Source: Persephonella hydrogeniphila (GTDB lineage Bacteria > Aquificota > Aquificia > Aquificales > Hydrogenothermaceae). From it: a DNA stretch of 64,000 nt. The stretch is taken from contig NZ_OBEI01000001.1 of assembly GCF_900215515.1 (NCBI RefSeq), positions 310,001 through 374,000 on the forward strand, written 5' to 3'. This document shows, piece by piece, positions 1 to 64,000 of this stretch (its first letter is position 1; the number at the start of each line of letters is the position of its first letter). The notes under the pieces were generated by a model. The model saw only the letters and a list, made by a program, of their open reading frames with translations. It was not told where the DNA came from and searched no databases. The position numbers and the translations under genes are program-made.

Positions 1-402
1 ATAGATATAGACTCTCAGGTCATAAAAGAAGCTAAAAAAGGTGTATACACAGAAAGCAGCATGAGAAATACCCCAGAAAAAATAAAATCCAGATACTTTA
101 AAAATGCAGGAAATCTATACCATATAGACAAAAAACTGAAAGATTCTGTCTCTTTCGAAAATGTAAATGTTTTAGACAGATACAAAATGAAAAAATTAGG
201 AAAGTTTGATGTTATTTTTTCAAGAAATATGCTTATTTATTTTGAGGAAAATGTACGCAAAGAAGTTATCGCAAACTTTTACAGCATGCTAAAATCAGAT
301 GGATATCTCATACTGTCCCATGTAGAACGCATACCAGAATCTATCCAGCTTTTTAAAAAAATAAAAATAGGGAATTCTATAATATACAAGAAAAACAGTT
401 AA
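1..402 (+). CDS. cheR: CheR-type chemotaxis methyltransferase, C-terminal part (5' end outside window)
   Basis: The reading frame is open from base 1, so the gene begins before the window; 133 residues are visible. CheR enzymes methylate glutamates of chemoreceptors using S-adenosylmethionine. The visible part starts in the SAM-binding domain (a DID-type acidic strand end, then a GVYTESSMRN segment like the conserved GxYxxxxxR of CheR). It continues with the hallmark FDVIFSRNMLIYF motif and a GYLILSHVE strand. The 3' end overlaps the bioA stop by 4 bases, tail to tail. No other chemotaxis gene is in view, so the operon must lie upstream. Family assignment is secure; the exact symbol is inferred. 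Confidence 0.85.
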   Translation: MDIDSQVIKEAKKGVYTESSMRNTPEKIKSRYFKNAGNLYHIDKKLKDSVSFENVNVLDRYKMKKLGKFDVIFSRNMLIYFEENVRKEVIANFYSMLKSDGYLILSHVERIPESIQLFKKIKIGNSIIYKKNS

Positions 403-1760
403 ACCTTTTCAAGGGCTTTAATACTTTCAAACATTGTATCAAGCAGATATTCTAATTCCTTCTCAGATATTACAAGAGGAGGCATTATTACCATAACATC
501 CCCAAGTGGCCTGACCCATACACCTTTTTCCATCATCATTCTTGCCACTTTAAAACCTGTTCTTTCCCCGTAAGGAAAAGGTTCATTTTTCTCTTTATCC
601 TTCACAAGCTCAATCCCTGCCATAAAACCATACTGTCTCACATCACCAACATGTTTAAGAGTCCAGAACTCTTTAAGTCTTTCCTCAAGAAGTTTTATTT
701 TTGGTTGAAGTTTTTTTAATGTTTGCTCTTCCTCAAACAGCTCTAAATTGGCTATTGCAACACTGCAAGCAAGGGGATTTCCTGTATAGGTATGTCCATG
801 GTAAAAATGCTTTGCTTCCCCAAACTCTCCAAGAAAAGCATCGAATATATCATCTGTAACAACAGTCGCAGCAAGTGGCAGGTATCCTCCAGTTATGCCT
901 TTACCTAAAGCCATTATATCTGGCTCTACTCCTTCTTTTTCACAAGCAAACATATATCCAGTTCTACCAAATCCTGTTGCTACCTCATCAACGATCATCA
1001 AGATATTGTACTCATCACATATCCTTCTTATCTCTTTCAGATATCCCTTTGGAAAAGGAAGAATTCCTGCAGCACCTTGAACTCCTGCTTCTAAAACAAA
1101 AGCTGCAATTTCCTGATGGTTGTGGAATATAAAATCCTCGACCTCCTCTATGAGAATTTTTGTTGTGTCGTATTCAAGAGCCTTCTCTCTGCCTACTTTT
1201 TTGACAGCTTCAAGATAAGGAGATGGCACTTTATAAACATCAAAAAGTAGGGGTCTGTACTTTTCATGAAATATATTAATTCCTCCGACACTGACGCTCC
1301 CTATGGTATCACCATGGTAAGCCTCAGACAGAGTAACAAATTTTGTTTTTTTCTCCCCTTTATTATGCCAGTAATGATAGGCGATTTTTATAGCTATCTC
1401 CATAGCCTCAGCACCATCTTCAGAATAAAAGACCTTTGTAAGCCTGGGAGGAGTAATATCAACAAGATTTTTTGCAAAAACTATTGCAGGAACATTAGAA
1501 GCCCCCAGCGTCGTAAAATGAGCTATCTTATTTACCTGCTCAATCAAGGCTTTATTCAGTTTTGGATGGTTATGGCCATGCACATTGCACCACAAAGAAG
1601 CAACACCATCAAGATATTTTTTGCCGTTTATATCATACACATATACACCTTCTCCTTTCTCAACTATAAGGTTTTCTTCTTCTCTGTAGACTTTCATCTG
1701 TGTAAAAGGATGCCAGAAGTACTCTTTATCCCACTCTTTCAGATATTCTCTTTTTAGCAT
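399..1760 (-). CDS. bioA: adenosylmethionine-8-amino-7-oxononanoate aminotransferase
   Basis: This PLP-dependent class III aminotransferase makes 7,8-diaminopelargonic acid in biotin synthesis, with S-adenosylmethionine as amino donor. The 453-residue length fits the family. The N-terminus has the BioA-typical WHPFTQM segment, followed by an SLWCNVHGHNHP motif, a DEVATGFGRTG motif (PLP ring aspartate) and the Schiff-base lysine near K287 in ALGKGITGG. An upstream in-frame ATG at 1796 is possible, but the ATG at 1760 has a strong GGAAGGTGG Shine-Dalgarno and starts at the usual family position. No other bio gene is nearby. The gene is divergent from the repeat protein at 1865. Confidence 0.93.
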   Translation of the reverse strand: MLKREYLKEWDKEYFWHPFTQMKVYREEENLIVEKGEGVYVYDINGKKYLDGVASLWCNVHGHNHPKLNKALIEQVNKIAHFTTLGASNVPAIVFAKNLVDITPPRLTKVFYSEDGAEAMEIAIKIAYHYWHNKGEKKTKFVTLSEAYHGDTIGSVSVGGINIFHEKYRPLLFDVYKVPSPYLEAVKKVGREKALEYDTTKILIEEVEDFIFHNHQEIAAFVLEAGVQGAAGILPFPKGYLKEIRRICDEYNILMIVDEVATGFGRTGYMFACEKEGVEPDIMALGKGITGGYLPLAATVVTDDIFDAFLGEFGEAKHFYHGHTYTGNPLACSVAIANLELFEEEQTLKKLQPKIKLLEERLKEFWTLKHVGDVRQYGFMAGIELVKDKEKNEPFPYGERTGFKVARMMMEKGVWVRPLGDVMVIMPPLVISEKELEYLLDTMFESIKALEKV

Positions 1761-1864
1761 TTTTCCACCTTCCTTTTTATTTAAATTATAAATCAATGAA
1801 TTTCCTCATAAGAAACAAACAGACACAGGGATATTATTTTATGAAAATCTTACAGGAGAGAAGA

Positions 1865-2470
1865 ATGTTTAACAAATTTTCCTACTACTTTAAAGAAGGT
1901 CTTCCAAAAGGAGAAAGTGACTATTTTATCGCGACTGAAGAAGAGTTAGATAGAAACAACCCTTTAAAAGACCTGAAAAAAGTAAAATGGGCTATTTATG
2001 ATAAAAACGGGAAAAGAGTTTCAGATTTTTACGACTGGATATCTCCCCTTGGTATTGTAAAAGGTCAGTCTGAGTATTTCAGAGCCACAAAAAATGGAAA
2101 AGAGGCTATTTTCACATTAGAAAAACAGGTTACAGATTGGTTTGATAAGATCAGAGACAGGGGAGCTCTAACAGGAGAAAGTGATTATTTCTGGGGAAAA
2201 CTTAACGGATTTTACGCCCTTTACGATATAAAAACAGGAGAAAAAATAACAGAAAATTACAAATCATCAGTAATAGCAGGTGCGGTTGTAGGAAGATCAA
2301 ACTATATTGTAGGAAGTTATGGAGAAGAGATATTTTTTATTGTGGATATTGGGACAGGCCAAAAGGTCTCAAAAGATTTTGATGAACATAAATTAATTGA
2401 AATTTTGAAGCACGGAGATTTAGAAAAAGCTCTTAAAGAAATAAACAAGGGGGGAGTAAATCCCCCTTAA
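1865..2470 (+). CDS. WG/KWG-like repeat protein of unknown function
   Basis: Not a gene I can name. The 201-residue product has four spaced copies of a G-x-S-x-Y-F/I element (GESDYF at 16, GQSEYF at 67, GESDYF at 104, GRSNYI at 143). Each is set in a short beta-rich unit that also carries phrases such as WAIYDKNGKRVS and YALYDIKTGEKIT. This resembles WG beta-repeat proteins, but the repeats are irregular. There is no signal peptide or membrane segment. An in-frame ATG at 1796 exists; I prefer the ATG at 1865 because AGGAG lies six bases upstream. The last codons form half of a hairpin shared with tpx. Function unknown. Confidence 0.7.
   Translation: MFNKFSYYFKEGLPKGESDYFIATEEELDRNNPLKDLKKVKWAIYDKNGKRVSDFYDWISPLGIVKGQSEYFRATKNGKEAIFTLEKQVTDWFDKIRDRGALTGESDYFWGKLNGFYALYDIKTGEKITENYKSSVIAGAVVGRSNYIVGSYGEEIFFIVDIGTGQKVSKDFDEHKLIEILKHGDLEKALKEINKGGVNPP
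2447..2468 (+). terminator. bidirectional hairpin between the repeat protein and tpx
   Basis: AAGGGGG and CCCCCTT pair over 7 bp around an 8-base loop. The hairpin overlaps the last codons of the plus-strand gene and lies just beyond the tpx stop (2476) on the minus strand. The minus-strand copy is followed by TTGTTTATTT, a better T-tract than the plus-strand one, so it probably serves tpx best. Confidence 0.6.
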
Positions 2471-2475
2471 TCGGT

Positions 2476-2979
2476 TTATAAAGATTTTACGCAAGAAAGA
2501 ACATCATCATAATTAGGCTCTTCTGTAATCTCTGGAACAAGCTGTTTGTATACAACTTTTCCTTCTGCGTCAACTACAAAAACAGCCCTTGCGAGGATAC
2601 CTTTTAAAGCTCCCTCTGCAATAAGAACGCCGTACTTTTCCATATCTCTGTATCTAAAATCAGACGCTACAGTCACATTTTCGATATTAAAAGATTCACA
2701 GAATCTCTTTTCTGCAAAAGGAAGATCCATAGAAACAACTGTTACATCAATATCAAGACCTGCTACTATCTCGTTAAACTTTTTAGTCTCAGTTTCACAA
2801 ACAGGAGTATCAAGAGAAGGAACAGTTATTATCAGTTGTGGTTTTCCTTTTGCACCACCTATTGTTTTCTCAGAAAGATCTGAAGCAACAACAACAGCTT
2901 CTGGAGCTCTGTCGCCAACATTAATTTCAGGCCCTGCAAGGGCTACTGGATTTCCTTTAAGATTTACTGTTACTGCCAT
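2476..2979 (-). CDS. tpx: thiol peroxidase (atypical 2-Cys peroxiredoxin)
   Basis: This enzyme reduces hydrogen peroxide and lipid hydroperoxides in the cytoplasm with thioredoxin as reductant. The 167 residues match the Tpx family length. The peroxidatic cysteine is C61 in the Tpx signature SLDTPVC, and the resolving cysteine is C94 in AEKRFC; both match the E. coli Tpx spacing (61 and 95). The ATG at 2979 is preceded by AAAGGAGGT at good spacing. The gene stands alone and is divergent from the operon at 3223. The intergenic region holds inverted repeats that might bind a regulator, but no known redox-regulator box was recognised. Confidence 0.95.
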   Translation of the reverse strand: MAVTVNLKGNPVALAGPEINVGDRAPEAVVVASDLSEKTIGGAKGKPQLIITVPSLDTPVCETETKKFNEIVAGLDIDVTVVSMDLPFAEKRFCESFNIENVTVASDFRYRDMEKYGVLIAEGALKGILARAVFVVDAEGKVVYKQLVPEITEEPNYDDVLSCVKSL

Positions 2980-3103
2980 ACTAATACCTCCTTTGTTTTC
3001 TTTGCTTGTTTTGAAAAGATTTTACACATCAGATCCGTACCGTTTTATGATATTTCTCTTATTTCGTTAATAACTATGGAAGATCGTTATCTTTTTAAAT
3101 TTT

Positions 3104-3116
3104 AGTGTGCAACACT
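3104..3116. promoter_or_regulatory. short inverted repeat AGTGT-GCA-ACACT
   Basis: A perfect 5-bp inverted repeat with a 3-base centre in the divergent tpx/3223 intergenic region. It may be an operator, but in isolation a 5-bp palindrome is weak evidence. Confidence 0.25.
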
Positions 3117-3123
3117 CACTACC

Positions 3124-3142
3124 TTTAGTATTTTATACTAAA
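3124..3142. promoter_or_regulatory. 7-bp inverted repeat TTTAGTA-TTTTA-TACTAAA, candidate operator
   Basis: A perfect 7-5-7 inverted repeat ends five bases before the -35 box of the promoter at 3148. Its centre lies at about -49 relative to the expected transcription start, a position typical of activator sites. No poly-T follows on either strand, so a terminator is unlikely. Confidence 0.45.
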
Positions 3143-3147
3143 AAAAC

Positions 3148-3175
3148 TTGACATTATTTTAATTAGATATATATT
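3148..3175 (+). promoter_or_regulatory. sigma-70-type promoter of the 3223 operon
   Basis: A perfect -35 TTGACA (3148-3153) is followed after 16 bases by TATATT (3170-3175). The expected start is near 3182, about 40 bases before the first ATG of the RAMP/prefoldin-like operon. It is the cleanest promoter in the window. Confidence 0.6.
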
Positions 3176-3222
3176 GTAAGTATATATGTTTAACAAAATA
3201 AATAATAAAGAGGTTAGGAGAA

Positions 3223-3915
3223 ATGGATATTTTACAGCTAAGAGAATTACAGGCTATAAATACGCTTGTATTCGAAACTCTTGGACAACCGGAGAAAGAA
3301 AGAGAATTCAAGCTAAAATCACTGAAAAGATGGGGATTTGATCTTTTGTTAGGTAAAAAAGGAGGAGAAACCACCTATTTTACAGCTGTATCAGGAAAAA
3401 GATCTGTAGGAGAAAAATACACAGAGGATGAAATTTCTTACGAAGTTGAAGAAATTATCCATGAACTACCTAAAAACAAAAAAATATTTGCCCATATAGA
3501 GATGATACAGGGCAGAGCTTATCTAATTGGTGAACTACGGGAGGGAGAAGAAAATATAGAAATTCTCAGAGTTCCTGCAGGATCTATACTACTTGCCTAT
3601 TTCAAAAAACATAAACTTCACAATCTCATTGAGGCATTAAGAAATGTAGGAACAGCCTTAGAACTTGTAAAACAAAGAGGACAGGAAGGAAAACCAGTTT
3701 CTTATGAACAACTGCCTAATGTGGCAAGAAGATTTTTGAGAGGTGCTAAAGACCTCGAAAAAGATGCTGGATTTGGAAGGGTCGCACTTTCATATTGGGG
3801 AGAAAACAAAGATGGAGATGCAAGATTCAGAGTATCCTGGCTCCTTCCAACGATAGCCCTTTTTGATATAAACATAGCAGAAAAAGCAGATAAATTACTT
3901 GCTGCTTTTAAATAA
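3223..3915 (+). CDS. uncharacterised 230-aa protein, first gene of the RAMP/prefoldin-like operon
   Basis: I do not recognise this family. The soluble, mixed alpha/beta product has no signal peptide or membrane segment and no cysteine. Visible features are a GGETTYF stretch near 47-53, a strand segment [18 protein letters not shown] near 88-105, a long helical middle, and a C-terminal part with [20 protein letters not shown] and a hydrophobic end. The ATG at 3223 follows GAGGTTAGGAG, a good ribosome site. The stop is 14 bases before the next gene's preferred start. Its place as first gene behind a strong promoter suggests it works with the RAMP-like and prefoldin-like proteins; this is inference from context only. 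Confidence 0.75.
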
Positions 3916-3929
3916 GGGGGATGGGAGAT

Positions 3930-4652
3930 ATGGAATTTATCTGCTGGACACCTGTTATATTTAGCCGTAGCGGATTCCCAAGAGATGAGGAAGGTAAACC
4001 CTTCCTCCCTAAAAATCTTTTCATAGAGTCTATAACTTCAGCCATAATCTTTTACTACATAAAAAAGGACAGAGAAATAGAAAATAAACTGAGAAATATT
4101 TTATTAAAAGAACCACTAAACATAAAAAATCTCGGCAAAAAAATAAAAGAAGCAGTATTAGATAAATATCCTGTTCTTGACCAGCTCTACATACCAGAAA
4201 AAACCTACATCCCACAAAAATATATAAAAACAGAATATGTAGAGATCTTTGACCTGAAAAAGTGGATAGATATCAAAGGTTTCAAAACAGAAATATTTAA
4301 AGGAACTGTTCCTATAGAAATAAAATCTCCATATATAGAAAAGATAAAAGCTGCTGCTCACTCTTATGCTGAAGCTCTTGCAAAGATTGAGCACTCTTTA
4401 TTAAAGGGTCATCCTTTATCTTCCTACTTTTATGAACCTTTAATCAATGAGATAAAAAAATGGGATATACCTTTAAGGACAGGTATGTGGACTGAAGTTG
4501 CTTTTAGAGGAGATTTGCTGTTCTTCTGGAGGATAAAGGAAGTTCGAGAAAAAATTATGAAAGAACTAAAAACAGATATAAGACCTAGATATGTTCTTTA
4601 TCTTCCAAAAGAAAAACAAACCACAGGATGGACAGAATTAAAAATCAAATAA
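3930..4652 (+). CDS. RAMP-superfamily-like protein resembling CRISPR Csm5 (tentative)
   Basis: The 240-residue product begins with ICWTPVIFSRSG, followed by GKPFLPKNLFIESITSAI. Csm5 and related RAMPs typically start with a TPV(H)IGSG strand and loop and continue with a PY(I)PGSSLKGAI segment; the LPKN motif here would be a degenerate form. The middle is helical, PLRTGMWTEVAF could be the second-domain loop, and the C-terminus PKEKQTTGWTELKIK resembles the GW-containing end of Csm5. The glycine-rich loops are weak and no catalytic histidine stands out. No Cas10, Csm/Cmr subunit or array is in the window. The ATG at 3921 is also possible, but it directly abuts the GGGGG. The family call is an inference from motif patterns. 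Confidence 0.4.
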   Translation: MEFICWTPVIFSRSGFPRDEEGKPFLPKNLFIESITSAIIFYYIKKDREIENKLRNILLKEPLNIKNLGKKIKEAVLDKYPVLDQLYIPEKTYIPQKYIKTEYVEIFDLKKWIDIKGFKTEIFKGTVPIEIKSPYIEKIKAAAHSYAEALAKIEHSLLKGHPLSSYFYEPLINEIKKWDIPLRTGMWTEVAFRGDLLFFWRIKEVREKIMKELKTDIRPRYVLYLPKEKQTTGWTELKIK

Positions 4653-4667
4653 AGGAGGTGATGTACA

Positions 4668-5114
4668 ATGGCAAAAAAAGAGGAGAAAAAAGTTCAACCA
4701 ACAACAGAAGAACTTAGCAGAGAGCTAAGAGGATATATAGCTCAAATTGAAGCTCTCAGGGCAGAAATAGCGGTTATAGATGAAAACATAGCCTCATACA
4801 GAACCGCTATTAAAACTATTAACAACCTTAGAGATCTTGGAAAAGGAAAAAATATCCTCATTCCAATTGGAGCTGGAGCCCAAATAGAGGCGAAAATTGA
4901 AGATCCAGAAAGGGTAGTAGTGAATATAGGTTCTGGAATATCTGCTGAACTTAAAGCTGAAGAAGCCTTAACCCAAATTGCAAAAGAGATAGCATCTCTC
5001 CAAGCATTAAGAAGAACCTTAGAAGAAGCAATAGCAGAAGCTTATGCAAAGACTGAAGAGCTTCTTCAGAAAACAAGAGAGATAGGCAAAGAAGAAGGAA
5101 AATCCTCAAAGTAA
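4668..5114 (+). CDS. prefoldin alpha-like (GimC-type) chaperone subunit
   Basis: The 148-residue protein has the prefoldin-alpha layout: an N-terminal coiled coil (about 14-55), two beta hairpins (about 62-96) and a C-terminal coiled coil (about 97-140). The hairpin phrases ILIPIGAGAQIEAKI and VVVNIGSGISAEL align by eye with the LVPLGGGxxVxAKI and VLVDIGAGVxVE pattern of archaeal alpha subunits. Prefoldin holds unfolded proteins in tentacle-like coiled coils; it is standard in archaea and eukaryotes and uncommon in bacteria. The ATG has AAAGGAGGTGA eight bases upstream. The gene lies 15 bases after the RAMP-like gene and just before a small prefoldin-beta-like ORF. The fold assignment is strong; the client is unknown. 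Confidence 0.75.
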   Translation: MAKKEEKKVQPTTEELSRELRGYIAQIEALRAEIAVIDENIASYRTAIKTINNLRDLGKGKNILIPIGAGAQIEAKIEDPERVVVNIGSGISAELKAEEALTQIAKEIASLQALRRTLEEAIAEAYAKTEELLQKTREIGKEEGKSSK

Positions 5115-5129
5115 GCTGAGGACGAAAAC

Positions 5130-5306
5130 ATGAAAGAAAAAGAAAAAAAACAGATAGAGAAAACCTTAGAACTGATAGAGCAACTGCCAGAAAATAGGAG
5201 GTTTTTTTACAATACGGGAGTTTTAATGATAGAGCTTACAAAAGAGGAAGCTGTTAAACTCCTTAAAAAAGAACTGGAAGGGCTGGGAGGAAACACACAT
5301 AGCTAA
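5130..5306 (+). CDS. 58-aa prefoldin-beta-like mini-protein
   Basis: ATG at 5130, stop TAA at 5304-5306, with GAGGA seven bases upstream of the start. The translation has a charged helix (1-18), then EQLPENRRFFYNTGVLMIEL and TKEEAVKLLKKELE. The central block resembles the beta hairpin of archaeal prefoldin beta (pattern LPDDAxVYKTVGxLxVxxTKEEAxxxLKEKxE). Both coiled-coil arms are much shorter than in the usual ~115-residue subunit, so it would be a minimal hairpin partner or a remnant. It follows the prefoldin-alpha-like gene by 15 bases and ends inside a terminator hairpin. The coding call rests on the ribosome site, position and motif; the function is inference. Confidence 0.6.
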   Translation: MKEKEKKQIEKTLELIEQLPENRRFFYNTGVLMIELTKEEAVKLLKKELEGLGGNTHS

Positions 5307-5325
5307 AGGGGCTTTATGCCCCTTT
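5305..5325 (+). terminator. hairpin after the prefoldin-like genes
   Basis: AAAGGGGC-TTTAT-GCCCCTTT, an 8-bp perfect stem with a 5-base loop. The tract after it is CCAATAAAA rather than poly-T, so termination may be partial. The YfdX gene downstream has its own ribosome site but no clear promoter, so some read-through is likely. Confidence 0.55.
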
Positions 5326-5353
5326 CCAATAAAATAACAAGGAGGTATTACAA

Positions 5354-6220
5354 ATGAGGGTATTACTATCTATTCTTTTGGGAGTGTTTATTATCATAGG
5401 AGTTTCTTCTGCGAAAGAAGAGAGTGCACAATCTCTTATAGAAAGCTCAGGAAAAAGAACAACAGAAAAAGTTCAAGCCAGAGAAATGTCAAAAGTTATA
5501 AAAGAAGCTGTAAATGTCTACGCTAAGGGAAATAGGGTACTTTTTCTTTTAAATCACAATAAGATAGAAGAGGCAAAAAAAGTTCTTGATCAGCTTGTTA
5601 AAGAATTGGACAAGCTTTCTACACAGTACAAAAAAATGGACAGACTTCCTATCGATGCCGTTATAACAGAAATAAGTGGAATTACAGACATAAAGGAAGC
5701 TGAAAAATTAGCAAAAGAAGCTAAAAAAGCTGTAGAGGATAATGATTTCATTAAAGCAAGATTTATACTAAACTCTTTGAGAGATGAGATACAGATTGAA
5801 ACTTTCTATCTTCCACTGTCTTTATACACTGAAGCTGTGAAACTGGCTCAAAAACTTCTCAAAGAAGGAAAAGTAAAAGATGCTATTGCACAGCTTCAGG
5901 TAGCTATAGGACTTGTAGAAGTTGAAACTACCATAATACCAAAACCTCTTGCTATAGCCTCATTACTGGTTGAAGATGCATCAAAAGCATTTAAGAAAAA
6001 TCCGGAAAAAGCTTTGAAGCTGTTAGATGAAGCAAAGAGACAGATAAAACTTGCAAAAGTACTTGGATATATAAAAACAGAAAAAGATATTTCTCCTCTC
6101 ATAGCACAGATAGAAAAGTTAGAGAAAGAGATCAAAGAAAAAGCAGGACGTAAGGAACATTTCAAAAAAGTGTTTGAAAACATAGAAAAAGTTAGAGAAA
6201 AAGCTACACAAACAAGATAG
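5354..6220 (+). CDS. YfdX-family periplasmic protein
   Basis: The 288-residue protein starts with a signal peptide (hydrophobic core 4-18, likely cut after VSSA near 20). The mature part is almost all helical and carries the features of the YfdX family (PF10938): LPIDAVITEISGITDIKEAEKLAKEA, then FIKARFILNSLRDEIQIET, then YLPLSLYTEAVKLAQKLLKEGK. E. coli YfdX is a periplasmic protein linked to acid and drug stress, with reported chaperone-like activity; its reaction is not settled. GGAGG lies before the ATG. It heads a four-gene group ending in the histone-fold protein. The family is clear; the role here is inferred to be envelope stress or folding. Confidence 0.8.
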   Translation: MRVLLSILLGVFIIIGVSSAKEESAQSLIESSGKRTTEKVQAREMSKVIKEAVNVYAKGNRVLFLLNHNKIEEAKKVLDQLVKELDKLSTQYKKMDRLPIDAVITEISGITDIKEAEKLAKEAKKAVEDNDFIKARFILNSLRDEIQIETFYLPLSLYTEAVKLAQKLLKEGKVKDAIAQLQVAIGLVEVETTIIPKPLAIASLLVEDASKAFKKNPEKALKLLDEAKRQIKLAKVLGYIKTEKDISPLIAQIEKLEKEIKEKAGRKEHFKKVFENIEKVREKATQTR

Positions 6221-6300
6221 AAAAATAAAAAAGAGAGGGGGAGGAGATTATTTCTAATTTTCATTATTAAAATCTAAAAATTCAAAAGGAGGTAATAGAA

Positions 6301-6780
6301 ATGAACAGGGTATTTCTGTTTTTTTTAACATCAGTAGTAGCTATCATTTTAGGATGGGGAGTAGGTGGATATATAACCTACAACAAAACAATTGAAGCTG
6401 TAGGCAAAATTCCAGCTTCTCCCATAGTAGTAAAAACTGTTTATGATAGAAAAAATCATACTGTAGTTTTCTCTGTTCTAAATACAGGAACTCTTCCTTT
6501 AACTGTAGTGTCTGAATCCTTTGTATTCAAACCGGGTAAGGAAAGTGCAGAAAAACAGTACAAAATGGAAAATATTCCTGCTCATATAACTCTTATTCCT
6601 TTAGGTATAACTACAGTTAGCTTAAAGCTAAAAAAAGGTTCTCAAGAGTTGAAATCAGGAGATATAGTGATGGCGACTCTACATTATGTACATCCCTTAT
6701 CTGATGATATATACACTGTAAGCCATAAATTTGAGTTTACAGGTAAGCCACAAGAAACTCCTCTAAAAAAAGTTAAATAA
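6301..6780 (+). CDS. membrane-anchored extracytoplasmic protein, unknown function
   Basis: Unrecognised, 159 residues. One N-terminal membrane segment (about 4-25, ending GWGVGGYI) is followed by a single beta-rich domain with short alternating strands such as TVVFSVLNTGTLPLTVV and a lysine-rich tail. The NTGTLPLTV phrase resembles Ig-like domains that pack beside membranes. GGAGG precedes the ATG at 6301, and the stop is 9 bases before the next gene. Position between YfdX and a four-helix membrane protein suggests an envelope complex. Known function: none I can name. Confidence 0.65.
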   Translation: MNRVFLFFLTSVVAIILGWGVGGYITYNKTIEAVGKIPASPIVVKTVYDRKNHTVVFSVLNTGTLPLTVVSESFVFKPGKESAEKQYKMENIPAHITLIPLGITTVSLKLKKGSQELKSGDIVMATLHYVHPLSDDIYTVSHKFEFTGKPQETPLKKVK

Positions 6781-6789
6781 GGAGGAAAA

Positions 6790-7362
6790 ATGATGAATTG
6801 GGAAAAAATTGCATGGTGGACATTTTGGATTACATTTGGTTTTTTAATTTTTTTGTTGTTCTATGGTTTAACAATATCATTTATAACAGCTTCATCTGTA
6901 GAGATAGCTTATTTACTTGGTTTAATTTCTTTTTTACTGTTGGGGAACAGACTTCTTTTCGGATACGGTTGGCTTTCTAACCTATTAGATAATGTTCTAA
7001 GTGTTAAAGAAGTTGATTTTTTGCAAAAAGAAAAAGTTAAAGAGAGATTAGAAAAAAGAAATTTTGAGCCTGAAGAAACGTTGCAGGAGCTCTCTTTCAA
7101 AGCTTTAATTATGCTCCTATTAAAAGACTTAGATTATTATAGATACACTTACTATGGTATATTTTTATTGTTGACATTGATCACATTAATGGCAAAACTC
7201 AACCTATTAGGGGAGTTCATTATAGGTAAATATATAGAAGGTGTTTTCTGGGGTGCTGCCACAATAACATTTTTTGTATGGGGTCTTGAACAGCTTTCTA
7301 AAGTATCTTTTGTAGAGTATAATCTAATTGGAATTAAAGAAAATAACAAAAAGGAGGAGTAA
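6790..7362 (+). CDS. four-helix integral membrane protein, unknown function
   Basis: Unrecognised, 190 residues. Two hydrophobic helices lie near 7-30 and 35-58. A charged cytoplasmic loop follows (about 65-105, many Lys and Glu), then two more helices (about 115-135 and 145-165), then a lysine-rich C-terminus. No catalytic motif was noticed. GGAGG lies upstream; either ATG 6790 or the adjacent ATG 6793 could be used. The stop is two bases before the histone-fold gene's start, suggesting translational coupling. Could be a small channel or scaffold; no evidence chooses between them. Confidence 0.65.
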   Translation: MMNWEKIAWWTFWITFGFLIFLLFYGLTISFITASSVEIAYLLGLISFLLLGNRLLFGYGWLSNLLDNVLSVKEVDFLQKEKVKERLEKRNFEPEETLQELSFKALIMLLLKDLDYYRYTYYGIFLLLTLITLMAKLNLLGEFIIGKYIEGVFWGAATITFFVWGLEQLSKVSFVEYNLIGIKENNKKEE

Positions 7363-7363
7363 T

Positions 7364-7813
7364 ATGCCTGTAGTTGGAGCTTCAAAATTAGAAATACTGA
7401 TGAGGAAAGCAGCGAGTCTGGATATTGATAAAAACAAAGCAAAGGAGATCACAGACATCGTTGAAAAAAAACTTTACGACCTACTTTTGATAGGAGAAAG
7501 AAACGCAAACTATAACGGAAGAGAAGTTATCTGGGAGTCTGATGTTCCACTTACAAAAGGTTTTTTAGAATCGATGCAAAAGTTCAGAAAGTTAGAAGAA
7601 GAGATTGCTGTAGAAGATGTATTAAACTTTCTGGCAACAATGCCCCCACTTAAATACCCTTTAGAGGCTGAGCTTGAGAAAAGACTTCCAGAAATAGTAG
7701 GAACTCTCATATATGTACTTGCACATCTTATAAAAGAAGTGGCTCCAGAAAGTAGAAAACCTTCTTCAGAAGATATAGAGAAAGCAGGGAAAATTTTAGA
7801 TCTCACAATGTAA
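7364..7813 (+). CDS. DUF1931 bacterial histone-fold protein (Aq_328-like)
   Basis: The 149-residue product begins MPVVGASKLEILMRKAASLD and continues with ERNANYNGREVIWESDVP, features I recognise from the DUF1931 family. The crystal structure of the Aquifex aeolicus member Aq_328 showed two fused histone folds in one chain. Such proteins might bind DNA, but their role is not established. An upstream in-frame start at 7328 lies inside the preceding gene; the ATG at 7364 has AAGGAGGAG at ideal spacing and matches the family N-terminus. A terminator hairpin follows. It is the last gene of the YfdX group, an odd partner for periplasmic proteins. Confidence 0.85.
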   Translation: MPVVGASKLEILMRKAASLDIDKNKAKEITDIVEKKLYDLLLIGERNANYNGREVIWESDVPLTKGFLESMQKFRKLEEEIAVEDVLNFLATMPPLKYPLEAELEKRLPEIVGTLIYVLAHLIKEVAPESRKPSSEDIEKAGKILDLTM

Positions 7814-7823
7814 TCTATCTCAT

Positions 7824-7846
7824 AGGGGCTTCTGCCCCTTTCTGTA
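7824..7846 (+). terminator. Rho-independent terminator after the histone-fold gene
   Basis: AGGGGC-TTCT-GCCCCT stem-loop (7824-7839) followed by TTCTGTA. It resembles the hairpin at 5305-5325 and closes the YfdX/histone-fold operon. Confidence 0.65.
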
Positions 7847-7886
7847 ATAATATATAAAATTATATTCTTGTATGGGAGGTCATATC

Positions 7887-8420
7887 TTGTTAAAAGTAGC
7901 AGAGAAGATTATTGAAAGATTACTGTGGGAAAGCAGATTTATGATATTTCTTGCAGTTATAGCAAGTGTTCTAGCTGCATTTGTTCTTGTCCTGATTGGT
8001 ACATACGACATTTATATCGTAATAAAAGATGCTACACATATGTTTTCTTCCAAAGAATACTTTAAAGAGTTCCATAAAGAAGCAATAAAGAATATTGTAT
8101 CTGCTGTAGATGTATACCTGATAGCTACTGTTTTACTTATTTTTGGACTTGGACTTTACGAACTTTTTATCTCAAAAATAGACCCTATGGAAAAAGATAC
8201 AAAATCATCAAAAATACTTGTTGTCCATACCTTAGACCAGCTTAAAGAAAAACTTGCAAAAGTTATTCTTATGGTTCTTATAGTTACATTCTTTAAATAT
8301 GCTATAGAGTTTAAGTACGAAGATATAAAAAATCTACTTTTCCTCAGTATAGGCGTTTTCCTGATTGCTCTATCTATATATTTTATGCATAAGGGACATG
8401 ATCACAAAGAAAATCATTAA
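7887..8420 (+). CDS. UPF0114 (YqhA-family) membrane protein
   Basis: The 177-residue protein has four membrane helices (about 17-40, 65-92, 115-138, 145-165). It shows the UPF0114 pattern: WESRF near the start, a D-x-Y-L-I-A helix, LLIFGLGLYELFIS, and an LDQLKEKLAKVILMVLIV stretch. The function of YqhA proteins is unknown. An ATG at 7872 is in frame, but its next bases (GGGAGGT) form the ribosome site for TTG 7887, six bases further on, so TTG is preferred. The gene overlaps the end of ubiD by 4 bases, tail to tail, and lies after a terminator, so it is probably transcribed on its own. Confidence 0.8.
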   Translation: MLKVAEKIIERLLWESRFMIFLAVIASVLAAFVLVLIGTYDIYIVIKDATHMFSSKEYFKEFHKEAIKNIVSAVDVYLIATVLLIFGLGLYELFISKIDPMEKDTKSSKILVVHTLDQLKEKLAKVILMVLIVTFFKYAIEFKYEDIKNLLFLSIGVFLIALSIYFMHKGHDHKENH

Positions 8421-10228
8421 AAATCTATAATCTGATATTTTTTCAAAAAGGAGGTATCTACATCAATGATACCTTCCTTTTTTAATTTCTCAATAACAGA
8501 CTTTGTACAGAAAACATCCTCAGGCCATTCTCTGTGATAACCATCTATCTCTGACTTTGCTGTAGCATCTACTCCCCATATATCTTCAATCCATATATCT
8601 TTCAGAGCATCTATATTATTTGTCACCCTCCACACAAGCATATACGGGTTGTTCAGATCGTTGGAATTTTCATCTACAAAAATAACTATTTTTAAAAACT
8701 CTTTAAACTTTTTCAGCTTTTCAAAGACTTCTTTCGCAGGTTTCGTTTTTCTGAGCTTTATTACAGTAACAGGATTTGATGTGTGGGTCATATACTGTTT
8801 CAGTTCTACAATATCTTTATCTACATCTTTTATTTTCTCAAAAAGCTGTGTATCAGATATAGTATTTACTGTCTTTTCAACAGGAGTTCCTGTTACATCA
8901 ACACCAAGTTTTCCTCCTACAAGAGGTTCATAGCTTGCATGGTCCAGCTGATCAACAATTCCTTCTGTTATCAGAAAAGATTTTTCGGACAGTCTGTTTA
9001 GTATATGCTCTGTTATTTTTATATAATCCGTCAAGTCTGGAGCAGAATCATCTACAAATATAGCGTGCTTGACAAAACTCATCTGTCCAACACCCCAGAA
9101 AGTATGCATAATTTGCTTTGCATGACCTTTGTACAGAGGTTTTATCTTTGCAAGTATAAGGTTGTGGAAAACTCCATTTTCAGGCATGTGGTAATCTATT
9201 AGATCAGGAGTGGTTGTTCTCAGAAGAGGGAGAAATATTCTTTCTGTAGCCCATCCCATATACTTATCTTCAACAGGAGGTTTTCCTACAACAGTTGCAT
9301 AGTAGTAAGGGTTTTTCTTCATAGTGATGGTTTTTACTTTCATCACAGGAAAGTTTTCTACAGGGGTATAATAACCTGTATGATCACCAAAGGGACCCTC
9401 TGGCCTGAAGTCCTGTGGGTCTACTTCGCCTTCTATAACAATATCAACATCTTCAGGAAAATAGATATCATTTGTTAAAGATTTGACAAGTCTGGGAGAT
9501 TTATTTCTGATAAAGCCATAAAGAAGTATCTCAAAAAGACCATAAGGGAGAGGTGCCTGACCACACCATGTGTAAAGAGGATCTCCTCCTATAGCAATGG
9601 TAACTGGCATTTTTTTATTCGCCCTGTGATACTGGTCAAAAAAATGACTTGCATCTTTGTGAATCTGCCAGTGCATAAGGATTTCATCTTTTGAGACAAC
9701 CTGAAGCCTATAAAGACCTAAATTTTGCATCTTTCCATCAATACTTTTTGTGTAGACCTGCCCTGCTGTAATAAATCTACCACCGTCTTTTTCCCATGTT
9801 TTTAGGACAGGTAATTTGGAAAGGTCTACATGTTTTATCTTTACCTGTTGGGATATACCTTCCCTTTTTAGCCTTTTAGGTAAAATATTTTTCAGTCTGA
9901 GAAGTAAACCAAGCATAGACAGTTTTTCTTTCACAGATTGGGGAGGCTTCATATGTAGTATTTTTTCTATCTCCTCTGCTATCCTGTCAGGATGCTTACC
10001 GAATATTTCCTGTGTTATATCAAACCCGGCAAAAGCATTCATAACTACAGGGATACTGTATCTGTATCCTGTTTTTCCATCAACGGGGTTTGTAAAAAGG
10101 AGGACATCTGGTTTTTCTTTTTTTATTTCCAGATAGGCTACATGGGGTATCTCAAGCTCAACATCAAGAGGTTTATCTATAACCTTTAACCTGTTAAGCT
10201 TTTTTGCCAGTTTGAGAAAATTTTCCAT
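8417..10228 (-). CDS. ubiD: UbiD-family prenylated-FMN-dependent decarboxylase
   Basis: UbiD enzymes decarboxylate aromatic or polyprenyl-aromatic acids using prenylated FMN. In quinone synthesis they act on 4-hydroxy-3-polyprenylbenzoate, and related enzymes act in the futalosine menaquinone route. The 603 residues match the longer bacterial UbiD. Conserved stretches include AIGGDPLYTWCGQAPLPYG, RPEGPFGDHTGYYTP (the E/R/D region of the active site), and DVTG with downstream LGVD. The gene is separated from gyrB by a hairpin, so it may have its own promoter; no Shine-Dalgarno is clear before the ATG. The true substrate is not decided by sequence; ubiE/menG at 21880 supports a quinone role. 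Confidence 0.88.
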   Translation of the reverse strand: MENFLKLAKKLNRLKVIDKPLDVELEIPHVAYLEIKKEKPDVLLFTNPVDGKTGYRYSIPVVMNAFAGFDITQEIFGKHPDRIAEEIEKILHMKPPQSVKEKLSMLGLLLRLKNILPKRLKREGISQQVKIKHVDLSKLPVLKTWEKDGGRFITAGQVYTKSIDGKMQNLGLYRLQVVSKDEILMHWQIHKDASHFFDQYHRANKKMPVTIAIGGDPLYTWCGQAPLPYGLFEILLYGFIRNKSPRLVKSLTNDIYFPEDVDIVIEGEVDPQDFRPEGPFGDHTGYYTPVENFPVMKVKTITMKKNPYYYATVVGKPPVEDKYMGWATERIFLPLLRTTTPDLIDYHMPENGVFHNLILAKIKPLYKGHAKQIMHTFWGVGQMSFVKHAIFVDDSAPDLTDYIKITEHILNRLSEKSFLITEGIVDQLDHASYEPLVGGKLGVDVTGTPVEKTVNTISDTQLFEKIKDVDKDIVELKQYMTHTSNPVTVIKLRKTKPAKEVFEKLKKFKEFLKIVIFVDENSNDLNNPYMLVWRVTNNIDALKDIWIEDIWGVDATAKSEIDGYHREWPEDVFCTKSVIEKLKKEGIIDVDTSFLKKYQIIDF

Positions 10229-10240
10229 TACACAACATTA

Positions 10241-10259
10241 AAAGGGAGGAAATCTCCCT

Positions 10260-10261
<2 letters not shown>
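10241..10261 (-). terminator. Rho-independent terminator of gyrB
   Basis: On the minus strand, AAAGGGAG-ATTTC-CTCCCTTT is followed by TAATGTTG. The 8-bp stem overlaps the gyrB stop codon and lies before the ubiD start. Confidence 0.6.
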
Positions 10262-12695
<2,434 letters not shown>

Positions 12696-12710
12696 TTAAG
12701 TCTCTCTAAT

Positions 12711-13805
12711 TTATGCAATTTCCATAGGCATTACAATGGCTTTATATCTATCATTTTCATCTTTCGGAAGAATCAATGTCTGGGCGTTAGGTGTAGTGAA
12801 TCTTATTATCACTGTATCTCCGTCAATAACCTCAACAGCTTCAATAAGATATCTGGCATTGAAACCGATTGAAAACTCCTCCCCTGTGTAATCTACTGAA
12901 AGCTCATCTACAGCTTCCCCGTATTCTGAAGATTTTGATAAAAGCTGTAAAGTATTTTCCTTAAGTGTAAGTTTTATAGGTTTCGGATCTCCTTCTATAA
13001 CAGCAGATACTCTTTTTACTGCATCTAAAAACTCTTTTTTATCAAGTTTTATCTCTATATTAAAGTCCTGAGGGATTACTTTTGTGTAATCCGGGAAAGC
13101 ACCTTCAAGAAGCCTTGACATTAAAATCCACTCTTTTGTCCTGAAAAACACATACTGATCAGATGCAGCCATTTCTACATCTTCAAGTCCGGTTAAAAGT
13201 TTTTTCAGTTCATTTAATGCTTTCTGAGGAACTATTATCTCCACATCTCCTGTTCCATTTCTATTTATGGTATACAGTGCGAGTCTATGACCGTCTGTTG
13301 CAACTACATCTATTGTTCCGTCAAGGGATTTAAATAAAACACCCTGAAGGGCATATCTCGTCTCTTCCTTTGATGTTGCATAGGATGTTTTTGATATAGC
13401 TTTCTGTATATCGTCTCCAGAAACAACAAAAGCATTATCTTCTGGAAATGGATACATCATGGGAAAATCTTCTGATGGCACTACAGGAAGGCTGTATTTT
13501 GTTTTTCCTGATTTTATTTTTAACACACTGTCTTCAAGCTTTATATAAACTTCATTACTGGGGAGTAGCCTCGATATATCCGTTATCTTTTTCGCATTTA
13601 CACAGGCTTTCCCTTCTTTTTCGATCTTTGCAAAAACAGAAACAGACACATGAACCTCTAAATCGGTTCCCTGAACAATCAGTTTATCATCGACTGCTTC
13701 TAACAGAAAGTTTGATAGTATCGGAAGGGCAGATTTCTTTTCTGTTGCAGAGATCGCTTTTTTTAAAACATTTTGTAGGTCTGACTTCTCTATAACAAGT
13801 TCCAA
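12711..13805 (-). CDS. dnaN: DNA polymerase III beta subunit (sliding clamp)
   Basis: The clamp forms a ring dimer round DNA and tethers the replicative polymerase. At 364 residues it has three tandem clamp domains, with family phrases such as LPILSNFLLEA near 26, ATDGHRLALY near 175, and the C-terminal IVMPMEI. The start is TTG with GGAGGT six bases upstream, like gyrB. A 7-bp inverted repeat (13815-13821 with 13847-13853) lies in the leader, and one arm includes part of the ribosome site. It is not next to dnaA here; the neighbours are gyrB downstream and a small GTPase upstream. Confidence 0.97.
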   Translation of the reverse strand: MELVIEKSDLQNVLKKAISATEKKSALPILSNFLLEAVDDKLIVQGTDLEVHVSVSVFAKIEKEGKACVNAKKITDISRLLPSNEVYIKLEDSVLKIKSGKTKYSLPVVPSEDFPMMYPFPEDNAFVVSGDDIQKAISKTSYATSKEETRYALQGVLFKSLDGTIDVVATDGHRLALYTINRNGTGDVEIIVPQKALNELKKLLTGLEDVEMAASDQYVFFRTKEWILMSRLLEGAFPDYTKVIPQDFNIEIKLDKKEFLDAVKRVSAVIEGDPKPIKLTLKENTLQLLSKSSEYGEAVDELSVDYTGEEFSIGFNARYLIEAVEVIDGDTVIIRFTTPNAQTLILPKDENDRYKAIVMPMEIA

Positions 13806-13860
13806 TAGAGTACCTCCAGATTTTGTACATTAATATTTTAACATTTATCTGGAAGTTCAT

Positions 13861-14379
13861 TCATGCGGCTTTTCTGTTAGAAACAATATGATTTACAAGC
13901 CTGTCTATCACAGAAAAGCAGCTGCTATACTCTAAGGCTGTCAGTGGTAAAACTATATCCCGGGGAAGATTCATTAAACCTGCAATCTCTTCAGAAGTTA
14001 ATGAATCTTTCATATCCTGTTTATTACAGGCGACTATAAAAGGTTTTCCTTCTTTTCTCAAAAACTGTATAAACCTCTCAGTTTTCAGGATATTGCTTTT
14101 GTCTGTAGAATCTATAAGAATAACAGCCCCATCATGATTTCTTCCTAAAATCTCTAACATAAAATCGAACCTTTCCTGTCCCGGCGTACCAAAAAGATGT
14201 ATGTCTATACCGGAAATACTGATTTTTCCGTAGTCCATCGCAACAGTAGTTGAACTTTTTATCTTTTCTTCGTCGGAGCTAACTTTTACTTCTGTTGAAA
14301 AACAGTTTTTTGTGAGGGTAGCTATAAACTGTGTTTTACCTGCTGAAAAATGTCCTGTTACAAGAATTTTTGCAACCAT
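13861..14379 (-). CDS. small Ras-like GTPase (MglA/Arf-like family)
   Basis: The 172-residue GTPase has a P-loop GHFSAGKT (9-16), a switch II/G3 motif FGTPGQERF, and a G4 motif NKQD. The TPGQ form (rather than DTAGQ) is typical of bacterial Ras-like proteins related to MglA and the ATP/GTP-binding proteins found with roadblock proteins. MglA sets cell polarity; this family member's role is unknown. No roadblock (MglB) gene is in the window. GGGGGAG precedes the ATG. It is 12 bases after the smc stop, so it shares a transcript with smc, possibly linking it to cell-cycle expression. The GTPase call is firm; the cellular role is inferred. Confidence 0.82.
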   Translation of the reverse strand: MVAKILVTGHFSAGKTQFIATLTKNCFSTEVKVSSDEEKIKSSTTVAMDYGKISISGIDIHLFGTPGQERFDFMLEILGRNHDGAVILIDSTDKSNILKTERFIQFLRKEGKPFIVACNKQDMKDSLTSEEIAGLMNLPRDIVLPLTALEYSSCFSVIDRLVNHIVSNRKAA

Positions 14380-14391
14380 ATCTCTCCCCCT

Positions 14392-17300
14392 TTATAAAAC
14401 TTCAGCTAATTCAAGACTATAAACACTTGATATTCCTTCTCGGGCAGAAACTCCTAACAGTCTGTCTGCGTAAGATGCCATTGTATCCCTCAATGTTACA
14501 ACTATAAACTGGGCTTCCTGTGAGAGCTCTTTCATAAGCTCTGCTATCTTTCTTGCATTTGAATCATCTAAATGTGCATCTACTTCGTCAAAGTAGTAGA
14601 AAGGAGCAGGTCTGTACTGCTGGACTGCAAACAAAAATGCAAGGGCTGTAAGGGTTTTTTCTCCTCCAGACATGATCTCAAGTCTTTTTACATCTTTTCC
14701 TCTTGGTCTTGCCTTGAGGAGAATACCTCCTGATAGAGGATCCTCTTCATTTTCTATCTCCAGGTAAGCTTTCCCTCCAGGAGATAATCTTCTGAATATC
14801 TTACCTAAGTTTTTGTTTACAGCTTCAAAAACCTCCATAAAGGCTTTTATCTTTTTTTCTTCAAGATTTTCTATAAGCTCTTCTATCGATTTTTTCTCAT
14901 CAACAAGTATTCTCAGTTTTTCACTCAGGTCGTCAAATCTTGATTTTATCTCTTCATAGTCTTCTACTGCTTTCTGGTTTACCGCCCCTATAGACTGTCT
15001 CTTTTCCTGATACTCTTTAAGCTCTTTCTCTAACTGTTTCAGGTCTCCCTCAATAGGATCTCCGGTATATTCCTCCCTGAGAATCATCAGTTCTTCTTTC
15101 AGGTCTTCTACCTTTTGCTCGTATTTTCCTTTATCCTCTAATAGATATGTTATTTCTTTGTTTATGTTTTCCTCTTCATACCTGAGTACTTTAAGTTCTT
15201 CTTTTAGATTTTCTATTTCTTCTATCAAACTGTCCCTTTCCTTTTCTTTCTCCTTTAAACCTTTCCACAGATCTGAAAGCTGTTTACTAAGCTGTTCTAT
15301 CTGTTTTTTTATGTCTTCTATCTGTGCTGTTTTATTTTTTAGAGCATCTTCTGTTTTTATCTTTTCATTTTCTATCTGGAATATCCTTACCTTTATGCTA
15401 TTTTCTAATCTGTCTGTAAGTTTGTCTATCTGTGTCTGTATCTCATTTTTCTGCTCTCTCAGGGAGTATACCCTCTGGGTTGCTTCCTCCCACTCTTTTC
15501 TCAGTCTGTGCAGACCTTCACTCTCCATTTTCTCTAATATTTCCTGCTTTTTCCTGTGTACAGAGGATATCTGCCTCTCAACCTCTTCAAGATGTTTTTC
15601 TGCATTCTCTAATTTATTCTCTATCTCAAACTGCTTCTTTTTCTGATTTATTATCTCTTCATCAAGTATGTTTATCCTGCTTATGTTCTGATTTATTTTT
15701 TCTTCTATCTCTCTATTTCTTTCAAGAACATTCTGGCTTTCATTCTGAAGCTGGAACAGTTCCTTTTGTGTTAAGGAGATTTTTTCTTCAAGTTTTTTGA
15801 GCTCTTCTTCTATAGCATTTTCTTCTGCTTTTAGACGATCATCTTCCTTTTCGAGTCTTATCTTTTCCTGTTCAAGCGTTCCTTTACCTAAAACACCTGC
15901 TCTACCTTTTTCTGCTCCTCCTGTTATTGTTCCTGATTTTTCAAATATCTCTCCATCAAGTGTAACCATCCTGTATGTTCCTATTCCCAGATTTCTGGCA
16001 GAGTCAAAATCCTGAACTATAACTGTATCTCCAAACACATACCTTACGGCCTTTTCTATTGATTTATCATAATCTACAAAATCTACAGCAAGACCTAACA
16101 CCCCTCTCATCAAAGGAGGTTTATTGGGCATTTGAACTCTTATCCTGTTAAGTGGTATAAATGTTGCTCTTCCTGCTCTGTTTTCTTTTAGCACTCTTAT
16201 ACATTCCTGCGCCACTCTGTCGTCTTCTACAACTATATTTTTTAGTCTTCCTCCACCTGCTGTCTCTATCGCTGTTGCAAAATCAGGGTTTTTTACACCT
16301 ATAAGGTCTGCAACCTGACCATAAACCCCTTTTATATCTTTTATCAGAGAGATTACTCTATCTTCCTTAACCTGCGAAAGCTGGGCTAAAATCTGTGCAA
16401 GTCTCTGGAAATTTGCTTCTATCTTTTCTCTGTTTTCTTTAAGTTTTCTTAGGAGGGTATCTTTTCTTATTTTCAGCCTTTGTAATTCACTCTGGAGACT
16501 TCTTATTTTCTTTTCCTGAGAGTCTACAAAAGATTTTATATTATTTTTTGAGTTTCTCAGTCCTTCAAGCTCTGAGGTAAGCTGCTGGATCTCTGCTTTA
16601 TAACTTTCTATTTTTTCTATTATTCTTGAGAGTTCCATCTCAAGATGGAGCTTTTCCCTGTGCAAATATCCCTGTTTTTCTTTCAGTTCTTTTTCTTCTT
16701 TTTCTACCTCTCCAAGGTCTAATTTTGCTTTTGATCCTCCTATCTCTATCTCTTTCAGCTTTTTATTCTTCTCTTCTAACTCTCTTTCTGCTTCTTCAAG
16801 CTCCCTTTTGATCTGGGGAAGTCTCTTTTTTAGCTCTTTTATCTCTTCTTCTATACTGAGGACTTCTTTTATATGGTTCTCTTTTTCTAAAGAAAGATCT
16901 TTTAAAAGCTGTTTTAGTTCCTCTATCTCTCTTTCTATCTCTGATTTTTTCTCATTGAGATGCCTTATCTGGGATGTTATCCCTCCTTCTTTTTCTTTTA
17001 TAGGAAGCAAAGATTCCTGAATATCATTGAGTCTGTTTTCTAACTCTTTTATCTGGGCTATCTTTTCCTTTTGTTTTTCAATAGATCTTTCTTTATCTAA
17101 ATAAAGTTTGTTAATTCTGTTTTCTACCTCTTCAAGCTCTTTTAGAGCTTTTTCCTGCTCTGTAATCAAAAAGTAAAGTTTTACTCCTTTTATCTTTTCC
17201 TGTATCTGGGCTATCTTTTCTTCAAGCTGTGAGGCTATAAGTGCATTTTCCCTTTCTTCTTCAAGTCTTTTGAGATTTGATTTTACTTCTTTCAATACTA

Positions 17301-17880
17301 ATCTCGCTGAAGATATCTTTTCTTCTGTCTCTTCAAGATCCTTTAATGCCTTTTCTTTTCTCTCTTCATACTCTGTGATACCTGCAATCTCACTAAGAAG
17401 ATCTCTTCTTTCTGAAGGGGTCATCTTTATAAATTTAAATATATCTCCCTGAGTTACTATGTTATAACCCTGTTTAGGTATTCCAGCATAAGATAGCATC
17501 TCTTCCACATCGTACTGCTTGGCAGGTCTTCCGTTTATTTTGTATGTGGATTTTCCATTATGCTCTACTTTGCGGTATATAGATACATACTCATCATTTA
17601 ATGGAAATGCTCCTTCATTCTTAAAAATAACTTCAACTTCAGCATACTCTGCAGATTTTCCTCTGGATGAAAAAATTAGATCAGAAAGTTTTAAAGCTCT
17701 CATAGACTTAGCTGTTGCAAGTCCAAGGGCAAAGACTATAGCATCTCCTATATTGCTTTTTCCTGATCCGTTAGGTCCAACTATACCAACAAAACCATCT
17801 CCTACCGGTATGGATAATCTCCTGTTCCCATAGGATTTAAAACCGTAAACATTAATTCTTTCAATATATGCCTTTGACAT
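14392..17880 (-). CDS. smc: chromosome segregation protein SMC
   Basis: SMC condenses and segregates the chromosome as a V-shaped ATPase dimer with ScpA and ScpB. The 1162 residues match the usual length. The head carries Walker A GPNGSGKS (35-42). Two long coiled coils flank a hinge near 510-640 (with GVYGQVADLIGVK and TITGGAEKGRAGVLG). The C-terminal head has the MSGGEKTLTALAF signature and the FYYFDEVDAHLDD Walker B. scpA and scpB are not in the window. The small GTPase follows closely. Highly biased charged composition makes long open frames on the opposite strand, which I treat as shadows. Confidence 0.97.
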   Translation of the reverse strand: MSKAYIERINVYGFKSYGNRRLSIPVGDGFVGIVGPNGSGKSNIGDAIVFALGLATAKSMRALKLSDLIFSSRGKSAEYAEVEVIFKNEGAFPLNDEYVSIYRKVEHNGKSTYKINGRPAKQYDVEEMLSYAGIPKQGYNIVTQGDIFKFIKMTPSERRDLLSEIAGITEYEERKEKALKDLEETEEKISSARLVLKEVKSNLKRLEEERENALIASQLEEKIAQIQEKIKGVKLYFLITEQEKALKELEEVENRINKLYLDKERSIEKQKEKIAQIKELENRLNDIQESLLPIKEKEGGITSQIRHLNEKKSEIEREIEELKQLLKDLSLEKENHIKEVLSIEEEIKELKKRLPQIKRELEEAERELEEKNKKLKEIEIGGSKAKLDLGEVEKEEKELKEKQGYLHREKLHLEMELSRIIEKIESYKAEIQQLTSELEGLRNSKNNIKSFVDSQEKKIRSLQSELQRLKIRKDTLLRKLKENREKIEANFQRLAQILAQLSQVKEDRVISLIKDIKGVYGQVADLIGVKNPDFATAIETAGGGRLKNIVVEDDRVAQECIRVLKENRAGRATFIPLNRIRVQMPNKPPLMRGVLGLAVDFVDYDKSIEKAVRYVFGDTVIVQDFDSARNLGIGTYRMVTLDGEIFEKSGTITGGAEKGRAGVLGKGTLEQEKIRLEKEDDRLKAEENAIEEELKKLEEKISLTQKELFQLQNESQNVLERNREIEEKINQNISRINILDEEIINQKKKQFEIENKLENAEKHLEEVERQISSVHRKKQEILEKMESEGLHRLRKEWEEATQRVYSLREQKNEIQTQIDKLTDRLENSIKVRIFQIENEKIKTEDALKNKTAQIEDIKKQIEQLSKQLSDLWKGLKEKEKERDSLIEEIENLKEELKVLRYEEENINKEITYLLEDKGKYEQKVEDLKEELMILREEYTGDPIEGDLKQLEKELKEYQEKRQSIGAVNQKAVEDYEEIKSRFDDLSEKLRILVDEKKSIEELIENLEEKKIKAFMEVFEAVNKNLGKIFRRLSPGGKAYLEIENEEDPLSGGILLKARPRGKDVKRLEIMSGGEKTLTALAFLFAVQQYRPAPFYYFDEVDAHLDDSNARKIAELMKELSQEAQFIVVTLRDTMASYADRLLGVSAREGISSVYSLELAEVL

Positions 17881-17951
17881 CTTTCTACCCTTGTAGAGTA
17901 ATTATTAAGACATTTCGGAAATTTAAAGAAAATATAAAGTTTTTCAAGACA

Positions 17952-19508
17952 TTAACCGTACTCTCCTGAGTTAACCTTTTCTTTAAGAACTCTTTTAAGG
18001 ATTTTACCTGTTGCATTCCGCGGTAAATCGTCAACGAAATAATAGTTTTTGGGGATTTTGTAGTTTGCCAATCTTTCTTTAAGAAATGCCCTTACATCTT
18101 TTTCTTTAAGCTGTGAACCTTCTGTAAGTCTTATAAATGCAACAGGTATCTCTCCATGGTTTTCATCTTTTTTTCCTACTACTGCTGCTTCCTCAATCTC
18201 TGGATGGCTTGTAAGAACTTCTTCTATCTCCCTTGGGTATATATTTATTCCCTTGGATATAATCAGATCCTTTTTTCTGTCTACTATGTAGATATAACCA
18301 TCTTCATCAACATATCCCATATCCCCTATAAGCAACCATCCGTTAATAACGGTTTCTTCTGTAGCTCTCTCATCTTTGTAGTATCCTTTCATTACATTAT
18401 CACCTTTTACTATTATCTCCCCTATTTCTCCCTGAGGAAGTTCCACAAGCTCATCATCTACAATTTTCACCTGATAATCTGGAAGTGGAGGTCCAACAGA
18501 TAAAGGTTTCTGTTTTTCAAGCCTGTTTATTGAAACAACAGGAGATGCCTCTGAAAGTCCGTACCCTTCAAGGAGAGGGACTTTAGGGAATTTCTCTTTC
18601 ATCCTTTTTAGTGTAGACTCAGGAAGTGGTGCTGCCCCTGACACAAACGCTCTCAGTTTGTTAAACCACATAAAGTACCACGGGAGTTTTGCTTTAGACA
18701 GGGCGTTGTAAACTTCAGGAACTCCCATAAAGATTGTTACTCTTTTTAAAAGGGTCTGTTTTAGTATATTTGAAAAAGGCATAATAGACTTTATTATTAC
18801 AATAGGAGAACCAAAATACAGGGGAAGCAAAACAGTAGCTGTAAGTGTAAATGTGTGGAACATAGGCAGGTATACTATAAATCTGTCTTTGTGGGAAAGG
18901 GGAACAACTTTTTCTATATTGATCAGGTTTGAAAAAATATTTTTATATGTGAGCATAACACCTTTTGGTTTTCCAGTTGTACCTGATGTATAGATCATAA
19001 CAGCCACATCTTCTAACTCCCCTTGTGGCTTTATATGCTCATAATCTTCAATAGTTAAACCTTCATCAAACAGAAGATTGTTCTGGTCTAAAGCCTTGTA
19101 ATCTCCATGCCATATAATCTTCTGGACTTTTGTTTTCTGGAAAACCTCTTTTAGCTCTTTCTGGAATCTGTCCTGAGTAATAACTACCTTAGAATCACTG
19201 TGATCAAGTATGTACTCAATCTCGTCCTTTTTCAGAAAAGTGTTTATAGGAACAGGAACAGCTCCTAACTTTCCTATAGCAAGGAAAGCTATTATAAATT
19301 CCTTTGAATTTCCCATAAGTATAGACACATGGTCTCCTTTTTTTACTCCTATCAGTTCCAGATATTTAGCAAAGGAATCCACATAATGTTTTAACTGTTT
19401 ATGGGTTATTTTTAGTTTATCTTCAAATAAAGCAGGTTTTCTTCCAAATTTTTTTGCGTTTTTCTCTACAAGCTCATAAAAGTTTTTATAAGGATACTTC
19501 TCTTCCAT
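17952..19508 (-). CDS. acyl-CoA synthetase (AMP-forming), FadD-like
   Basis: ANL-superfamily enzyme that activates a carboxylate, probably a fatty acid, as acyl-AMP and then the CoA thioester. At 518 residues it has the P-loop-like YTSGTTGKPKGVMLTY motif near 165-180, the EGYGLSEASPV A5 motif, the GDMGYVDEDGYIYIVDRKKD hinge and the C-terminal GKILKRVL lysine. It lies 9 bases after a FadL-type porin gene on the same strand, the classic partner for fatty-acid import. That pairing supports a fatty-acid substrate, but chain length is unknown. The exact symbol is left open because many paralogues look alike. Confidence 0.88.
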   Translation of the reverse strand: MEEKYPYKNFYELVEKNAKKFGRKPALFEDKLKITHKQLKHYVDSFAKYLELIGVKKGDHVSILMGNSKEFIIAFLAIGKLGAVPVPINTFLKKDEIEYILDHSDSKVVITQDRFQKELKEVFQKTKVQKIIWHGDYKALDQNNLLFDEGLTIEDYEHIKPQGELEDVAVMIYTSGTTGKPKGVMLTYKNIFSNLINIEKVVPLSHKDRFIVYLPMFHTFTLTATVLLPLYFGSPIVIIKSIMPFSNILKQTLLKRVTIFMGVPEVYNALSKAKLPWYFMWFNKLRAFVSGAAPLPESTLKRMKEKFPKVPLLEGYGLSEASPVVSINRLEKQKPLSVGPPLPDYQVKIVDDELVELPQGEIGEIIVKGDNVMKGYYKDERATEETVINGWLLIGDMGYVDEDGYIYIVDRKKDLIISKGINIYPREIEEVLTSHPEIEEAAVVGKKDENHGEIPVAFIRLTEGSQLKEKDVRAFLKERLANYKIPKNYYFVDDLPRNATGKILKRVLKEKVNSGEYG

Positions 19509-19517
19509 GACTGCCCC

Positions 19518-20744
19518 TTAGAATTTATATCCAACAGAAAGATTAATCAGATGTGCTTTCATATCTGAAAACTTACCATCCACATTTTCGTTCTGTCCAT
19601 CTACATATCTATCTATCTTTTCTACATAAAGGTAAGCAAGACCTACTTCAAGATTTTTTTGGGGATTCCATATTCCACCTACAGAAAAAATCCATCCGTT
19701 TGCATCAGGAAGCTCAAAACCAAGAGTTTTCTGTGGTATAGGTGTTTCATCGTAAGCTATGCCTGCCAGTGCTGTAAACTTCTCATTCAGTTTATGCTTA
19801 ATCCCAAATCTTACAGTTTTTGAGTCGTGCCAGTTTTTTTCTTTTACTTTTCCAAGATTACTTTCTACCAATGGATCTTCATAGTTTATATCAAGCTTTC
19901 TGTACTGACCCCAGAATGTAATCTCGTAAGTAAGGTCAAAAGTTGTCCTGTTGTTGTGGGTATAGGAAACACCTATTCTCCATTCTGCCGGTAGGACTAC
20001 CTTTACATCCCCCTCTGTAGAAATAGGGTAGCTTCCAAGATAACCTTTTGCCATACCGTTGATATCAGGTTTTATCTCAGACCTGTATATTGTAGCAATT
20101 CTAAGATTTTCTTTCAGTTTTAAAGCAGCAGAAAGGAGATAACCAAAATTTATCCTGCTCTCACCATTCATATCTATTCTGTAAACAGGCTCTCTCCTGT
20201 ACTTTATCTCACCTGTGGCATACAGAGCCCTTATCCCTGCTCCAATAGACAATCTTTTATCTAACTGGTAAGCCACAGTAGTATCAAATTCAAAAGTTTT
20301 TAGTGTAAACTCCTCTGCTGTTCCCCTCTGATAATCTGCAGACCATCTTTTTGATAAACCGTAAGGTGTAACAAAAGAAAAACCAAATCTAAATCTATCT
20401 CCTGACGGGAGAATAAAATGGAAATAAGGAACTACAAATTCCTCTTTTAATGTTTTTGCATTCGATGGGTAAAAAACACGGGTTACCGGGTCAGCTGCCT
20501 GACCTTTGAACTTTATCCTTGGAAGATAAATATACTTCGTACCTATCTCAAATAATGTCTTATCATTGTTACCAATCCATACCATACCTGCAGGGTTATA
20601 ATAAGCTGCATCTGCACTGTCTGCACCGGCGAAATAAGCTGCAGACGTTCCCATAGCCCTTGTCGACTGCTCAGGAATTTTATACGCAGCACCATATGCT
20701 GTAGCAGATATCATAATACCGGCTAAAAGATATAACTTTTTCAT
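19518..20744 (-). CDS. FadL-family outer-membrane hydrophobic-compound transporter
   Basis: A 408-residue beta-barrel protein. It begins with a signal peptide (1-18, cut near TAYGA) followed by the FadL/TodX hallmark: a hatch with MGTSAAYFAGADSADAAYYNPAGM near 30-55. The rest alternates amphipathic strands, ending with an aromatic residue (GYKF), as is usual for outer-membrane barrels. FadL proteins pass fatty acids or other hydrophobic molecules through a lateral opening. It is the first gene of a two-gene unit with an acyl-CoA synthetase. It may transport fatty acids or hydrocarbons; the sequence does not choose. Confidence 0.88.
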   Translation of the reverse strand: MKKLYLLAGIMISATAYGAAYKIPEQSTRAMGTSAAYFAGADSADAAYYNPAGMVWIGNNDKTLFEIGTKYIYLPRIKFKGQAADPVTRVFYPSNAKTLKEEFVVPYFHFILPSGDRFRFGFSFVTPYGLSKRWSADYQRGTAEEFTLKTFEFDTTVAYQLDKRLSIGAGIRALYATGEIKYRREPVYRIDMNGESRINFGYLLSAALKLKENLRIATIYRSEIKPDINGMAKGYLGSYPISTEGDVKVVLPAEWRIGVSYTHNNRTTFDLTYEITFWGQYRKLDINYEDPLVESNLGKVKEKNWHDSKTVRFGIKHKLNEKFTALAGIAYDETPIPQKTLGFELPDANGWIFSVGGIWNPQKNLEVGLAYLYVEKIDRYVDGQNENVDGKFSDMKAHLINLSVGYKF

Positions 20745-20843
20745 TCTCCTAACCTCCAGTTATTAATAATAAATTTTAAAGTGAATCTATTATGTATAAC
20801 AACGATTATAATATATTAATCATCTGATTATGAGGAGGATTTT

Positions 20844-21893
20844 ATGTTTTTAGATAGATTAAAAAATTTTAAAAGCTACAAAACAGAAACCACTCCCTGC
20901 AGAGTAAAACTTTCTTCCAACGAAAATCCATACGAACTTCCTGAATGGCTCAAAGAAAGAATATCTGAAGAGGTGAAAAAAATCCCCTTTAACAGATATC
21001 CTGACCCTACTTCAAAAGAACTAAAAGAAGTTATAGCAGATTTTTATGGTGTAAAGCCAGAAAATATTGTTCTTGGAAATGGCTCAGATGAACTGATACA
21101 CCTCCTGATTACAGTTGTCGGGGAGATAAATAAACCTGTTATGTATCCTGTTCCAACGTTTCCTATGTATCAGGTTTCTGCTGATATTCTCGGAAGACCA
21201 AAGATCGAATTTCCTTTAGACAGTAATTTTCAGCTTTCAAAAAAAGAGATAGATAAAGCTATAGAAAAAAATCCCCAGCTTGCTTTTTTTGCTTCTCCTA
21301 ATAATCCGACAGGGAACACTTTTGATAAAAACCTTATCAAATACACAGCAGAAAATAACATCTTTACAGCGGTTGATGAGGCTTATATCGATTTTTCAGA
21401 TAAAGAAAACTTTCTTATAGAAGCCCTCAGTTCTGATAGGATAGTTGTTCTCAGAACTATGTCAAAAATAGGTCTTGCAGGAATAAGACTTGGAGTTTTG
21501 ATAGCAAGGGAAGATATCGCAATGGAGATAGATAAAGCAAGACCTCCATTTAATATAACATACCCAACACAGGTAATAGGGAAAGTCGTTCTCACAGAAG
21601 GCAGAGAGGAGATAAAGAAACAGATAGAAAAGATCATTTCTGAGAGAAAGAGGGTTATGAATGAACTTGAAAAGATAGAAAAAATAAAAGTTTACCCTTC
21701 AGACGCAAATTTCTTCCTTATAAAAGTTCCTGACGGAGATAAAGTTCACAAACTACTTATTCAGGAAGGGGTTCTTGTGAGAAATATGTCTCACCTTCCT
21801 ATGATGGAAAACTGCCTCCGTGTTTCTATAGGAAAGCCTGAAGAAAACGACTTTTTTTTAAATGCAGTAAAAAAAGTAATCAAAGAGATTTAA
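20844..21893 (+). CDS. hisC: histidinol-phosphate aminotransferase
   Basis: PLP fold-type I aminotransferase acting in histidine synthesis. At 349 residues it shows SNENPYELP near 30, the GNGSDELIHLL stretch, SPNNPTGNTF, the VDEAYIDF motif (PLP aspartate and tyrosine) and the Schiff-base lysine in SKIGLAGIRLG. The ATG has GAGGAGG upstream. A second HisC-like gene lies at 62512; the short form here is typical of compact HisC, and one of the two may act on aromatic amino acids. It overlaps ubiE by 14 bases tail to tail. No other his gene is in view. Confidence 0.88.
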   Translation: MFLDRLKNFKSYKTETTPCRVKLSSNENPYELPEWLKERISEEVKKIPFNRYPDPTSKELKEVIADFYGVKPENIVLGNGSDELIHLLITVVGEINKPVMYPVPTFPMYQVSADILGRPKIEFPLDSNFQLSKKEIDKAIEKNPQLAFFASPNNPTGNTFDKNLIKYTAENNIFTAVDEAYIDFSDKENFLIEALSSDRIVVLRTMSKIGLAGIRLGVLIAREDIAMEIDKARPPFNITYPTQVIGKVVLTEGREEIKKQIEKIISERKRVMNELEKIEKIKVYPSDANFFLIKVPDGDKVHKLLIQEGVLVRNMSHLPMMENCLRVSIGKPEENDFFLNAVKKVIKEI

Positions 21894-22575
21894 CCTTTTT
21901 TGCTATGAAAATATAAACATTAGGAAACAGTCTTTCTACCTCAATCACATTAAAACCTACATTTTCAAGTTCTAATTTCATAATATTTGGCAGTATAAAA
22001 TTTTTTATAGATTTTGAAAGATATTTATACGCATTAAAGTTTCCAGTTATGACACCTCCAAGGTAAGGAAGAATATCATATATATACTTGGCAGCAGCTT
22101 TATTTATAAAAGTACCATTCTCCATAGGAAAAAACTCAAGAATCCCCAGAATACCCCCTTTTCTGAGAACTCTGTTAAATTCTTCAAAGGATTTTTTTCT
22201 ATCCTCAAAATTTCTTACACCAAAAGAAACTGTGATAAGATCTGCTGTTTCATTTTTGAAAGGAAGGGTTTCTGCCATTCCCTCAATAAACTGGACATTT
22301 TCAAATCTTCTTTTTGCTATTTCAAGCATTTTTCTAGCCGGGTCTAAACCTATCTTTAATCTGAAATCAGAATGGCAGTACTTAAAATTCTCTCCAGTAC
22401 CAGTGGCAACATCAACAAAAATATCTCTGTTTTCTAAATTTTGAGATATAAGATTGAACATTGTTTTTCGCCAGCATATATCCTGCCAGAAACTGAGGAG
22501 ATGGTTTGCCAGAATGTATCTGTCTGCTATCGAATCAAAAGTTTTTATTACTTTAAATCTTTTAAGCCCTTTCAT
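21880..22575 (-). CDS. ubiE: demethylmenaquinone/ubiquinone C-methyltransferase
   Basis: A SAM-dependent class I methyltransferase that adds the last methyl to demethylmenaquinone (MenG role) or to a ubiquinone precursor. The 231 residues show an FDSIADRYILANHLLSF N-terminus typical of UbiE, the SAM motif VDVATGTGE near 74-82, and the FGVRNFEDRKKSFEEFNRVLRKGG stretch that defines the family. An Aquificota-type organism would use menaquinone, hence MenG is likelier. It stands alone on the minus strand. UbiD at 8417 could belong to the same pathway. Confidence 0.9.
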   Translation of the reverse strand: MKGLKRFKVIKTFDSIADRYILANHLLSFWQDICWRKTMFNLISQNLENRDIFVDVATGTGENFKYCHSDFRLKIGLDPARKMLEIAKRRFENVQFIEGMAETLPFKNETADLITVSFGVRNFEDRKKSFEEFNRVLRKGGILGILEFFPMENGTFINKAAAKYIYDILPYLGGVITGNFNAYKYLSKSIKNFILPNIMKLELENVGFNVIEVERLFPNVYIFIAKKVKSL

Positions 22576-22709
22576 TTCTTCCTCTTATATTATATTAGAA
22601 TATAAATATATCCTGATTACAACTGATAGTCAATTTATTACTTAAATCACAGAACAACAGAAAACAAATCTGTATCTTTAATTAATAATACCCTCTAAGG
22701 AGAGAAGCA

Positions 22710-23540
22710 ATGGTAAAGATAATAATTTTGCTGATTTTTATTAATTTTACAGTGTACGGTTCTACAAAAGATATAGATAAGGAAATCTCTGAAGCATGGA
22801 AGTATTATGAACAGGGGAAATTCATTAAAATGGAAAAAATATCAAGGGAAATTCTCGAGAAATCCTTAAAGCTAAAATATCCAAAAGGGATAGCTGAGGG
22901 TTATTACTATCTTGGAGTTGCTTATTACTCTATGGGTAATCTACGAAAAGCTCTTGAGTATGCGAATAAAGCTATCGAATACTCCGAAAAACATAATAAC
23001 TACAGATGGAAATCTTACGCTTATACCCTCGCCGGAGAAATATTACGCTCACTTCATAAATATGATGATGCGATGAAAAACTTTAAGAAAGTTCTTCAGA
23101 TTATAAAAGAAAACAAAAACAAAAGAATGCTTCCTGCAGCATACTCAAATATAGGAAATATATATTTTGAGAAGGGTAATTACAAAAAAGCTGCCGAATT
23201 TTATAGAAAAGGTCTGATAATCGGAAAAGATATAAAAATAAGGAAATCATACATCGCCCTTAACTCTTATAATCTTGGTCTTTCCTATTACAAACAGAAA
23301 AATTACACTGGAGCCATCAACTATTTAAAGGAAGCATCTGATATATATAAAGAGCTTGGAGACAAAAAATCGTATATATCCTCTATTTTTTACATAGCAA
23401 AAAGCTATATAAAAACAGGCGATTATAAAAAAGCCTATAAAATATTAAAGGAGAACTACCGGATAGCAAAAGAAATTAGGGCATCTCGTATGTACTTCAG
23501 GACATTAAAGAAACTGGAGGAACAGATTGGTTCTTTTTGA
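22710..23540 (+). CDS. secreted TPR-repeat protein
   Basis: The 276-residue protein has a signal peptide (1-18, KIIILLIFINFTVYG) and about six tetratricopeptide repeats, visible as repeated A-x-x-Y-x-x-G helices such as GIAEGYYYLGVAYYSMGNLRKALEYANKAI, AYSNIGNIYFEKGNYKKAAEFY and SYNLGLSYYKQKNYTGAINYL. TPR domains bind partner proteins. The ATG has AAGGAGAG upstream. It opens the twelve-gene operon; its 3' end overlaps sfsA by 14 bases. A role in assembling an envelope complex is possible but unproven. Confidence 0.75.
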   Translation: MVKIIILLIFINFTVYGSTKDIDKEISEAWKYYEQGKFIKMEKISREILEKSLKLKYPKGIAEGYYYLGVAYYSMGNLRKALEYANKAIEYSEKHNNYRWKSYAYTLAGEILRSLHKYDDAMKNFKKVLQIIKENKNKRMLPAAYSNIGNIYFEKGNYKKAAEFYRKGLIIGKDIKIRKSYIALNSYNLGLSYYKQKNYTGAINYLKEASDIYKELGDKKSYISSIFYIAKSYIKTGDYKKAYKILKENYRIAKEIRASRMYFRTLKKLEEQIGSF

Positions 23541-24213
23541 TTTAAAAAAATTAGGTAAGATAGAAGAAGCAGAGTTTGTCGAAAGGAAAAACAGATTCGT
23601 AGGTCTTTGCCAGATAAACAATCAGATCAGAACATGTCATATAGCAGACTCAGGAAGGTTAAAGGAGATTCTAACAGAGGGTAGAAAACTGCTTGTTGTA
23701 AAAAATTCTGAAAAATTAAAAACCGATTACAGAGTTTTGGCTGCAAGAATGGAGGATGGCTGGGTACTGCTGAATACTTCTTTTCACTCAAAGATAGGTA
23801 AAAAAGCGATTGAAAATGGAGTTTTGGGATTTAAACCAGAAAAAATAAAAACTGAAGTACAGTTTAGGAAAAGCAGGATAGACTATCTGATAAACGACAA
23901 AATATTTGTAGAGCTTAAAGGAAGCAATCTACTATCAGGTAAAAAGTGTCTTTTCCCAGATGCTCCTACAGAAAGGGGGAAAAGACATCTTGAGGAACTC
24001 ATGCAGGCAGTAAAACAGGGATACAGAGCTGTCATTCTCATAATGGTTTTGAGGAAGTGTAGATGCTTTGAAACAAACAGAAAACTTGATCCTCGATTCT
24101 CAGAAACTTTTGAAAAAGCCCTGCAAGAAGGAGTCCAGTTTGTAGGTTTTAGAGTAAAAATAGATGAAAATCTCAATGTAGTTCTGAAAGAAAAAATAAA
24201 TCTCTGCAGGTAA
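23527..24213 (+). CDS. sfsA: SfsA family protein
   Basis: The 228 residues match SfsA (sugar fermentation stimulation protein), a conserved family with an OB-like domain and a nuclease-like domain. Conserved parts seen are RKNRFVGLC near 19, CHIADSGRLKEIL, and LFPDAPTERGKRHLEEL (the PDAxTxRGxKH motif with candidate active residues). The start is TTG with GGAGG six bases upstream, inside the end of the TPR gene. E. coli SfsA was linked to maltose gene expression, and nuclease activity was proposed; the true role is not known. It is the second gene of the operon. Confidence 0.88.
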   Translation: MVLFDLKKLGKIEEAEFVERKNRFVGLCQINNQIRTCHIADSGRLKEILTEGRKLLVVKNSEKLKTDYRVLAARMEDGWVLLNTSFHSKIGKKAIENGVLGFKPEKIKTEVQFRKSRIDYLINDKIFVELKGSNLLSGKKCLFPDAPTERGKRHLEELMQAVKQGYRAVILIMVLRKCRCFETNRKLDPRFSETFEKALQEGVQFVGFRVKIDENLNVVLKEKINLCR

Positions 24214-24217
24214 TAAT

Positions 24218-24832
24218 ATGATTACAGAGATGTTTTTTATTATGAACGTTATAGGTCTTATAGCCTTTGCTGTTGTCGGCTCATTTAAAGCCTTAAAGGA
24301 AAATCTTGATCTATTTGGCATCACTGTTCTCGGAGTCATAACAGCTCTGGGAGGAGGAATTACAAGGGATTTACTGGTGAACAGAATACCTTACGCTTTA
24401 AAATCTTTTACAGATATATCCTTTGCACTTGCAGGGGTGTGGTTTGCTATTGTCCTTTATCGTATTTTCAAGAAAGATATAAGCAACAGGTTTTTTATTC
24501 TGATACCCGATGCGATAGGTTTATCAGCATTTACAACAACAGGAGCATTGATAGCCTATGATGCAGATGTAACATTTTTTGGGATAGTTATACTTGCTAC
24601 ACTGACAGGAATTGGAGGAGGTGTCATAAGTGATATACTTTTAGGGAAGGTTCCTACAGTTTTAAAAGATGACTTTTACGCATCTTGTGCGATAATAGGA
24701 GCTTCAGCATTTTATATATCTGTTCAGTCCGGCATAGAGGTAAATCTCTCTGCCTTTATATGTGCAGCAGTAGTTTTTATGATTAGAATACTGGCTATTC
24801 TATATAACTGGAGGCTTCCAAAATTCTCATGA
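24218..24832 (+). CDS. TRIC/UPF0126-family membrane channel protein
   Basis: The 204-residue membrane protein has seven predicted helices in two repeats. It shows the paired motifs of the UPF0126 (YicG/YadS) family: GVITALGGGITRDLLV near 47-62 and ATLTGIGGGVISDILLGKVP near 130-149. Bacterial TRIC-type proteins form monovalent cation channels, and some members may transport glycine; the ion is not set by sequence. The gene begins 4 bases after sfsA and overlaps the P-type ATPase gene by 4 bases, so it is firmly inside the cation-transport operon. Confidence 0.85.
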   Translation: MITEMFFIMNVIGLIAFAVVGSFKALKENLDLFGITVLGVITALGGGITRDLLVNRIPYALKSFTDISFALAGVWFAIVLYRIFKKDISNRFFILIPDAIGLSAFTTTGALIAYDADVTFFGIVILATLTGIGGGVISDILLGKVPTVLKDDFYASCAIIGASAFYISVQSGIEVNLSAFICAAVVFMIRILAILYNWRLPKFS

Positions 24833-27333
24833 AAGAGAAATTTCATGCACTTACTTTAGAGGAAGTATTTAAACTTCTTGGCAGTTCTCCTGTCGGTCTT
24901 ACAGAAGAAGAGGTGAAAAAAAGGATAGAAAAGTATGGATATAATCAGATTGAAGAAGAAAGGGAAAGTCTTTTTGTTATTTTTTTCAGGCAGTTTAATA
25001 ACCCTCTCGTTTATATACTCCTTTTTGCTATGGGAATCACTATTTATATGGGAGATAAATTCGATGCAGCGATAATTGGAGGAATTGTTTTAATAAACGG
25101 TTTCTTAGGCTTTTTTCAGGAAGTAAAAGCACGGGTATCAATCCAGTCTTTGAAAAAATTAACAGAAACCAAGGCAAAGGTCATAAGAAACGGAAAAGAA
25201 AAGATAATTCCTGTCTCATTGATAGTCCCAGGAGATATAGTAGTTCTTGCAGAAGGAGATGTGGTTCCTGCAGATATAAGGCTAATAGAAGCTACAGGAC
25301 TTTTAGTAGATGAATCTATACTGACAGGAGAATCTATACCGGTAGAGAAAAAGGCTGATATTCTTTTGGAGAAAGATGCTCCTTTATATAAAAGAGCAAA
25401 TCTGCTTTTCAAAGGAACAATAATCGTTAGAGGCAAAGGGAAAGGTATAGTATATGCAACAGGCAAAAATACAGAAATAGGTAAAATAGCGGAAAAAATT
25501 AAAGAAAAATCTCCAGAAAGCCCTTTAAATAGAGCTTTGAAATCATTTTCCCTAAAATGGATGTTTATACTTTTTGGAATACTCTCTTTTATCCTTTTCC
25601 TCGGAATATTTCAGGGAAGAGATCTGTATAAATTATTCTTATTGATTATATCAGAGCTTGTATCGGCGGTTCCTGAAGGTCTTCCTCTTGTTGTAACATT
25701 TGTTCTTGTTATTGGGGCTTTAGCTCTTGCTAAGAAAAAAACACTTGTAAAACATCTTCCTGCTGTAGAGACACTTGGAAGCGCAACATATATAGTTTCA
25801 GATAAAACGGGAACAATAACTGAAGGAAAATTAAGAGTAGAAGAATATACAGCTACAGATTTAGAAATGTTGATGCTGACAGCAGCCCTGTGTAATGATG
25901 CAGATGAAGGAAGAGGAGATCCCCTCGAAACTGCTTTACTGAGATGGTTAGATCAAAAAAATTTTGACTGGAAAAAAGCCAGAAAAGCGTATAGAAGAAT
26001 CTGGGAATATCCGTTTGATACAAATTTGAGGCTTATGGCAACAGTAAATAAAATTGACGGAACATATTATCTCTTTGTGAAAGGAGCTTTTGAAACTCTT
26101 TCAAAAATGACTGAAGGAGATATATCACAGTTAGAAAAATGGCACGATTCACTTGCAGAAAAGGGATTGAGAGTGCTTGCTTTCGGGTATAGTAAACTTG
26201 ATAAAGTTCCTGACGACATACAAAAAGTAAAAATAAAGATCGCAGGTCTTGTCGGATTTCTGGATCCTCCAAAAGAAGGGGTAAAAGAATCTGTAGAAAC
26301 GGCGAGAAAAGCAGGAATAAAAGTTATTATGGTAACAGGAGATAACATAAAAACCGCTGTTGCTGTTGCAGAAAAAGTCTCGATTTTTAGGAAAGGAGAA
26401 ATTGCCATTTTAGGGGAAGATATTGAAAAGTATACAGATGAAGAGCTGTACAACCTCCTTAAGATAACTTCTGTTGTGGCAAGGGCTACACCTGAAGATA
26501 AATTTAGGATCGTGAAGGTACTTCAAAGAAATAAAGAAATTGTGGCTGTGACCGGAGATGGTGTAAATGATGTACCTGCTCTTAAAGTAGCTGATCTGGG
26601 AATAGCAATGGGAAGCGGTACAGAAGCAGCTAAAGATGTAGCTAAAATGATCATAACAGACAACAACCTATCTGTTATCGTTGATGCTATCAAACAGGGA
26701 AGAGTAATAGCCCATAATATAAGGAAAGTTATATACTATCTTCTATCCTGTAGTTTCGGAGAGATATTTCTTATAACATCAACATTTTTGATGAACCTTC
26801 CTTTACCACTGTACCCTGTACAGATTTTATGGATAAACCTTGTAACAGAGGGAGTTCAGGATAAAACATTCGCTTTTGGAAAAGAAGAAAAAGATTTTAT
26901 GGCTGAAAAACCAAAGAAACCAGAAAAAACATTTTTTGATGAAAAGCAACTTTTTGACATACTGTACACAGCTTTTATAATGGGAGGTATCAACACAGCT
27001 TTATTTGCTTATTTACTGAAAATAACAAGTTATGAAACAGCAGTAACAATAGTGTTTACATCTTTAATAGCAAACCAATGGATTAACGGTATACAGTCAA
27101 TAAAAGAAGAACCCTTTCTCAAAAAACCTTTAAAAAGCCTTACAGTAAACCCTTACATGTATATTGGAACCGGTATAGGATTTACTTTACAGCTTGGAGC
27201 AATTTATCTTTTTTCAGAATGGATTCATACAGTTCCTCTTTCATTACAGGAGTGGTCGTATATACTCATATCATCTATTGCTGTTTTTACTCTTATAGAA
27301 ATAAAAAAATGGATAGAATCTATTATCAGGTAA
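24829..27333 (+). CDS. P2-type cation-transporting ATPase
   Basis: The 834-residue pump has an N-terminal cation-ATPase domain, the actuator motif LTGESIPVEKK, the M4 motif PEGLP, the phosphorylation site DKTGT (D325), and the hinge motif TGDGVNDVPALK. About ten membrane helices are visible. It is shorter than SERCA-type pumps, as is usual in bacteria. The M6 region reads WINLVTEGVQDKTFAFG, where calcium pumps usually have NLVTDG(L/F)PA, so the metal-site residues differ and the ion (Ca, Na, K or H) is uncertain. A Na/Ca exchanger gene follows 6 bases later. Confidence 0.92.
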   Translation: MKEKFHALTLEEVFKLLGSSPVGLTEEEVKKRIEKYGYNQIEEERESLFVIFFRQFNNPLVYILLFAMGITIYMGDKFDAAIIGGIVLINGFLGFFQEVKARVSIQSLKKLTETKAKVIRNGKEKIIPVSLIVPGDIVVLAEGDVVPADIRLIEATGLLVDESILTGESIPVEKKADILLEKDAPLYKRANLLFKGTIIVRGKGKGIVYATGKNTEIGKIAEKIKEKSPESPLNRALKSFSLKWMFILFGILSFILFLGIFQGRDLYKLFLLIISELVSAVPEGLPLVVTFVLVIGALALAKKKTLVKHLPAVETLGSATYIVSDKTGTITEGKLRVEEYTATDLEMLMLTAALCNDADEGRGDPLETALLRWLDQKNFDWKKARKAYRRIWEYPFDTNLRLMATVNKIDGTYYLFVKGAFETLSKMTEGDISQLEKWHDSLAEKGLRVLAFGYSKLDKVPDDIQKVKIKIAGLVGFLDPPKEGVKESVETARKAGIKVIMVTGDNIKTAVAVAEKVSIFRKGEIAILGEDIEKYTDEELYNLLKITSVVARATPEDKFRIVKVLQRNKEIVAVTGDGVNDVPALKVADLGIAMGSGTEAAKDVAKMIITDNNLSVIVDAIKQGRVIAHNIRKVIYYLLSCSFGEIFLITSTFLMNLPLPLYPVQILWINLVTEGVQDKTFAFGKEEKDFMAEKPKKPEKTFFDEKQLFDILYTAFIMGGINTALFAYLLKITSYETAVTIVFTSLIANQWINGIQSIKEEPFLKKPLKSLTVNPYMYIGTGIGFTLQLGAIYLFSEWIHTVPLSLQEWSYILISSIAVFTLIEIKKWIESIIR

Positions 27334-27339
27334 GAAATA

Positions 27340-28326
27340 ATGTTGTGGATTTTATTTTTTCTGCTTACAGCTATTATTTTCTTTTCTGGTAAGAACCTGG
27401 TCAGATATGGAGATATACTTGCAGAAAAGTTAAATATCGGAAGAACAGTTATCGGAGTAGTCTTTGTAGCTTCTATTACTTCTTTACCTGAACTTATAAC
27501 AGGTATAAGTTCTGTAACCTTTGCAGACTCTCCAGATATAGCCACAGGAAATATTTTTGGTAGTTGTATGTTTAACCTTCTTATTCTAGCTATACTTGAT
27601 GGATTCTACAGAGATACTCCTATAACTGCAAAAGTACACCACGGTCTGACCCTTTCATCGAGTTTTGGGATCATACTTATAGCTGTTTCTTCAACAGCCA
27701 TCCTCCTGAAAAATAAAATTCCAGTCATCGGATGGATATCTTTTGCCTCTTTACTCATTATCTTAATATATCTGCTTGCTGTAAAAGTAATAACAGATTA
27801 CGAAAAAAGGATAATCTCCCGTTCTATACACAAAACAGTTGAGATGTACAGACATATAAGTCTGAAGGAAGCATCAGTAAAGTACCTATTAAATGCTACT
27901 GTCATTATAATCGCATCTGTATTTCTTCCCAAAGTAGCAAAAGATTTAGCCCATTCTTACGGAATGACAGAAACTTTTTTCGGCACTTTTTTTGTTGCGT
28001 TTGCCACATCATTTCCTGAGATAGCCGTCTCTATAGTAGCAGCAAAAATGAATATGGTGACAATCTCTGTCGCCAATCTTTTAGGAAGTAATATATTCAA
28101 CATTTTTGTACTTGCTATTAATGATCTATTCTATACAAAAGGTTCTTTATTCAATAACATCGATATCAGCAACAATATATCAGCGGCAATAGCCATTCTG
28201 ATGAGTTCTATCGTTATAATAGGTCTCGTTTATAGAGCCGAAAAGAAAAAATTAAGATTGGCTTACGAATCTATAGCATTAATTATTGTTTATATAACAG
28301 GAGTTGCTATCATATACAGTATTTGA
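27340..28326 (+). CDS. sodium/calcium exchanger family protein (CaCA, YrbG-like)
   Basis: The 328-residue membrane protein has ten or so helices in two inverted halves. Each half has the exchanger alpha repeat: VASITSLPELITGISS near 46-61 and VAFATSFPEIAVSIVAAK near 228-245, each followed by a GN/GSNIFN motif (ATGNIFGSCMFNLLI and NLLGSNIFNIFV). The glutamates in SLPE and SFPE bind the ions. A charged cytosolic loop lies between the halves (about 145-180). It follows the P-type ATPase, suggesting joint control of one ion, plausibly calcium. Direction and ion are inferred. Confidence 0.9.
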   Translation: MLWILFFLLTAIIFFSGKNLVRYGDILAEKLNIGRTVIGVVFVASITSLPELITGISSVTFADSPDIATGNIFGSCMFNLLILAILDGFYRDTPITAKVHHGLTLSSSFGIILIAVSSTAILLKNKIPVIGWISFASLLIILIYLLAVKVITDYEKRIISRSIHKTVEMYRHISLKEASVKYLLNATVIIIASVFLPKVAKDLAHSYGMTETFFGTFFVAFATSFPEIAVSIVAAKMNMVTISVANLLGSNIFNIFVLAINDLFYTKGSLFNNIDISNNISAAIAILMSSIVIIGLVYRAEKKKLRLAYESIALIIVYITGVAIIYSI

Positions 28327-28337
28327 GGGGATTTCAG

Positions 28338-30746
28338 ATGAGAGTAATACTGATTTTATTTTTTAGTTTTTTCCTAGTCTCTTACGCAAATAACTGTTTA
28401 AAATGCCATAAAGGAATTGAGCCAATACGGGAATTAGACTCTGAAATGATGAAAGAGATATTAGAAATATCAAAAAAAGTAGGCTATCCGGGAAATGATT
28501 GTATTGTATGCCATGGAGGTAACCCAGAAGCAGAAGATAAAGAAAATGCCCATAAGGGCACTGTAGAAGTATTTTTACAGGGAGTAAAAACAGAACACGG
28601 AATAAAAAAAGGACCCCAGAACTTTTATCCAGATCCTGGAAGTCCGTGGATCAACCAGTATACATGTGGGATATGCCATCAAGAACAGGTAAGAACTCAG
28701 TTCACCTCTCTGATGTTTACAGAAGCAGGAAAAATACAGGGAAGTTTATGGGGGTTTGGAGGTATAAATGGTTACCAACATGATATAGGAAATTATGCTG
28801 TTAAAACAGTGGATCTACACAAAACCCTCGGAACTAAAATCTACAAGGAATATATGCAAAAACTAAAAAAATTAGAACCACAGGTGTTTCCAGAAAAGAT
28901 GAAAGGACTTCCCGCTGCACCAACAGCTGAAGAAGTAGAAAAAAATCCACAGCTGGCGGTATACACATATCTGAGGCAGGAATGTTTAAGATGTCATACA
29001 GGGGTGAAGGGAAGAAGTAAAAGAGGAGATTACAGAGGTTTAGGTTGTTCTTCGTGCCATATTCCATACTCTAATGAGGGTTTTTACGAAGGAAATGACC
29101 CAACAATTCCTAAAGATGAAAGAGGTCATATGCTTGTCCACACAATTCAGGGGACAAGAGATGCAAAAGTAAAAATCAACGGTATAGAGTACTCAGGAAT
29201 ACCTGTTGAAACATGCACAACCTGTCATGATAGAGGAAAAAGAATAGGAACTTCATTTCAGGGACTTATGGAAACCGCATACTTTTCTCCATTTTTAGAA
29301 GATGGCTCTCCTCAACCTAAACTGCACACAAAACATTACATACATCTAAAACCAGATATCCATCTGAAAAAAGGTATGGTCTGTCAGGACTGTCACACAA
29401 GTATAGATGTACACAGCGATGGAACATTAACAGGTACAACACTTGCTCCTGTTGAAATAGAGTGTCAGGATTGTCACGGAACACCTGACAAATACCCTTG
29501 GGAGCTTCCAATTGGATATTCTGACGAATTTGGTGGGAATGTTCCTGCAAAAGGAAAACCAAGGGGAGTTAGTTTTTCTATACCTGAATATATGGAAAAA
29601 GGTGAAAAATACCCTCCTAAAGATGGTTATTTGCTTACTGCAAGAGGAAATCCCTTTGGAAATGTGGTACGGGACGGAGATGAAGTTATAGTCCACACAG
29701 CAGGAGGAAAAGATATCAGACTAAAACCATTAAAAAAGCTAAAAGAAAAAGGAAAGCTGAAAAAGGAAGCTCAGGTAGCAATGGTTCAGATCAAAAATCA
29801 TATAAACAAAATGGAATGTTACACATGTCATTCAACATGGGCTCCCCAGTGTTATGGATGCCATATAAAGATTGATTACTCAAAACCTGTTAAACATCCT
29901 GACTGGGTTTCTATTGGAAATGACCATGACAGTTCTGGATTAACAGCAGATGCACGGGGAGAAATAAAAAAACATCTAATTGAAGGAAATATTGTAGAAA
30001 CAAGAAGCTACCTTAGATGGGAAAATCCTCCCTTGGCTGTAAACGGAGAAAACAGAATTTCTCCGGCTGTTCCCGGATGCCAGACAACAGTAACAGTAAT
30101 AGGTAAAGATGGAAAACCTCTTTTGCTGAACCATATATTCCGGATACCAAATGTAGAAGGTGCAGGAGAAAAAGGACAGCTTGCGATAGATATATCTCCA
30201 ATACAGCCCCATACAGTGCAGAAAGAGTCAAGGAGTTGTGAGAGCTGCCATACAAATCCTGTAGCTATGGGATACGGCATAGAGAGAGGAAAAATATATG
30301 AAAATCCTTCAAAACCGTATGTTGTAGAGCTAACAACTCCTGACGGAAAAATCATACCTAAAAAGTATAAAACCCAGATCAACTCCATTAAAAACTTAGA
30401 GTATGACTGGTCAAGATTTGTCTCTGAAGATGGTACTCAGCTTCAGACTGTAGGACATCATTTTAAAAATTCCAGACCATTAAACAATAAAGAGAGAGCA
30501 AAATTAGATAGGAGAGGAGTCTGCCTATCCTGTCATCAGACTATGCCTGACAGAGATATAGCCGTAAGTCTTATGGTTCACGTAGGAGAGATAGCAGATA
30601 TAGATATAGACAATGATATGCACAGATTCATCCTTCATAAACTGATTATAATGGGTGCGTGGGTTCAGGTACTTATTGTTGCAGGAATTTCCCTTTTTAT
30701 TATAATTTTCCCTCTATGGAAGAAGCTAAAAAGAGGTAAAAAATGA
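28338..30746 (+). CDS. membrane-anchored 12-heme cytochrome c
   Basis: The 802-residue protein starts with a signal peptide (1-17, ILFFSFFLVSYA) and carries twelve CxxCH heme c motifs, the first at residue 20 (CLKCH) and the last at 729 (CLSCH). A single membrane helix near 770-795 and a lysine-rich tail anchor it, so the hemes face the periplasm. I do not recognise the exact family; it is like the multiheme cytochromes of anaerobic electron-transfer chains. A TTG at 28323 is in frame, but GAGGGG lies 7 bases before the ATG at 28338. It overlaps coaBC by 4 bases. Possible roles are reductase or electron conduit. Confidence 0.85.
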   Translation: MRVILILFFSFFLVSYANNCLKCHKGIEPIRELDSEMMKEILEISKKVGYPGNDCIVCHGGNPEAEDKENAHKGTVEVFLQGVKTEHGIKKGPQNFYPDPGSPWINQYTCGICHQEQVRTQFTSLMFTEAGKIQGSLWGFGGINGYQHDIGNYAVKTVDLHKTLGTKIYKEYMQKLKKLEPQVFPEKMKGLPAAPTAEEVEKNPQLAVYTYLRQECLRCHTGVKGRSKRGDYRGLGCSSCHIPYSNEGFYEGNDPTIPKDERGHMLVHTIQGTRDAKVKINGIEYSGIPVETCTTCHDRGKRIGTSFQGLMETAYFSPFLEDGSPQPKLHTKHYIHLKPDIHLKKGMVCQDCHTSIDVHSDGTLTGTTLAPVEIECQDCHGTPDKYPWELPIGYSDEFGGNVPAKGKPRGVSFSIPEYMEKGEKYPPKDGYLLTARGNPFGNVVRDGDEVIVHTAGGKDIRLKPLKKLKEKGKLKKEAQVAMVQIKNHINKMECYTCHSTWAPQCYGCHIKIDYSKPVKHPDWVSIGNDHDSSGLTADARGEIKKHLIEGNIVETRSYLRWENPPLAVNGENRISPAVPGCQTTVTVIGKDGKPLLLNHIFRIPNVEGAGEKGQLAIDISPIQPHTVQKESRSCESCHTNPVAMGYGIERGKIYENPSKPYVVELTTPDGKIIPKKYKTQINSIKNLEYDWSRFVSEDGTQLQTVGHHFKNSRPLNNKERAKLDRRGVCLSCHQTMPDRDIAVSLMVHVGEIADIDIDNDMHRFILHKLIIMGAWVQVLIVAGISLFIIIFPLWKKLKRGKK

Positions 30747-31915
30747 TACTAAAAAGTAAAAAAGTGCTTGTAGGAGTAACCGGTTCTATAGCTGCTTATA
30801 AAAGCTGTGAACTGGTAAGATCTTTACAGAAGAAAGGGGCACAGGTAAGAGTATGCATGACTCCATCAGCAAAAGAATTTGTTGGAGAACTGACATTCAG
30901 AGCCTTAACTGAAGATGATGTTTTATCCTCATGGAAAGATGGAAAAACAGGACTTGAACATATATCCTGGGCAAGATGGGCTGACAGCTTTGTTATAGCT
31001 CCTGCCTCTGCAAATACAATAGCAAAAACAGCCTCAGGAATAGCAGATAATTTTCTTACTTCTGTGGCACTTGCCTACGGAAAACCAATAGTCTTTGCCC
31101 CTGCAATGAACACAAAAATGTATACTTCAAACCAGACCAGACAAAACATAGATAAACTCAAAAAATGGGGAAATATAATAGTAAACCCAGAAGAAGGAGA
31201 GCTTGCCTGTGGTGAAGAAGGAGAAGGTAAACTTGCCTCAGTTGAAGATATAATAACAGCGGTTATGTATTCTATTTTTCCAAAATATCTAAAAAACAAA
31301 AAAGTCCTTGTGACTGCAGGAGCCACAAGAGAGTTTTTTGATCCTATCAGATATATATCTAATGCCTCTTCAGGACAGATGGGTTATTCTCTGGCAAAGA
31401 TAGCCTATACTCTTGGAGCAGATGTTATACTTGTAACAGCTCCGACCTGTTTAAAAAAACCATACGGAGTTAAAGTAATAGATGTGGTTTCTGCTGAAGA
31501 GATGTACAGGGTTGTTATTGAAAATCTTCCTGAAGCAGATATCGTAATCATGAACGCAGCTGTAGCAGATTTCAAACCTGAAAGCTACAGCACTCAAAAA
31601 CTGAAAAAATCAAAGGAAAATCCTGTAGTTAACCTAAAACCAAATCCGGATATTCTTAAGGCGGTAGGAGAAAAAAGAAAAAAAGACCAAATAATAATAG
31701 GTTTTGCAGCAGAGAGCGAAAATATAATAGAAAATGCAAGGGGTAAATTAAAAAGTAAAAATCTTGATTATATAATTGCAAATAAACTTGACGTATTCAG
31801 TAAAGATACACACAGAGGATGGATAATAGACAAAAACGGAAATATTACAGAAATTCCTGAAATGGATAAAGAATCATCAGCATTTTTTATACTTGAAAAA
31901 ATATTTAAGAGGTGA
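30743..31915 (+). CDS. coaBC: phosphopantothenoylcysteine decarboxylase/phosphopantothenate-cysteine ligase
   Basis: This bifunctional enzyme performs two steps of coenzyme A synthesis. The N-terminal flavin decarboxylase (CoaC) has VTGSIAAYKSCELV, the histidine in GLEHISWARWADSFVIAPASANT, and PAMNTKMY. The C-terminal ligase (CoaB) starts near 185 with VLVTAGATREFFDPIRYISNASSG and has NAAVADFKP and the KxKKxxxxxxxxLxxNPDIL region. At 390 residues it is full length. Its ATG overlaps the cytochrome stop. PanC is also in the window at 55528 but in another transcript. Confidence 0.95.
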   Translation: MILKSKKVLVGVTGSIAAYKSCELVRSLQKKGAQVRVCMTPSAKEFVGELTFRALTEDDVLSSWKDGKTGLEHISWARWADSFVIAPASANTIAKTASGIADNFLTSVALAYGKPIVFAPAMNTKMYTSNQTRQNIDKLKKWGNIIVNPEEGELACGEEGEGKLASVEDIITAVMYSIFPKYLKNKKVLVTAGATREFFDPIRYISNASSGQMGYSLAKIAYTLGADVILVTAPTCLKKPYGVKVIDVVSAEEMYRVVIENLPEADIVIMNAAVADFKPESYSTQKLKKSKENPVVNLKPNPDILKAVGEKRKKDQIIIGFAAESENIIENARGKLKSKNLDYIIANKLDVFSKDTHRGWIIDKNGNITEIPEMDKESSAFFILEKIFKR

Positions 31916-31921
31916 AGAAAG

Positions 31922-32410
31922 ATGGAGTTCAAAGAAACCGATCTTCCCGGTATAGGAAAAAAATACTCCATTGTCACAGCAGCAGGAGACAAAATAACAG
32001 TTGTGATGCATGTTACAGGAAAAAGGGAGATTTTTGTTTTTGAACCTGATGATTTTGATGAACCTTCCTGTGATGTTGTTTTGACCGAGGAAGAGGCAAA
32101 TCAGCTCGGCTCAGTCTTGATGGGGGCTTATTACAGACCTGAGCAGGAAAAAGAAAAAGAAGTCCTTATAGAAAATCTCGCCATTGAATGGGTCAAAATC
32201 CCTCCTACATCTCCACTGTCAGGAAAAAGTATAAAAGAAGCAGATATAAGAAGAAAATCCGGCGTTACAGTAATTGCAATAATAAAAGAAAATGAAACAA
32301 TAGTAAACCCTAAACCAGAAGAGATTATATCTGCAGGGGACACTGTAGTTGTAGTAGGGACAAGGGAACAGGTAGAGAACTTCATGAAGGAGTACAGAAT
32401 TAATGCATGA
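31922..32410 (+). CDS. KhtT-like regulatory subunit of a K+/H+ antiporter (RCK_C domain)
   Basis: The 162-residue soluble protein has an N-terminal domain typical of KhtT (ETDLPGIGKKYSIVTAAGDKITVVMH) and a C-terminal RCK_C (TrkA-C) domain from about 80 to 158 (SPLSGKSIKEADIRRKSGVTVIAI, IISAGDTVVVVGTREQVENF). In Bacillus, KhtT senses pH and c-di-AMP and regulates the KhtU antiporter. Here the gene overlaps the antiporter gene by 8 bases, the expected pairing. A c-di-AMP site cannot be seen by eye. GAGGTGAAG precedes the ATG. Confidence 0.85.
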   Translation: MEFKETDLPGIGKKYSIVTAAGDKITVVMHVTGKREIFVFEPDDFDEPSCDVVLTEEEANQLGSVLMGAYYRPEQEKEKEVLIENLAIEWVKIPPTSPLSGKSIKEADIRRKSGVTVIAIIKENETIVNPKPEEIISAGDTVVVVGTREQVENFMKEYRINA

Positions 32411-33599
32411 ACAGACAGTTCCCTTCTTGATGCTTTTTGGTTTTCTAAATCTTGCCCTTTTTTTCGCAGGGTTATTAGGAAGATTATTTAGATTTCCTGC
32501 GATACTTTTTTATATACTTGCCGGAATTACTCTCGGACAGTTTATACACGCAGAAGAAGCTATAGAAATATTCAGCGAGATAGGTGTAGTCCTGCTATTT
32601 TTTTACCTTGGTCTTGAGTTTAATTTAGACAGGGCTATATCTACAGCAAAGAAAATATGGTCTGTAGGTTTTTTAGACTTATTTTTCAACTTTTTCCTTG
32701 TATTTGGACTTATGCTTTTTTTAGGTTTTGACCTTTTTACATCTATACTTGCCGGAGGCGTTGCCTATGCTTCATCCTCTGCTATAACAACAAAAATAAT
32801 TGTAGATAACCATAGAATAGCAAACCCGGAAACAGAACTTATACTGGGACTGATGGTTTTTGAAGATATAGCAGCTCCTATTCTTCTTGCTGTTATTGCT
32901 GCAATGTCTACAGGAAGTGATTTTTCTTTCCTCTCCCTCGGTATAATCTTTCTTAAGATAGCTGCGGTTTTTGCCTTTTCTATAGGTGTAGCCTATTACT
33001 TCAAAGACAAAATAGCCGTTTTTATAGATAAATTTATAGATGAAGATATATTTACCCTTTTCTCTCTGGGAGGTCTTATATTCTTTGCAGGATTTACACA
33101 GTATATGGGACTTTCAGAAGCCCTCGGGGCATTTTTGATGGGTATGATTGTTTCTGAATCAGGAAAATCCCACGAAATAGAGAAAGTGATGTTTACCATA
33201 AGAGACCTTGCCGTTGCTATATTCTTTTTCCTTTTCGGAGCAGGAATACAGTTTGGAGGGGAGTTCTCTAAAAAGATGGTAGTTGCATTGATCATTATGA
33301 TAATAGTCTCTATAATAGGAAAATTCCTCACAGGATTTATAGGAGGACTAATATACGGCCTGTCTAAAAGAAAAGCCCTTGAGACAGGTTTTTCTATCAT
33401 AAACAGAGGTGAATTCTCTGTTGTAATGTCTAAATTCTCACCTACAGCTATGATTCCTTTTATAGGAATTTATGTGTTTGTGATGTCTTTTATAGGTATC
33501 CTGTTTGCTCAGTATGCACCTAAACTTGCAAATATCATAATACCTAAAAAGAAAAAGAAGAAAAAAAGAAAAGTTATCAATGAGGCTATCATTGATTGA
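32403..33599 (+). CDS. CPA2 monovalent cation/proton antiporter (KhtU/KefB-like)
   Basis: The 398-residue protein has about twelve membrane helices and belongs to the CPA2 antiporters. Visible signatures are the FLNLALFFAGLLGRLFRFPAILFYILAGITLGQF start, FYLGLEF, the VAYASSSAITTKII crossover helix, GLMVFEDIAAP (with the conserved ED pair), and GFSIINRGEFSVVMSKF. It ends with a lysine tail and has no RCK domain of its own; KhtT supplies regulation. It overlaps khtT at the start and epmA at the end (20 bases). Ion K+ is inferred from the KhtT partner. Confidence 0.9.
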   Translation: MHEQTVPFLMLFGFLNLALFFAGLLGRLFRFPAILFYILAGITLGQFIHAEEAIEIFSEIGVVLLFFYLGLEFNLDRAISTAKKIWSVGFLDLFFNFFLVFGLMLFLGFDLFTSILAGGVAYASSSAITTKIIVDNHRIANPETELILGLMVFEDIAAPILLAVIAAMSTGSDFSFLSLGIIFLKIAAVFAFSIGVAYYFKDKIAVFIDKFIDEDIFTLFSLGGLIFFAGFTQYMGLSEALGAFLMGMIVSESGKSHEIEKVMFTIRDLAVAIFFFLFGAGIQFGGEFSKKMVVALIIMIIVSIIGKFLTGFIGGLIYGLSKRKALETGFSIINRGEFSVVMSKFSPTAMIPFIGIYVFVMSFIGILFAQYAPKLANIIIPKKKKKKKRKVINEAIID

Positions 33600-34554
33600 T
33601 ATATACATAAAAAAACACAAAGTTATGAAAGCCATAAGGGAGTATTTTGAAAAAACAGGAAGTATAGAGGTTTTTACTCCCATTATGAATAGATTTCCTA
33701 ACTTGGACTCTAATATATTTCCTGTAGAATTACAGGTGGAAAACTCCTGTGGAGAAAGTATAAAAGCCTATCTGCATACATCTCCCGAGTACAATATGAA
33801 AAAAATACTCTCCCAGATAAAACAGGACATACACCAGATAACCCATGTTTTTAGGAACTACGAAGGCTCAAAACTTCACACAGTTGAATTTATGATGTTA
33901 GAGTGGTACAGGGTCGGAAAAGATATGTATCAACTGATGGAGGACACAAAAAGTATATTTGTTGAGTCTGCATTATCTATCTATAACAAGACAGAGATAC
34001 TGTTTAGAGGAAAAAAGTACGACCTGTCAAAATGGGAAAAAATCACACTGGAAGAAGCTTTTTATAGATACACAGGTACTGATCTGGAAAACAGAGATTC
34101 CCTTTACAAATTTCTGAAGAACTCTCCCATTAAGCATGAAAGGATATCCCCTGAAAATTATGAAGAACTTTTTTTCACAGTTTACTCATTCTATGTTGAG
34201 CCTAATCTTGGAAAAGATATTCCTACATTTGTGTACGATTTTCCACCTGAGTTTTCTGCACTCTCTAAAGTGATAGATGGAAAGGGAAAGAGATTTGAGG
34301 CTTACATTGGAGGTGTAGAACTGGTCAACGGGTATTACGAGCTTATAGATAGAGAGAAAGTAAAAGATGCTCTGGAAAAGGATAAAGAAAAAAAGTCAAA
34401 ATCAGGTAAAGACTACCCTGTAGACTATGAGTTTATCAACTCTACCGTTAATCTTCCTGAATGCTCAGGTGCCTCCCTTGGTATTGACAGACTTTTGATG
34501 GTCTTATTAAATAAAAATGAAATAAGAGAAACACAGGGCTTAAAGTGGATATAG
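33580..34554 (+). CDS. epmA: elongation factor P (R)-beta-lysine ligase (EpmA/PoxA/GenX)
   Basis: A class II lysyl-tRNA-synthetase paralogue without the anticodon-binding domain; it attaches beta-lysine to elongation factor P, which helps ribosomes through polyproline. The 324 residues begin RLSLIDIYIKKHKVMKAIREYFEKTG, have motif 2 (FRNYEGSKLHTVEFMMLEWY) and motif 3 (GASLGIDRLLMVLLN), and lack the N-terminal OB fold. EF-P and EpmB are not in the window. It overlaps the antiporter gene by 20 bases and the K+ channel gene by 10. Confidence 0.93.
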   Translation: MRLSLIDIYIKKHKVMKAIREYFEKTGSIEVFTPIMNRFPNLDSNIFPVELQVENSCGESIKAYLHTSPEYNMKKILSQIKQDIHQITHVFRNYEGSKLHTVEFMMLEWYRVGKDMYQLMEDTKSIFVESALSIYNKTEILFRGKKYDLSKWEKITLEEAFYRYTGTDLENRDSLYKFLKNSPIKHERISPENYEELFFTVYSFYVEPNLGKDIPTFVYDFPPEFSALSKVIDGKGKRFEAYIGGVELVNGYYELIDREKVKDALEKDKEKKSKSGKDYPVDYEFINSTVNLPECSGASLGIDRLLMVLLNKNEIRETQGLKWI

Positions 34555-36101
34555 TTTTAAAGAAAAGAAGAAATTTTTTCCCAAAAAAGAGATTAAAAAC
34601 CATAAAAATATGGGTTTACAACATATTAGAAAACCAGAACAGTATATACAACCAGCTTTATAACGTCTTTGCTCTATTCCTTATTATTACCTCTACAATA
34701 GGAGTTTTTATAGAGCTCCTAAATTTAGAAATAAAAATACCACCAGATTTAAAACTGTTTTTAGACGATTATGAAGAGATTGTTCTGTGGTTTTTCGTTG
34801 TTGAGTATGTTCTTAGATGGTGGGCTATATCAGACTTTTCCCACGATTTTAACAGGGGATTCAATAAGGCCGAATGTAGAAGCAGTACAATCAAAAGATA
34901 CTGGTGTGGTATCAAAGAAGGTCTCAAACCTAAATTTCAGTGGATGAAAACCCCATACGCCATAATAGACTTGATAGCAATACTTCCCATAATAAGACCT
35001 CTTAGAGCTATAAGAATTCTCAGAGTTCTCAGAATATTAAAAGTTGTAAGATACGGAACAGCTATTAAGAGTATATTTGGTGCTTTAAAAGAAGAGGCTT
35101 ACCTGTTTGGGATTATATTTACATTACTTGTTTTGTGGGTAGTAACTTTTTCACAGGTAGTCTATATAGTTGAGTACCACTACGGAAATCAGGAGATGTT
35201 CAAATCAATGTGGCATGCCATATACTGGGGTGTTGTCACAATATCCACAGTAGGTTTTGGAGATATTCATCCGGTATCAGATATAGGAAGATTAATAACA
35301 ACAATTATGATAAGTGGAGGAGTAATTATTGTTGCAACGATGACTGGTGCATTTTCTGCAGCACTTGTAAACAGATTATTAGTTTTAAAGGAAGGAGAGT
35401 TAAAGATGGAAAATCTTGAAAAACATATTGTTATATGTGGATGGAACGAAACAGCTGAGGAGATTGTAGAACAGATAATAAGTATGAGAATAGACAAAGA
35501 AAAACCTGTCGTTATAGTAACAAATGTTCCTAAAAAAGAGTTTGAGATAGAGCTTCCAAGGGATATTTTTTACAAAAAAGGGGATTTTATCCACGAACAT
35601 AATCTGCTTGAGGTAGGGATAGATAAAGCTGAGCATGTGGTTATTGTAGCTGAAAGGGAGGAAGGACTGTCCGAAAGAAATATAGATGCCCGGACAGCTC
35701 TTGCTGCTATGCTGGTAAAAAATCTTAATCCTAATGCCAATATCTATGTAGAAGTACTTCTTGATGAGGACGCAGATATATTTACAAATAGGATAAATAT
35801 TAAAGAGATCATTATTCACGGTCAAATAATAGGTAAGATTATGTTCTCCAGTATAATGAATCCGGGAGCTACCACACTTATGAAAGCTCTTGTAGATAAA
35901 GAAAAAGGAATACAGAAGGTTCAGGTTGGAGATATAGGAAAGTTTGAGACATTTGGATCCCTCCTGAATTTTGCAAGACAGCATAGCTATCTGCCTATAG
36001 CTATAGAGAGAAATGGAGAAAATATAGTAAATCCCCCTGACAGCTTTAAGTTAGAGGACACAGACTATGTATTTTTGATACCTTCTGGAGTTGAACAGTG
36101 A
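34545..36101 (+). CDS. voltage-gated K+ channel with C-terminal RCK domain
   Basis: The 518-residue protein has a six-helix channel and a cytosolic RCK (TrkA-N/TrkA-C) regulator. The S4 helix near 150-170 has arginines at every third position (RPLRAIRILRVLRILKVVR). The pore has the selectivity filter TVGFGD (235-240). The Rossmann domain begins near 288 with HIVICGWNETAEEIV, and TrkA-C follows near 440. The start is GTG, overlapping epmA by 10 bases, with only a weak ribosome site. It resembles Kch and MthK-type channels. With KhtTU it forms a second potassium system in the same operon. Confidence 0.92.
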   Translation: MDIVLKKRRNFFPKKRLKTIKIWVYNILENQNSIYNQLYNVFALFLIITSTIGVFIELLNLEIKIPPDLKLFLDDYEEIVLWFFVVEYVLRWWAISDFSHDFNRGFNKAECRSSTIKRYWCGIKEGLKPKFQWMKTPYAIIDLIAILPIIRPLRAIRILRVLRILKVVRYGTAIKSIFGALKEEAYLFGIIFTLLVLWVVTFSQVVYIVEYHYGNQEMFKSMWHAIYWGVVTISTVGFGDIHPVSDIGRLITTIMISGGVIIVATMTGAFSAALVNRLLVLKEGELKMENLEKHIVICGWNETAEEIVEQIISMRIDKEKPVVIVTNVPKKEFEIELPRDIFYKKGDFIHEHNLLEVGIDKAEHVVIVAEREEGLSERNIDARTALAAMLVKNLNPNANIYVEVLLDEDADIFTNRINIKEIIIHGQIIGKIMFSSIMNPGATTLMKALVDKEKGIQKVQVGDIGKFETFGSLLNFARQHSYLPIAIERNGENIVNPPDSFKLEDTDYVFLIPSGVEQ

Positions 36102-36817
36102 AAAAAGTTTTGATAACCAGAGATCCTGTACAGGCAAAAAAAACAGCAGAAAAACTAAAAGAAGCTGGATTTGAGCCGGTATTATTCCCTACTATAAGAT
36201 TTGAGGCTGTTGATTTCCCTGTAGAGAAAGTGCTAAGTGCAGACATACTTATATTCAGCAGTCAGAATGCAGTAAGATTTTTACTGAAAAAGATAGAACC
36301 GGAAAAGATAAAAAATAAAATCGTTATAGCAACTGGAGAAAAAACTAAAAAAAGTCTTGAAAAAATAGGAATAGAAAAAGTACTGATTCCACAGCTTTAC
36401 TCAGGAGAGGGAGTTGCCAGCCTGCTACAAAGAAAAGCAAATTTACACGGTAAAAAAATTGCCATCATCAGACCTGTTGAAGGAATAGATACAGCAGCCA
36501 AAAAATTAACCGATTACTTCTATGTTGAAACAGTTCCTGTATACAAAACGGTAATAAACATTCCTGAAAACAGAAACGAAGTTGAGAAACTACTGGAAGA
36601 AAAGAAAATATTTGCTGTTATTTTCACAAGCCCATCAACTTTTAAAAACTTTACAAAAATATTTAAAAACTGGTATAAGCTTCTAAAAGGTACAAAAAAA
36701 GCCGTCATAGGAAGTACAACAGCAAAAGCACTTTTAGAAGAAAATGTACATCCTGATATTATTCCTGAAAAATTTACAATAGAAGAAGTTATAAAAAAAC
36801 TCAGGCAACTAACTTAA
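36098..36817 (+). CDS. hemD: uroporphyrinogen-III synthase
   Basis: This enzyme closes the tetrapyrrole ring, flipping ring D, on the way to heme and siroheme. The 239 residues show the HemD pattern: KKVLITRDPVQAKKTAEKL near the start, PTIRFEAVD, DILIFSSQNAVRFLLKK, a VIATGEKTKKSLEKIG segment, and FAVIFTSPSTFKNF near 175. HemD sequences vary, so motif evidence is moderate but consistent over the whole length. The start is GTG (36098) overlapping the channel stop by 4 bases. The gene ends the operon and overlaps lpxC by 17 bases, tail to tail. Its heme role fits the 12-heme cytochrome upstream. Confidence 0.88.
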   Translation: MKKVLITRDPVQAKKTAEKLKEAGFEPVLFPTIRFEAVDFPVEKVLSADILIFSSQNAVRFLLKKIEPEKIKNKIVIATGEKTKKSLEKIGIEKVLIPQLYSGEGVASLLQRKANLHGKKIAIIRPVEGIDTAAKKLTDYFYVETVPVYKTVINIPENRNEVEKLLEEKKIFAVIFTSPSTFKNFTKIFKNWYKLLKGTKKAVIGSTTAKALLEENVHPDIIPEKFTIEEVIKKLRQLT

Positions 36818-37679
36818 CATCATTAAAATCGAGCTCTGTAGAGTACTTTAAATCAAAGGCTTTCTCTTCAAGAAGCTTCTTAACAAATTCTGCATTTAGT
36901 TTATGACCACCTTTAAAGGAATAAATATCTCCTATCACAGGAAAACCAAGAAGATACAGATCTCCAATAAGATCTAAAACTTTATGTTTTACAGGTTCAT
37001 CCTCAAACCTCAAACCTTCAGGGTTCAATACAGAATCTTCAGTAAACACAACAGCGTTATTTAGAGAACCACCTTTAGCCAGACCCATCTGTTGCAGAAG
37101 TTCCACCTCTTCAAGAAAACAGTACGTTCTTGCCATGGCTACATTTTCATAATCGGATTTAAGGTTTGAGTATGTATACTTCTTATTTCCGATTATTCTG
37201 TTGTTATAGTAGGCATGGTATGTAGCAGAGAATGAATTAGAAGGCTTACCTGTTATATATTTATCATCATCTTTAACAGTAACTTCTTTATTTAAAACAG
37301 CATAAATCTTCTCTGCTTTCATTATGTCTATACCTGCATCCTTTATAGCTTCAATAAACTGTACAGCACTTCCGTCAAGTATAGGAACTTCCTCTGCATC
37401 TATCTCAATAGTTATATTATCTATACCGGTAAAATACAGAGCTGCCAGCAGATGCTCCACTGTTCTTACAGCAACGCCATCTTTTATCAAAGTAGTAGAA
37501 AAGTCAAACCCTTTTGCATACTCTATATTTGCAGGTATTACTGTACCATTTCTGACAAAATGTATACCCTCATCTGCCTGAGAAGGAATCAGTTTCAGTC
37601 TCACAGGCTGTCCTGAATGAAGTCCAATTCCCTGTATCTCTACTTCTCTTTTTATCGTTCTCTGGTTTATACAAAACAT
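36801..37679 (-). CDS. lpxC: UDP-3-O-acyl-N-acetylglucosamine deacetylase
   Basis: A zinc enzyme that performs the committed step of lipid A synthesis. The 292 residues show GIGLHSGQPVRLKL near 16, the zinc histidine in VEHLLAAL (about 77), and the HKVLDLIGDLYLLG stretch with the HKxxD zinc pair near 230. KGGHKLNAE holds the active-site histidine. It implies an outer membrane with lipid A. The ATG at 37679 has GGAG with AAAGG just upstream. No other lpx gene is adjacent. Confidence 0.97.
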   Translation of the reverse strand: MFCINQRTIKREVEIQGIGLHSGQPVRLKLIPSQADEGIHFVRNGTVIPANIEYAKGFDFSTTLIKDGVAVRTVEHLLAALYFTGIDNITIEIDAEEVPILDGSAVQFIEAIKDAGIDIMKAEKIYAVLNKEVTVKDDDKYITGKPSNSFSATYHAYYNNRIIGNKKYTYSNLKSDYENVAMARTYCFLEEVELLQQMGLAKGGSLNNAVVFTEDSVLNPEGLRFEDEPVKHKVLDLIGDLYLLGFPVIGDIYSFKGGHKLNAEFVKKLLEEKAFDLKYSTELDFNDVKLVA

Positions 37680-37699
37680 CCTTTATCTCCTAAAAACTT

Positions 37700-37728
37700 T
37701 TGACATATTAACATGCAATTTCTATACC
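37700..37728 (+). promoter_or_regulatory. candidate promoter of the 37840 gene
   Basis: TTGACA (37700-37705), 17 bases, then TATACC (37723-37728). The -35 is perfect and the -10 is weak. A second -10-like TATAAT at 37806-37811 lacks a good -35. It would give a leader of about 105 bases. Confidence 0.35.
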
Positions 37729-37839
37729 ATTTATAACTGTTATATTTTAAGCCTTTGTCCACAAACAAAATATGTTTTTTTGCAAAATCTCCAATAAAAC
37801 TGGAATATAATAAATAACTAAAACAAAAGGCAGGGCTAT

Positions 37840-39093
37840 ATGGACAAAAATATAAACCTGAAAATCAAACTTAGCAGGATTTACAGAATAAAGAAAGATC
37901 TGATCAATGAGCTAAACAGACTCAGGTCTGATCTTAGCGAGATTGTAAAAAACCTGTATACAACAGAATCTGTTCCTGAGTCTGCAGAGTTTGCCTCTAT
38001 CTTTAGAGATTTTGAGTACTCTCGACTCAGCAAAATAATAACAGAGTATGTAAACACACTGGAAAAACCCCAATCAGGAGAACCAGAAGAGATCTTTGAA
38101 AAAGAAGTAGAAAATATAAGAACAGTAATAAATGGAATTACTGTAGAACTATCAAACACGATAAAAAAGATAAATCAGTATATACAGAAAATCTCTGGAA
38201 ATGGAGAAGAACTATCTCTGGAAAAGTTTATATATCAGCTCAGGTCAAAATTAGAAAAAAGTATAGACAGAGAGTTAAAAAAGGAGATAAAACCAGATTT
38301 AGATAAACTAAAAGAAAAATTACATTATCTGTACAGGTATGAAGATTACGGCAGCATAATGAACTTTTTAAAAACTTATGAGAGGGAAGTAAATATATAC
38401 CTTTCCCAGAAGGGAGTAGAAAAGTTAGAAAAGATATTCCAGAGGTATAAAGAGGAATTTATAAAAGAACTCAGCAGATACCTATCTTCTTATATAAAAA
38501 GCCAGCAATCAAGGCAGAAGATAATACAGGAAGTAATAGAAATATTTGAGGACATTAATATAAAAAATCTTACTGTTACCTATACACTTCCAAACATAAA
38601 TAAATATTTTGCCGGTCTCGCCCAGAACACAGGTATGTTAGATATTATTGTAGGAAATATAGAAAGCCCCCGATTTATCGGTATTGCTGTTGTTGGAACT
38701 CTTGTGTTTTTATCTGGCTTTTTTATGCCTCTCCCGGAAGGAGTAAAAGAGATAACTGTTCTTTCAGGACTTGCCATCATCATTTATGCATTCTTTGATT
38801 CTGCATTTTTCAACAAGTACTACATGAAAAAATACATAAAAGAAGTGAGAGAGAGCATAAAAGAAGAAATATTAGACAGCACAGATAATATTCTTTCCAA
38901 GATGAAAGAAAAGATGATACGGCTGAGCATGAAAGCTGAAGCCATCATAATTGCTTCTATTAAAAGGGAAACAAAAGCTGTAAGAGATTTTGAAAACTTT
39001 CTGATAAACCTGAGAAATGCCATAGAAAGATATATTTTCAAAGTATCAAATATAAGAAAAGAGTTAGAGCTTGAGCTGTCTGAGGAAGATTAA
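37840..39093 (+). CDS. coiled-coil protein with a central pair of membrane helices, unknown function
   Basis: Unrecognised, 417 residues. A long helical N-terminal half (1-270) of mostly charged coiled coil is followed by two adjacent hydrophobic helices (about 285-325: GIAVVGTLVFLSGFF and TVLSGLAIIIYAFF), then a second helical arm (about 330-417). This hairpin-and-arms layout recalls the stalk and paddle of bacterial dynamin-like proteins, but there is no GTPase domain here. No motif confirms that. It overlaps the next gene by one base, so the two probably act together. It may tether membranes or form a scaffold; this is inference. Confidence 0.6.
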   Translation: MDKNINLKIKLSRIYRIKKDLINELNRLRSDLSEIVKNLYTTESVPESAEFASIFRDFEYSRLSKIITEYVNTLEKPQSGEPEEIFEKEVENIRTVINGITVELSNTIKKINQYIQKISGNGEELSLEKFIYQLRSKLEKSIDRELKKEIKPDLDKLKEKLHYLYRYEDYGSIMNFLKTYEREVNIYLSQKGVEKLEKIFQRYKEEFIKELSRYLSSYIKSQQSRQKIIQEVIEIFEDINIKNLTVTYTLPNINKYFAGLAQNTGMLDIIVGNIESPRFIGIAVVGTLVFLSGFFMPLPEGVKEITVLSGLAIIIYAFFDSAFFNKYYMKKYIKEVRESIKEEILDSTDNILSKMKEKMIRLSMKAEAIIIASIKRETKAVRDFENFLINLRNAIERYIFKVSNIRKELELELSEED

Positions 39094-39959
39094 TGCTTGA
39101 TTTACAGTTTTTGAATGATAAAGCCTCAAAACTTGTACTTTTTTTAAAAAAAGTAGATAAGATCCTGAAAAATGGCAGAGAGGCTTTTATAACAACTCCT
39201 ATATATCCTGATAGAACCCAGTACTATCTGATATCTGCCTATAATGAGCTTGAAGAGATATCCTGCCATCTTCTAAAAGAGATCACCGGAGAAAAACACA
39301 AAGGAAATTGCGTCCAAAAAATAGTAAAAGAACAGATCTTTTCAGAAAAACTAAACAGGATACTCACAGATTACTCCAACTATATATCAAAAATAATGGA
39401 AGACAACTTTAGTTACTCTCCTGAAGAACTGTACGCTATTGCTAAGGAGATCGTTAAAACATTACTTGAGATTTTTATAAAAGAACTTGCTGTAGTTGTC
39501 AAAGAGATCAGATCCCGTGAACCTAAACTTGCTATTCCAGTAAATATCAAAAAAATACAGGATCACGGAAAGGCTATAAAATCTTCTGTAAGAAAGATGT
39601 CAAACTTTTTGAACTTTCCGGAAGAAGAGTTCATCAACACACCTTTATTTATAGATAGAGCAAGATACTTCTCTGTAGTGGCAGTAGACAGCAGTTTGTG
39701 GATCTGCAGACATATAATGAGAAAAATGAAGAAAAAACCTGATAAAAATTGCTTTCTGAAGCTTTCAGAGGAAAGTATAATATCTGAAGAAACAGGAAAA
39801 AAGCTTCAGGAGTTTTCATCTCTAAGAGATACACTTGCAGATCCTACAAAAGAGATTGATCCGAAAAAACTGTACAGAATGCTAAAGGAGATAACACCTG
39901 TTTTTCTAAAGTTTTTATCCGAGATATCAAAAGCTCTATTTAAGAAAACTGTGCAGTGA
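39093..39959 (+). CDS. tandem HepT-like helical protein, unknown function
   Basis: Unrecognised as a named gene. The 288 residues contain two similar helical halves (about 10-145 and 160-285). Each has an entry phrase F-I/N-T-T/P-x-x-D-R-A/T (ITTPIYPDRTQYYLISAYNELEEISCHLL and INTPLFIDRARYFSVVAVDSSLWICRHI), a later CFLKL or CVQKI, and a helical end. This fits the HepT/DUF86 four-helix fold. HepT toxins need an RN-x4-6-H motif; in the second copy this reads RDTLADPT and in the first YSNYISKI, so the catalytic residues appear lost. No MntA-type antitoxin is adjacent. Fold call is inference. Confidence 0.55.
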   Translation: MLDLQFLNDKASKLVLFLKKVDKILKNGREAFITTPIYPDRTQYYLISAYNELEEISCHLLKEITGEKHKGNCVQKIVKEQIFSEKLNRILTDYSNYISKIMEDNFSYSPEELYAIAKEIVKTLLEIFIKELAVVVKEIRSREPKLAIPVNIKKIQDHGKAIKSSVRKMSNFLNFPEEEFINTPLFIDRARYFSVVAVDSSLWICRHIMRKMKKKPDKNCFLKLSEESIISEETGKKLQEFSSLRDTLADPTKEIDPKKLYRMLKEITPVFLKFLSEISKALFKKTVQ

Positions 39960-39963
39960 TGTT

Positions 39964-40791
39964 TCAGATAACATCCTTAAGAACTGGTCTTGAAGACAGC
40001 AATTTTTTTGTATAGGGGTGCTCAGGGCTGTCAAAAATGGAAAACACATCGCCTTCCTCTACAATTTCCCCTCTGTATATAACAAGAACTCTATCTGCGA
40101 TCTCAGCAACTACTCCAAGATCATGTGTTATAAGTAAAATACTAACATCTGTATTATCCCTAAGACTTTTGAATAGCTTCAGTATCTGAGCAGAAACTGT
40201 AACATCTAATGCTGTAGTAGGTTCATCTGCAAGTAAAATAATAGGATTGTTTACTATACCTGAAGCTATCACAACTCTCTGTTTCAAACCACCTGAAAGC
40301 TCGTGGGGATACTGGTAAAATCTCCTTTCTACTTCAGGTATTCTCGCCTTTTCCATCGCTTCCATGGCTATTTTTTTTGCTTCACTGTACGAAACCTTCC
40401 TGTGTGCCATAACTGTCTCAACAATCTGGTCTCCAACCCTCATTAACGGATCAAGTACAGCTGAGGGTTCCTGAAAGATCATGGATATATGTCTGCCTCT
40501 AATTTTTCTTATGCTCTGCTCCGGTAAAGAGAGGAGATTTTCAATCTTTTCAGGATGCCACAGGGTTATCTGTCCTGAGACAGATGCATACACCGGCAGA
40601 AGTTTCAAGATAGAATAACAGGTAACACTCTTTCCTGAACCAGACTCTCCAACAAGGGCGACTATCTCCTTTCTATAAATATCAAAGGATATACCTTTAA
40701 GGGCTTCAACTGTCTGGTTTTCAATATTAAAAGAAACCCTAAGATCTTTTACAGAAAGGACGGTGGAGCCGTCCTTCTTTTTTTCTATCAT
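39964..40791 (-). CDS. ABC transporter ATP-binding protein (OppD/DppD-like)
   Basis: The 275-residue ATPase has Walker A GESGSGKS near 49-56, the Q-loop QEPSAVLDPL (typical of OppD/DppD), the signature LSGGLKQR near 165, Walker B LLADEPTTALD and the switch histidine ITHD. OppD-type proteins drive peptide or nickel import. It is about 50 residues shorter than usual at the C-terminus. The usual partners (permeases, binding protein, OppF) are not in the window. Its ATG overlaps the DsbC-like gene stop by 4 bases, so they share a transcript. The substrate is unknown. Confidence 0.8.
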   Translation of the reverse strand: MIEKKKDGSTVLSVKDLRVSFNIENQTVEALKGISFDIYRKEIVALVGESGSGKSVTCYSILKLLPVYASVSGQITLWHPEKIENLLSLPEQSIRKIRGRHISMIFQEPSAVLDPLMRVGDQIVETVMAHRKVSYSEAKKIAMEAMEKARIPEVERRFYQYPHELSGGLKQRVVIASGIVNNPIILLADEPTTALDVTVSAQILKLFKSLRDNTDVSILLITHDLGVVAEIADRVLVIYRGEIVEEGDVFSIFDSPEHPYTKKLLSSRPVLKDVI

Positions 40792-41684
40792 TTTAATGCA
40801 TCTAACACTTTATTTATCTGATCTGCTGTCATCCATCCAGAGACCATAATACCATAAGGGAAGATAATAGCAGGTGTTCCCCCAATACCTGCCTCACTAC
40901 CAAATTTAAAATGCTCCTGTATCACTTTTTTGCCCTTTTCACACTCTTTCCCCAGCTGTGCAAGCTTTTTCTCATCTCTTTCCCTTACAGCTTTAAAACT
41001 TTTCTCAAGGATTTCTTTTTTCTTTTTGACAGATTCTTCACACACTATACGCTGAACAATCTTCTGTGCGTGTTTGTGGAAAGGAAGAGGGAAAAGTATA
41101 AGCTCAAACTTCACATCTTTTCTTTTTTCCAGTACCTTCATCATTTCAGTATCAAACTTTGCACAGAAAGGACATTCAGGATCTGTAACAACATAAACTG
41201 TCATTTTAGCTGCAGGATTTCCAAAAAGTATCAGATTTTCTTTAGGTATCTTTTTCAGATCAACTATTTTTATATCTGCAAATCTCTCTCCAAGAGCTTT
41301 TTTCAGTTTTTCTATCTTTTCTTTTCCAAGAACCTTCTCTAATTTTTTCATTTTTTCTTCAACAACTTTTTTCGCAAGCTCTCTGGCTCTTTCTCTTGTT
41401 ATGCTCTTTTTCTCTTTAAGGTCTATTATCTCCCCTGTTATCAGATATCTTTCTGAACAATCAATATACACCGGAATCTGTCTTCCCCTTGCTTCAACAA
41501 TAACCTCGTATAGACCTTTTACAGGAGATGGAGATACTTTTATGACCTTCGCCCCTCCCAATACTGGTTCAAGAGCATCCTTAACCTGCTGAACGCTTAC
41601 CTTTTTTGCACATACATCACTCTGTGCGTACACACTCATACCGAAAACCAAAGATAAAAACAGCCCTAAAATGATTCTTTTCAT
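40788..41684 (-). CDS. DsbC/DsbG-like periplasmic thiol:disulfide isomerase
   Basis: The 298-residue protein has a signal peptide (1-20) and a dimerisation-type N-terminal domain (about 25-90), then a long charged helical linker (about 93-140), then a thioredoxin domain with the CPFC active site in VVTDPECPFCAKF and a cis-proline GTPAII near 270. DsbC-type enzymes correct wrong disulfides, or, like DsbG, reduce sulfenylated cysteines. E. coli DsbC is about 236 residues; the extra length lies mainly in the linker. It is upstream of an ABC ATPase in one transcript. It may also mature cytochrome thiols; that is speculation. Confidence 0.82.
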   Translation of the reverse strand: MKRIILGLFLSLVFGMSVYAQSDVCAKKVSVQQVKDALEPVLGGAKVIKVSPSPVKGLYEVIVEARGRQIPVYIDCSERYLITGEIIDLKEKKSITRERARELAKKVVEEKMKKLEKVLGKEKIEKLKKALGERFADIKIVDLKKIPKENLILFGNPAAKMTVYVVTDPECPFCAKFDTEMMKVLEKRKDVKFELILFPLPFHKHAQKIVQRIVCEESVKKKKEILEKSFKAVRERDEKKLAQLGKECEKGKKVIQEHFKFGSEAGIGGTPAIIFPYGIMVSGWMTADQINKVLDALK

Positions 41685-41764
41685 AAGTTTCCTCCATTTT
41701 TCTAATTTTTTTATATAGTATAATATTTCTGTGAAGATTTTGTGATTTCATATCTGGAGGAGAA

Positions 41765-42214
41765 ATGAAAGTAGCAGTAGGAAGCGATCACGCAGGATTC
41801 GAATACAAGGAGATAGTAAAAAATCACCTTCAAGAAAAAGGATACCAGATAATAGACAAAGGAACCTACTCAAAGGAAAGTGTAGATTACCCAGTTTTCG
41901 GTGAAGCCGTAGGAAAAGCTGTAGCCTCTGGAGAAGCCGATTTTGGTATCGTTATATGTGGAACTGGAATAGGCATATCTATATCTGCAAATAAAGTTCC
42001 TGGAGTAAGGGCAGCGCTCTGTACAAATGAATATATGGCAAGGATGGCAAGAAAACACAACAACGCAAATGTCCTCGCTTTTGGAGCAAGAGTTTTAGGA
42101 ATTGATGTTGCTCTGGGTATTGTCGACCAGTTTTTTTCATCGGAATTTGAAGGAGGTAGACACGAAAGAAGAGTTAACCTTATATCTGAGATAGAAAAAG
42201 ACCTTTGCGGTTAA
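41765..42214 (+). CDS. rpiB: ribose-5-phosphate isomerase B
   Basis: Interconverts ribose-5-phosphate and ribulose-5-phosphate in the non-oxidative pentose phosphate pathway. The 149 residues fit RpiB/LacAB. Visible motifs are GSDHAGFEYKE (8-18), GIVICGTGIGISISANKVPG (with the catalytic cysteine) and HNNANVLAFGARV. GGAGGAGAA precedes the ATG. It is 90 bases from glyA on the same strand, as in many bacteria where rpiB and glyA are linked. Confidence 0.95.
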   Translation: MKVAVGSDHAGFEYKEIVKNHLQEKGYQIIDKGTYSKESVDYPVFGEAVGKAVASGEADFGIVICGTGIGISISANKVPGVRAALCTNEYMARMARKHNNANVLAFGARVLGIDVALGIVDQFFSSEFEGGRHERRVNLISEIEKDLCG

Positions 42215-42304
42215 ACAGCCATAAGACTATCTTTATAATCTGCCCGTTATGCCTGATATAATAATTGATGATCTCAAAAATTTTTGCTATCAGGAGGTAA
42301 ATAA

Positions 42305-43567
42305 TTGTTAGAACATGTAAAATCAGTAGATCCGGAAATATTCAAAGCGTTATCCCTTGAATTCAAAAGACAGACTGAACACCTTGAGATGATAGCATCA
42401 GAAAACTACACATCTTATGCAGTCATGGAAACACAAGGTTCTGTTTTGACAAATAAGTACGCAGAGGGCTTACCCCATAAAAGATACTATGGTGGCTGTG
42501 AGTATGTTGATATCGCCGAAGATCTTGCTATAAAAAGGGTAAAAGAGATTTTTAACGCCGAGCACGCAAATGTACAGCCCCACTCAGGCTCTCAAGCGAA
42601 TCAGGCTGTTTTCTTTTCACAACTAAAACCCGGAGATACAATTCTTGGAATGAGTCTTGCCCATGGCGGACACCTGACCCATGGTGCAAAGGTAAACTTA
42701 TCTGGAATTGTTTTTAACTCCGTCCAGTACGGTGTAAATCCTGAAACAGAGCTTATAGATTATGATGAAGTTTATAGACTTGCGAAAGAACATAAACCAA
42801 AAATGATAATTGCAGGGGCGTCGGCATATTCAAGGGTTATCCACTGGGATAAATTCAGAGAGATAGCAGATGAAGTAGGAGCCCTCCTTATGGTAGATAT
42901 GGCTCATTATGCAGGTCTGATAGCTGGAGGGGCATACCCTTCACCTGTACCATATGCAGACTTTGTCACATCTACTACCCATAAAACATTAAGAGGTCCA
43001 CGGGGAGGATTTATCCTTTCCAAAGAGCAGTACGCAAAGGATATAGATAAATGGGTATTCCCGAGATTGCAGGGAGGACCACTTATGCACGTAATCGCAG
43101 CAAAAGCTGTGGCATTTAAAGAAGCAATGTCTCCACAGTTCAGACAGTATGCTATCCAGACTGTGAAAAATGCACAGGTTCTTGCTGAAGAACTAAAAGC
43201 TGAAGGTTTGAGAATAGTATCTGGAGGAACAGATTCTCACATAGTTCTTGTTGATTTAAGACCCCTTGGAGTCAAGGGAAATCAGGCAGAAGAAGCCCTT
43301 GGGAAAGCCAATATAACTGTTAACAAAAATGCGATACCATTTGATCCAGAAAAACCTATGGTAACTTCAGGAATAAGACTGGGAACAGCTGCCCTTACCA
43401 CAAGGGGAATGAAAGAGGAAGACATGAGAAGAATAGCAAAGAATATCGTAAAAGTTCTGAAAAATATAGATAATGAAAAGGTTATTCAGGAAGTAAAAGA
43501 GGATGTGTTATCCCTGTGTTCTTCTTATCCTCTTTATCCTGAATGGACTAAAGATTACTTAGGTTGA
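42305..43567 (+). CDS. glyA: serine hydroxymethyltransferase
   Basis: PLP enzyme that turns serine plus tetrahydrofolate into glycine and methylene-tetrahydrofolate. The 420 residues include the SENYTS N-terminus, [26 protein letters not shown], and the Schiff-base lysine in [14 protein letters not shown]. The start is TTG with AGGAGGT six bases upstream. The stop overlaps or abuts nadK, so the two are translationally coupled. Assignment secure. Confidence 0.97.
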
Positions 43568-43569
43568 AA

Positions 43570-44412
43570 ATGAAGATACTGCCTTTTTATAAGAAGATAA
43601 ATATTTTTACAAAGGCAAGTGAAGAAGCAAGAGAGTTTTCAAGAAGGTTAAAAAACTGGTTAAACAGTTATGCCATAGAGTCTGAGATATTTGAGAATCT
43701 TGCAGAGCTTGAACATGAAGAAAATATGAAAAATTCTGACCTTCTTATTGTTGTGGGAGGGGATGGGTCTCTACTTATAGCGACAAGAAGAGTTGCAAGA
43801 TACCAGTTACCTGTATTAGGTATAAATTTAGGGCGACTGGGATTTCTGACAGAAATAAATGCTGACGAAGCTTTTGAAAAACTTGAGGACATACTGTCTA
43901 AACCTCTGTGTATATCCAGAAGAATGATGCTTAGAGCTTCCCTTATAAGAGATGGAAAGAAAATATTAGAAGCAGATGTCCTTAATGACGTTGTTGTAAA
44001 CAAAGCTATACTTGCCAGAATAGTTGATGTAGCAGTTTATCAGGGAAATACATACATAACTACTTATAACGGAGACGGAATAATAATCGCAACACCAAAC
44101 GGTTCAACAGCATACGCTCTATCTGCAGGGGGACCTATTGTCTATCCTATGATGGAGATATTCCTTGTTGTCCCAATATGCCCCCACACATTAACAGACA
44201 GACCGTTAATTCTTCCTCCTTTTGAGCCTATTACAATAGAACTTGTTGCAGAGGAAAAAGATGCGTGGCTAACACTTGACGGTCAGGAAGGTACACAGCT
44301 TAAATACGGTGATAAAATCGTTGTAAAACAGTCTCCCCATTATGCATATCTTGTAAGAACGCCCAATAAAAACTACTTTGATATTCTCAGAGAAAAATTA
44401 GACTGGAAGTGA
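43570..44412 (+). CDS. nadK: NAD kinase
   Basis: Phosphorylates NAD to NADP, using ATP or polyphosphate. The 280 residues carry the GGDGSLL motif near 60 and the NGDGIIIATPNGSTAYALSAGGPIV stretch near 172-196, both diagnostic. A TTG at 43564 is in frame; ATG 43570 is preferred because the AGG of TTAGG lies seven bases upstream. It directly follows glyA and is separated by two bases from ispF, so all are cotranscribed. Confidence 0.95.
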   Translation: MKILPFYKKINIFTKASEEAREFSRRLKNWLNSYAIESEIFENLAELEHEENMKNSDLLIVVGGDGSLLIATRRVARYQLPVLGINLGRLGFLTEINADEAFEKLEDILSKPLCISRRMMLRASLIRDGKKILEADVLNDVVVNKAILARIVDVAVYQGNTYITTYNGDGIIIATPNGSTAYALSAGGPIVYPMMEIFLVVPICPHTLTDRPLILPPFEPITIELVAEEKDAWLTLDGQEGTQLKYGDKIVVKQSPHYAYLVRTPNKNYFDILREKLDWK

Positions 44413-44413
44413 T

Positions 44414-44908
44414 ATGTTCCGGGTAGGTATAGGATTTGATATCCACAGATTAGAAAAAGGAAAAAAATTAGTGATAGGCGGTGTTGAGATCCCTTCAGAA
44501 TATGGTTTCAAAGCCCATTCTGACGGTGATATCTTTTTCCACGCCCTGACAGATGCTTTGCTGGGAGCCGTAGGATACGGTGATATAGGACAGCTGTTTC
44601 CTGATACAGAAAGAAAATGGGAAAACACCCCAAGCAGAGTATTCCTTGAGGAAGCCAACAGAATAATAAATGAAAAGGGATACTCAGTTCTGAACATAGA
44701 CGGTTTTATAGTGATACAAAGACCTAAAATACTCCCTTACAGAGAAAAAATCATACAAAACACAGCAGAAATACTTAATATAGAACCAGAGAGGGTATTT
44801 ATAAAAGGAAAAACCTACGAAAAAATAGGAGAAGTCGGTGAAGGAAAAGCAGCATTTGCTGAAGTGGTTGTTCTATTAAAGAAGGAGGTAAAAAATGAAA
44901 ACGATTAA
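44414..44908 (+). CDS. ispF: 2-C-methyl-D-erythritol 2,4-cyclodiphosphate synthase
   Basis: Makes the cyclic intermediate of the MEP isoprenoid pathway, in a zinc-bound trimer. The 164 residues show the metal-site DIHRL near 9 and the AHSDGDIFFHALTDALLGA segment near 34-52, then GDIGQLFPDTE. The end overlaps the next small gene by 14 bases. Assignment secure. It tells that this organism uses the MEP route. Confidence 0.96.
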   Translation: MFRVGIGFDIHRLEKGKKLVIGGVEIPSEYGFKAHSDGDIFFHALTDALLGAVGYGDIGQLFPDTERKWENTPSRVFLEEANRIINEKGYSVLNIDGFIVIQRPKILPYREKIIQNTAEILNIEPERVFIKGKTYEKIGEVGEGKAAFAEVVVLLKKEVKNEND

Positions 44909-45116
44909 TCTAAAGACTACCATACAACAAGTTTTGAGAAAATACCCATTTACCCAGAAATTTTTTAACAGCAAAAATATGTACTGTAATATATGTGCCT
45001 GTAAGAAACATGAGACAATTTTTCAGGCTGCCATAAATTATGGACATGACCCTGAACAGTTCCTGCAGGAACTGAAAGAGTTCATAGCTAAAAATGAAAA
45101 ATCTAAAACAAGCTAA
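44895..45116 (+). CDS. DUF1858-like small cysteine-containing protein
   Basis: A 73-residue protein resembling DUF1858 domains: an N-terminal TTIQQVLRKYPFTQKFF helix, a short CNICAC segment with three cysteines near 32-37, and a C-terminal HETIFQAAINYGHDPEQFLQEL helix. DUF1858 domains bind or resemble metal or Fe-S sites in some redox proteins, but the role is unknown. AAGGAGGTAAAA precedes the ATG. It overlaps ispF at the start and recG at the end, so it is part of the glyA-nadK-ispF-recG operon. Confidence 0.65.
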   Translation: MKTINLKTTIQQVLRKYPFTQKFFNSKNMYCNICACKKHETIFQAAINYGHDPEQFLQELKEFIAKNEKSKTS

Positions 45117-47493
45117 AAAGATTCTAAAAACGGTAAAAAACTACGATGATAAGCTGCTTTCCCGCACAACAGGTCTGTCTGAAACCCTGTCTCAGTTATT
45201 AAAAGATTACCTCCCAGAAGGGCTTTTGGATGATATCAAAGAGATAGACAAACTTACTGTCCAGAAAAAGAGAGCTTTGATTGATTATATCTCAAAGGCT
45301 GTAGAACAGATAAAATTAGAAGAAGAGGAAAAAAAAGAAAAAACGGTAAACCTTCTCCCCCTTGAAAAGTTCTTCAGTATCCAGATAAAAGATTTAAAGC
45401 TCCTTAAACCCATAGAGAAAAGAGCATTTAAAAAAGTAGGTATTCAAAACCTGTACGATGCTCTCTTTTTTTTCCCAAAAAGATACGACGACAGAAGATT
45501 TAAATCTTTATCTAAGATAAAAGATGGAGAAACAGGGCTCTTTAGGTTAGAAGTGTTAGATATAAAAAAGATAAACAGAGGGAAACTGAAGGTTCAGGTT
45601 TTTCTGAAACAGGGAGATAAAAAACTAAACGCATTCTTTGTACATGACAAACCCTTTTTGTTCAGTTACTTCAGAAAAGGTAAAGAAGTGATTCTTTACG
45701 GAAAAGTCTCAGTCTATGGAAAAGATATATCCATTATCCAGCCAGAGATTTACAATCAGTTTGACCCTGTAATAATGGACAGAATTGTTCCGGTATACTC
45801 GCTAAGGGGAGATTCTACAGTAAAAATCACTTCTCAGACAATAAATCATCTCAGGAGAGGAATTTTCAAAATATTAAAAGAATATCTACCTCTTTTTCCA
45901 GAGTATATGCCGGAAAACATAAGAAAAAAGTACAAACTTCCTGGGATAACCGAAGCTCTAAAAAAGGTACACTTTCCAGATATATCTGAAAATATAAAAG
46001 ATCTAAATAATCTCCAGACACGACCTCAGACAAGAGTTATATTTGACGAACTTTTTATACTTGAGCTTGCTTACGCATACAGAAAGAATCTCCTGAAGGA
46101 AAATCCTGCTGAAGCTATAAAAACAGATAATAACTTTACAGAAAAATTCGAAAGTATCCTTCCTTTTAAACTGACAGAAGACCAGAAAAAAGCCATAAAA
46201 GATATTCTCAACGATATATCAAAGCCATCTCCTATGAACAGGATGGTTCAGGGAGATGTAGGAAGCGGAAAAACTGTAGTTGCGATTGCCGCGTCCCTTG
46301 CAGTAGCACAATCAGGTAATCAGGTTGCCGTTATGGCTCCTACAGAGATACTGGCACAACAGCATTACAGAAATTTTAAAAATATCTTAGGAGAAACAGT
46401 AGAGATTTATCTGCTCACAGGAAGTACACCAAATAAAGAGAAAAAAAAGATATACAGAAAAATGGAAACAGGAGAAGCGAAGATAGTCATCGGGACACAT
46501 GCTCTTATTCAGGATGAAGTAAAATTTAAAAATCTTGCCCTTGTTATAGTAGATGAACAGCACAGATTCGGTGTAGAGCAGAGAAAAGCCCTGATTGAAA
46601 AATCGGGAAAAGTTCCCCATGTTCTTGTAATGACAGCTACCCCCATACCAAGAACATTAGCTTTGACATACTTTGGAGATCTTGATGTTTCTGTTATAAA
46701 GCAGCTACCGTCAGGAAGGAAAAAGGTTGAAACAATGATCTATTATGAAGATGAAAGGGAAGTAATGAACTCTTTTATAAGAAAAGAGTTGGAGAAAGGC
46801 AGACAGGTGTTTGTTGTTTATCCTTTGATTGAGGATTCTGAGAAAATAGATCTAAAATCAGCTGAAGAAGGCTTCAAAAAATGGAAAGAAGCCTTTCCTG
46901 ATAGAAAAGTGATACTGCTTCACGGCAGGATGAGTCAGGAAGAAAAAGACAGGATAATGGAGGATTTCAGGAACAAAAAGGCTGATATTCTTGTTTCTAC
47001 CACAGTTATAGAAGTTGGAGTAGATATTCCAAATGCTTCTGTCATGGTTATCGAGGATGCCTACAGATTTGGTCTTTCCCAGATACATCAGCTAAGGGGA
47101 AGGGTAGGAAGAGGCAAATACAAAGGATACTGTTTCCTTGTAGTACCTGAAGAGTTCAAATACAGATCAGACAGCCCAGAGATAGAGAAAAAAAGAGAAA
47201 AAGCCCTTCAAAGACTAAAAATCCTCGTAAGTACAACTGATGGATTTAAGATAGCAGAGGAGGATTTTAAACTGAGGGGAAGTGGAGATATTATAGGAAC
47301 AGCCCAGTCAGGTAAATTTTACTTTGGGCTTGCAGATCCTACAAGAGAAAGGGACAGTAAAATCCTCGAATATGCAAAAAAGGAAGCTGAAAAGTTAATA
47401 GAAGAGGATCCTCATCTTGAGAAGAATCCTCTTCTTAAAGAGTTAGTTTATAGAAAATATGGAGACAGGTTTAATCTAGTAAATATTGCTTGA
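45094..47493 (+). CDS. recG: ATP-dependent DNA helicase RecG
   Basis: Reverses stalled replication forks and branch-migrates Holliday junctions. The 799 residues have an N-terminal wedge/OB domain, preceded by about 100 residues of charged helix as in other thermophilic RecG proteins. The helicase motifs are GDVGSGKT (about 388-395), DEQHRFG, TATPIPRTLALT, and QLRGRVGRG. The C-terminal TRG-type motif is followed by YRKYGDRFNLVNIA. The gene overlaps the 3' end of the RHH/PAS protein by 23 bases tail to tail. Confidence 0.96.
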   Translation: MKNLKQAKKILKTVKNYDDKLLSRTTGLSETLSQLLKDYLPEGLLDDIKEIDKLTVQKKRALIDYISKAVEQIKLEEEEKKEKTVNLLPLEKFFSIQIKDLKLLKPIEKRAFKKVGIQNLYDALFFFPKRYDDRRFKSLSKIKDGETGLFRLEVLDIKKINRGKLKVQVFLKQGDKKLNAFFVHDKPFLFSYFRKGKEVILYGKVSVYGKDISIIQPEIYNQFDPVIMDRIVPVYSLRGDSTVKITSQTINHLRRGIFKILKEYLPLFPEYMPENIRKKYKLPGITEALKKVHFPDISENIKDLNNLQTRPQTRVIFDELFILELAYAYRKNLLKENPAEAIKTDNNFTEKFESILPFKLTEDQKKAIKDILNDISKPSPMNRMVQGDVGSGKTVVAIAASLAVAQSGNQVAVMAPTEILAQQHYRNFKNILGETVEIYLLTGSTPNKEKKKIYRKMETGEAKIVIGTHALIQDEVKFKNLALVIVDEQHRFGVEQRKALIEKSGKVPHVLVMTATPIPRTLALTYFGDLDVSVIKQLPSGRKKVETMIYYEDEREVMNSFIRKELEKGRQVFVVYPLIEDSEKIDLKSAEEGFKKWKEAFPDRKVILLHGRMSQEEKDRIMEDFRNKKADILVSTTVIEVGVDIPNASVMVIEDAYRFGLSQIHQLRGRVGRGKYKGYCFLVVPEEFKYRSDSPEIEKKREKALQRLKILVSTTDGFKIAEEDFKLRGSGDIIGTAQSGKFYFGLADPTRERDSKILEYAKKEAEKLIEEDPHLEKNPLLKELVYRKYGDRFNLVNIA

Positions 47494-49360
47494 GATTTTC
47501 CACGTCTAGACTCTCTCCTATATACGATCCTTCTGCAAACTCAAACCCAATATCTTTAACAAAATCAAACACTTCTTCAGAATCTACCCCAGAGGCGATT
47601 GTTTTTATCCCAAACTCATTACTTATTGCCAGAACTCCTTTGAGAATTCTTTTCCTCTTTGCAGAGTAAATAGAAGTTTTAATAAAGGAACTGTTTATTT
47701 TTATGTACTGGAACATGTCATGTTCTATCATTCTTGTAAGCATTTTTATAGATGTGTTTCCTACCCCAAAATTGTCTAAACAAAACTTTAGGTTATAGTT
47801 GTTTTTCAGCTCTAATATATTGCTATAACTGTTATTAAATGTATTCTCCGTAACCATAAAAACAGTTCTGTCTTTTATATACATAATATCCTTTGTTATT
47901 TTATCTTCAGGAAGATTGAGCACCCTGTCTAAAGTAGTCTGCCTCAGTCTTACAAAAATTGTCTTATCTGTGTTTGGATAAACTTTTCTCTTGATTATAT
48001 CAAACAGTTTCTGATCTATTTTTCTGAGTACGTTATCTATTGAAGCATTCTCCATAAGATAACATATATCTTTTTCATCTATCTCATCAAAACTACAAAC
48101 CACCTGATGACCATGGACAGACAGTTCCTGAAGATCTTTTATTGGTTTTAACTGAAGATTGAGCTTTCCTTCCTCAAGACTTTTCTTTATTTTTTTCTCA
48201 AGCTCTATGTACTTTGTGTACATAACAGGCTGATTTCTCAGAATTACAAAATTTCTCTTTCCGCCCTCTTTAAGATGCATAAGGAGATCTTCCATCTGAA
48301 GTAGAATCTTTTCGAGGTCTTTTGTATCTTCCTTTGATATTTTTCTAACTGCAAAAATTATTTTTGGAACGAAGAAGCTCTCCTCATCAGGTGTAGGTAT
48401 TCTTATAGATTTTACAAAGTTAAGGAATTTTCTGAGGATATGTCTGTTTACTATATCATCTTTTACAAACAGACCAAATTTATTACCTCCTATCTTACTC
48501 AGAACAAAATCAAATCCCATCTCTTCCAATTTGTCTTTAAGTTTCTTAGAAAACTCTCTTAGAACTTTACTTCCAAACTCATATCCGTACATCTCGTTAG
48601 CATACATAAGATTGGCAACTTCTATATTTATCAGGGTGTACTCCTGTCCTTTTTCCATCTGATTTAATGCTTCTCTTACAATCTGTAAGAATCTTCTCTT
48701 CTTAACCAGACCTGTAACAATATCGTACTCGTAAATCTCCTGAAGTTTCTTGTAAGCCTCCTCAAGCTCCTTGTTTTTCTTCTCAAGCTCTTCCTGAACT
48801 CTAACAAACTCTGTTATATCTCTGGATATTCCTAAAATAGCTATAATTTTTCCGGTTTTATCATAGATCGGTGTCTTTATCACATCAAATATGATCTCTC
48901 TCCCATCTGCCGCCTTTATCTTTTCTACAGAGTGGGAAGATTTTTTACTCTCTAAAGCTTTCATATCAGAAAAGATACACTCCTTTGCCACATCAGCAGG
49001 AAGAACTTCAATATCGCTTTTCCCTATAAGGTCTTCTTTCTTAAGCCCAAATAAATTGGCAAAAGCCTGATTTACATAAATTATCCTCAGATTCAGATCT
49101 TTTATCCAGATAGGGTCTGGGGTTGTATCCAGAACCTTTGTGAACAACACCTGTAATTTATCCTTCCACTCCTCACTCAGCCAGTCGATATTCTTGTAAA
49201 TCTCATCTTTAAAAACATTTTCCTCAAGATAAAGAACTTCTTCAAGAAGCTTGCTTATAAGTTTAGAAACAGAATAGCTCTTTTCCTTAGAGAGCTCTTT
49301 CAACTTTGACAGTAGCTCTCTATCAATCGCTATACTTAAAACCGTCTTCTTTGCAGCCAT
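47471..49360 (-). CDS. RHH-PAS-GGDEF-EAL protein with degenerate catalytic sites
   Basis: A 629-residue cytoplasmic regulator. It opens with a ribbon-helix-helix domain (about 3-35, KKTVLSIAIDRELLSKLKEL and VSKLISKLLEEV), then PAS (about 75-190), a coiled coil, a GGDEF-type domain (about 215-370) and an EAL-type domain (about 380-629). The GGDEF motif reads GGNKF, the EAL site reads HQVVCS instead of EALLR, DDFG reads DNFG and KID reads KIN. A catalytic role is unlikely; c-di-GMP binding and DNA binding are plausible. ATG 49360 has GGGGAGG upstream; a start at 49399 is possible. Divergent from a membrane diguanylate cyclase. Confidence 0.8.
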   Translation of the reverse strand: MAAKKTVLSIAIDRELLSKLKELSKEKSYSVSKLISKLLEEVLYLEENVFKDEIYKNIDWLSEEWKDKLQVLFTKVLDTTPDPIWIKDLNLRIIYVNQAFANLFGLKKEDLIGKSDIEVLPADVAKECIFSDMKALESKKSSHSVEKIKAADGREIIFDVIKTPIYDKTGKIIAILGISRDITEFVRVQEELEKKNKELEEAYKKLQEIYEYDIVTGLVKKRRFLQIVREALNQMEKGQEYTLINIEVANLMYANEMYGYEFGSKVLREFSKKLKDKLEEMGFDFVLSKIGGNKFGLFVKDDIVNRHILRKFLNFVKSIRIPTPDEESFFVPKIIFAVRKISKEDTKDLEKILLQMEDLLMHLKEGGKRNFVILRNQPVMYTKYIELEKKIKKSLEEGKLNLQLKPIKDLQELSVHGHQVVCSFDEIDEKDICYLMENASIDNVLRKIDQKLFDIIKRKVYPNTDKTIFVRLRQTTLDRVLNLPEDKITKDIMYIKDRTVFMVTENTFNNSYSNILELKNNYNLKFCLDNFGVGNTSIKMLTRMIEHDMFQYIKINSSFIKTSIYSAKRKRILKGVLAISNEFGIKTIASGVDSEEVFDFVKDIGFEFAEGSYIGESLDVENLKQYLLD

Positions 49361-49383
49361 TTGCCTCCCCGCCTTATTAAAAA

Positions 49384-49398
49384 TGATAATTATTAACA
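49384..49398. promoter_or_regulatory. Fur-like palindrome TGATAAT-T-ATTAACA
   Basis: It matches the 7-1-7 Fur-type consensus TGATAATnATTATCA at 14 of 15 positions (the central base is free). It lies between the divergent RHH/PAS and GGDEF genes. On the minus strand a TATAAT (49416-49411) puts it just downstream of the expected start, a repressor position. AT-rich background makes chance matches possible; the RHH protein next door is another candidate binder. Confidence 0.4.
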
Positions 49399-49506
49399 AT
49401 CTACTAACAAATTATATAACAAATATTTTAAATTGAAAATATGTTCTTGTATATTGTCTTTAATCAAGTTATTATTAATAGAGATAAAGCGAAATTGGGG
49501 GAGTAT

Positions 49507-51870
49507 ATGTTAAAAGTGCTTTATGCACTTATTTTAGGAGTGACGATAGTATTAATAAATATATATTATTATGGACTTCAAAAAACAATAATCTATTCAC
49601 AGGTAATTCCCAATATTATTGCTTTTATAGCAATTTTAGCAGGATTTTATCTTTCGGATAAACTAAAAAATCTTCCCTCTGTATACAACAATGTCAATTT
49701 AGGTTTTGTGTTTATTATCATATCCCATGCAAACCTTATAGCATTTTTTATCACCAACCAACCCCTGCAGGTGCTTTCTGTAACAGAATTTTTTGTAAAA
49801 CTTCCGGGAATAGCACTTGTTCTTATTGGAATGAAAAACTGGCTGAAAATCAAAGAAGAAAGGGAACATAAGCTGAAAGAACAGGAAGAAAAATGGAAAG
49901 GAATCGTTGAAGGTATAAAGGATATTATAGTGATAATACAGGACAATAAAGTTAAATATATAAATCCAAACGTAAAAGATATCCTCGGTGTAAAACCTGA
50001 AGATATAATAGGAAAAAATCTCTCTAATCTTATACACAGAGAAGATATAGAAAAGTTGTTATCAAACAAAAAAACCCCTCAGAAAATAAAACTAAAATCA
50101 AAAAACGGGCAGATAAAAGTATTTGAAGTAAATCCCTCTTACATTACATACGAAGGTAAGCCTGCTGTTCTCGGAATACTTAGAGATATAACAGATAAAG
50201 TTCAGAAAGAACAGGAACTGTTAAAAACAAAAGAAGCTCTGGAAGAGATAAGAGAGAAACTCCACGCAGCCCAGAAGGCTGCAAAGGTCGGATACTGGGA
50301 GATACATCTTCCTGATCTGAATGTCAAACTCTCAGAGGAAGCTATGGCTATTTTTGAAGAAACAGAAAAGGCAGACAGTATCCCTTTTGAACAGTTCTTA
50401 GAGTATGTGAATCCCAAAGAAAAAAATGAGATAAAAGAAAAAAGATTAACGGCTATTACCAGTCTGGTGCCTTACGAGGCTGAATACAGGATTTACACAG
50501 GAAAAAGGGAAAAAATTATAAGGGAGAAGGTGCAGATACTTAAAGAGAGTTCTTCTAATCCGATTATACTTGGTATTGTTCAGGATATAACAGATATTTA
50601 TACCATTTACCAGAAAGTTCTTGAAAATGAGGAAAGATACCGCTCCCTCTTTGAATACTCCAACGACGCCATTGTAATTGCTGACATAGATGGAAATATA
50701 AAAGATGTAAATCAAAAAGCTGTATACAAACTTGGATACTCTAAACTTGACTTAACAATACTGAATCTAAAGGATATATTTGAAGAGCGATTTAAGAAAG
50801 TTTTTAAAGAATGGTTAAAAAGACTGTACGTGAACGGGCATCTCAGATTTGAAACAGAAGTAATAACCAAAGATAAATCTACATTTTCTGCAGAGGTATC
50901 AGCCAGTATCGTAGAGATAAAAGGTAAAAAATATATACAGCTGATCATCAGAGATATTACCGACAGAAAACTTGCAGAAAAAGAACTAAAACTGGCATCT
51001 ATGGTTTTTGAGAATGCTCTGGAAGGGATAGTAATCACAGACGAAAATGGAATTATACTGAGATCAAATGAAGCGTTTACAGAGATAACAGGTTTTGATA
51101 AATCTGAGATTTTAGGGTGGAAGATAAACCAGATTCCTGTTTTCAGTCTGAGGGGAAATCATTTTTTAAGGGTGTGGCACAAAGCAGAAACCTCAGACAG
51201 ATGGCAGGGAGAGATAACCGGTCTTAAGAAAAACGGTGATACTTTTCCAGCATGGCTCTCAATAATAAAAGTAAAAAATAGAGGAGAAACAACTAACTTT
51301 ATTGTTATGATATCTGATATAACACGTAGAAAACATAAAGAGAAAAAACTAAAAAACCTTGCATATTATGACAATCTGACAAAACTACCTAACCGACCCC
51401 ACTTTTTCAACAAACTTAAATCTGCCGTCGAAAGAGCCACAGAAAACAAAACAAAATTTGCCCTGTTTTTTATTGATCTTGATGGGTTCAAGCAGGTTAA
51501 CGATACCTATGGACATGAGGTGGGAGATAAACTGCTAATCGAAGTGGCAAAAAAACTCAGATCTTCTGTAAGAAAGGATGATTTTGTTGCAAGGCTTGCA
51601 GGTGATGAGTTTGTGATACTTATAGAGAATATAGATGGTAAAGAGGTACTGAAAAAGATAGCAGACAAAATAATAAAAAATGTAGGTTCCATATACATTA
51701 TAGACGGAAATGAGATAAAAATAGGTGCAAGTATAGGAATATCAATATTCCCTGACGATGCAAATGATATAGAAACTATTATGAGGCACGCAGACTCAGC
51801 CATGTACCACTCGAAACTTACCGGAAAAAACAGATCAACCTTTTATGCCGATATCATCAACAAACGATAG
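49507..51870 (+). CDS. membrane-bound PAS-GGDEF diguanylate cyclase
   Basis: The 787-residue protein has four predicted N-terminal membrane helices (about 1-125), four PAS-type domains (about 137-230, 248-365, 370-490, 495-612) and a GGDEF domain (about 615-787). The active motif is AGDEF in RLAGDEFVILI, a variant seen in active cyclases. An RKDD (RxxD) sequence lies five residues before it, the inhibitory product-binding site. It would make c-di-GMP in response to signals read by the PAS domains. A start at 49441 is possible; ATG 49507 has GGGGGAG upstream. It overlaps the TgpA-like gene by 36 bases tail to tail. Confidence 0.88.
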   Translation: MLKVLYALILGVTIVLINIYYYGLQKTIIYSQVIPNIIAFIAILAGFYLSDKLKNLPSVYNNVNLGFVFIIISHANLIAFFITNQPLQVLSVTEFFVKLPGIALVLIGMKNWLKIKEEREHKLKEQEEKWKGIVEGIKDIIVIIQDNKVKYINPNVKDILGVKPEDIIGKNLSNLIHREDIEKLLSNKKTPQKIKLKSKNGQIKVFEVNPSYITYEGKPAVLGILRDITDKVQKEQELLKTKEALEEIREKLHAAQKAAKVGYWEIHLPDLNVKLSEEAMAIFEETEKADSIPFEQFLEYVNPKEKNEIKEKRLTAITSLVPYEAEYRIYTGKREKIIREKVQILKESSSNPIILGIVQDITDIYTIYQKVLENEERYRSLFEYSNDAIVIADIDGNIKDVNQKAVYKLGYSKLDLTILNLKDIFEERFKKVFKEWLKRLYVNGHLRFETEVITKDKSTFSAEVSASIVEIKGKKYIQLIIRDITDRKLAEKELKLASMVFENALEGIVITDENGIILRSNEAFTEITGFDKSEILGWKINQIPVFSLRGNHFLRVWHKAETSDRWQGEITGLKKNGDTFPAWLSIIKVKNRGETTNFIVMISDITRRKHKEKKLKNLAYYDNLTKLPNRPHFFNKLKSAVERATENKTKFALFFIDLDGFKQVNDTYGHEVGDKLLIEVAKKLRSSVRKDDFVARLAGDEFVILIENIDGKEVLKKIADKIIKNVGSIYIIDGNEIKIGASIGISIFPDDANDIETIMRHADSAMYHSKLTGKNRSTFYADIINKR

Positions 51871-53733
51871 AAGTTTTTTATATGTCTGCCTGTCCAATTT
51901 TTTATCTGTATAAAACAGCTTTTCAAACTCCCTTACAAAGCGGTAGGCTTTAGTTTTTATATCTTCCCTATCTATCCTCTTTACAAACTCCTCAAGACCT
52001 TCATTTTCTTTTTTTCTGTATCCTAATTTTTCCATCTTTTTGTAAAATCTTTTAAGTAATCTTCTTTCGTAGCTTTCTATTTTTAACCTGTAAATCCCCA
52101 TAAAAATGCTAACAATCATAGCAAAAACAAGAAAGTAATATACATACTCTTTCAAACGGACTGTATCAAATTTTACAGAGCTTACTACATTCTGGGCTTT
52201 TTTTATCAAACTTACCTGTTTTTTTAGATCAAAATTTACCACACTGTTTATATAAGCATACTCTACAGCATCTAATATCAGCATTATCTTATCTAAAATC
52301 CCTTTCTCTTTTTCAGAATAAACCCTCGCAGCATAGGAAGTAGTAGGATCAAACCTCATCCATTTACCGTTTATATAAGCCTCTATCCACGTATGGGCGT
52401 ACTTCTGGGGAACTAAATAGTAGTCTCCTATTCTGTTATAAATCATCCCTTTATAACCACCTACCACTCTGACAGGAATCTTATTTATTCTGAGAAGAAC
52501 AGCAGCCGCAGAGGCAAAATACTCACAGTTTCCCCTCTTAGTCTCAAACAGAAAACTGTAAACAGGGTCATCACCTGCAGGAAGATTTTTCAGACTGTAT
52601 CTGTAGCTTTCCTTTAGGTAAGAAACTACATTTTTTACTGTCTGGAGAGTAGTTTCTCCTTTCAGTCTGTAAGCAAGTTGAAACACTTTCCTGTTTATAT
52701 TATTAGGAAGCTGTGTATAGGCATAAATATTTATATCCTCTGCCTGTATAACACCTTCAAGATCAGAAATAGCTGTGTATTTAATACGGGAGTATAAATT
52801 TTTATAAAAAACGAAGACGGAATCATCCTCTCTCCTTGCACCTTTTAGATTAATACTGACAGGAGTATCTACAGCAAGTAAATACCTCCCTCCTGTAGGT
52901 TCAAGGATTATTTCCTGTTTAACTGGATTTCTGATCAGTACTTTTTCAGTTTCCTGTAGATTTCTCCTTAACCATCTTTTACCATCAAAAAAGTTTAAGA
53001 CTATACCTCTTATATAGATATCCTCTGGATTTATTCTTTTGTCTATTTTTACCCTTACGGCGATGCTTTCATCTTCCTGTATCTGGGATACATCCCCTAT
53101 ACTGACAACATCTGAAAAACCGGTTTTTCCTTTTGAGCCTGCATTTAAAAAATCAAAAACAGGATGTTGTGTTCTTGGTAGGACGACAAAAAGAAAAGCT
53201 GTTAAAGGAATTGCTACAAGGGGTATTAGGAGGGTTCTTGTTGCGATTTTTTTAAAAATCTGTGTGTGAACGACCAGTTCCTGATCCTGAGAGTAATAGG
53301 TAAGAAAAATAATAGACAGAACAACTGTAAAAAACAGTATCAGGAAAAAAAGCATAAATGACAGGTCTATAGTCAGAAGTGCAGAACCGGCGAGAAGAAA
53401 AACAGATATAGTGTATATCTGCATAAAATCTCTGAACTGTTTATTTTCTAAAAACTTTATCCCAAGAAGTATAAGAAGTGTTTCTATAACAGGTATAACC
53501 AGATTTTCAGTTGAAGCTCTGAAAAAAAGAGAGATAACCACAACAAGAGATAGTATATTCAGTACAATTCTCGGAATTATCTCTTCCCTTTTCCTATCAA
53601 CGAAAATTCCTCCAGCAAAAAAGAGAACAAAGATCAAAGAAAAGACAGGATCTACATATCTCACCACAGAAAGAAATCCTGTTAATCCTACAATATAATT
53701 CAGAATAGAAACAACATTTCTTATCTTTATCAT
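51835..53733 (-). CDS. TgpA-type transglutaminase-like membrane protein
   Basis: The 632-residue protein has six or so N-terminal membrane helices (DUF3488 region, about 8-190) and a periplasmic transglutaminase-like domain. Its triad appears as cysteine in KRGNCEYFASAAAVLLR, histidine in KYAHTWIEAYINGKW and aspartate in RFDPT. One more membrane helix near 540 and a cytosolic tail (DUF4129-like) follow. Such proteins occur with MoxR and DUF58 genes, as here. The P. aeruginosa TgpA is essential, but the substrate is unclear. Its ATG overlaps the DUF58 stop. Confidence 0.88.
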   Translation of the reverse strand: MIKIRNVVSILNYIVGLTGFLSVVRYVDPVFSLIFVLFFAGGIFVDRKREEIIPRIVLNILSLVVVISLFFRASTENLVIPVIETLLILLGIKFLENKQFRDFMQIYTISVFLLAGSALLTIDLSFMLFFLILFFTVVLSIIFLTYYSQDQELVVHTQIFKKIATRTLLIPLVAIPLTAFLFVVLPRTQHPVFDFLNAGSKGKTGFSDVVSIGDVSQIQEDESIAVRVKIDKRINPEDIYIRGIVLNFFDGKRWLRRNLQETEKVLIRNPVKQEIILEPTGGRYLLAVDTPVSINLKGARREDDSVFVFYKNLYSRIKYTAISDLEGVIQAEDINIYAYTQLPNNINRKVFQLAYRLKGETTLQTVKNVVSYLKESYRYSLKNLPAGDDPVYSFLFETKRGNCEYFASAAAVLLRINKIPVRVVGGYKGMIYNRIGDYYLVPQKYAHTWIEAYINGKWMRFDPTTSYAARVYSEKEKGILDKIMLILDAVEYAYINSVVNFDLKKQVSLIKKAQNVVSSVKFDTVRLKEYVYYFLVFAMIVSIFMGIYRLKIESYERRLLKRFYKKMEKLGYRKKENEGLEEFVKRIDREDIKTKAYRFVREFEKLFYTDKKLDRQTYKKLLSFVDDIGIKG

Positions 53734-54590
53734 CTCAAAACCGCAAGCTCTGTAAGTATCATGGCTTTTTGCTTTCTTGAATGTTCAGGCTTAAAAAATT
53801 TTTTTCCGTATTTTAAACCAAAAGGCACAGAGTTTTTATAAAGCTCAAGGACAAGGTATGTAGCATAAGAGACTTTTGTCTCTAAATCTCCATGTATGCT
53901 ATCTAAATCAATAATAACAGGTTTTGAAGAAAGGTCTTCCATCTCTTTTACCTTCAGTTCTCCTGTTCTGGCAGAGGCTTTCCAGTGTATAAACTTAACT
54001 GGATCTCCCGGAGAATAGTTCCTTATTGATACAATATCCCCCTGAGAGCCTGATTTTTGTGTACTGTAGTGACCATCCCTTCTTCCAGGACCAGAAGAGT
54101 TATACAGATTTTCCATTTTTCTTGGATATGGATATACAATAACAGGTATTTTTTTCTGGTATACAATACATCTTACAAAAAAGTTAAATGGAAAAACGGA
54201 ACATATACCAAAACTGTCTGTTGTATATTTACCTCTTTTCCGGTAAAGATAGTTTATATGGAAGGTGTAAGAACCTTTTGGATCAATATACGGGACGATA
54301 TATTTTTTGTCATAAAAATGAAAAATTACAAGGAAAGAAGGAAGAAACCTTTTTTTATTCTTAAGAACCACCCTGACAGGAAACTCAACTCCGGCAAATA
54401 TTTCCTCAGGCATGTCTATCTCAAGATCAAGATTAGAAAGGTTCCTTTTACCGAAAAAACCGGATATACCCATAAAACTCAGCATTGCAGCAACTATAAG
54501 ATAAATCAGATTATTCCCTGTATTAACAGCAGCAACTCCCAGTAAGATAGTAAGAGATATATATATCCATCCAGCCTTCGTTATCTTTAT
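53730..54590 (-). CDS. DUF58 protein; expected start codon ATG replaced by ATA
   Basis: DUF58 proteins act with MoxR ATPases and are linked to complex assembly. The first usual start is ATG 54485 (251 residues). Upstream codons continue in frame as KITKAGWIYISLTILLGV and AVNTGNNLIYLIVAAM, the conserved first half of DUF58 proteins with two membrane helices. No ATG, GTG or TTG is in frame between the TGA upstream and 54485. The best place is 54590, where TAATA overlaps the moxR stop, exactly where TAATG would be expected. I give 286 residues from that ATA; start confidence is low. The domain motif KSGSQGDIVSIRNYSPGDPVKFIHWKASART is clear. Confidence 0.75.
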   Translation of the reverse strand: MKITKAGWIYISLTILLGVAAVNTGNNLIYLIVAAMLSFMGISGFFGKRNLSNLDLEIDMPEEIFAGVEFPVRVVLKNKKRFLPSFLVIFHFYDKKYIVPYIDPKGSYTFHINYLYRKRGKYTTDSFGICSVFPFNFFVRCIVYQKKIPVIVYPYPRKMENLYNSSGPGRRDGHYSTQKSGSQGDIVSIRNYSPGDPVKFIHWKASARTGELKVKEMEDLSSKPVIIDLDSIHGDLETKVSYATYLVLELYKNSVPFGLKYGKKFFKPEHSRKQKAMILTELAVLR

Positions 54591-55519
54591 TAAGCCGGGA
54601 CGGGTATACTTTCCAGAACCGATAGCACAAGCTCCTTGTGATCTGTATTTTCATAAACTTCATGAAGAATAACTCTATGGGGGACAGTGTAAGGGAGAAG
54701 CTCTTTTATATCTTCAGGAATCACATAATCTCTACCATTAAAATATGCGCTTGTCTTTGCCGTTTTAGCTATGGTGAGAGTTCCTCTTATAGAAAGACCT
54801 GCAGAAAAGTATTTTGAATTTCTTGTTTTTTCTGCGATATCTAATATATACTCTACTATTTTATCTGATATATAAACATTATCTATCTCGTTCTGTATTT
54901 TTATGACCTGTTCCTTATCCAGAACAGGCTCTATAGAATAAAGCTCTTCCCTTCTGCTTCCCCCTTTCAGTATCTCTCTCTCTGCATCCCTTGAAGGATA
55001 CCCTATACTTATCTTCATCATAAACCTGTCCATCTGAGACTCAGGAAGAGGAAAAGTACCGTACTGTTCAACAGGGTTCTGGGTCGCTATCACAAAAAAT
55101 GGTTTGGGGAGTTTATAAGATTCTCCCTCCACAGTTACCTGCTTTTCTCCCATAGCCTCAAGAAGAGCACTCTGAGTCTTTGGAGTAGCTCTGTTTATTT
55201 CATCAACAAGTACTATATTGTTGAATATCGGTCCAGGGTGGAACTCGAACTTTTCAAGCTGTTTGTTGTATATAGATAATCCTGTTATATCTGTTGGTAA
55301 AAGATCACTCGTCGCCTGAATTCTTCCAAAAGACAGCCCTGTTATTTTTGCTATTCCTATGGCAAGGGTTGTTTTTCCAAGCCCGGGGAGATCTTCTATC
55401 AGAAGATGACCCCTCGAAAAAAATGTTATCAGAGAAAGCCTGAGAGCTTCCTCTTTTCCCTGTAAAAAACGGGACAGGATATCTATTATCTTTTTTATAT
55501 TATCGTTCTTTATCTCCAT
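54590..55519 (-). CDS. MoxR-family AAA+ ATPase
   Basis: The 309-residue AAA+ ATPase has Walker A in LIEDLPGLGKTTLAIGIAK near 35-53, Walker B in IVLVDEINRATPKTQSALLEAMGE, sensor 1 ATQNP, and sensor 2/arginine finger regions. MoxR proteins act as chaperones that insert cofactors or assemble complexes, and pair with VWA or DUF58 proteins. The next genes on the minus strand are DUF58 and TgpA, a standard trio. The stop overlaps the likely DUF58 start. Upstream by 8 bases lies panC. Confidence 0.92.
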   Translation of the reverse strand: MEIKNDNIKKIIDILSRFLQGKEEALRLSLITFFSRGHLLIEDLPGLGKTTLAIGIAKITGLSFGRIQATSDLLPTDITGLSIYNKQLEKFEFHPGPIFNNIVLVDEINRATPKTQSALLEAMGEKQVTVEGESYKLPKPFFVIATQNPVEQYGTFPLPESQMDRFMMKISIGYPSRDAEREILKGGSRREELYSIEPVLDKEQVIKIQNEIDNVYISDKIVEYILDIAEKTRNSKYFSAGLSIRGTLTIAKTAKTSAYFNGRDYVIPEDIKELLPYTVPHRVILHEVYENTDHKELVLSVLESIPVPA

Positions 55520-55527
55520 AAATCACC

Positions 55528-56367
55528 TTAGATTTTTATATTATCTATTAGTCTTGTATTTCCAACAAAAACAGCCACAGCTATTATATCTCCTCTTTCT
55601 ACTTCTTTTTTCGGCTTCAATGTTTCTGGATCAACAATTTCTATATACTGTACTTCTTTAACTTCCGGATAGGATGTAATAATCTTTTTCATCTCAGATA
55701 TTATCTTCTCTGGATTTTTCTCTCCTTTCTCAAACATCTTTTTGGCTTCAAAAAGCGCTTTACTGAGGGAAAGGGCAGACTCTCTTTCTCTTTCTGAGAG
55801 GTATTTATTCCTTGAAGACAAAGCAAGCCCATCTTTTTCTCTAACAATAGGACAGCCTATCACTTCAACATCCATATTAAGATCTTTAACCATTCTCTGT
55901 ATTACCTTTAACTGCTGGTAATCTTTCTCCCCAAAGTAAGCCCTATCAGGCTGTACTATATTAAAAAGCTTATTCACTACTGTTGTAACGCCCCTAAAAT
56001 GACCTGATCTAAATGCACCGCAAAGCCTGTCGGTAAGATCTTCCACCTCCACATAAGTAGAAAACCCTTCAGGATACATCTCATCTACAGATGGGTAAAA
56101 AACGAAATCTACACCCTCATCTTTACATATCTGTAAATCTCTTTCTAAATCCCGGGGATATCTATCAAGATCTTCATTTTCTCCAAACTGTATAGGATTC
56201 ACAAAAATGCTCACTACTGTTATGTCATTATCCTTTTTTGAGCATCTCATCAGTGAAATATGCCCCTCATGGAGATAACCCATTGTAGGGACAAAACCTA
56301 TAGACTTTCCTTCTCTCTTAAAATTTCTGGCTAAACTTTTCATCTCCTTTACAGTTCTTACAAGCAA
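55528..56367 (-). CDS. panC: pantoate-beta-alanine ligase
   Basis: Joins pantoate and beta-alanine to give pantothenate, the precursor of CoA. The 279 residues show the HIGH-like site GYLHEGHISLMR near 30-41, NPIQFGENEDLDRYPRDLERD, and the KDYQQLKVIQRMV motif. The start is TTG with GGAGGT five bases upstream. CoaBC at 30743 takes the product onward, but the two are on different transcripts. It leads the panC-moxR-DUF58-tgpA run. Confidence 0.95.
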   Translation of the reverse strand: MLVRTVKEMKSLARNFKREGKSIGFVPTMGYLHEGHISLMRCSKKDNDITVVSIFVNPIQFGENEDLDRYPRDLERDLQICKDEGVDFVFYPSVDEMYPEGFSTYVEVEDLTDRLCGAFRSGHFRGVTTVVNKLFNIVQPDRAYFGEKDYQQLKVIQRMVKDLNMDVEVIGCPIVREKDGLALSSRNKYLSERERESALSLSKALFEAKKMFEKGEKNPEKIISEMKKIITSYPEVKEVQYIEIVDPETLKPKKEVERGDIIAVAVFVGNTRLIDNIKI

Positions 56368-56427
56368 CTCTTACCTCCACCTGTTAGATTATAATAGATT
56401 ATAGAAAATAATTTATGAGGTTTATAA

Positions 56428-56655
56428 ATGATTACAAAAATACTGTGGGAAGCTTTTTCTGTTTTACTTCTTCTGTACGGCTCATACCTTATCTACGTTT
56501 TCCTGTGGTTTACAGCTGTAAGGGTATGGAATGTAGATATCGGAGTAGCAAAGTTAATTTCAGGATTGCTTGTGGGAATAATTCTTGTATATTCAAGTAT
56601 AAAGTGGTTCAAAAAGAAAAAAGAAGAATTAAAGGAAAGGGAAGAAACAGCATAA
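56428..56655 (+). CDS. small two-helix membrane protein, unknown function
   Basis: Unrecognised, 75 residues. Two hydrophobic helices (about 8-32 and 40-62) are followed by a lysine- and glutamate-rich cytosolic tail (KWFKKKKEELKEREE). No known motif. The ATG at 56428 has TGAGGT near it. It lies 12 bases before another small ORF and then the PAS-GGDEF-EAL gene, so it may be part of that operon. Confidence 0.6.
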   Translation: MITKILWEAFSVLLLLYGSYLIYVFLWFTAVRVWNVDIGVAKLISGLLVGIILVYSSIKWFKKKKEELKEREETA

Positions 56656-56667
56656 AAGGAGAGTGGT

Positions 56668-56889
56668 ATGTTCATAGAAATAGAAGAAAACACATATCTG
56701 AACACAGACTCTATTGTCGCTGTTGAGCTTATAACAATAAGCTCAGAACCTTACGGAGAAACATACCAGTGGGTGTTTTATACATCTGCTCCTCAGGACA
56801 AGTCTGTTTTCCATGGAAAGATGTTTGATAACAAAAGAGACGCTGTAGAATGGTTCGAAAATATAAGATATCTACTGGAAAAAAAGTGA
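56668..56889 (+). CDS. small soluble protein, unknown function
   Basis: Unrecognised, 73 residues. It begins FIEIEENTYLNTDSIVAVEL and has a WVFYTSAPQDKSVFHGKMF strand pair then a DAVEWFENIRYLLEKK helix. Such a beta-beta-beta-alpha build resembles small stress or single-domain proteins, but I cannot name a family. GGAGAG precedes the ATG. It ends 6 bases before the PAS-GGDEF-EAL gene, so cotranslation is likely. Confidence 0.6.
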   Translation: MFIEIEENTYLNTDSIVAVELITISSEPYGETYQWVFYTSAPQDKSVFHGKMFDNKRDAVEWFENIRYLLEKK

Positions 56890-56895
56890 ACTGGT

Positions 56896-59277
56896 ATGAA
56901 ACCTGCAGAGCTAAAAAATATTCTTGATTACTCTCCAGACATTATTTTTACAATGTCTCCAGATGGAACAATAAAGTATATAAACAGAACCTTCTCACAG
57001 GTTTTAGGTTACCAGCCTGAAGAAATAATAGGCCATTCTGTATTGGAGCTTTTAGACGAAAAAGAAGCCTTTGATAGCTGTATGAAAATCTTAAAAGAAA
57101 AACATTTCTGTCCTGATCAGGAAGTTTTTTTTAAAACCAAAAACGGAAATAAAATTCGGGTAATAAAAAAGGTAAAAGGAATAACAGATAAAAACGGAAA
57201 AGTAAAAGAGATTGTAGTAAATGCCAGAGATTTAGCCTACCTTGATGTTCTCAAGGAGAAGCTTGAGGATTATGCAGAACATTTGGAGTTTCTTATAGAA
57301 GATAGAACAAAAGAGCTAAGAAAAATAAAAACATTTTTAGAGGATGTGATATCAAGTATGCCAGATATGCTTGTTGTTATCGATAACAATGAAGAGGTTG
57401 TACTGCTTAATAAAGCGGCTGCAAAGCTATCACAAAAAAATGGAGATTTCCTCAATAGAATTCATATATACACGGAAGGAAAAGATATAAGACTAAAGGA
57501 TTTTATAAAAACCTTTGATAAAGAAAAAAGTTTTAAAACCTTTAACTGCTCTTACAAAAAAAACTCAGAAAAAATACCTATGTTCATTGTTATTTCTCCT
57601 TTAATCCACGAAGGCCAGCTTACAGGATTTATCTTTATACTGAAAGATATCTCTGAACTCAAAATAAAAGAGGAAAAACTTACACTGTATAAAACCATTT
57701 TTGAGAACACACTTGATGCTATAGGAATTATAGACAGGGAAGGTAAGTATGTAGACCAGAACAGTTCAAATGAAGAGCTTTTAGGGTACAGTATTGACGA
57801 AATCAGGGGTATACATTTTTCAGAGATATTGAAAATAAAAAATCCCCAGAAGATATGGGACAGATTAAAAAAAGAAGGTAGATTAAGATTTGTAGCTACC
57901 ATGACAAACAGGAAAGGGGAAGAAAGATACCTGGATATTGTTGCCCTTTCAGTAAAAGACGAAACCGGAGAGGACAAATACTACGTAGGTATAAAAAGGG
58001 ATATAACAGATCTTATAAAAAGAGAAAAACAGCTTGAAGAACTTAACAAACAGTTAGAAAAAAGACTGTACACAGACCCTCTAACTAATCTACCAAACAG
58101 GCTAAAACTCGTTGAAGATCTGAAAAGTATAGGAAGTCCCAAACTTGCAGTACTGAATATAGATGACTTTAAAGAGATAAACGATTTTTACGGATATAAA
58201 GTTGGAGATTTCGTACTGAAAGAGATAGGAAACAGACTTAAAAGTTTACTCTCAGGGAAAAATCTCAAAGTTTACAAGCTATCAGGTGATGAATTTGCAG
58301 TTCTTGCCACCAGATATATCCAGTCTTCTGAATTTGAGAAGATGGTACATAATGTGATCTACAATATTCAGGAAAACCCTATTATTTACAACGATTATGA
58401 AATCCATCTTAGCTTCACAGCAGGAATAGCCCTTGAGAACCATAACATACTCAATAAAGCAGACATGGCTTTAAAATATGCAAAAGAAAATAAAAAGCCT
58501 GTAGTTTCTTACTCAGAAAAGCTACAGATGAAAGAGCTGTATGAGACGAACATTCTTATCACAGGGAAAGTAAAGGAAGCCTTAAAAAACGACAGAATAA
58601 CAGTGTATTACCAGCCTATTTTTGATAACAAAACAGGAAAAGCAGAAAAATACGAATCTCTTGTAAGGATAATAGATATAGACGGTTCTATAATACTACC
58701 GGGAAAATTTTTAGAAATATCCAAAAAGGCACGTCTCTACCCTGAAATAGCAAAAAAAGTTGTGAAAAAAGCCTTTGAGGACTTTAAAGAACTTCCCTAC
58801 CAGTTCTCCATAAACCTTTCTGTTAAAGATATAGAAAACAGAGAGATCACAGAGCTTATCTTTGAATACCTGAACAGACCAGAATACAAAGGAAAGGTAA
58901 TCTTCGAGATTTTAGAGTCTGAAGGTATAGAAAACTATGAAGAGGTCTCAGGTTTTATTAAAGAGGTGAAAAATCTTGGCGGGATGATCTCCCTTGATGA
59001 TTTTGGAGCTGGCTACTCTAACTTTGAGTATATACTGAAACTTGATGTCGATTACATCAAAATAGACTCTTCTCTGATAAAAAATATCCATTCAGATATA
59101 TACTCACAGATTATTGTAGAAACGATTATCGGCTTTGCACAAAAATTAGGAATAAGGACGATAGCTGAATTTGTACATAGCGAAGATGTTTTTGATATGG
59201 TAAAGAATCTTGGAATAGACTACTCACAAGGGTTTTATTTAGGAGAACCACAACCTATTGATAAATTATTTAAGTGA
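56896..59277 (+). CDS. PAS-GGDEF-EAL protein, probable c-di-GMP phosphodiesterase
   Basis: A 793-residue cytoplasmic regulator with three PAS-type domains (about 1-115, 145-255, 260-375), a GGDEF domain (about 385-540) and an EAL domain (about 550-793). The GGDEF motif reads SGDEF and may be inactive or regulatory. The EAL domain keeps its likely catalytic residues: ESL for EAL (KYESLVR), N in INLS, E in FEILESEG, LDDFGAGYS, YIKIDSSLI, IAEF and SQGFYLG. It would hydrolyse c-di-GMP. It opposes the diguanylate cyclase at 49507. Its end overlaps the pyruvate dehydrogenase E2 gene by 12 bases. Confidence 0.88.
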   Translation: MKPAELKNILDYSPDIIFTMSPDGTIKYINRTFSQVLGYQPEEIIGHSVLELLDEKEAFDSCMKILKEKHFCPDQEVFFKTKNGNKIRVIKKVKGITDKNGKVKEIVVNARDLAYLDVLKEKLEDYAEHLEFLIEDRTKELRKIKTFLEDVISSMPDMLVVIDNNEEVVLLNKAAAKLSQKNGDFLNRIHIYTEGKDIRLKDFIKTFDKEKSFKTFNCSYKKNSEKIPMFIVISPLIHEGQLTGFIFILKDISELKIKEEKLTLYKTIFENTLDAIGIIDREGKYVDQNSSNEELLGYSIDEIRGIHFSEILKIKNPQKIWDRLKKEGRLRFVATMTNRKGEERYLDIVALSVKDETGEDKYYVGIKRDITDLIKREKQLEELNKQLEKRLYTDPLTNLPNRLKLVEDLKSIGSPKLAVLNIDDFKEINDFYGYKVGDFVLKEIGNRLKSLLSGKNLKVYKLSGDEFAVLATRYIQSSEFEKMVHNVIYNIQENPIIYNDYEIHLSFTAGIALENHNILNKADMALKYAKENKKPVVSYSEKLQMKELYETNILITGKVKEALKNDRITVYYQPIFDNKTGKAEKYESLVRIIDIDGSIILPGKFLEISKKARLYPEIAKKVVKKAFEDFKELPYQFSINLSVKDIENREITELIFEYLNRPEYKGKVIFEILESEGIENYEEVSGFIKEVKNLGGMISLDDFGAGYSNFEYILKLDVDYIKIDSSLIKNIHSDIYSQIIVETIIGFAQKLGIRTIAEFVHSEDVFDMVKNLGIDYSQGFYLGEPQPIDKLFK

Positions 59278-60522
59278 TTTCAGGTACTTCTTATCGTTAA
59301 TCCTTTTTTCAATATCCACAACAAACTGGGCTGCCTGAGCTCCGTTGATAACACGGTGATCAAATGTAAATGTTGCTGTAATCACTCCCTTGATGGCTGT
59401 TCCTATTCCTACTATTCCACTGTGAAATGGAGGAATTATAGCATCAAACTGGATCACACCAAACATACCAAGATTTGAGATTGAAAAGGTTGCTCCCTGA
59501 ATATCTTCTACTGTGAGTCTTTTATTTGAGGATTTTTCCTTCAGCTCCTTTAATTCTGCATATATCTCAGAAAGAGATTTATCCTCTACATTTTTTATCG
59601 TCGGATTAAATAGTTCTTCATCTACAGCTATTGCAACAGATATATTTGAAGCAGGATATGTATAGTACTCTCCATTCTTGTAAATAGTTCTAACTCTTGG
59701 GTGATTCTGCATAACATCGCCGACAATTTTTATAAGATATGTAGTTAGCGTAAACCTTTCATCTTTCAAAATTTGGGAAACATCAAACCTGTGGGTGATA
59801 TGGTACACAGGAATCTGAGCACTTTTTGAAAGGTTTTTTATCAGAATACTCTGTATATCTGAAGGCTTTCCCACTTTAGGTATATTTTTCTGTTTTATGT
59901 AGTTAAGCAGATCATCCTTACTGATTTTTTTCTTGTTTATCTCCTTATAAACAGTTTCCGGCTCCAGTCCAAACTCATCTAAAATCTGAAGAGCCTGCTT
60001 AGTAAAAAACTTTTTGTAAAAGTAGCTTTTAATATCGTTTTCATGGGCTGGAGAAGGGAGCTCTCCTTTTTCCTGAAGCTCTTTAAGATCCAATCCAAGC
60101 TGGGCAGCTAATTTCCTTGCAGCTGGAGATGCTGTTCCTTCAGGAAGTTTTATCTCTTCAACATTTTCAACTTTTACTTCGGCTATTTCAATCTTTTTTT
60201 CTTTTTTTTCTTCCTTTTTAGCTTCCTGTTTAGTTGTTTTTTCGACTTCTACAGGTTTTCCTATTTTTCCCTTCGCCTTTTCAACCTCTGTTTCTATCAC
60301 TGCTATTGGAGATCCTACAGGAAGTTCTTCTCCTTCCTCCGCAAGTATTTTTATCAGAACACCTTCCCTCATAGAAGGAACTTCCATTACAGCCTTATCA
60401 GATTCTATCTCAACAAGGGGCTCATCTTTCTTTACATAATCTCCCTCTTTTTTTAACCATCTTACAATCTTTCCTTCTTCCATGGTATCTGTCAGTTGAG
60501 GCATAACTACCTTATATTCCAT
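59266..60522 (-). CDS. pdhC: pyruvate dehydrogenase E2 (dihydrolipoamide acetyltransferase)
   Basis: The 418 residues contain one lipoyl domain (1-78, lipoyl lysine in EIESDKAVMEV near 43), a charged linker, an E1/E3-binding domain (about 128-160, GTASPAARKLAAQLGLDL), an extra helical segment, and the acetyltransferase domain. The catalytic motif reads DHRVINGAQAAQF, with Asn where HxxxDG has Asp. E2 moves the acetyl group to CoA in the pyruvate dehydrogenase complex. It overlaps E1 beta by 11 bases. E3 is not in the window. A related 2-oxoacid complex cannot be fully excluded. Confidence 0.88.
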   Translation of the reverse strand: MEYKVVMPQLTDTMEEGKIVRWLKKEGDYVKKDEPLVEIESDKAVMEVPSMREGVLIKILAEEGEELPVGSPIAVIETEVEKAKGKIGKPVEVEKTTKQEAKKEEKKEKKIEIAEVKVENVEEIKLPEGTASPAARKLAAQLGLDLKELQEKGELPSPAHENDIKSYFYKKFFTKQALQILDEFGLEPETVYKEINKKKISKDDLLNYIKQKNIPKVGKPSDIQSILIKNLSKSAQIPVYHITHRFDVSQILKDERFTLTTYLIKIVGDVMQNHPRVRTIYKNGEYYTYPASNISVAIAVDEELFNPTIKNVEDKSLSEIYAELKELKEKSSNKRLTVEDIQGATFSISNLGMFGVIQFDAIIPPFHSGIVGIGTAIKGVITATFTFDHRVINGAQAAQFVVDIEKRINDKKYLKSLK

Positions 60523-61489
60523 GTTTCTTACCCCAGTAAATTATCTGCTGAGCTATTTTATCTGGTGTTGGTATTGATAAAAGTTCCAGCTTTCTGTTGT
60601 AAGGTGTAGGAACATCCTCTCCACATATTCGCAGAGGAGGTGCATCAAGCTGATAGAAAAGTTCCTCACTAACCCTTGAGACAACTTCTGCAGCAAAACT
60701 TCCTGTCTTTGGTTCTTCTGTAACAATAACAAATCTTTTTGTTTTTTTGACAGAGTTTGATATTGTTTCCATATCAAGGGGGTTCAACGAATGAAGATTT
60801 ATAACTTCTATAGATATCCCAAGCTCTTTTTCTATAACAGGGACAGCCTGAAGGGTATCATGCAGCATCTTAAGATAAGAAACAACGGTTATATCTTTTC
60901 CTTCCTTCACAATATCAGCTTTAAAAGGATCAAAATCTTTTCTCTCCTGTATCTCCATCTTCATAGGGTATAAAAGCTCATGCTCTAAAAAAACAACAGG
61001 ATCATCAAGCTCTATAGCATATTTGAGACCGTAATAAGCAGCCGTTGCATCAGATGCAACCATCGTTATAAGACCGGGAGTGGATGTAAAAAACCTTTCA
61101 AGACTCTGTGAATGCTGAGCTGCAAGCTGTTTTGAAACACCCTGAGGAGTTCTAACAACCATAGGAAGCTCTATTTTCCCTCCACTCATATATCTCAGTT
61201 TTGCCATCTGATTAACAATCTGATCCATCGCTATAAGGATAAAATTAACAGTCATTATCTCTGCTACAGGTCTGAGGCCTCCGATAGCCATTCCTATCGC
61301 ATTTCCTACAATTGAGTTCTCAGCAATTGGAGTATCTATAACTCTCTTCTCACCGTATTTTGCGTATAACCCCTCTGTAACTCTATAGTTTCCCCCATAA
61401 AAGCCTACATCTTCTCCTAATACTACAACAGTCTCATCCTTTTCCATCATCTCATCCATCGCTTTGTTTAAAGCCTCACGGTATAACAT
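60512..61489 (-). CDS. pdhB: pyruvate dehydrogenase E1 component, beta subunit
   Basis: The 325 residues carry transketolase-type features: MLYREALNKAMDEMM and VLGEDVGFYGGNYRVTEGL near the start, DTPIAENSIVGNAIGMAIGGLRPVAEI near 70, and the HSLNPLDMETI and VTEEPKTGSF region that precedes the C-terminal domain. With E1 alpha it binds TPP and decarboxylates pyruvate. An upstream start at 61558 falls inside the alpha gene, so ATG 61489, which overlaps the alpha stop by 14 bases, is preferred. Confidence 0.93.
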   Translation of the reverse strand: MLYREALNKAMDEMMEKDETVVVLGEDVGFYGGNYRVTEGLYAKYGEKRVIDTPIAENSIVGNAIGMAIGGLRPVAEIMTVNFILIAMDQIVNQMAKLRYMSGGKIELPMVVRTPQGVSKQLAAQHSQSLERFFTSTPGLITMVASDATAAYYGLKYAIELDDPVVFLEHELLYPMKMEIQERKDFDPFKADIVKEGKDITVVSYLKMLHDTLQAVPVIEKELGISIEVINLHSLNPLDMETISNSVKKTKRFVIVTEEPKTGSFAAEVVSRVSEELFYQLDAPPLRICGEDVPTPYNRKLELLSIPTPDKIAQQIIYWGKKHGI

Positions 61490-62447
61490 CTGTACACACC
61501 TCACAGAATATATCAGTATAAAGCTCGTTATCCTCAGGTTCTGGAGATTCAAGGGCAAATTTTACTGCCTCTTCGATCTCTCTGTTAACTCTCTCATCAA
61601 TTTCCTTTATGAACTCTTCTGTCAAAAGACCCCTCCTCAATCCTTCATTTTTCAAAAACTCTATAGGATCTTTATCATGAAATACTTTAAGCTCCCGTGG
61701 AGATCTGTAATCTCCCGGGTCTGACATAGAATGTGGTTCGTATCTATAAGTAATCGCTTCTATATAATAGGGTTTACCTTCTGTTTCTATATACTCTTTT
61801 GCCTTAGAAACTGCATCGTAAACCTCAAAAAAATTCATACCGTCGATCCTGGCTGCAGGCATAAACTCTTTTGCCTTTTTGTACAGCTCTTTTATTGCCG
61901 ATGCTCTATCTACCCTTGTTCCTATAGCATAGAAATTGTTTTCATTCAGAAAAAGAACTGGAAGTTCCCATAAAGCAGCAAGATTAAGGGATTCGTAGTA
62001 ATTGCCTGCATTTGTTGCACCATCTCCAAATGCTGCAAGAACCCCTTCTGTATGCCCGAGATACTTTCTTGCATATGCAGCTCCTACAGCGTGGGGGAGA
62101 TGTGCTCCGACTATCGCATTTCCACCGTAAAAGTTGTAAGAGGGGTCAAAAAGGTGCATAGAACCCCCTTTTCCTTTAGATACACCTGTTTTTTTACCAA
62201 AAAGCTCTGCCATAACGGTCTTAGGAGACATACCCCTTGCAAGAGCCCAGATATGCTCCCTGTAATGAACGAACAGATCTCCTTTACCAAAAGCAAGGGT
62301 CGCTCCTACATGGACTGCCTCCTCTCCTATAGCCAGATGTAAAAAACCAGCAATATTTCCCTTCATATACTCTTCTTTGGCTCTTTCTTCGAAAGCCCGA
62401 CCTAACTTCATCAGATAATATGCTCTTTCAACTATAGACTTTCCCAT
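61476..62447 (-). CDS. pdhA: pyruvate dehydrogenase E1 component, alpha subunit
   Basis: The 323-residue alpha subunit has HLAIGEEAVHVG near 38, YREHIWALARG, GKGGSMH, and the TPP/Mg motif GDGATNAGNYYESLNLAALWELPVLFLNENN near 165-195. It binds TPP and forms the E1 heterotetramer with PdhB. The ATG at 62447 has AAGGTG six bases upstream; a GTG at 62456 is in frame but overlaps that site. It is the first of three genes, alpha, beta and E2, transcribed on the minus strand. Confidence 0.93.
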   Translation of the reverse strand: MGKSIVERAYYLMKLGRAFEERAKEEYMKGNIAGFLHLAIGEEAVHVGATLAFGKGDLFVHYREHIWALARGMSPKTVMAELFGKKTGVSKGKGGSMHLFDPSYNFYGGNAIVGAHLPHAVGAAYARKYLGHTEGVLAAFGDGATNAGNYYESLNLAALWELPVLFLNENNFYAIGTRVDRASAIKELYKKAKEFMPAARIDGMNFFEVYDAVSKAKEYIETEGKPYYIEAITYRYEPHSMSDPGDYRSPRELKVFHDKDPIEFLKNEGLRRGLLTEEFIKEIDERVNREIEEAVKFALESPEPEDNELYTDIFCEVCTDVIP

Positions 62448-62511
62448 TGCTTTCACCTTTTTCTTTTTAAGTTAAGGAAAGAGATAGGAGATGACAAGAG
62501 TTATTTTTGTA

Positions 62512-63618
62512 TTACTTGCAAGAATATCCCAAGCTATCTAAGGCTTTGAAAAATTTGATATTTTCTTCTTCTCTCCCTATTGAAACTCTAAGGAAATTAT
62601 CAAAACCAAAAGCAGGTCTTACTATCACACCTTTTTTCAGTAGCTCCTCATATATCTGCTGGCTACTTTCGACCTGAAACATGATAAAGTTTCCATAAGT
62701 AGGAAGGTAGAATATCTTCCTTTTTTCAAACTCTTCATAGAACAGCTCTTTTCCCTTTTCATTCTCTTCAACAGAAAAATTTACAAAATCCTGATCTTTA
62801 AGGGCTTCAACAGCTGCTATCTGTGCAAGATAGTTTGTGTTGAAAGGCTGTCTTACCTTTTCTAATATCTGTATAATTTCTTTTTTTGCGATTCCATAGC
62901 CTATTCTAAGACCTGCAAGACCGTAGGCTTTTGAAAAAGTTCTCAGAACAATAATATTTTTTTCTGGAATATCCGGGTTAATTCTCCTTATATAATTAAT
63001 ACCGTCAGGTACTCCATGTCCCTTAGCATACTCAAAATACGCCTCATCTATTACAAGAAGAACATTATCAGGAAGTTTTCTCACAAAATCATGGAACTCT
63101 TCCTTTTTATTTGCAAAACCTGTAGGATTGCAGGGATTATCTATAAAAATAACTGAGGTCTCATCAGATATCTCTTCAAGCATTCTGTTCAGATTTCTTG
63201 AAAAATCACATTCAAGGGGAACTTCTCTATATTTCCCTCCTGCTATTTGTGAAACAAGTCTGTAAACAACAAAACTTCCCTCAAAAAATAAAGCTTCCCT
63301 CCCATCAGATAGGAAAACTCTCGCTATCATATCAATTATTTCATTAGAACCGTTCCCGAATATTATCTGTTCTGGTTCAACTGCAAGAAATTCTGATAGG
63401 GATTTCCTCAGATAATATGCTCCACCATCAGGGTACCTGTTGATATTAGTTGTACTTCTTTCTATAGCTTTTTTTACAAAAAGGGAGCATCCAAAGGGAT
63501 TTTCATTTGAGGCAAGCTTTACGACTTCCCTTAAACCAAGTTCCCTTTGAAGTTCCTCTACAGGCTTCCCTGGCAGGTAAGGCTTTATATTGTCTAAGTA
63601 TTTAGGAAATTTAAGCAT
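62512..63618 (-). CDS. HisC-family aminotransferase (second copy)
   Basis: The 368-residue PLP enzyme begins LKFPKYLDNIKPYLPGKPVEELQRELGL, then has SNENPFG, GNGSNEIIDMIARVF, DNPCNPTG, VIDEAYFEY, and the lysine in TFSKAYGLAGLRIGYG. HisC enzymes make histidinol phosphate, while close paralogues act on aromatic amino acids. Two copies (20844 and here) suggest a split; this longer form has the extended N-terminus common in HisC proteins of thermophiles. It overlaps the end of moeA by 8 bases. I leave the symbol open. Confidence 0.85.
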   Translation of the reverse strand: MLKFPKYLDNIKPYLPGKPVEELQRELGLREVVKLASNENPFGCSLFVKKAIERSTTNINRYPDGGAYYLRKSLSEFLAVEPEQIIFGNGSNEIIDMIARVFLSDGREALFFEGSFVVYRLVSQIAGGKYREVPLECDFSRNLNRMLEEISDETSVIFIDNPCNPTGFANKKEEFHDFVRKLPDNVLLVIDEAYFEYAKGHGVPDGINYIRRINPDIPEKNIIVLRTFSKAYGLAGLRIGYGIAKKEIIQILEKVRQPFNTNYLAQIAAVEALKDQDFVNFSVEENEKGKELFYEEFEKRKIFYLPTYGNFIMFQVESSQQIYEELLKKGVIVRPAFGFDNFLRVSIGREEENIKFFKALDSLGYSCK

Positions 63619-64000
63619 TTAAATCTCCATCCATAAAGGATTTATCAAAAATAATGACTTTTATTTCTTCTCCGTCCTTTATCTCAGTAACTCCAACTTC
63701 AACCATCCCAAATCCATGGGCAAATACCATACCTGTCAGTATATTTGAACCCTGTTTTCCAAAAGGTCTGGCTACGAATCCATCCTCCGTCATCTCAAGA
63801 GCGACACGGATAAACTCAAGTCTTTCTCCTTTCTTCCTTCTATAGCCTCCTAACAGTTTTGCTTTTATAACAGGATTAAATACTTTCTTTTCACCTCTCA
63901 TCTTTCTTATTGCAGGCTTTACCATATTCTCAAAAACAACCATGGCAGCAACAGGATTTCCCGGGATACCGAAAAACAGTTTTTCTTTTTCTGCTCCCCA
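63611..64000 (-). CDS. moeA: molybdopterin molybdenumtransferase, C-terminal part (5' end outside window)
   Basis: The frame is open to base 64000, so the gene begins beyond the window; 129 residues are visible. It starts with LFFGIPGNPVAAMVVFENMVKPAI, the GLPGNPV(S/A)A motif of MoeA, followed by domain IV. MoeA inserts molybdenum into molybdopterin using adenylated MPT. The C-terminal domain IV appears normal. Domains I to III are unseen. The stop overlaps the aminotransferase start. Confidence 0.9.
   Translation of the reverse strand, partial: WGAEKEKLFFGIPGNPVAAMVVFENMVKPAIRKMRGEKKVFNPVIKAKLLGGYRRKKGERLEFIRVALEMTEDGFVARPFGKQGSNILTGMVFAHGFGMVEVGVTEIKDGEEIKVIIFDKSFMDGDLNA

Follow-up and report, generated by a model that had tools for sequence, protein, structure and literature searches.

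Organization of the locus

The window, that is, the whole 64,000-nucleotide stretch of Persephonella hydrogeniphila DNA that was analysed, contains four open reading frames (ORFs) between positions 3223 and 5306, all on the + strand and at the positions given by the first-pass annotation. They encode a UPF0128/TIGR00703 protein of 230 amino acids (3223..3915), a RAMP protein with a predicted Csm5 fold (3921..4652; 243 aa, or 240 aa from the ATG at 3930), a gamma-prefoldin-like prefoldin of the alpha class (4668..5114; 148 aa), and a mini prefoldin-beta (5130..5306; 58 aa), which would comprise the beta-hairpin region with very short helices. When the RAMP start is taken as the ATG at 3930, where the relatives start too, the intergenic gaps are 14–15 bases, and the close spacing reported in the first pass is thereby confirmed. 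These four genes stand in the same order in Hydrogenothermaceae, in Desulfurobacteriaceae, and in some WOR-3, and the operon is therefore far beyond chance.

The operon is preceded by a sigma-70-type promoter, TTGACA-16-TATATT (3148..3175, + strand), which scores 11/12 and is kept in relatives, in agreement with the strong promoter previously proposed. Just 5' of its -35 box lies the palindrome TTTAG-N9-CTAAA (3124..3142, + strand), a candidate operator, and the two elements are conserved together upstream of UPF0128 in Hydrogenothermaceae. The composite of the palindrome and CTTGACA has a single match in the genome to which the window belongs, at this operon, and is found once upstream of UPF0128 in 9 other genomes of the same genus. 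The bare palindrome, with 1 mismatch allowed, occurs in the window at chance-level frequency, and a regulon search with the operator-promoter composite gave no convincing second site in Hydrogenothermaceae. Because the composite occurs once per genome, upstream of UPF0128, a regulator that is dedicated to the operon, or self-acting, appears plausible.

The last gene is followed by a hairpin, GGGGC-TTTAT-GCCCC (5307..5323, + strand; -12.9 kcal/mol), which may be a terminator or an attenuator; its sequence is not conserved in relatives, and the terminator scan made no call there. No known structured RNA was found within the operon. Three further genes on the + strand are conserved downstream. 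The first encodes a YfdX-domain protein (5354..6220; PF10938, E = 1.8e-21), which is a frequent neighbour (15 loci) and probably auxiliary to the module. The second encodes a membrane-anchored protein with no significant family match (6301..6780; 17 loci, including Desulfurobacteriaceae and WOR-3), and the third a membrane protein with no Pfam match (6790..7362; 15 loci).

The first gene encodes a UPF0128 protein

The 230-aa protein had been described as belonging to no known family. This description does not hold, as the protein matches both PF03673 (E = 1.8e-95; 319 bits, cut-off 21) and TIGR00703 (E = 2.9e-96; 321 bits, cut-off 155.4) over the full length, and is thus a full-length member of UPF0128/TIGR00703, a family without assigned function. 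In the open literature searched, no mention was found of UPF0128, TIGR00703, or MJ1463, which we take to be the locus number of the M. jannaschii UPF0128 gene. M. jannaschii is the only one among 14 control genomes that carries UPF0128.

The AlphaFold model of the UPF0128 protein (pLDDT 92.5) has no structural match at E ≤ 0.001 in the PDB or among viral structures (BFVD), and its predicted fold is apparently new. Chlorite dismutase, PilM, and an antibody came up as weak matches (TM < 0.25) and were rejected as structural relatives. The possibility that UPF0128 is a second RAMP was likewise rejected, the hhalign value against Csm5 being 0.1%.

The second gene encodes a diverged relative of Csm5

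The AlphaFold model of the RAMP protein, built from an alignment of 19 relatives, has a mean pLDDT of 93.2. In a Foldseek search of the PDB, every one of the 16 matches at E ≤ 0.001 is to a Csm5 chain, an identity read from the chain lengths and letters of Csm complex entries, with only 6ldn named outright; the best match is 6o7e_Y (E = 1e-7, TM 0.64 by query length). In hhalign, a profile of 37 RAMP sequences aligns over residues 17–243 with a profile of 21 Aquificota Csm5 sequences at 97.2% (E = 4.2e-11), and the Csm4 profile, serving as the negative control, gives 0.3%. The structure search and the profile-profile comparison thus both favour Csm5, and the RAMP/Csm5-like character first suggested by short motifs is borne out.

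Single sequences provide a third, independent line of support, though a weak one. TIGR01899 (Csm5) is the family matched by most RAMP members singly, in 9 of 37, all weak and sub-threshold, with a best E of 2.9e-5 among the relatives; the RAMPs of genomes G048 and G038 score 23.7 and 19.2 bits, respectively, under the cut-off of 38.3. The RAMP protein of the window does not match TIGR01899, nor any entry in Pfam, NCBIfam, PADLOC, or PHROG, and a sequence-only PDB search with it gave weak Csm5 matches (E = 0.11 and 0.86).

Like Csm5 (TIGR01899, Cas7-group, type III-A), the RAMP protein shares the overall fold, gives a near full-chain profile match, and has an N-terminal 'P-x-IPG'-like and a C-terminal 'RxG...GW' motif; the C-terminal glycine-motif region is kept. 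Unlike Csm5, which has roughly 300–460 aa, it has 240 aa and is without an N-terminal insertion of ~80 residues. It also remains below the TIGR01899 cut-off and is without both the KGA[IVL]R motif and the RAMP histidine (P-x-H-I/V-G, after strand 1), which are found in 0/37 of the RAMP-like proteins. With looser patterns, the glycine/basic motif is found in 20/21 and the histidine motif in 16/21 of the Aquificota Csm5 set. From the profiles and the model, therefore, the second-gene product is related to Csm5 but has diverged from it.

According to a published proposal, the RAMP histidine was the residue with which ancestral RAMPs carried out catalysis (PMC3150331). Since it is lost in all 37 proteins, RNA cleavage by the histidine mechanism is unlikely in this family. 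The pI is 9.3 in the window and has a median of 8.3 across the loci; as it spans 5.7–9.6, a basic RAMP surface is not universal.

In Csm complexes, Csm5 caps the 3' end of the crRNA. It also brings in PNPase and RNase R and raises their activity (PMC9762709), and the PNPase-recruiting segment of the S. epidermidis protein is a disordered region.

The prefoldin pair

The third gene had been annotated as a prefoldin-alpha-like subunit. The assignment to the alpha class stands (PF02996, E = 6e-26), but the closest solved relative is 6vy1 ('Prefoldin subunit alpha 2'; E = 6e-31, ungapped over 129 residues), which we take to be the gamma-prefoldin of M. jannaschii. The match to a prefoldin subunit alpha proper (2zdi, E = 5e-10) is 20 orders of magnitude weaker, and the protein is thus nearer to gamma-prefoldin than to alpha-prefoldin. 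The M. jannaschii gamma-prefoldin forms filaments and has chaperone function, and engineered capping variants of it are known (PMC4895442). The homologue described here differs in being bacterial and in sharing an operon with a mini prefoldin-beta.

The prefoldin-beta-like character of the 58-aa ORF is upheld. It matches PF01920 (Prefoldin_2) with 28.4 bits against a cut-off of 27.6, covering positions 24–74 of the 106 of the profile only, and it scores 23 bits against the equivalog TIGR02338 (gimC_beta), under the cut-off of 73. The ORF is kept at the same place in relatives. The archaeal/eukaryotic prefoldin hexamer consists of two alpha and four beta subunits, and, as in the hexamer, alpha-class and beta-class subunits are encoded here, adjacently. 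The beta partner, however, is much shorter than full-length prefoldin beta (about 110 aa, with coiled-coil arms), being about 50–80 aa in Hydrogenothermaceae and 90 aa in the relatives of group g12. Being so short, the Hydrogenothermaceae form is without the long coiled-coil tentacles.

Gene pairing and distribution

The neighbourhood survey comprised 56 loci from named genomes, spanning Hydrogenothermaceae, Desulfurobacteriaceae, WOR-3, Thermodesulfatator, Nautiliaceae, Nitratiruptor, other Campylobacterota, and Bacteroidota/Chlorobiota metagenome-assembled genomes. UPF0128 lies directly before RAMP in 42 of these loci, and in one more it is cut by a contig edge (~43/56); with few exceptions, RAMP starts between -4 and +26 nt from the UPF0128 stop. 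Prefoldins come next in 26 loci, every one of them from Aquificota or WOR-3, and no PF02996 prefoldin was found in the tested Campylobacterota, Bacteroidota, and Thermodesulfatator carriers. The chaperone is therefore not required by the UPF0128-RAMP pair, and the universal unit is this pair and not the four genes. The earlier proposal of a functional unit is thus supported, since the genes are not randomly scattered in relatives, but with a correction: the conserved core is UPF0128 with RAMP, to which the prefoldin pair has been added only in particular lineages, namely Aquificota and some WOR-3.

UPF0128 and RAMP are also co-inherited. By Fisher tests, which treat related genomes as independent, so that relatedness inflates the p values, the two co-occur in Campylobacterota (249 genomes; the 9 with UPF0128 are the same 9 with full-length RAMP; p = 1e-16), in the WOR-3 phylum set (147 genomes; 12 with RAMP, 13 with UPF0128, 10 shared, or 10/15 carriers; p = 2e-11), and in the Aquificota-order set (61 genomes; 24 shared, or 24/28 carriers; p = 1e-12). 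They are both present though unlinked in G040, G042, G044, G046, G063, G064, G066, G073, G354, and G355, and they lie on different contigs in several genomes of the WOR-3 phylum. The g12 genomes carry RAMP, UPF0128, and the prefoldin pair on separate contigs, and 5/7 have them all. UPF0128 and gamma-prefoldin, too, co-occur in 25 of 25 cases in the Aquificota set, unlinked ones included. Recurrence in independent phyla and the unlinked cases argue against hitch-hiking.

Two genomes display decay. G025 keeps UPF0128 and the prefoldin, and between them only a 65-aa ORF with an N-terminal RAMP remnant is left; in G048, RAMP has lost a large internal segment, and neither UPF0128 nor prefoldin was found in this genome. 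Such decay fits partial dispensability. The spread of the module is patchy, with apparent horizontal transfer among phyla.

Independence from CRISPR loci

The presence of RAMP and that of type III Csm5 are uncorrelated among 61 genomes (p = 1). Complete genomes of either kind exist, G005 having RAMP and no Csm5 match, and G009 having Csm5 and no RAMP; G011, too, has RAMP without a Csm5 match. Many RAMP carriers, including the genome of the window, have type III loci elsewhere; in the latter, the Csm5 genes sit on other contigs than the operon, which lies outside any CRISPR locus. Unlike Csm5 genes, the RAMP genes are without Cas10/Csm2-4 neighbours: no cas genes were seen next to the inspected RAMP loci, the neighbours being ordinary chromosomal genes.

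PADLOC gave no match for UPF0128, RAMP, or mini-beta, and coiled-coil noise only for the prefoldin. A defence or CRISPR accessory role, examined through Csm5 co-occurrence, PADLOC, and the neighbourhoods, gained no support and was rejected. A mobile or viral origin was rejected as well, since no relatives of the module proteins were found on the viral contigs and plasmids searched and PHROG has no family for UPF0128 or RAMP.

Selection and habitat

The dN/dS ratios are 0.01–0.03 for UPF0128, 0.03–0.08 for RAMP, 0.02–0.05 for the prefoldin, and 0.07–0.10 for mini-beta. Ratios this low indicate strong purifying selection on each of the four genes. Mean identity is 68% for UPF0128 versus 51% for RAMP.

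Reverse gyrase scores above the cut-off in 7/9 of the Campylobacterota carriers versus 6/240 of the non-carriers (p = 5e-9). This skew, together with the occurrence of UPF0128 in M. jannaschii, points to high temperature as the habitat of the module, most likely marine vents. The whole module was not found in family f2 (Aquificaceae-type) or in several genera of Hydrogenothermaceae. As many thermophiles are without it, it should be taken as an optional adaptation, not as essential to thermophily.

Proposed role of the module and alternatives

With high confidence, the above observations describe a CRISPR-independent module with a core of UPF0128 and a Csm5-fold RAMP, co-inherited even when unlinked, maintained by purifying selection in vent thermophiles, and joined by the gamma-prefoldin/mini-beta operon in Aquificota and some WOR-3. 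That this module is real and undescribed is, in our judgement, very probable. The novelty is in the system, as its composition is unlike any known kind while its parts belong to or derive from known folds; the coupling of UPF0128 to RAMP is reported here. As to its nature, the chance is only slightly below even that it is a thermophile RNA-handling complex, in which an exapted or ancestral Csm5-type RAMP and the new-fold UPF0128 act free of CRISPR and are coupled to a prefoldin scaffold in Aquificota.

The mechanism that we propose is tentative and somewhat short of an even chance: a thermophile complex that binds RNA without cleaving it, acts independently of CRISPR, and is expressed together with a chaperone. 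The RAMP, with UPF0128 as obligate partner, would bind single-stranded RNA, and probably RNA 3' ends, by analogy with Csm5 on the 3' end of crRNA; the fold and motifs suggest the binding, and co-inheritance and translational coupling the partnership. As the RAMP histidine is absent, the complex would not cut the bound RNA. At high temperature it would protect the RNA or pass it to housekeeping exonucleases, the latter by analogy with the recruitment of PNPase and RNase R by Csm5 (PMC9762709). The gamma-prefoldin would be a self-assembling holdase for heat-unfolded protein, and mini-beta, supplying the beta-barrel contact only, would cap or size its oligomers, a role suggested by the truncated arms of mini-beta and by the analogous engineered capping variants (PMC4895442). 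Through co-expression, the operon would serve as one unit in the adaptation of both RNA and protein to heat, and its RNA and chaperone halves may also be linked mechanistically.

The lack of prefoldins in the Campylobacterota, Bacteroidota, and Thermodesulfatator carriers, and the separation of the prefoldin pair from UPF0128 and RAMP in the g12 genomes, would also fit a single promoter serving two separate functions in Aquificota, namely a UPF0128-RAMP pair acting on RNA and an unrelated gamma-prefoldin/mini-beta chaperone for the same hot lifestyle, with no mechanistic link. We consider this possible but rather doubtful, because UPF0128 and gamma-prefoldin co-occur without exception in the Aquificota set, linked or not, and M. 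jannaschii carries UPF0128 as well as gamma-prefoldin (for the latter, PMC4895442). It is unlikely that UPF0128 is the working part, a new-fold enzyme or ligand binder, with the RAMP exapted as a protein partner or scaffold without an RNA role. UPF0128 is indeed much more conserved than RAMP and is also present in M. jannaschii, G025 has lost RAMP yet keeps UPF0128 and the prefoldins, and the pI of RAMP is variable; the strong purifying selection on RAMP, the retention of its C-terminal glycine-motif region, and the RNA binding of RAMP folds elsewhere, however, are at odds with a mere scaffold.

The Csm5 ancestry of RAMP invites two further explanations. The patchy distribution and the apparent horizontal transfer between phyla would agree with a self-contained antiviral defence that arose from type III CRISPR. 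Such a defence is nevertheless improbable, since PADLOC gave nothing beyond noise, the chromosomal neighbours are ordinary, no match was found on viral contigs or plasmids, UPF0128 evolves very slowly, unlike arms-race genes, and temperature is what both the prefoldin linkage and the reverse-gyrase skew point to. That the RAMP acts in trans as an accessory subunit of the type III CRISPR complexes of the host, which the Csm5 fold and the type III loci elsewhere in many carriers would permit, is very improbable, in view of its presence being statistically independent of Csm5, the carriers without any Csm5 match (G005 and G011), and the loss from RAMP of N-terminal-side motifs that are conserved in Csm5.

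To our knowledge, almost all known RAMP proteins are subunits of CRISPR effectors. The preferred reading, a CRISPR-free RNA-handling complex, would, if true, be a ribonucleoprotein of the cell that has no part in immunity and yet is built on the fold of a CRISPR effector. A widespread and slow-evolving Csm5 fold that has an obligate partner and is independent of CRISPR would reveal the role of such folds outside immunity, or the role they had before it, which is of direct relevance to how class 1 effectors originated. The pairing would also provide the first functional context for UPF0128, for whose predicted fold no solved counterpart was found, and for bacterial gamma-prefoldins. The two-gene UPF0128-RAMP pair, of the Nautilia type or the Persephonella type, is small enough to express and test.

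Decay of the RAMP gene

The Csm5-fold RAMP gene is degraded in two genomes. In G025 it is cut down to an ORF for a 65-aa N-terminal remnant (L174:4068-4265), which is flanked by intact UPF0128 and gamma-prefoldin genes; this locus is a natural loss of RAMP alone. In G048 (L183:2751-3131) RAMP carries a large internal deletion, with residues ~112-218 missing, and neither UPF0128 nor gamma-prefoldin was found when looked for in this genome.

Some genomes of the Aquificota group g12 have a divergent second UPF0128 paralogue (L056 in G042 and L058 in G040), which is ~44% identical to the UPF0128 of the window and is unlinked to RAMP.

Control region and neighbouring genes

The palindrome-promoter composite at window 3124-3175 has a single match in the window genome, and is a candidate site for a dedicated or self-acting regulator.

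Downstream of the operon, Hydrogenothermaceae, Desulfurobacteriaceae and WOR-3 encode two uncharacterised membrane proteins (window 6301-7362); in one WOR-3 MAG (L113) the first of them sits before UPF0128. A short distance 3' of these conserved genes in the window lies that of a DUF1931 (PF09123) protein (7328-7813), adjoined by that of a UPF0114 membrane protein (7872-8420). In a Nautiliaceae MAG (L095:3762-4142), the gene after the UPF0128-RAMP pair encodes a protein with a nitrogenase iron-molybdenum cofactor (Nitro_FeMo-Co) domain.
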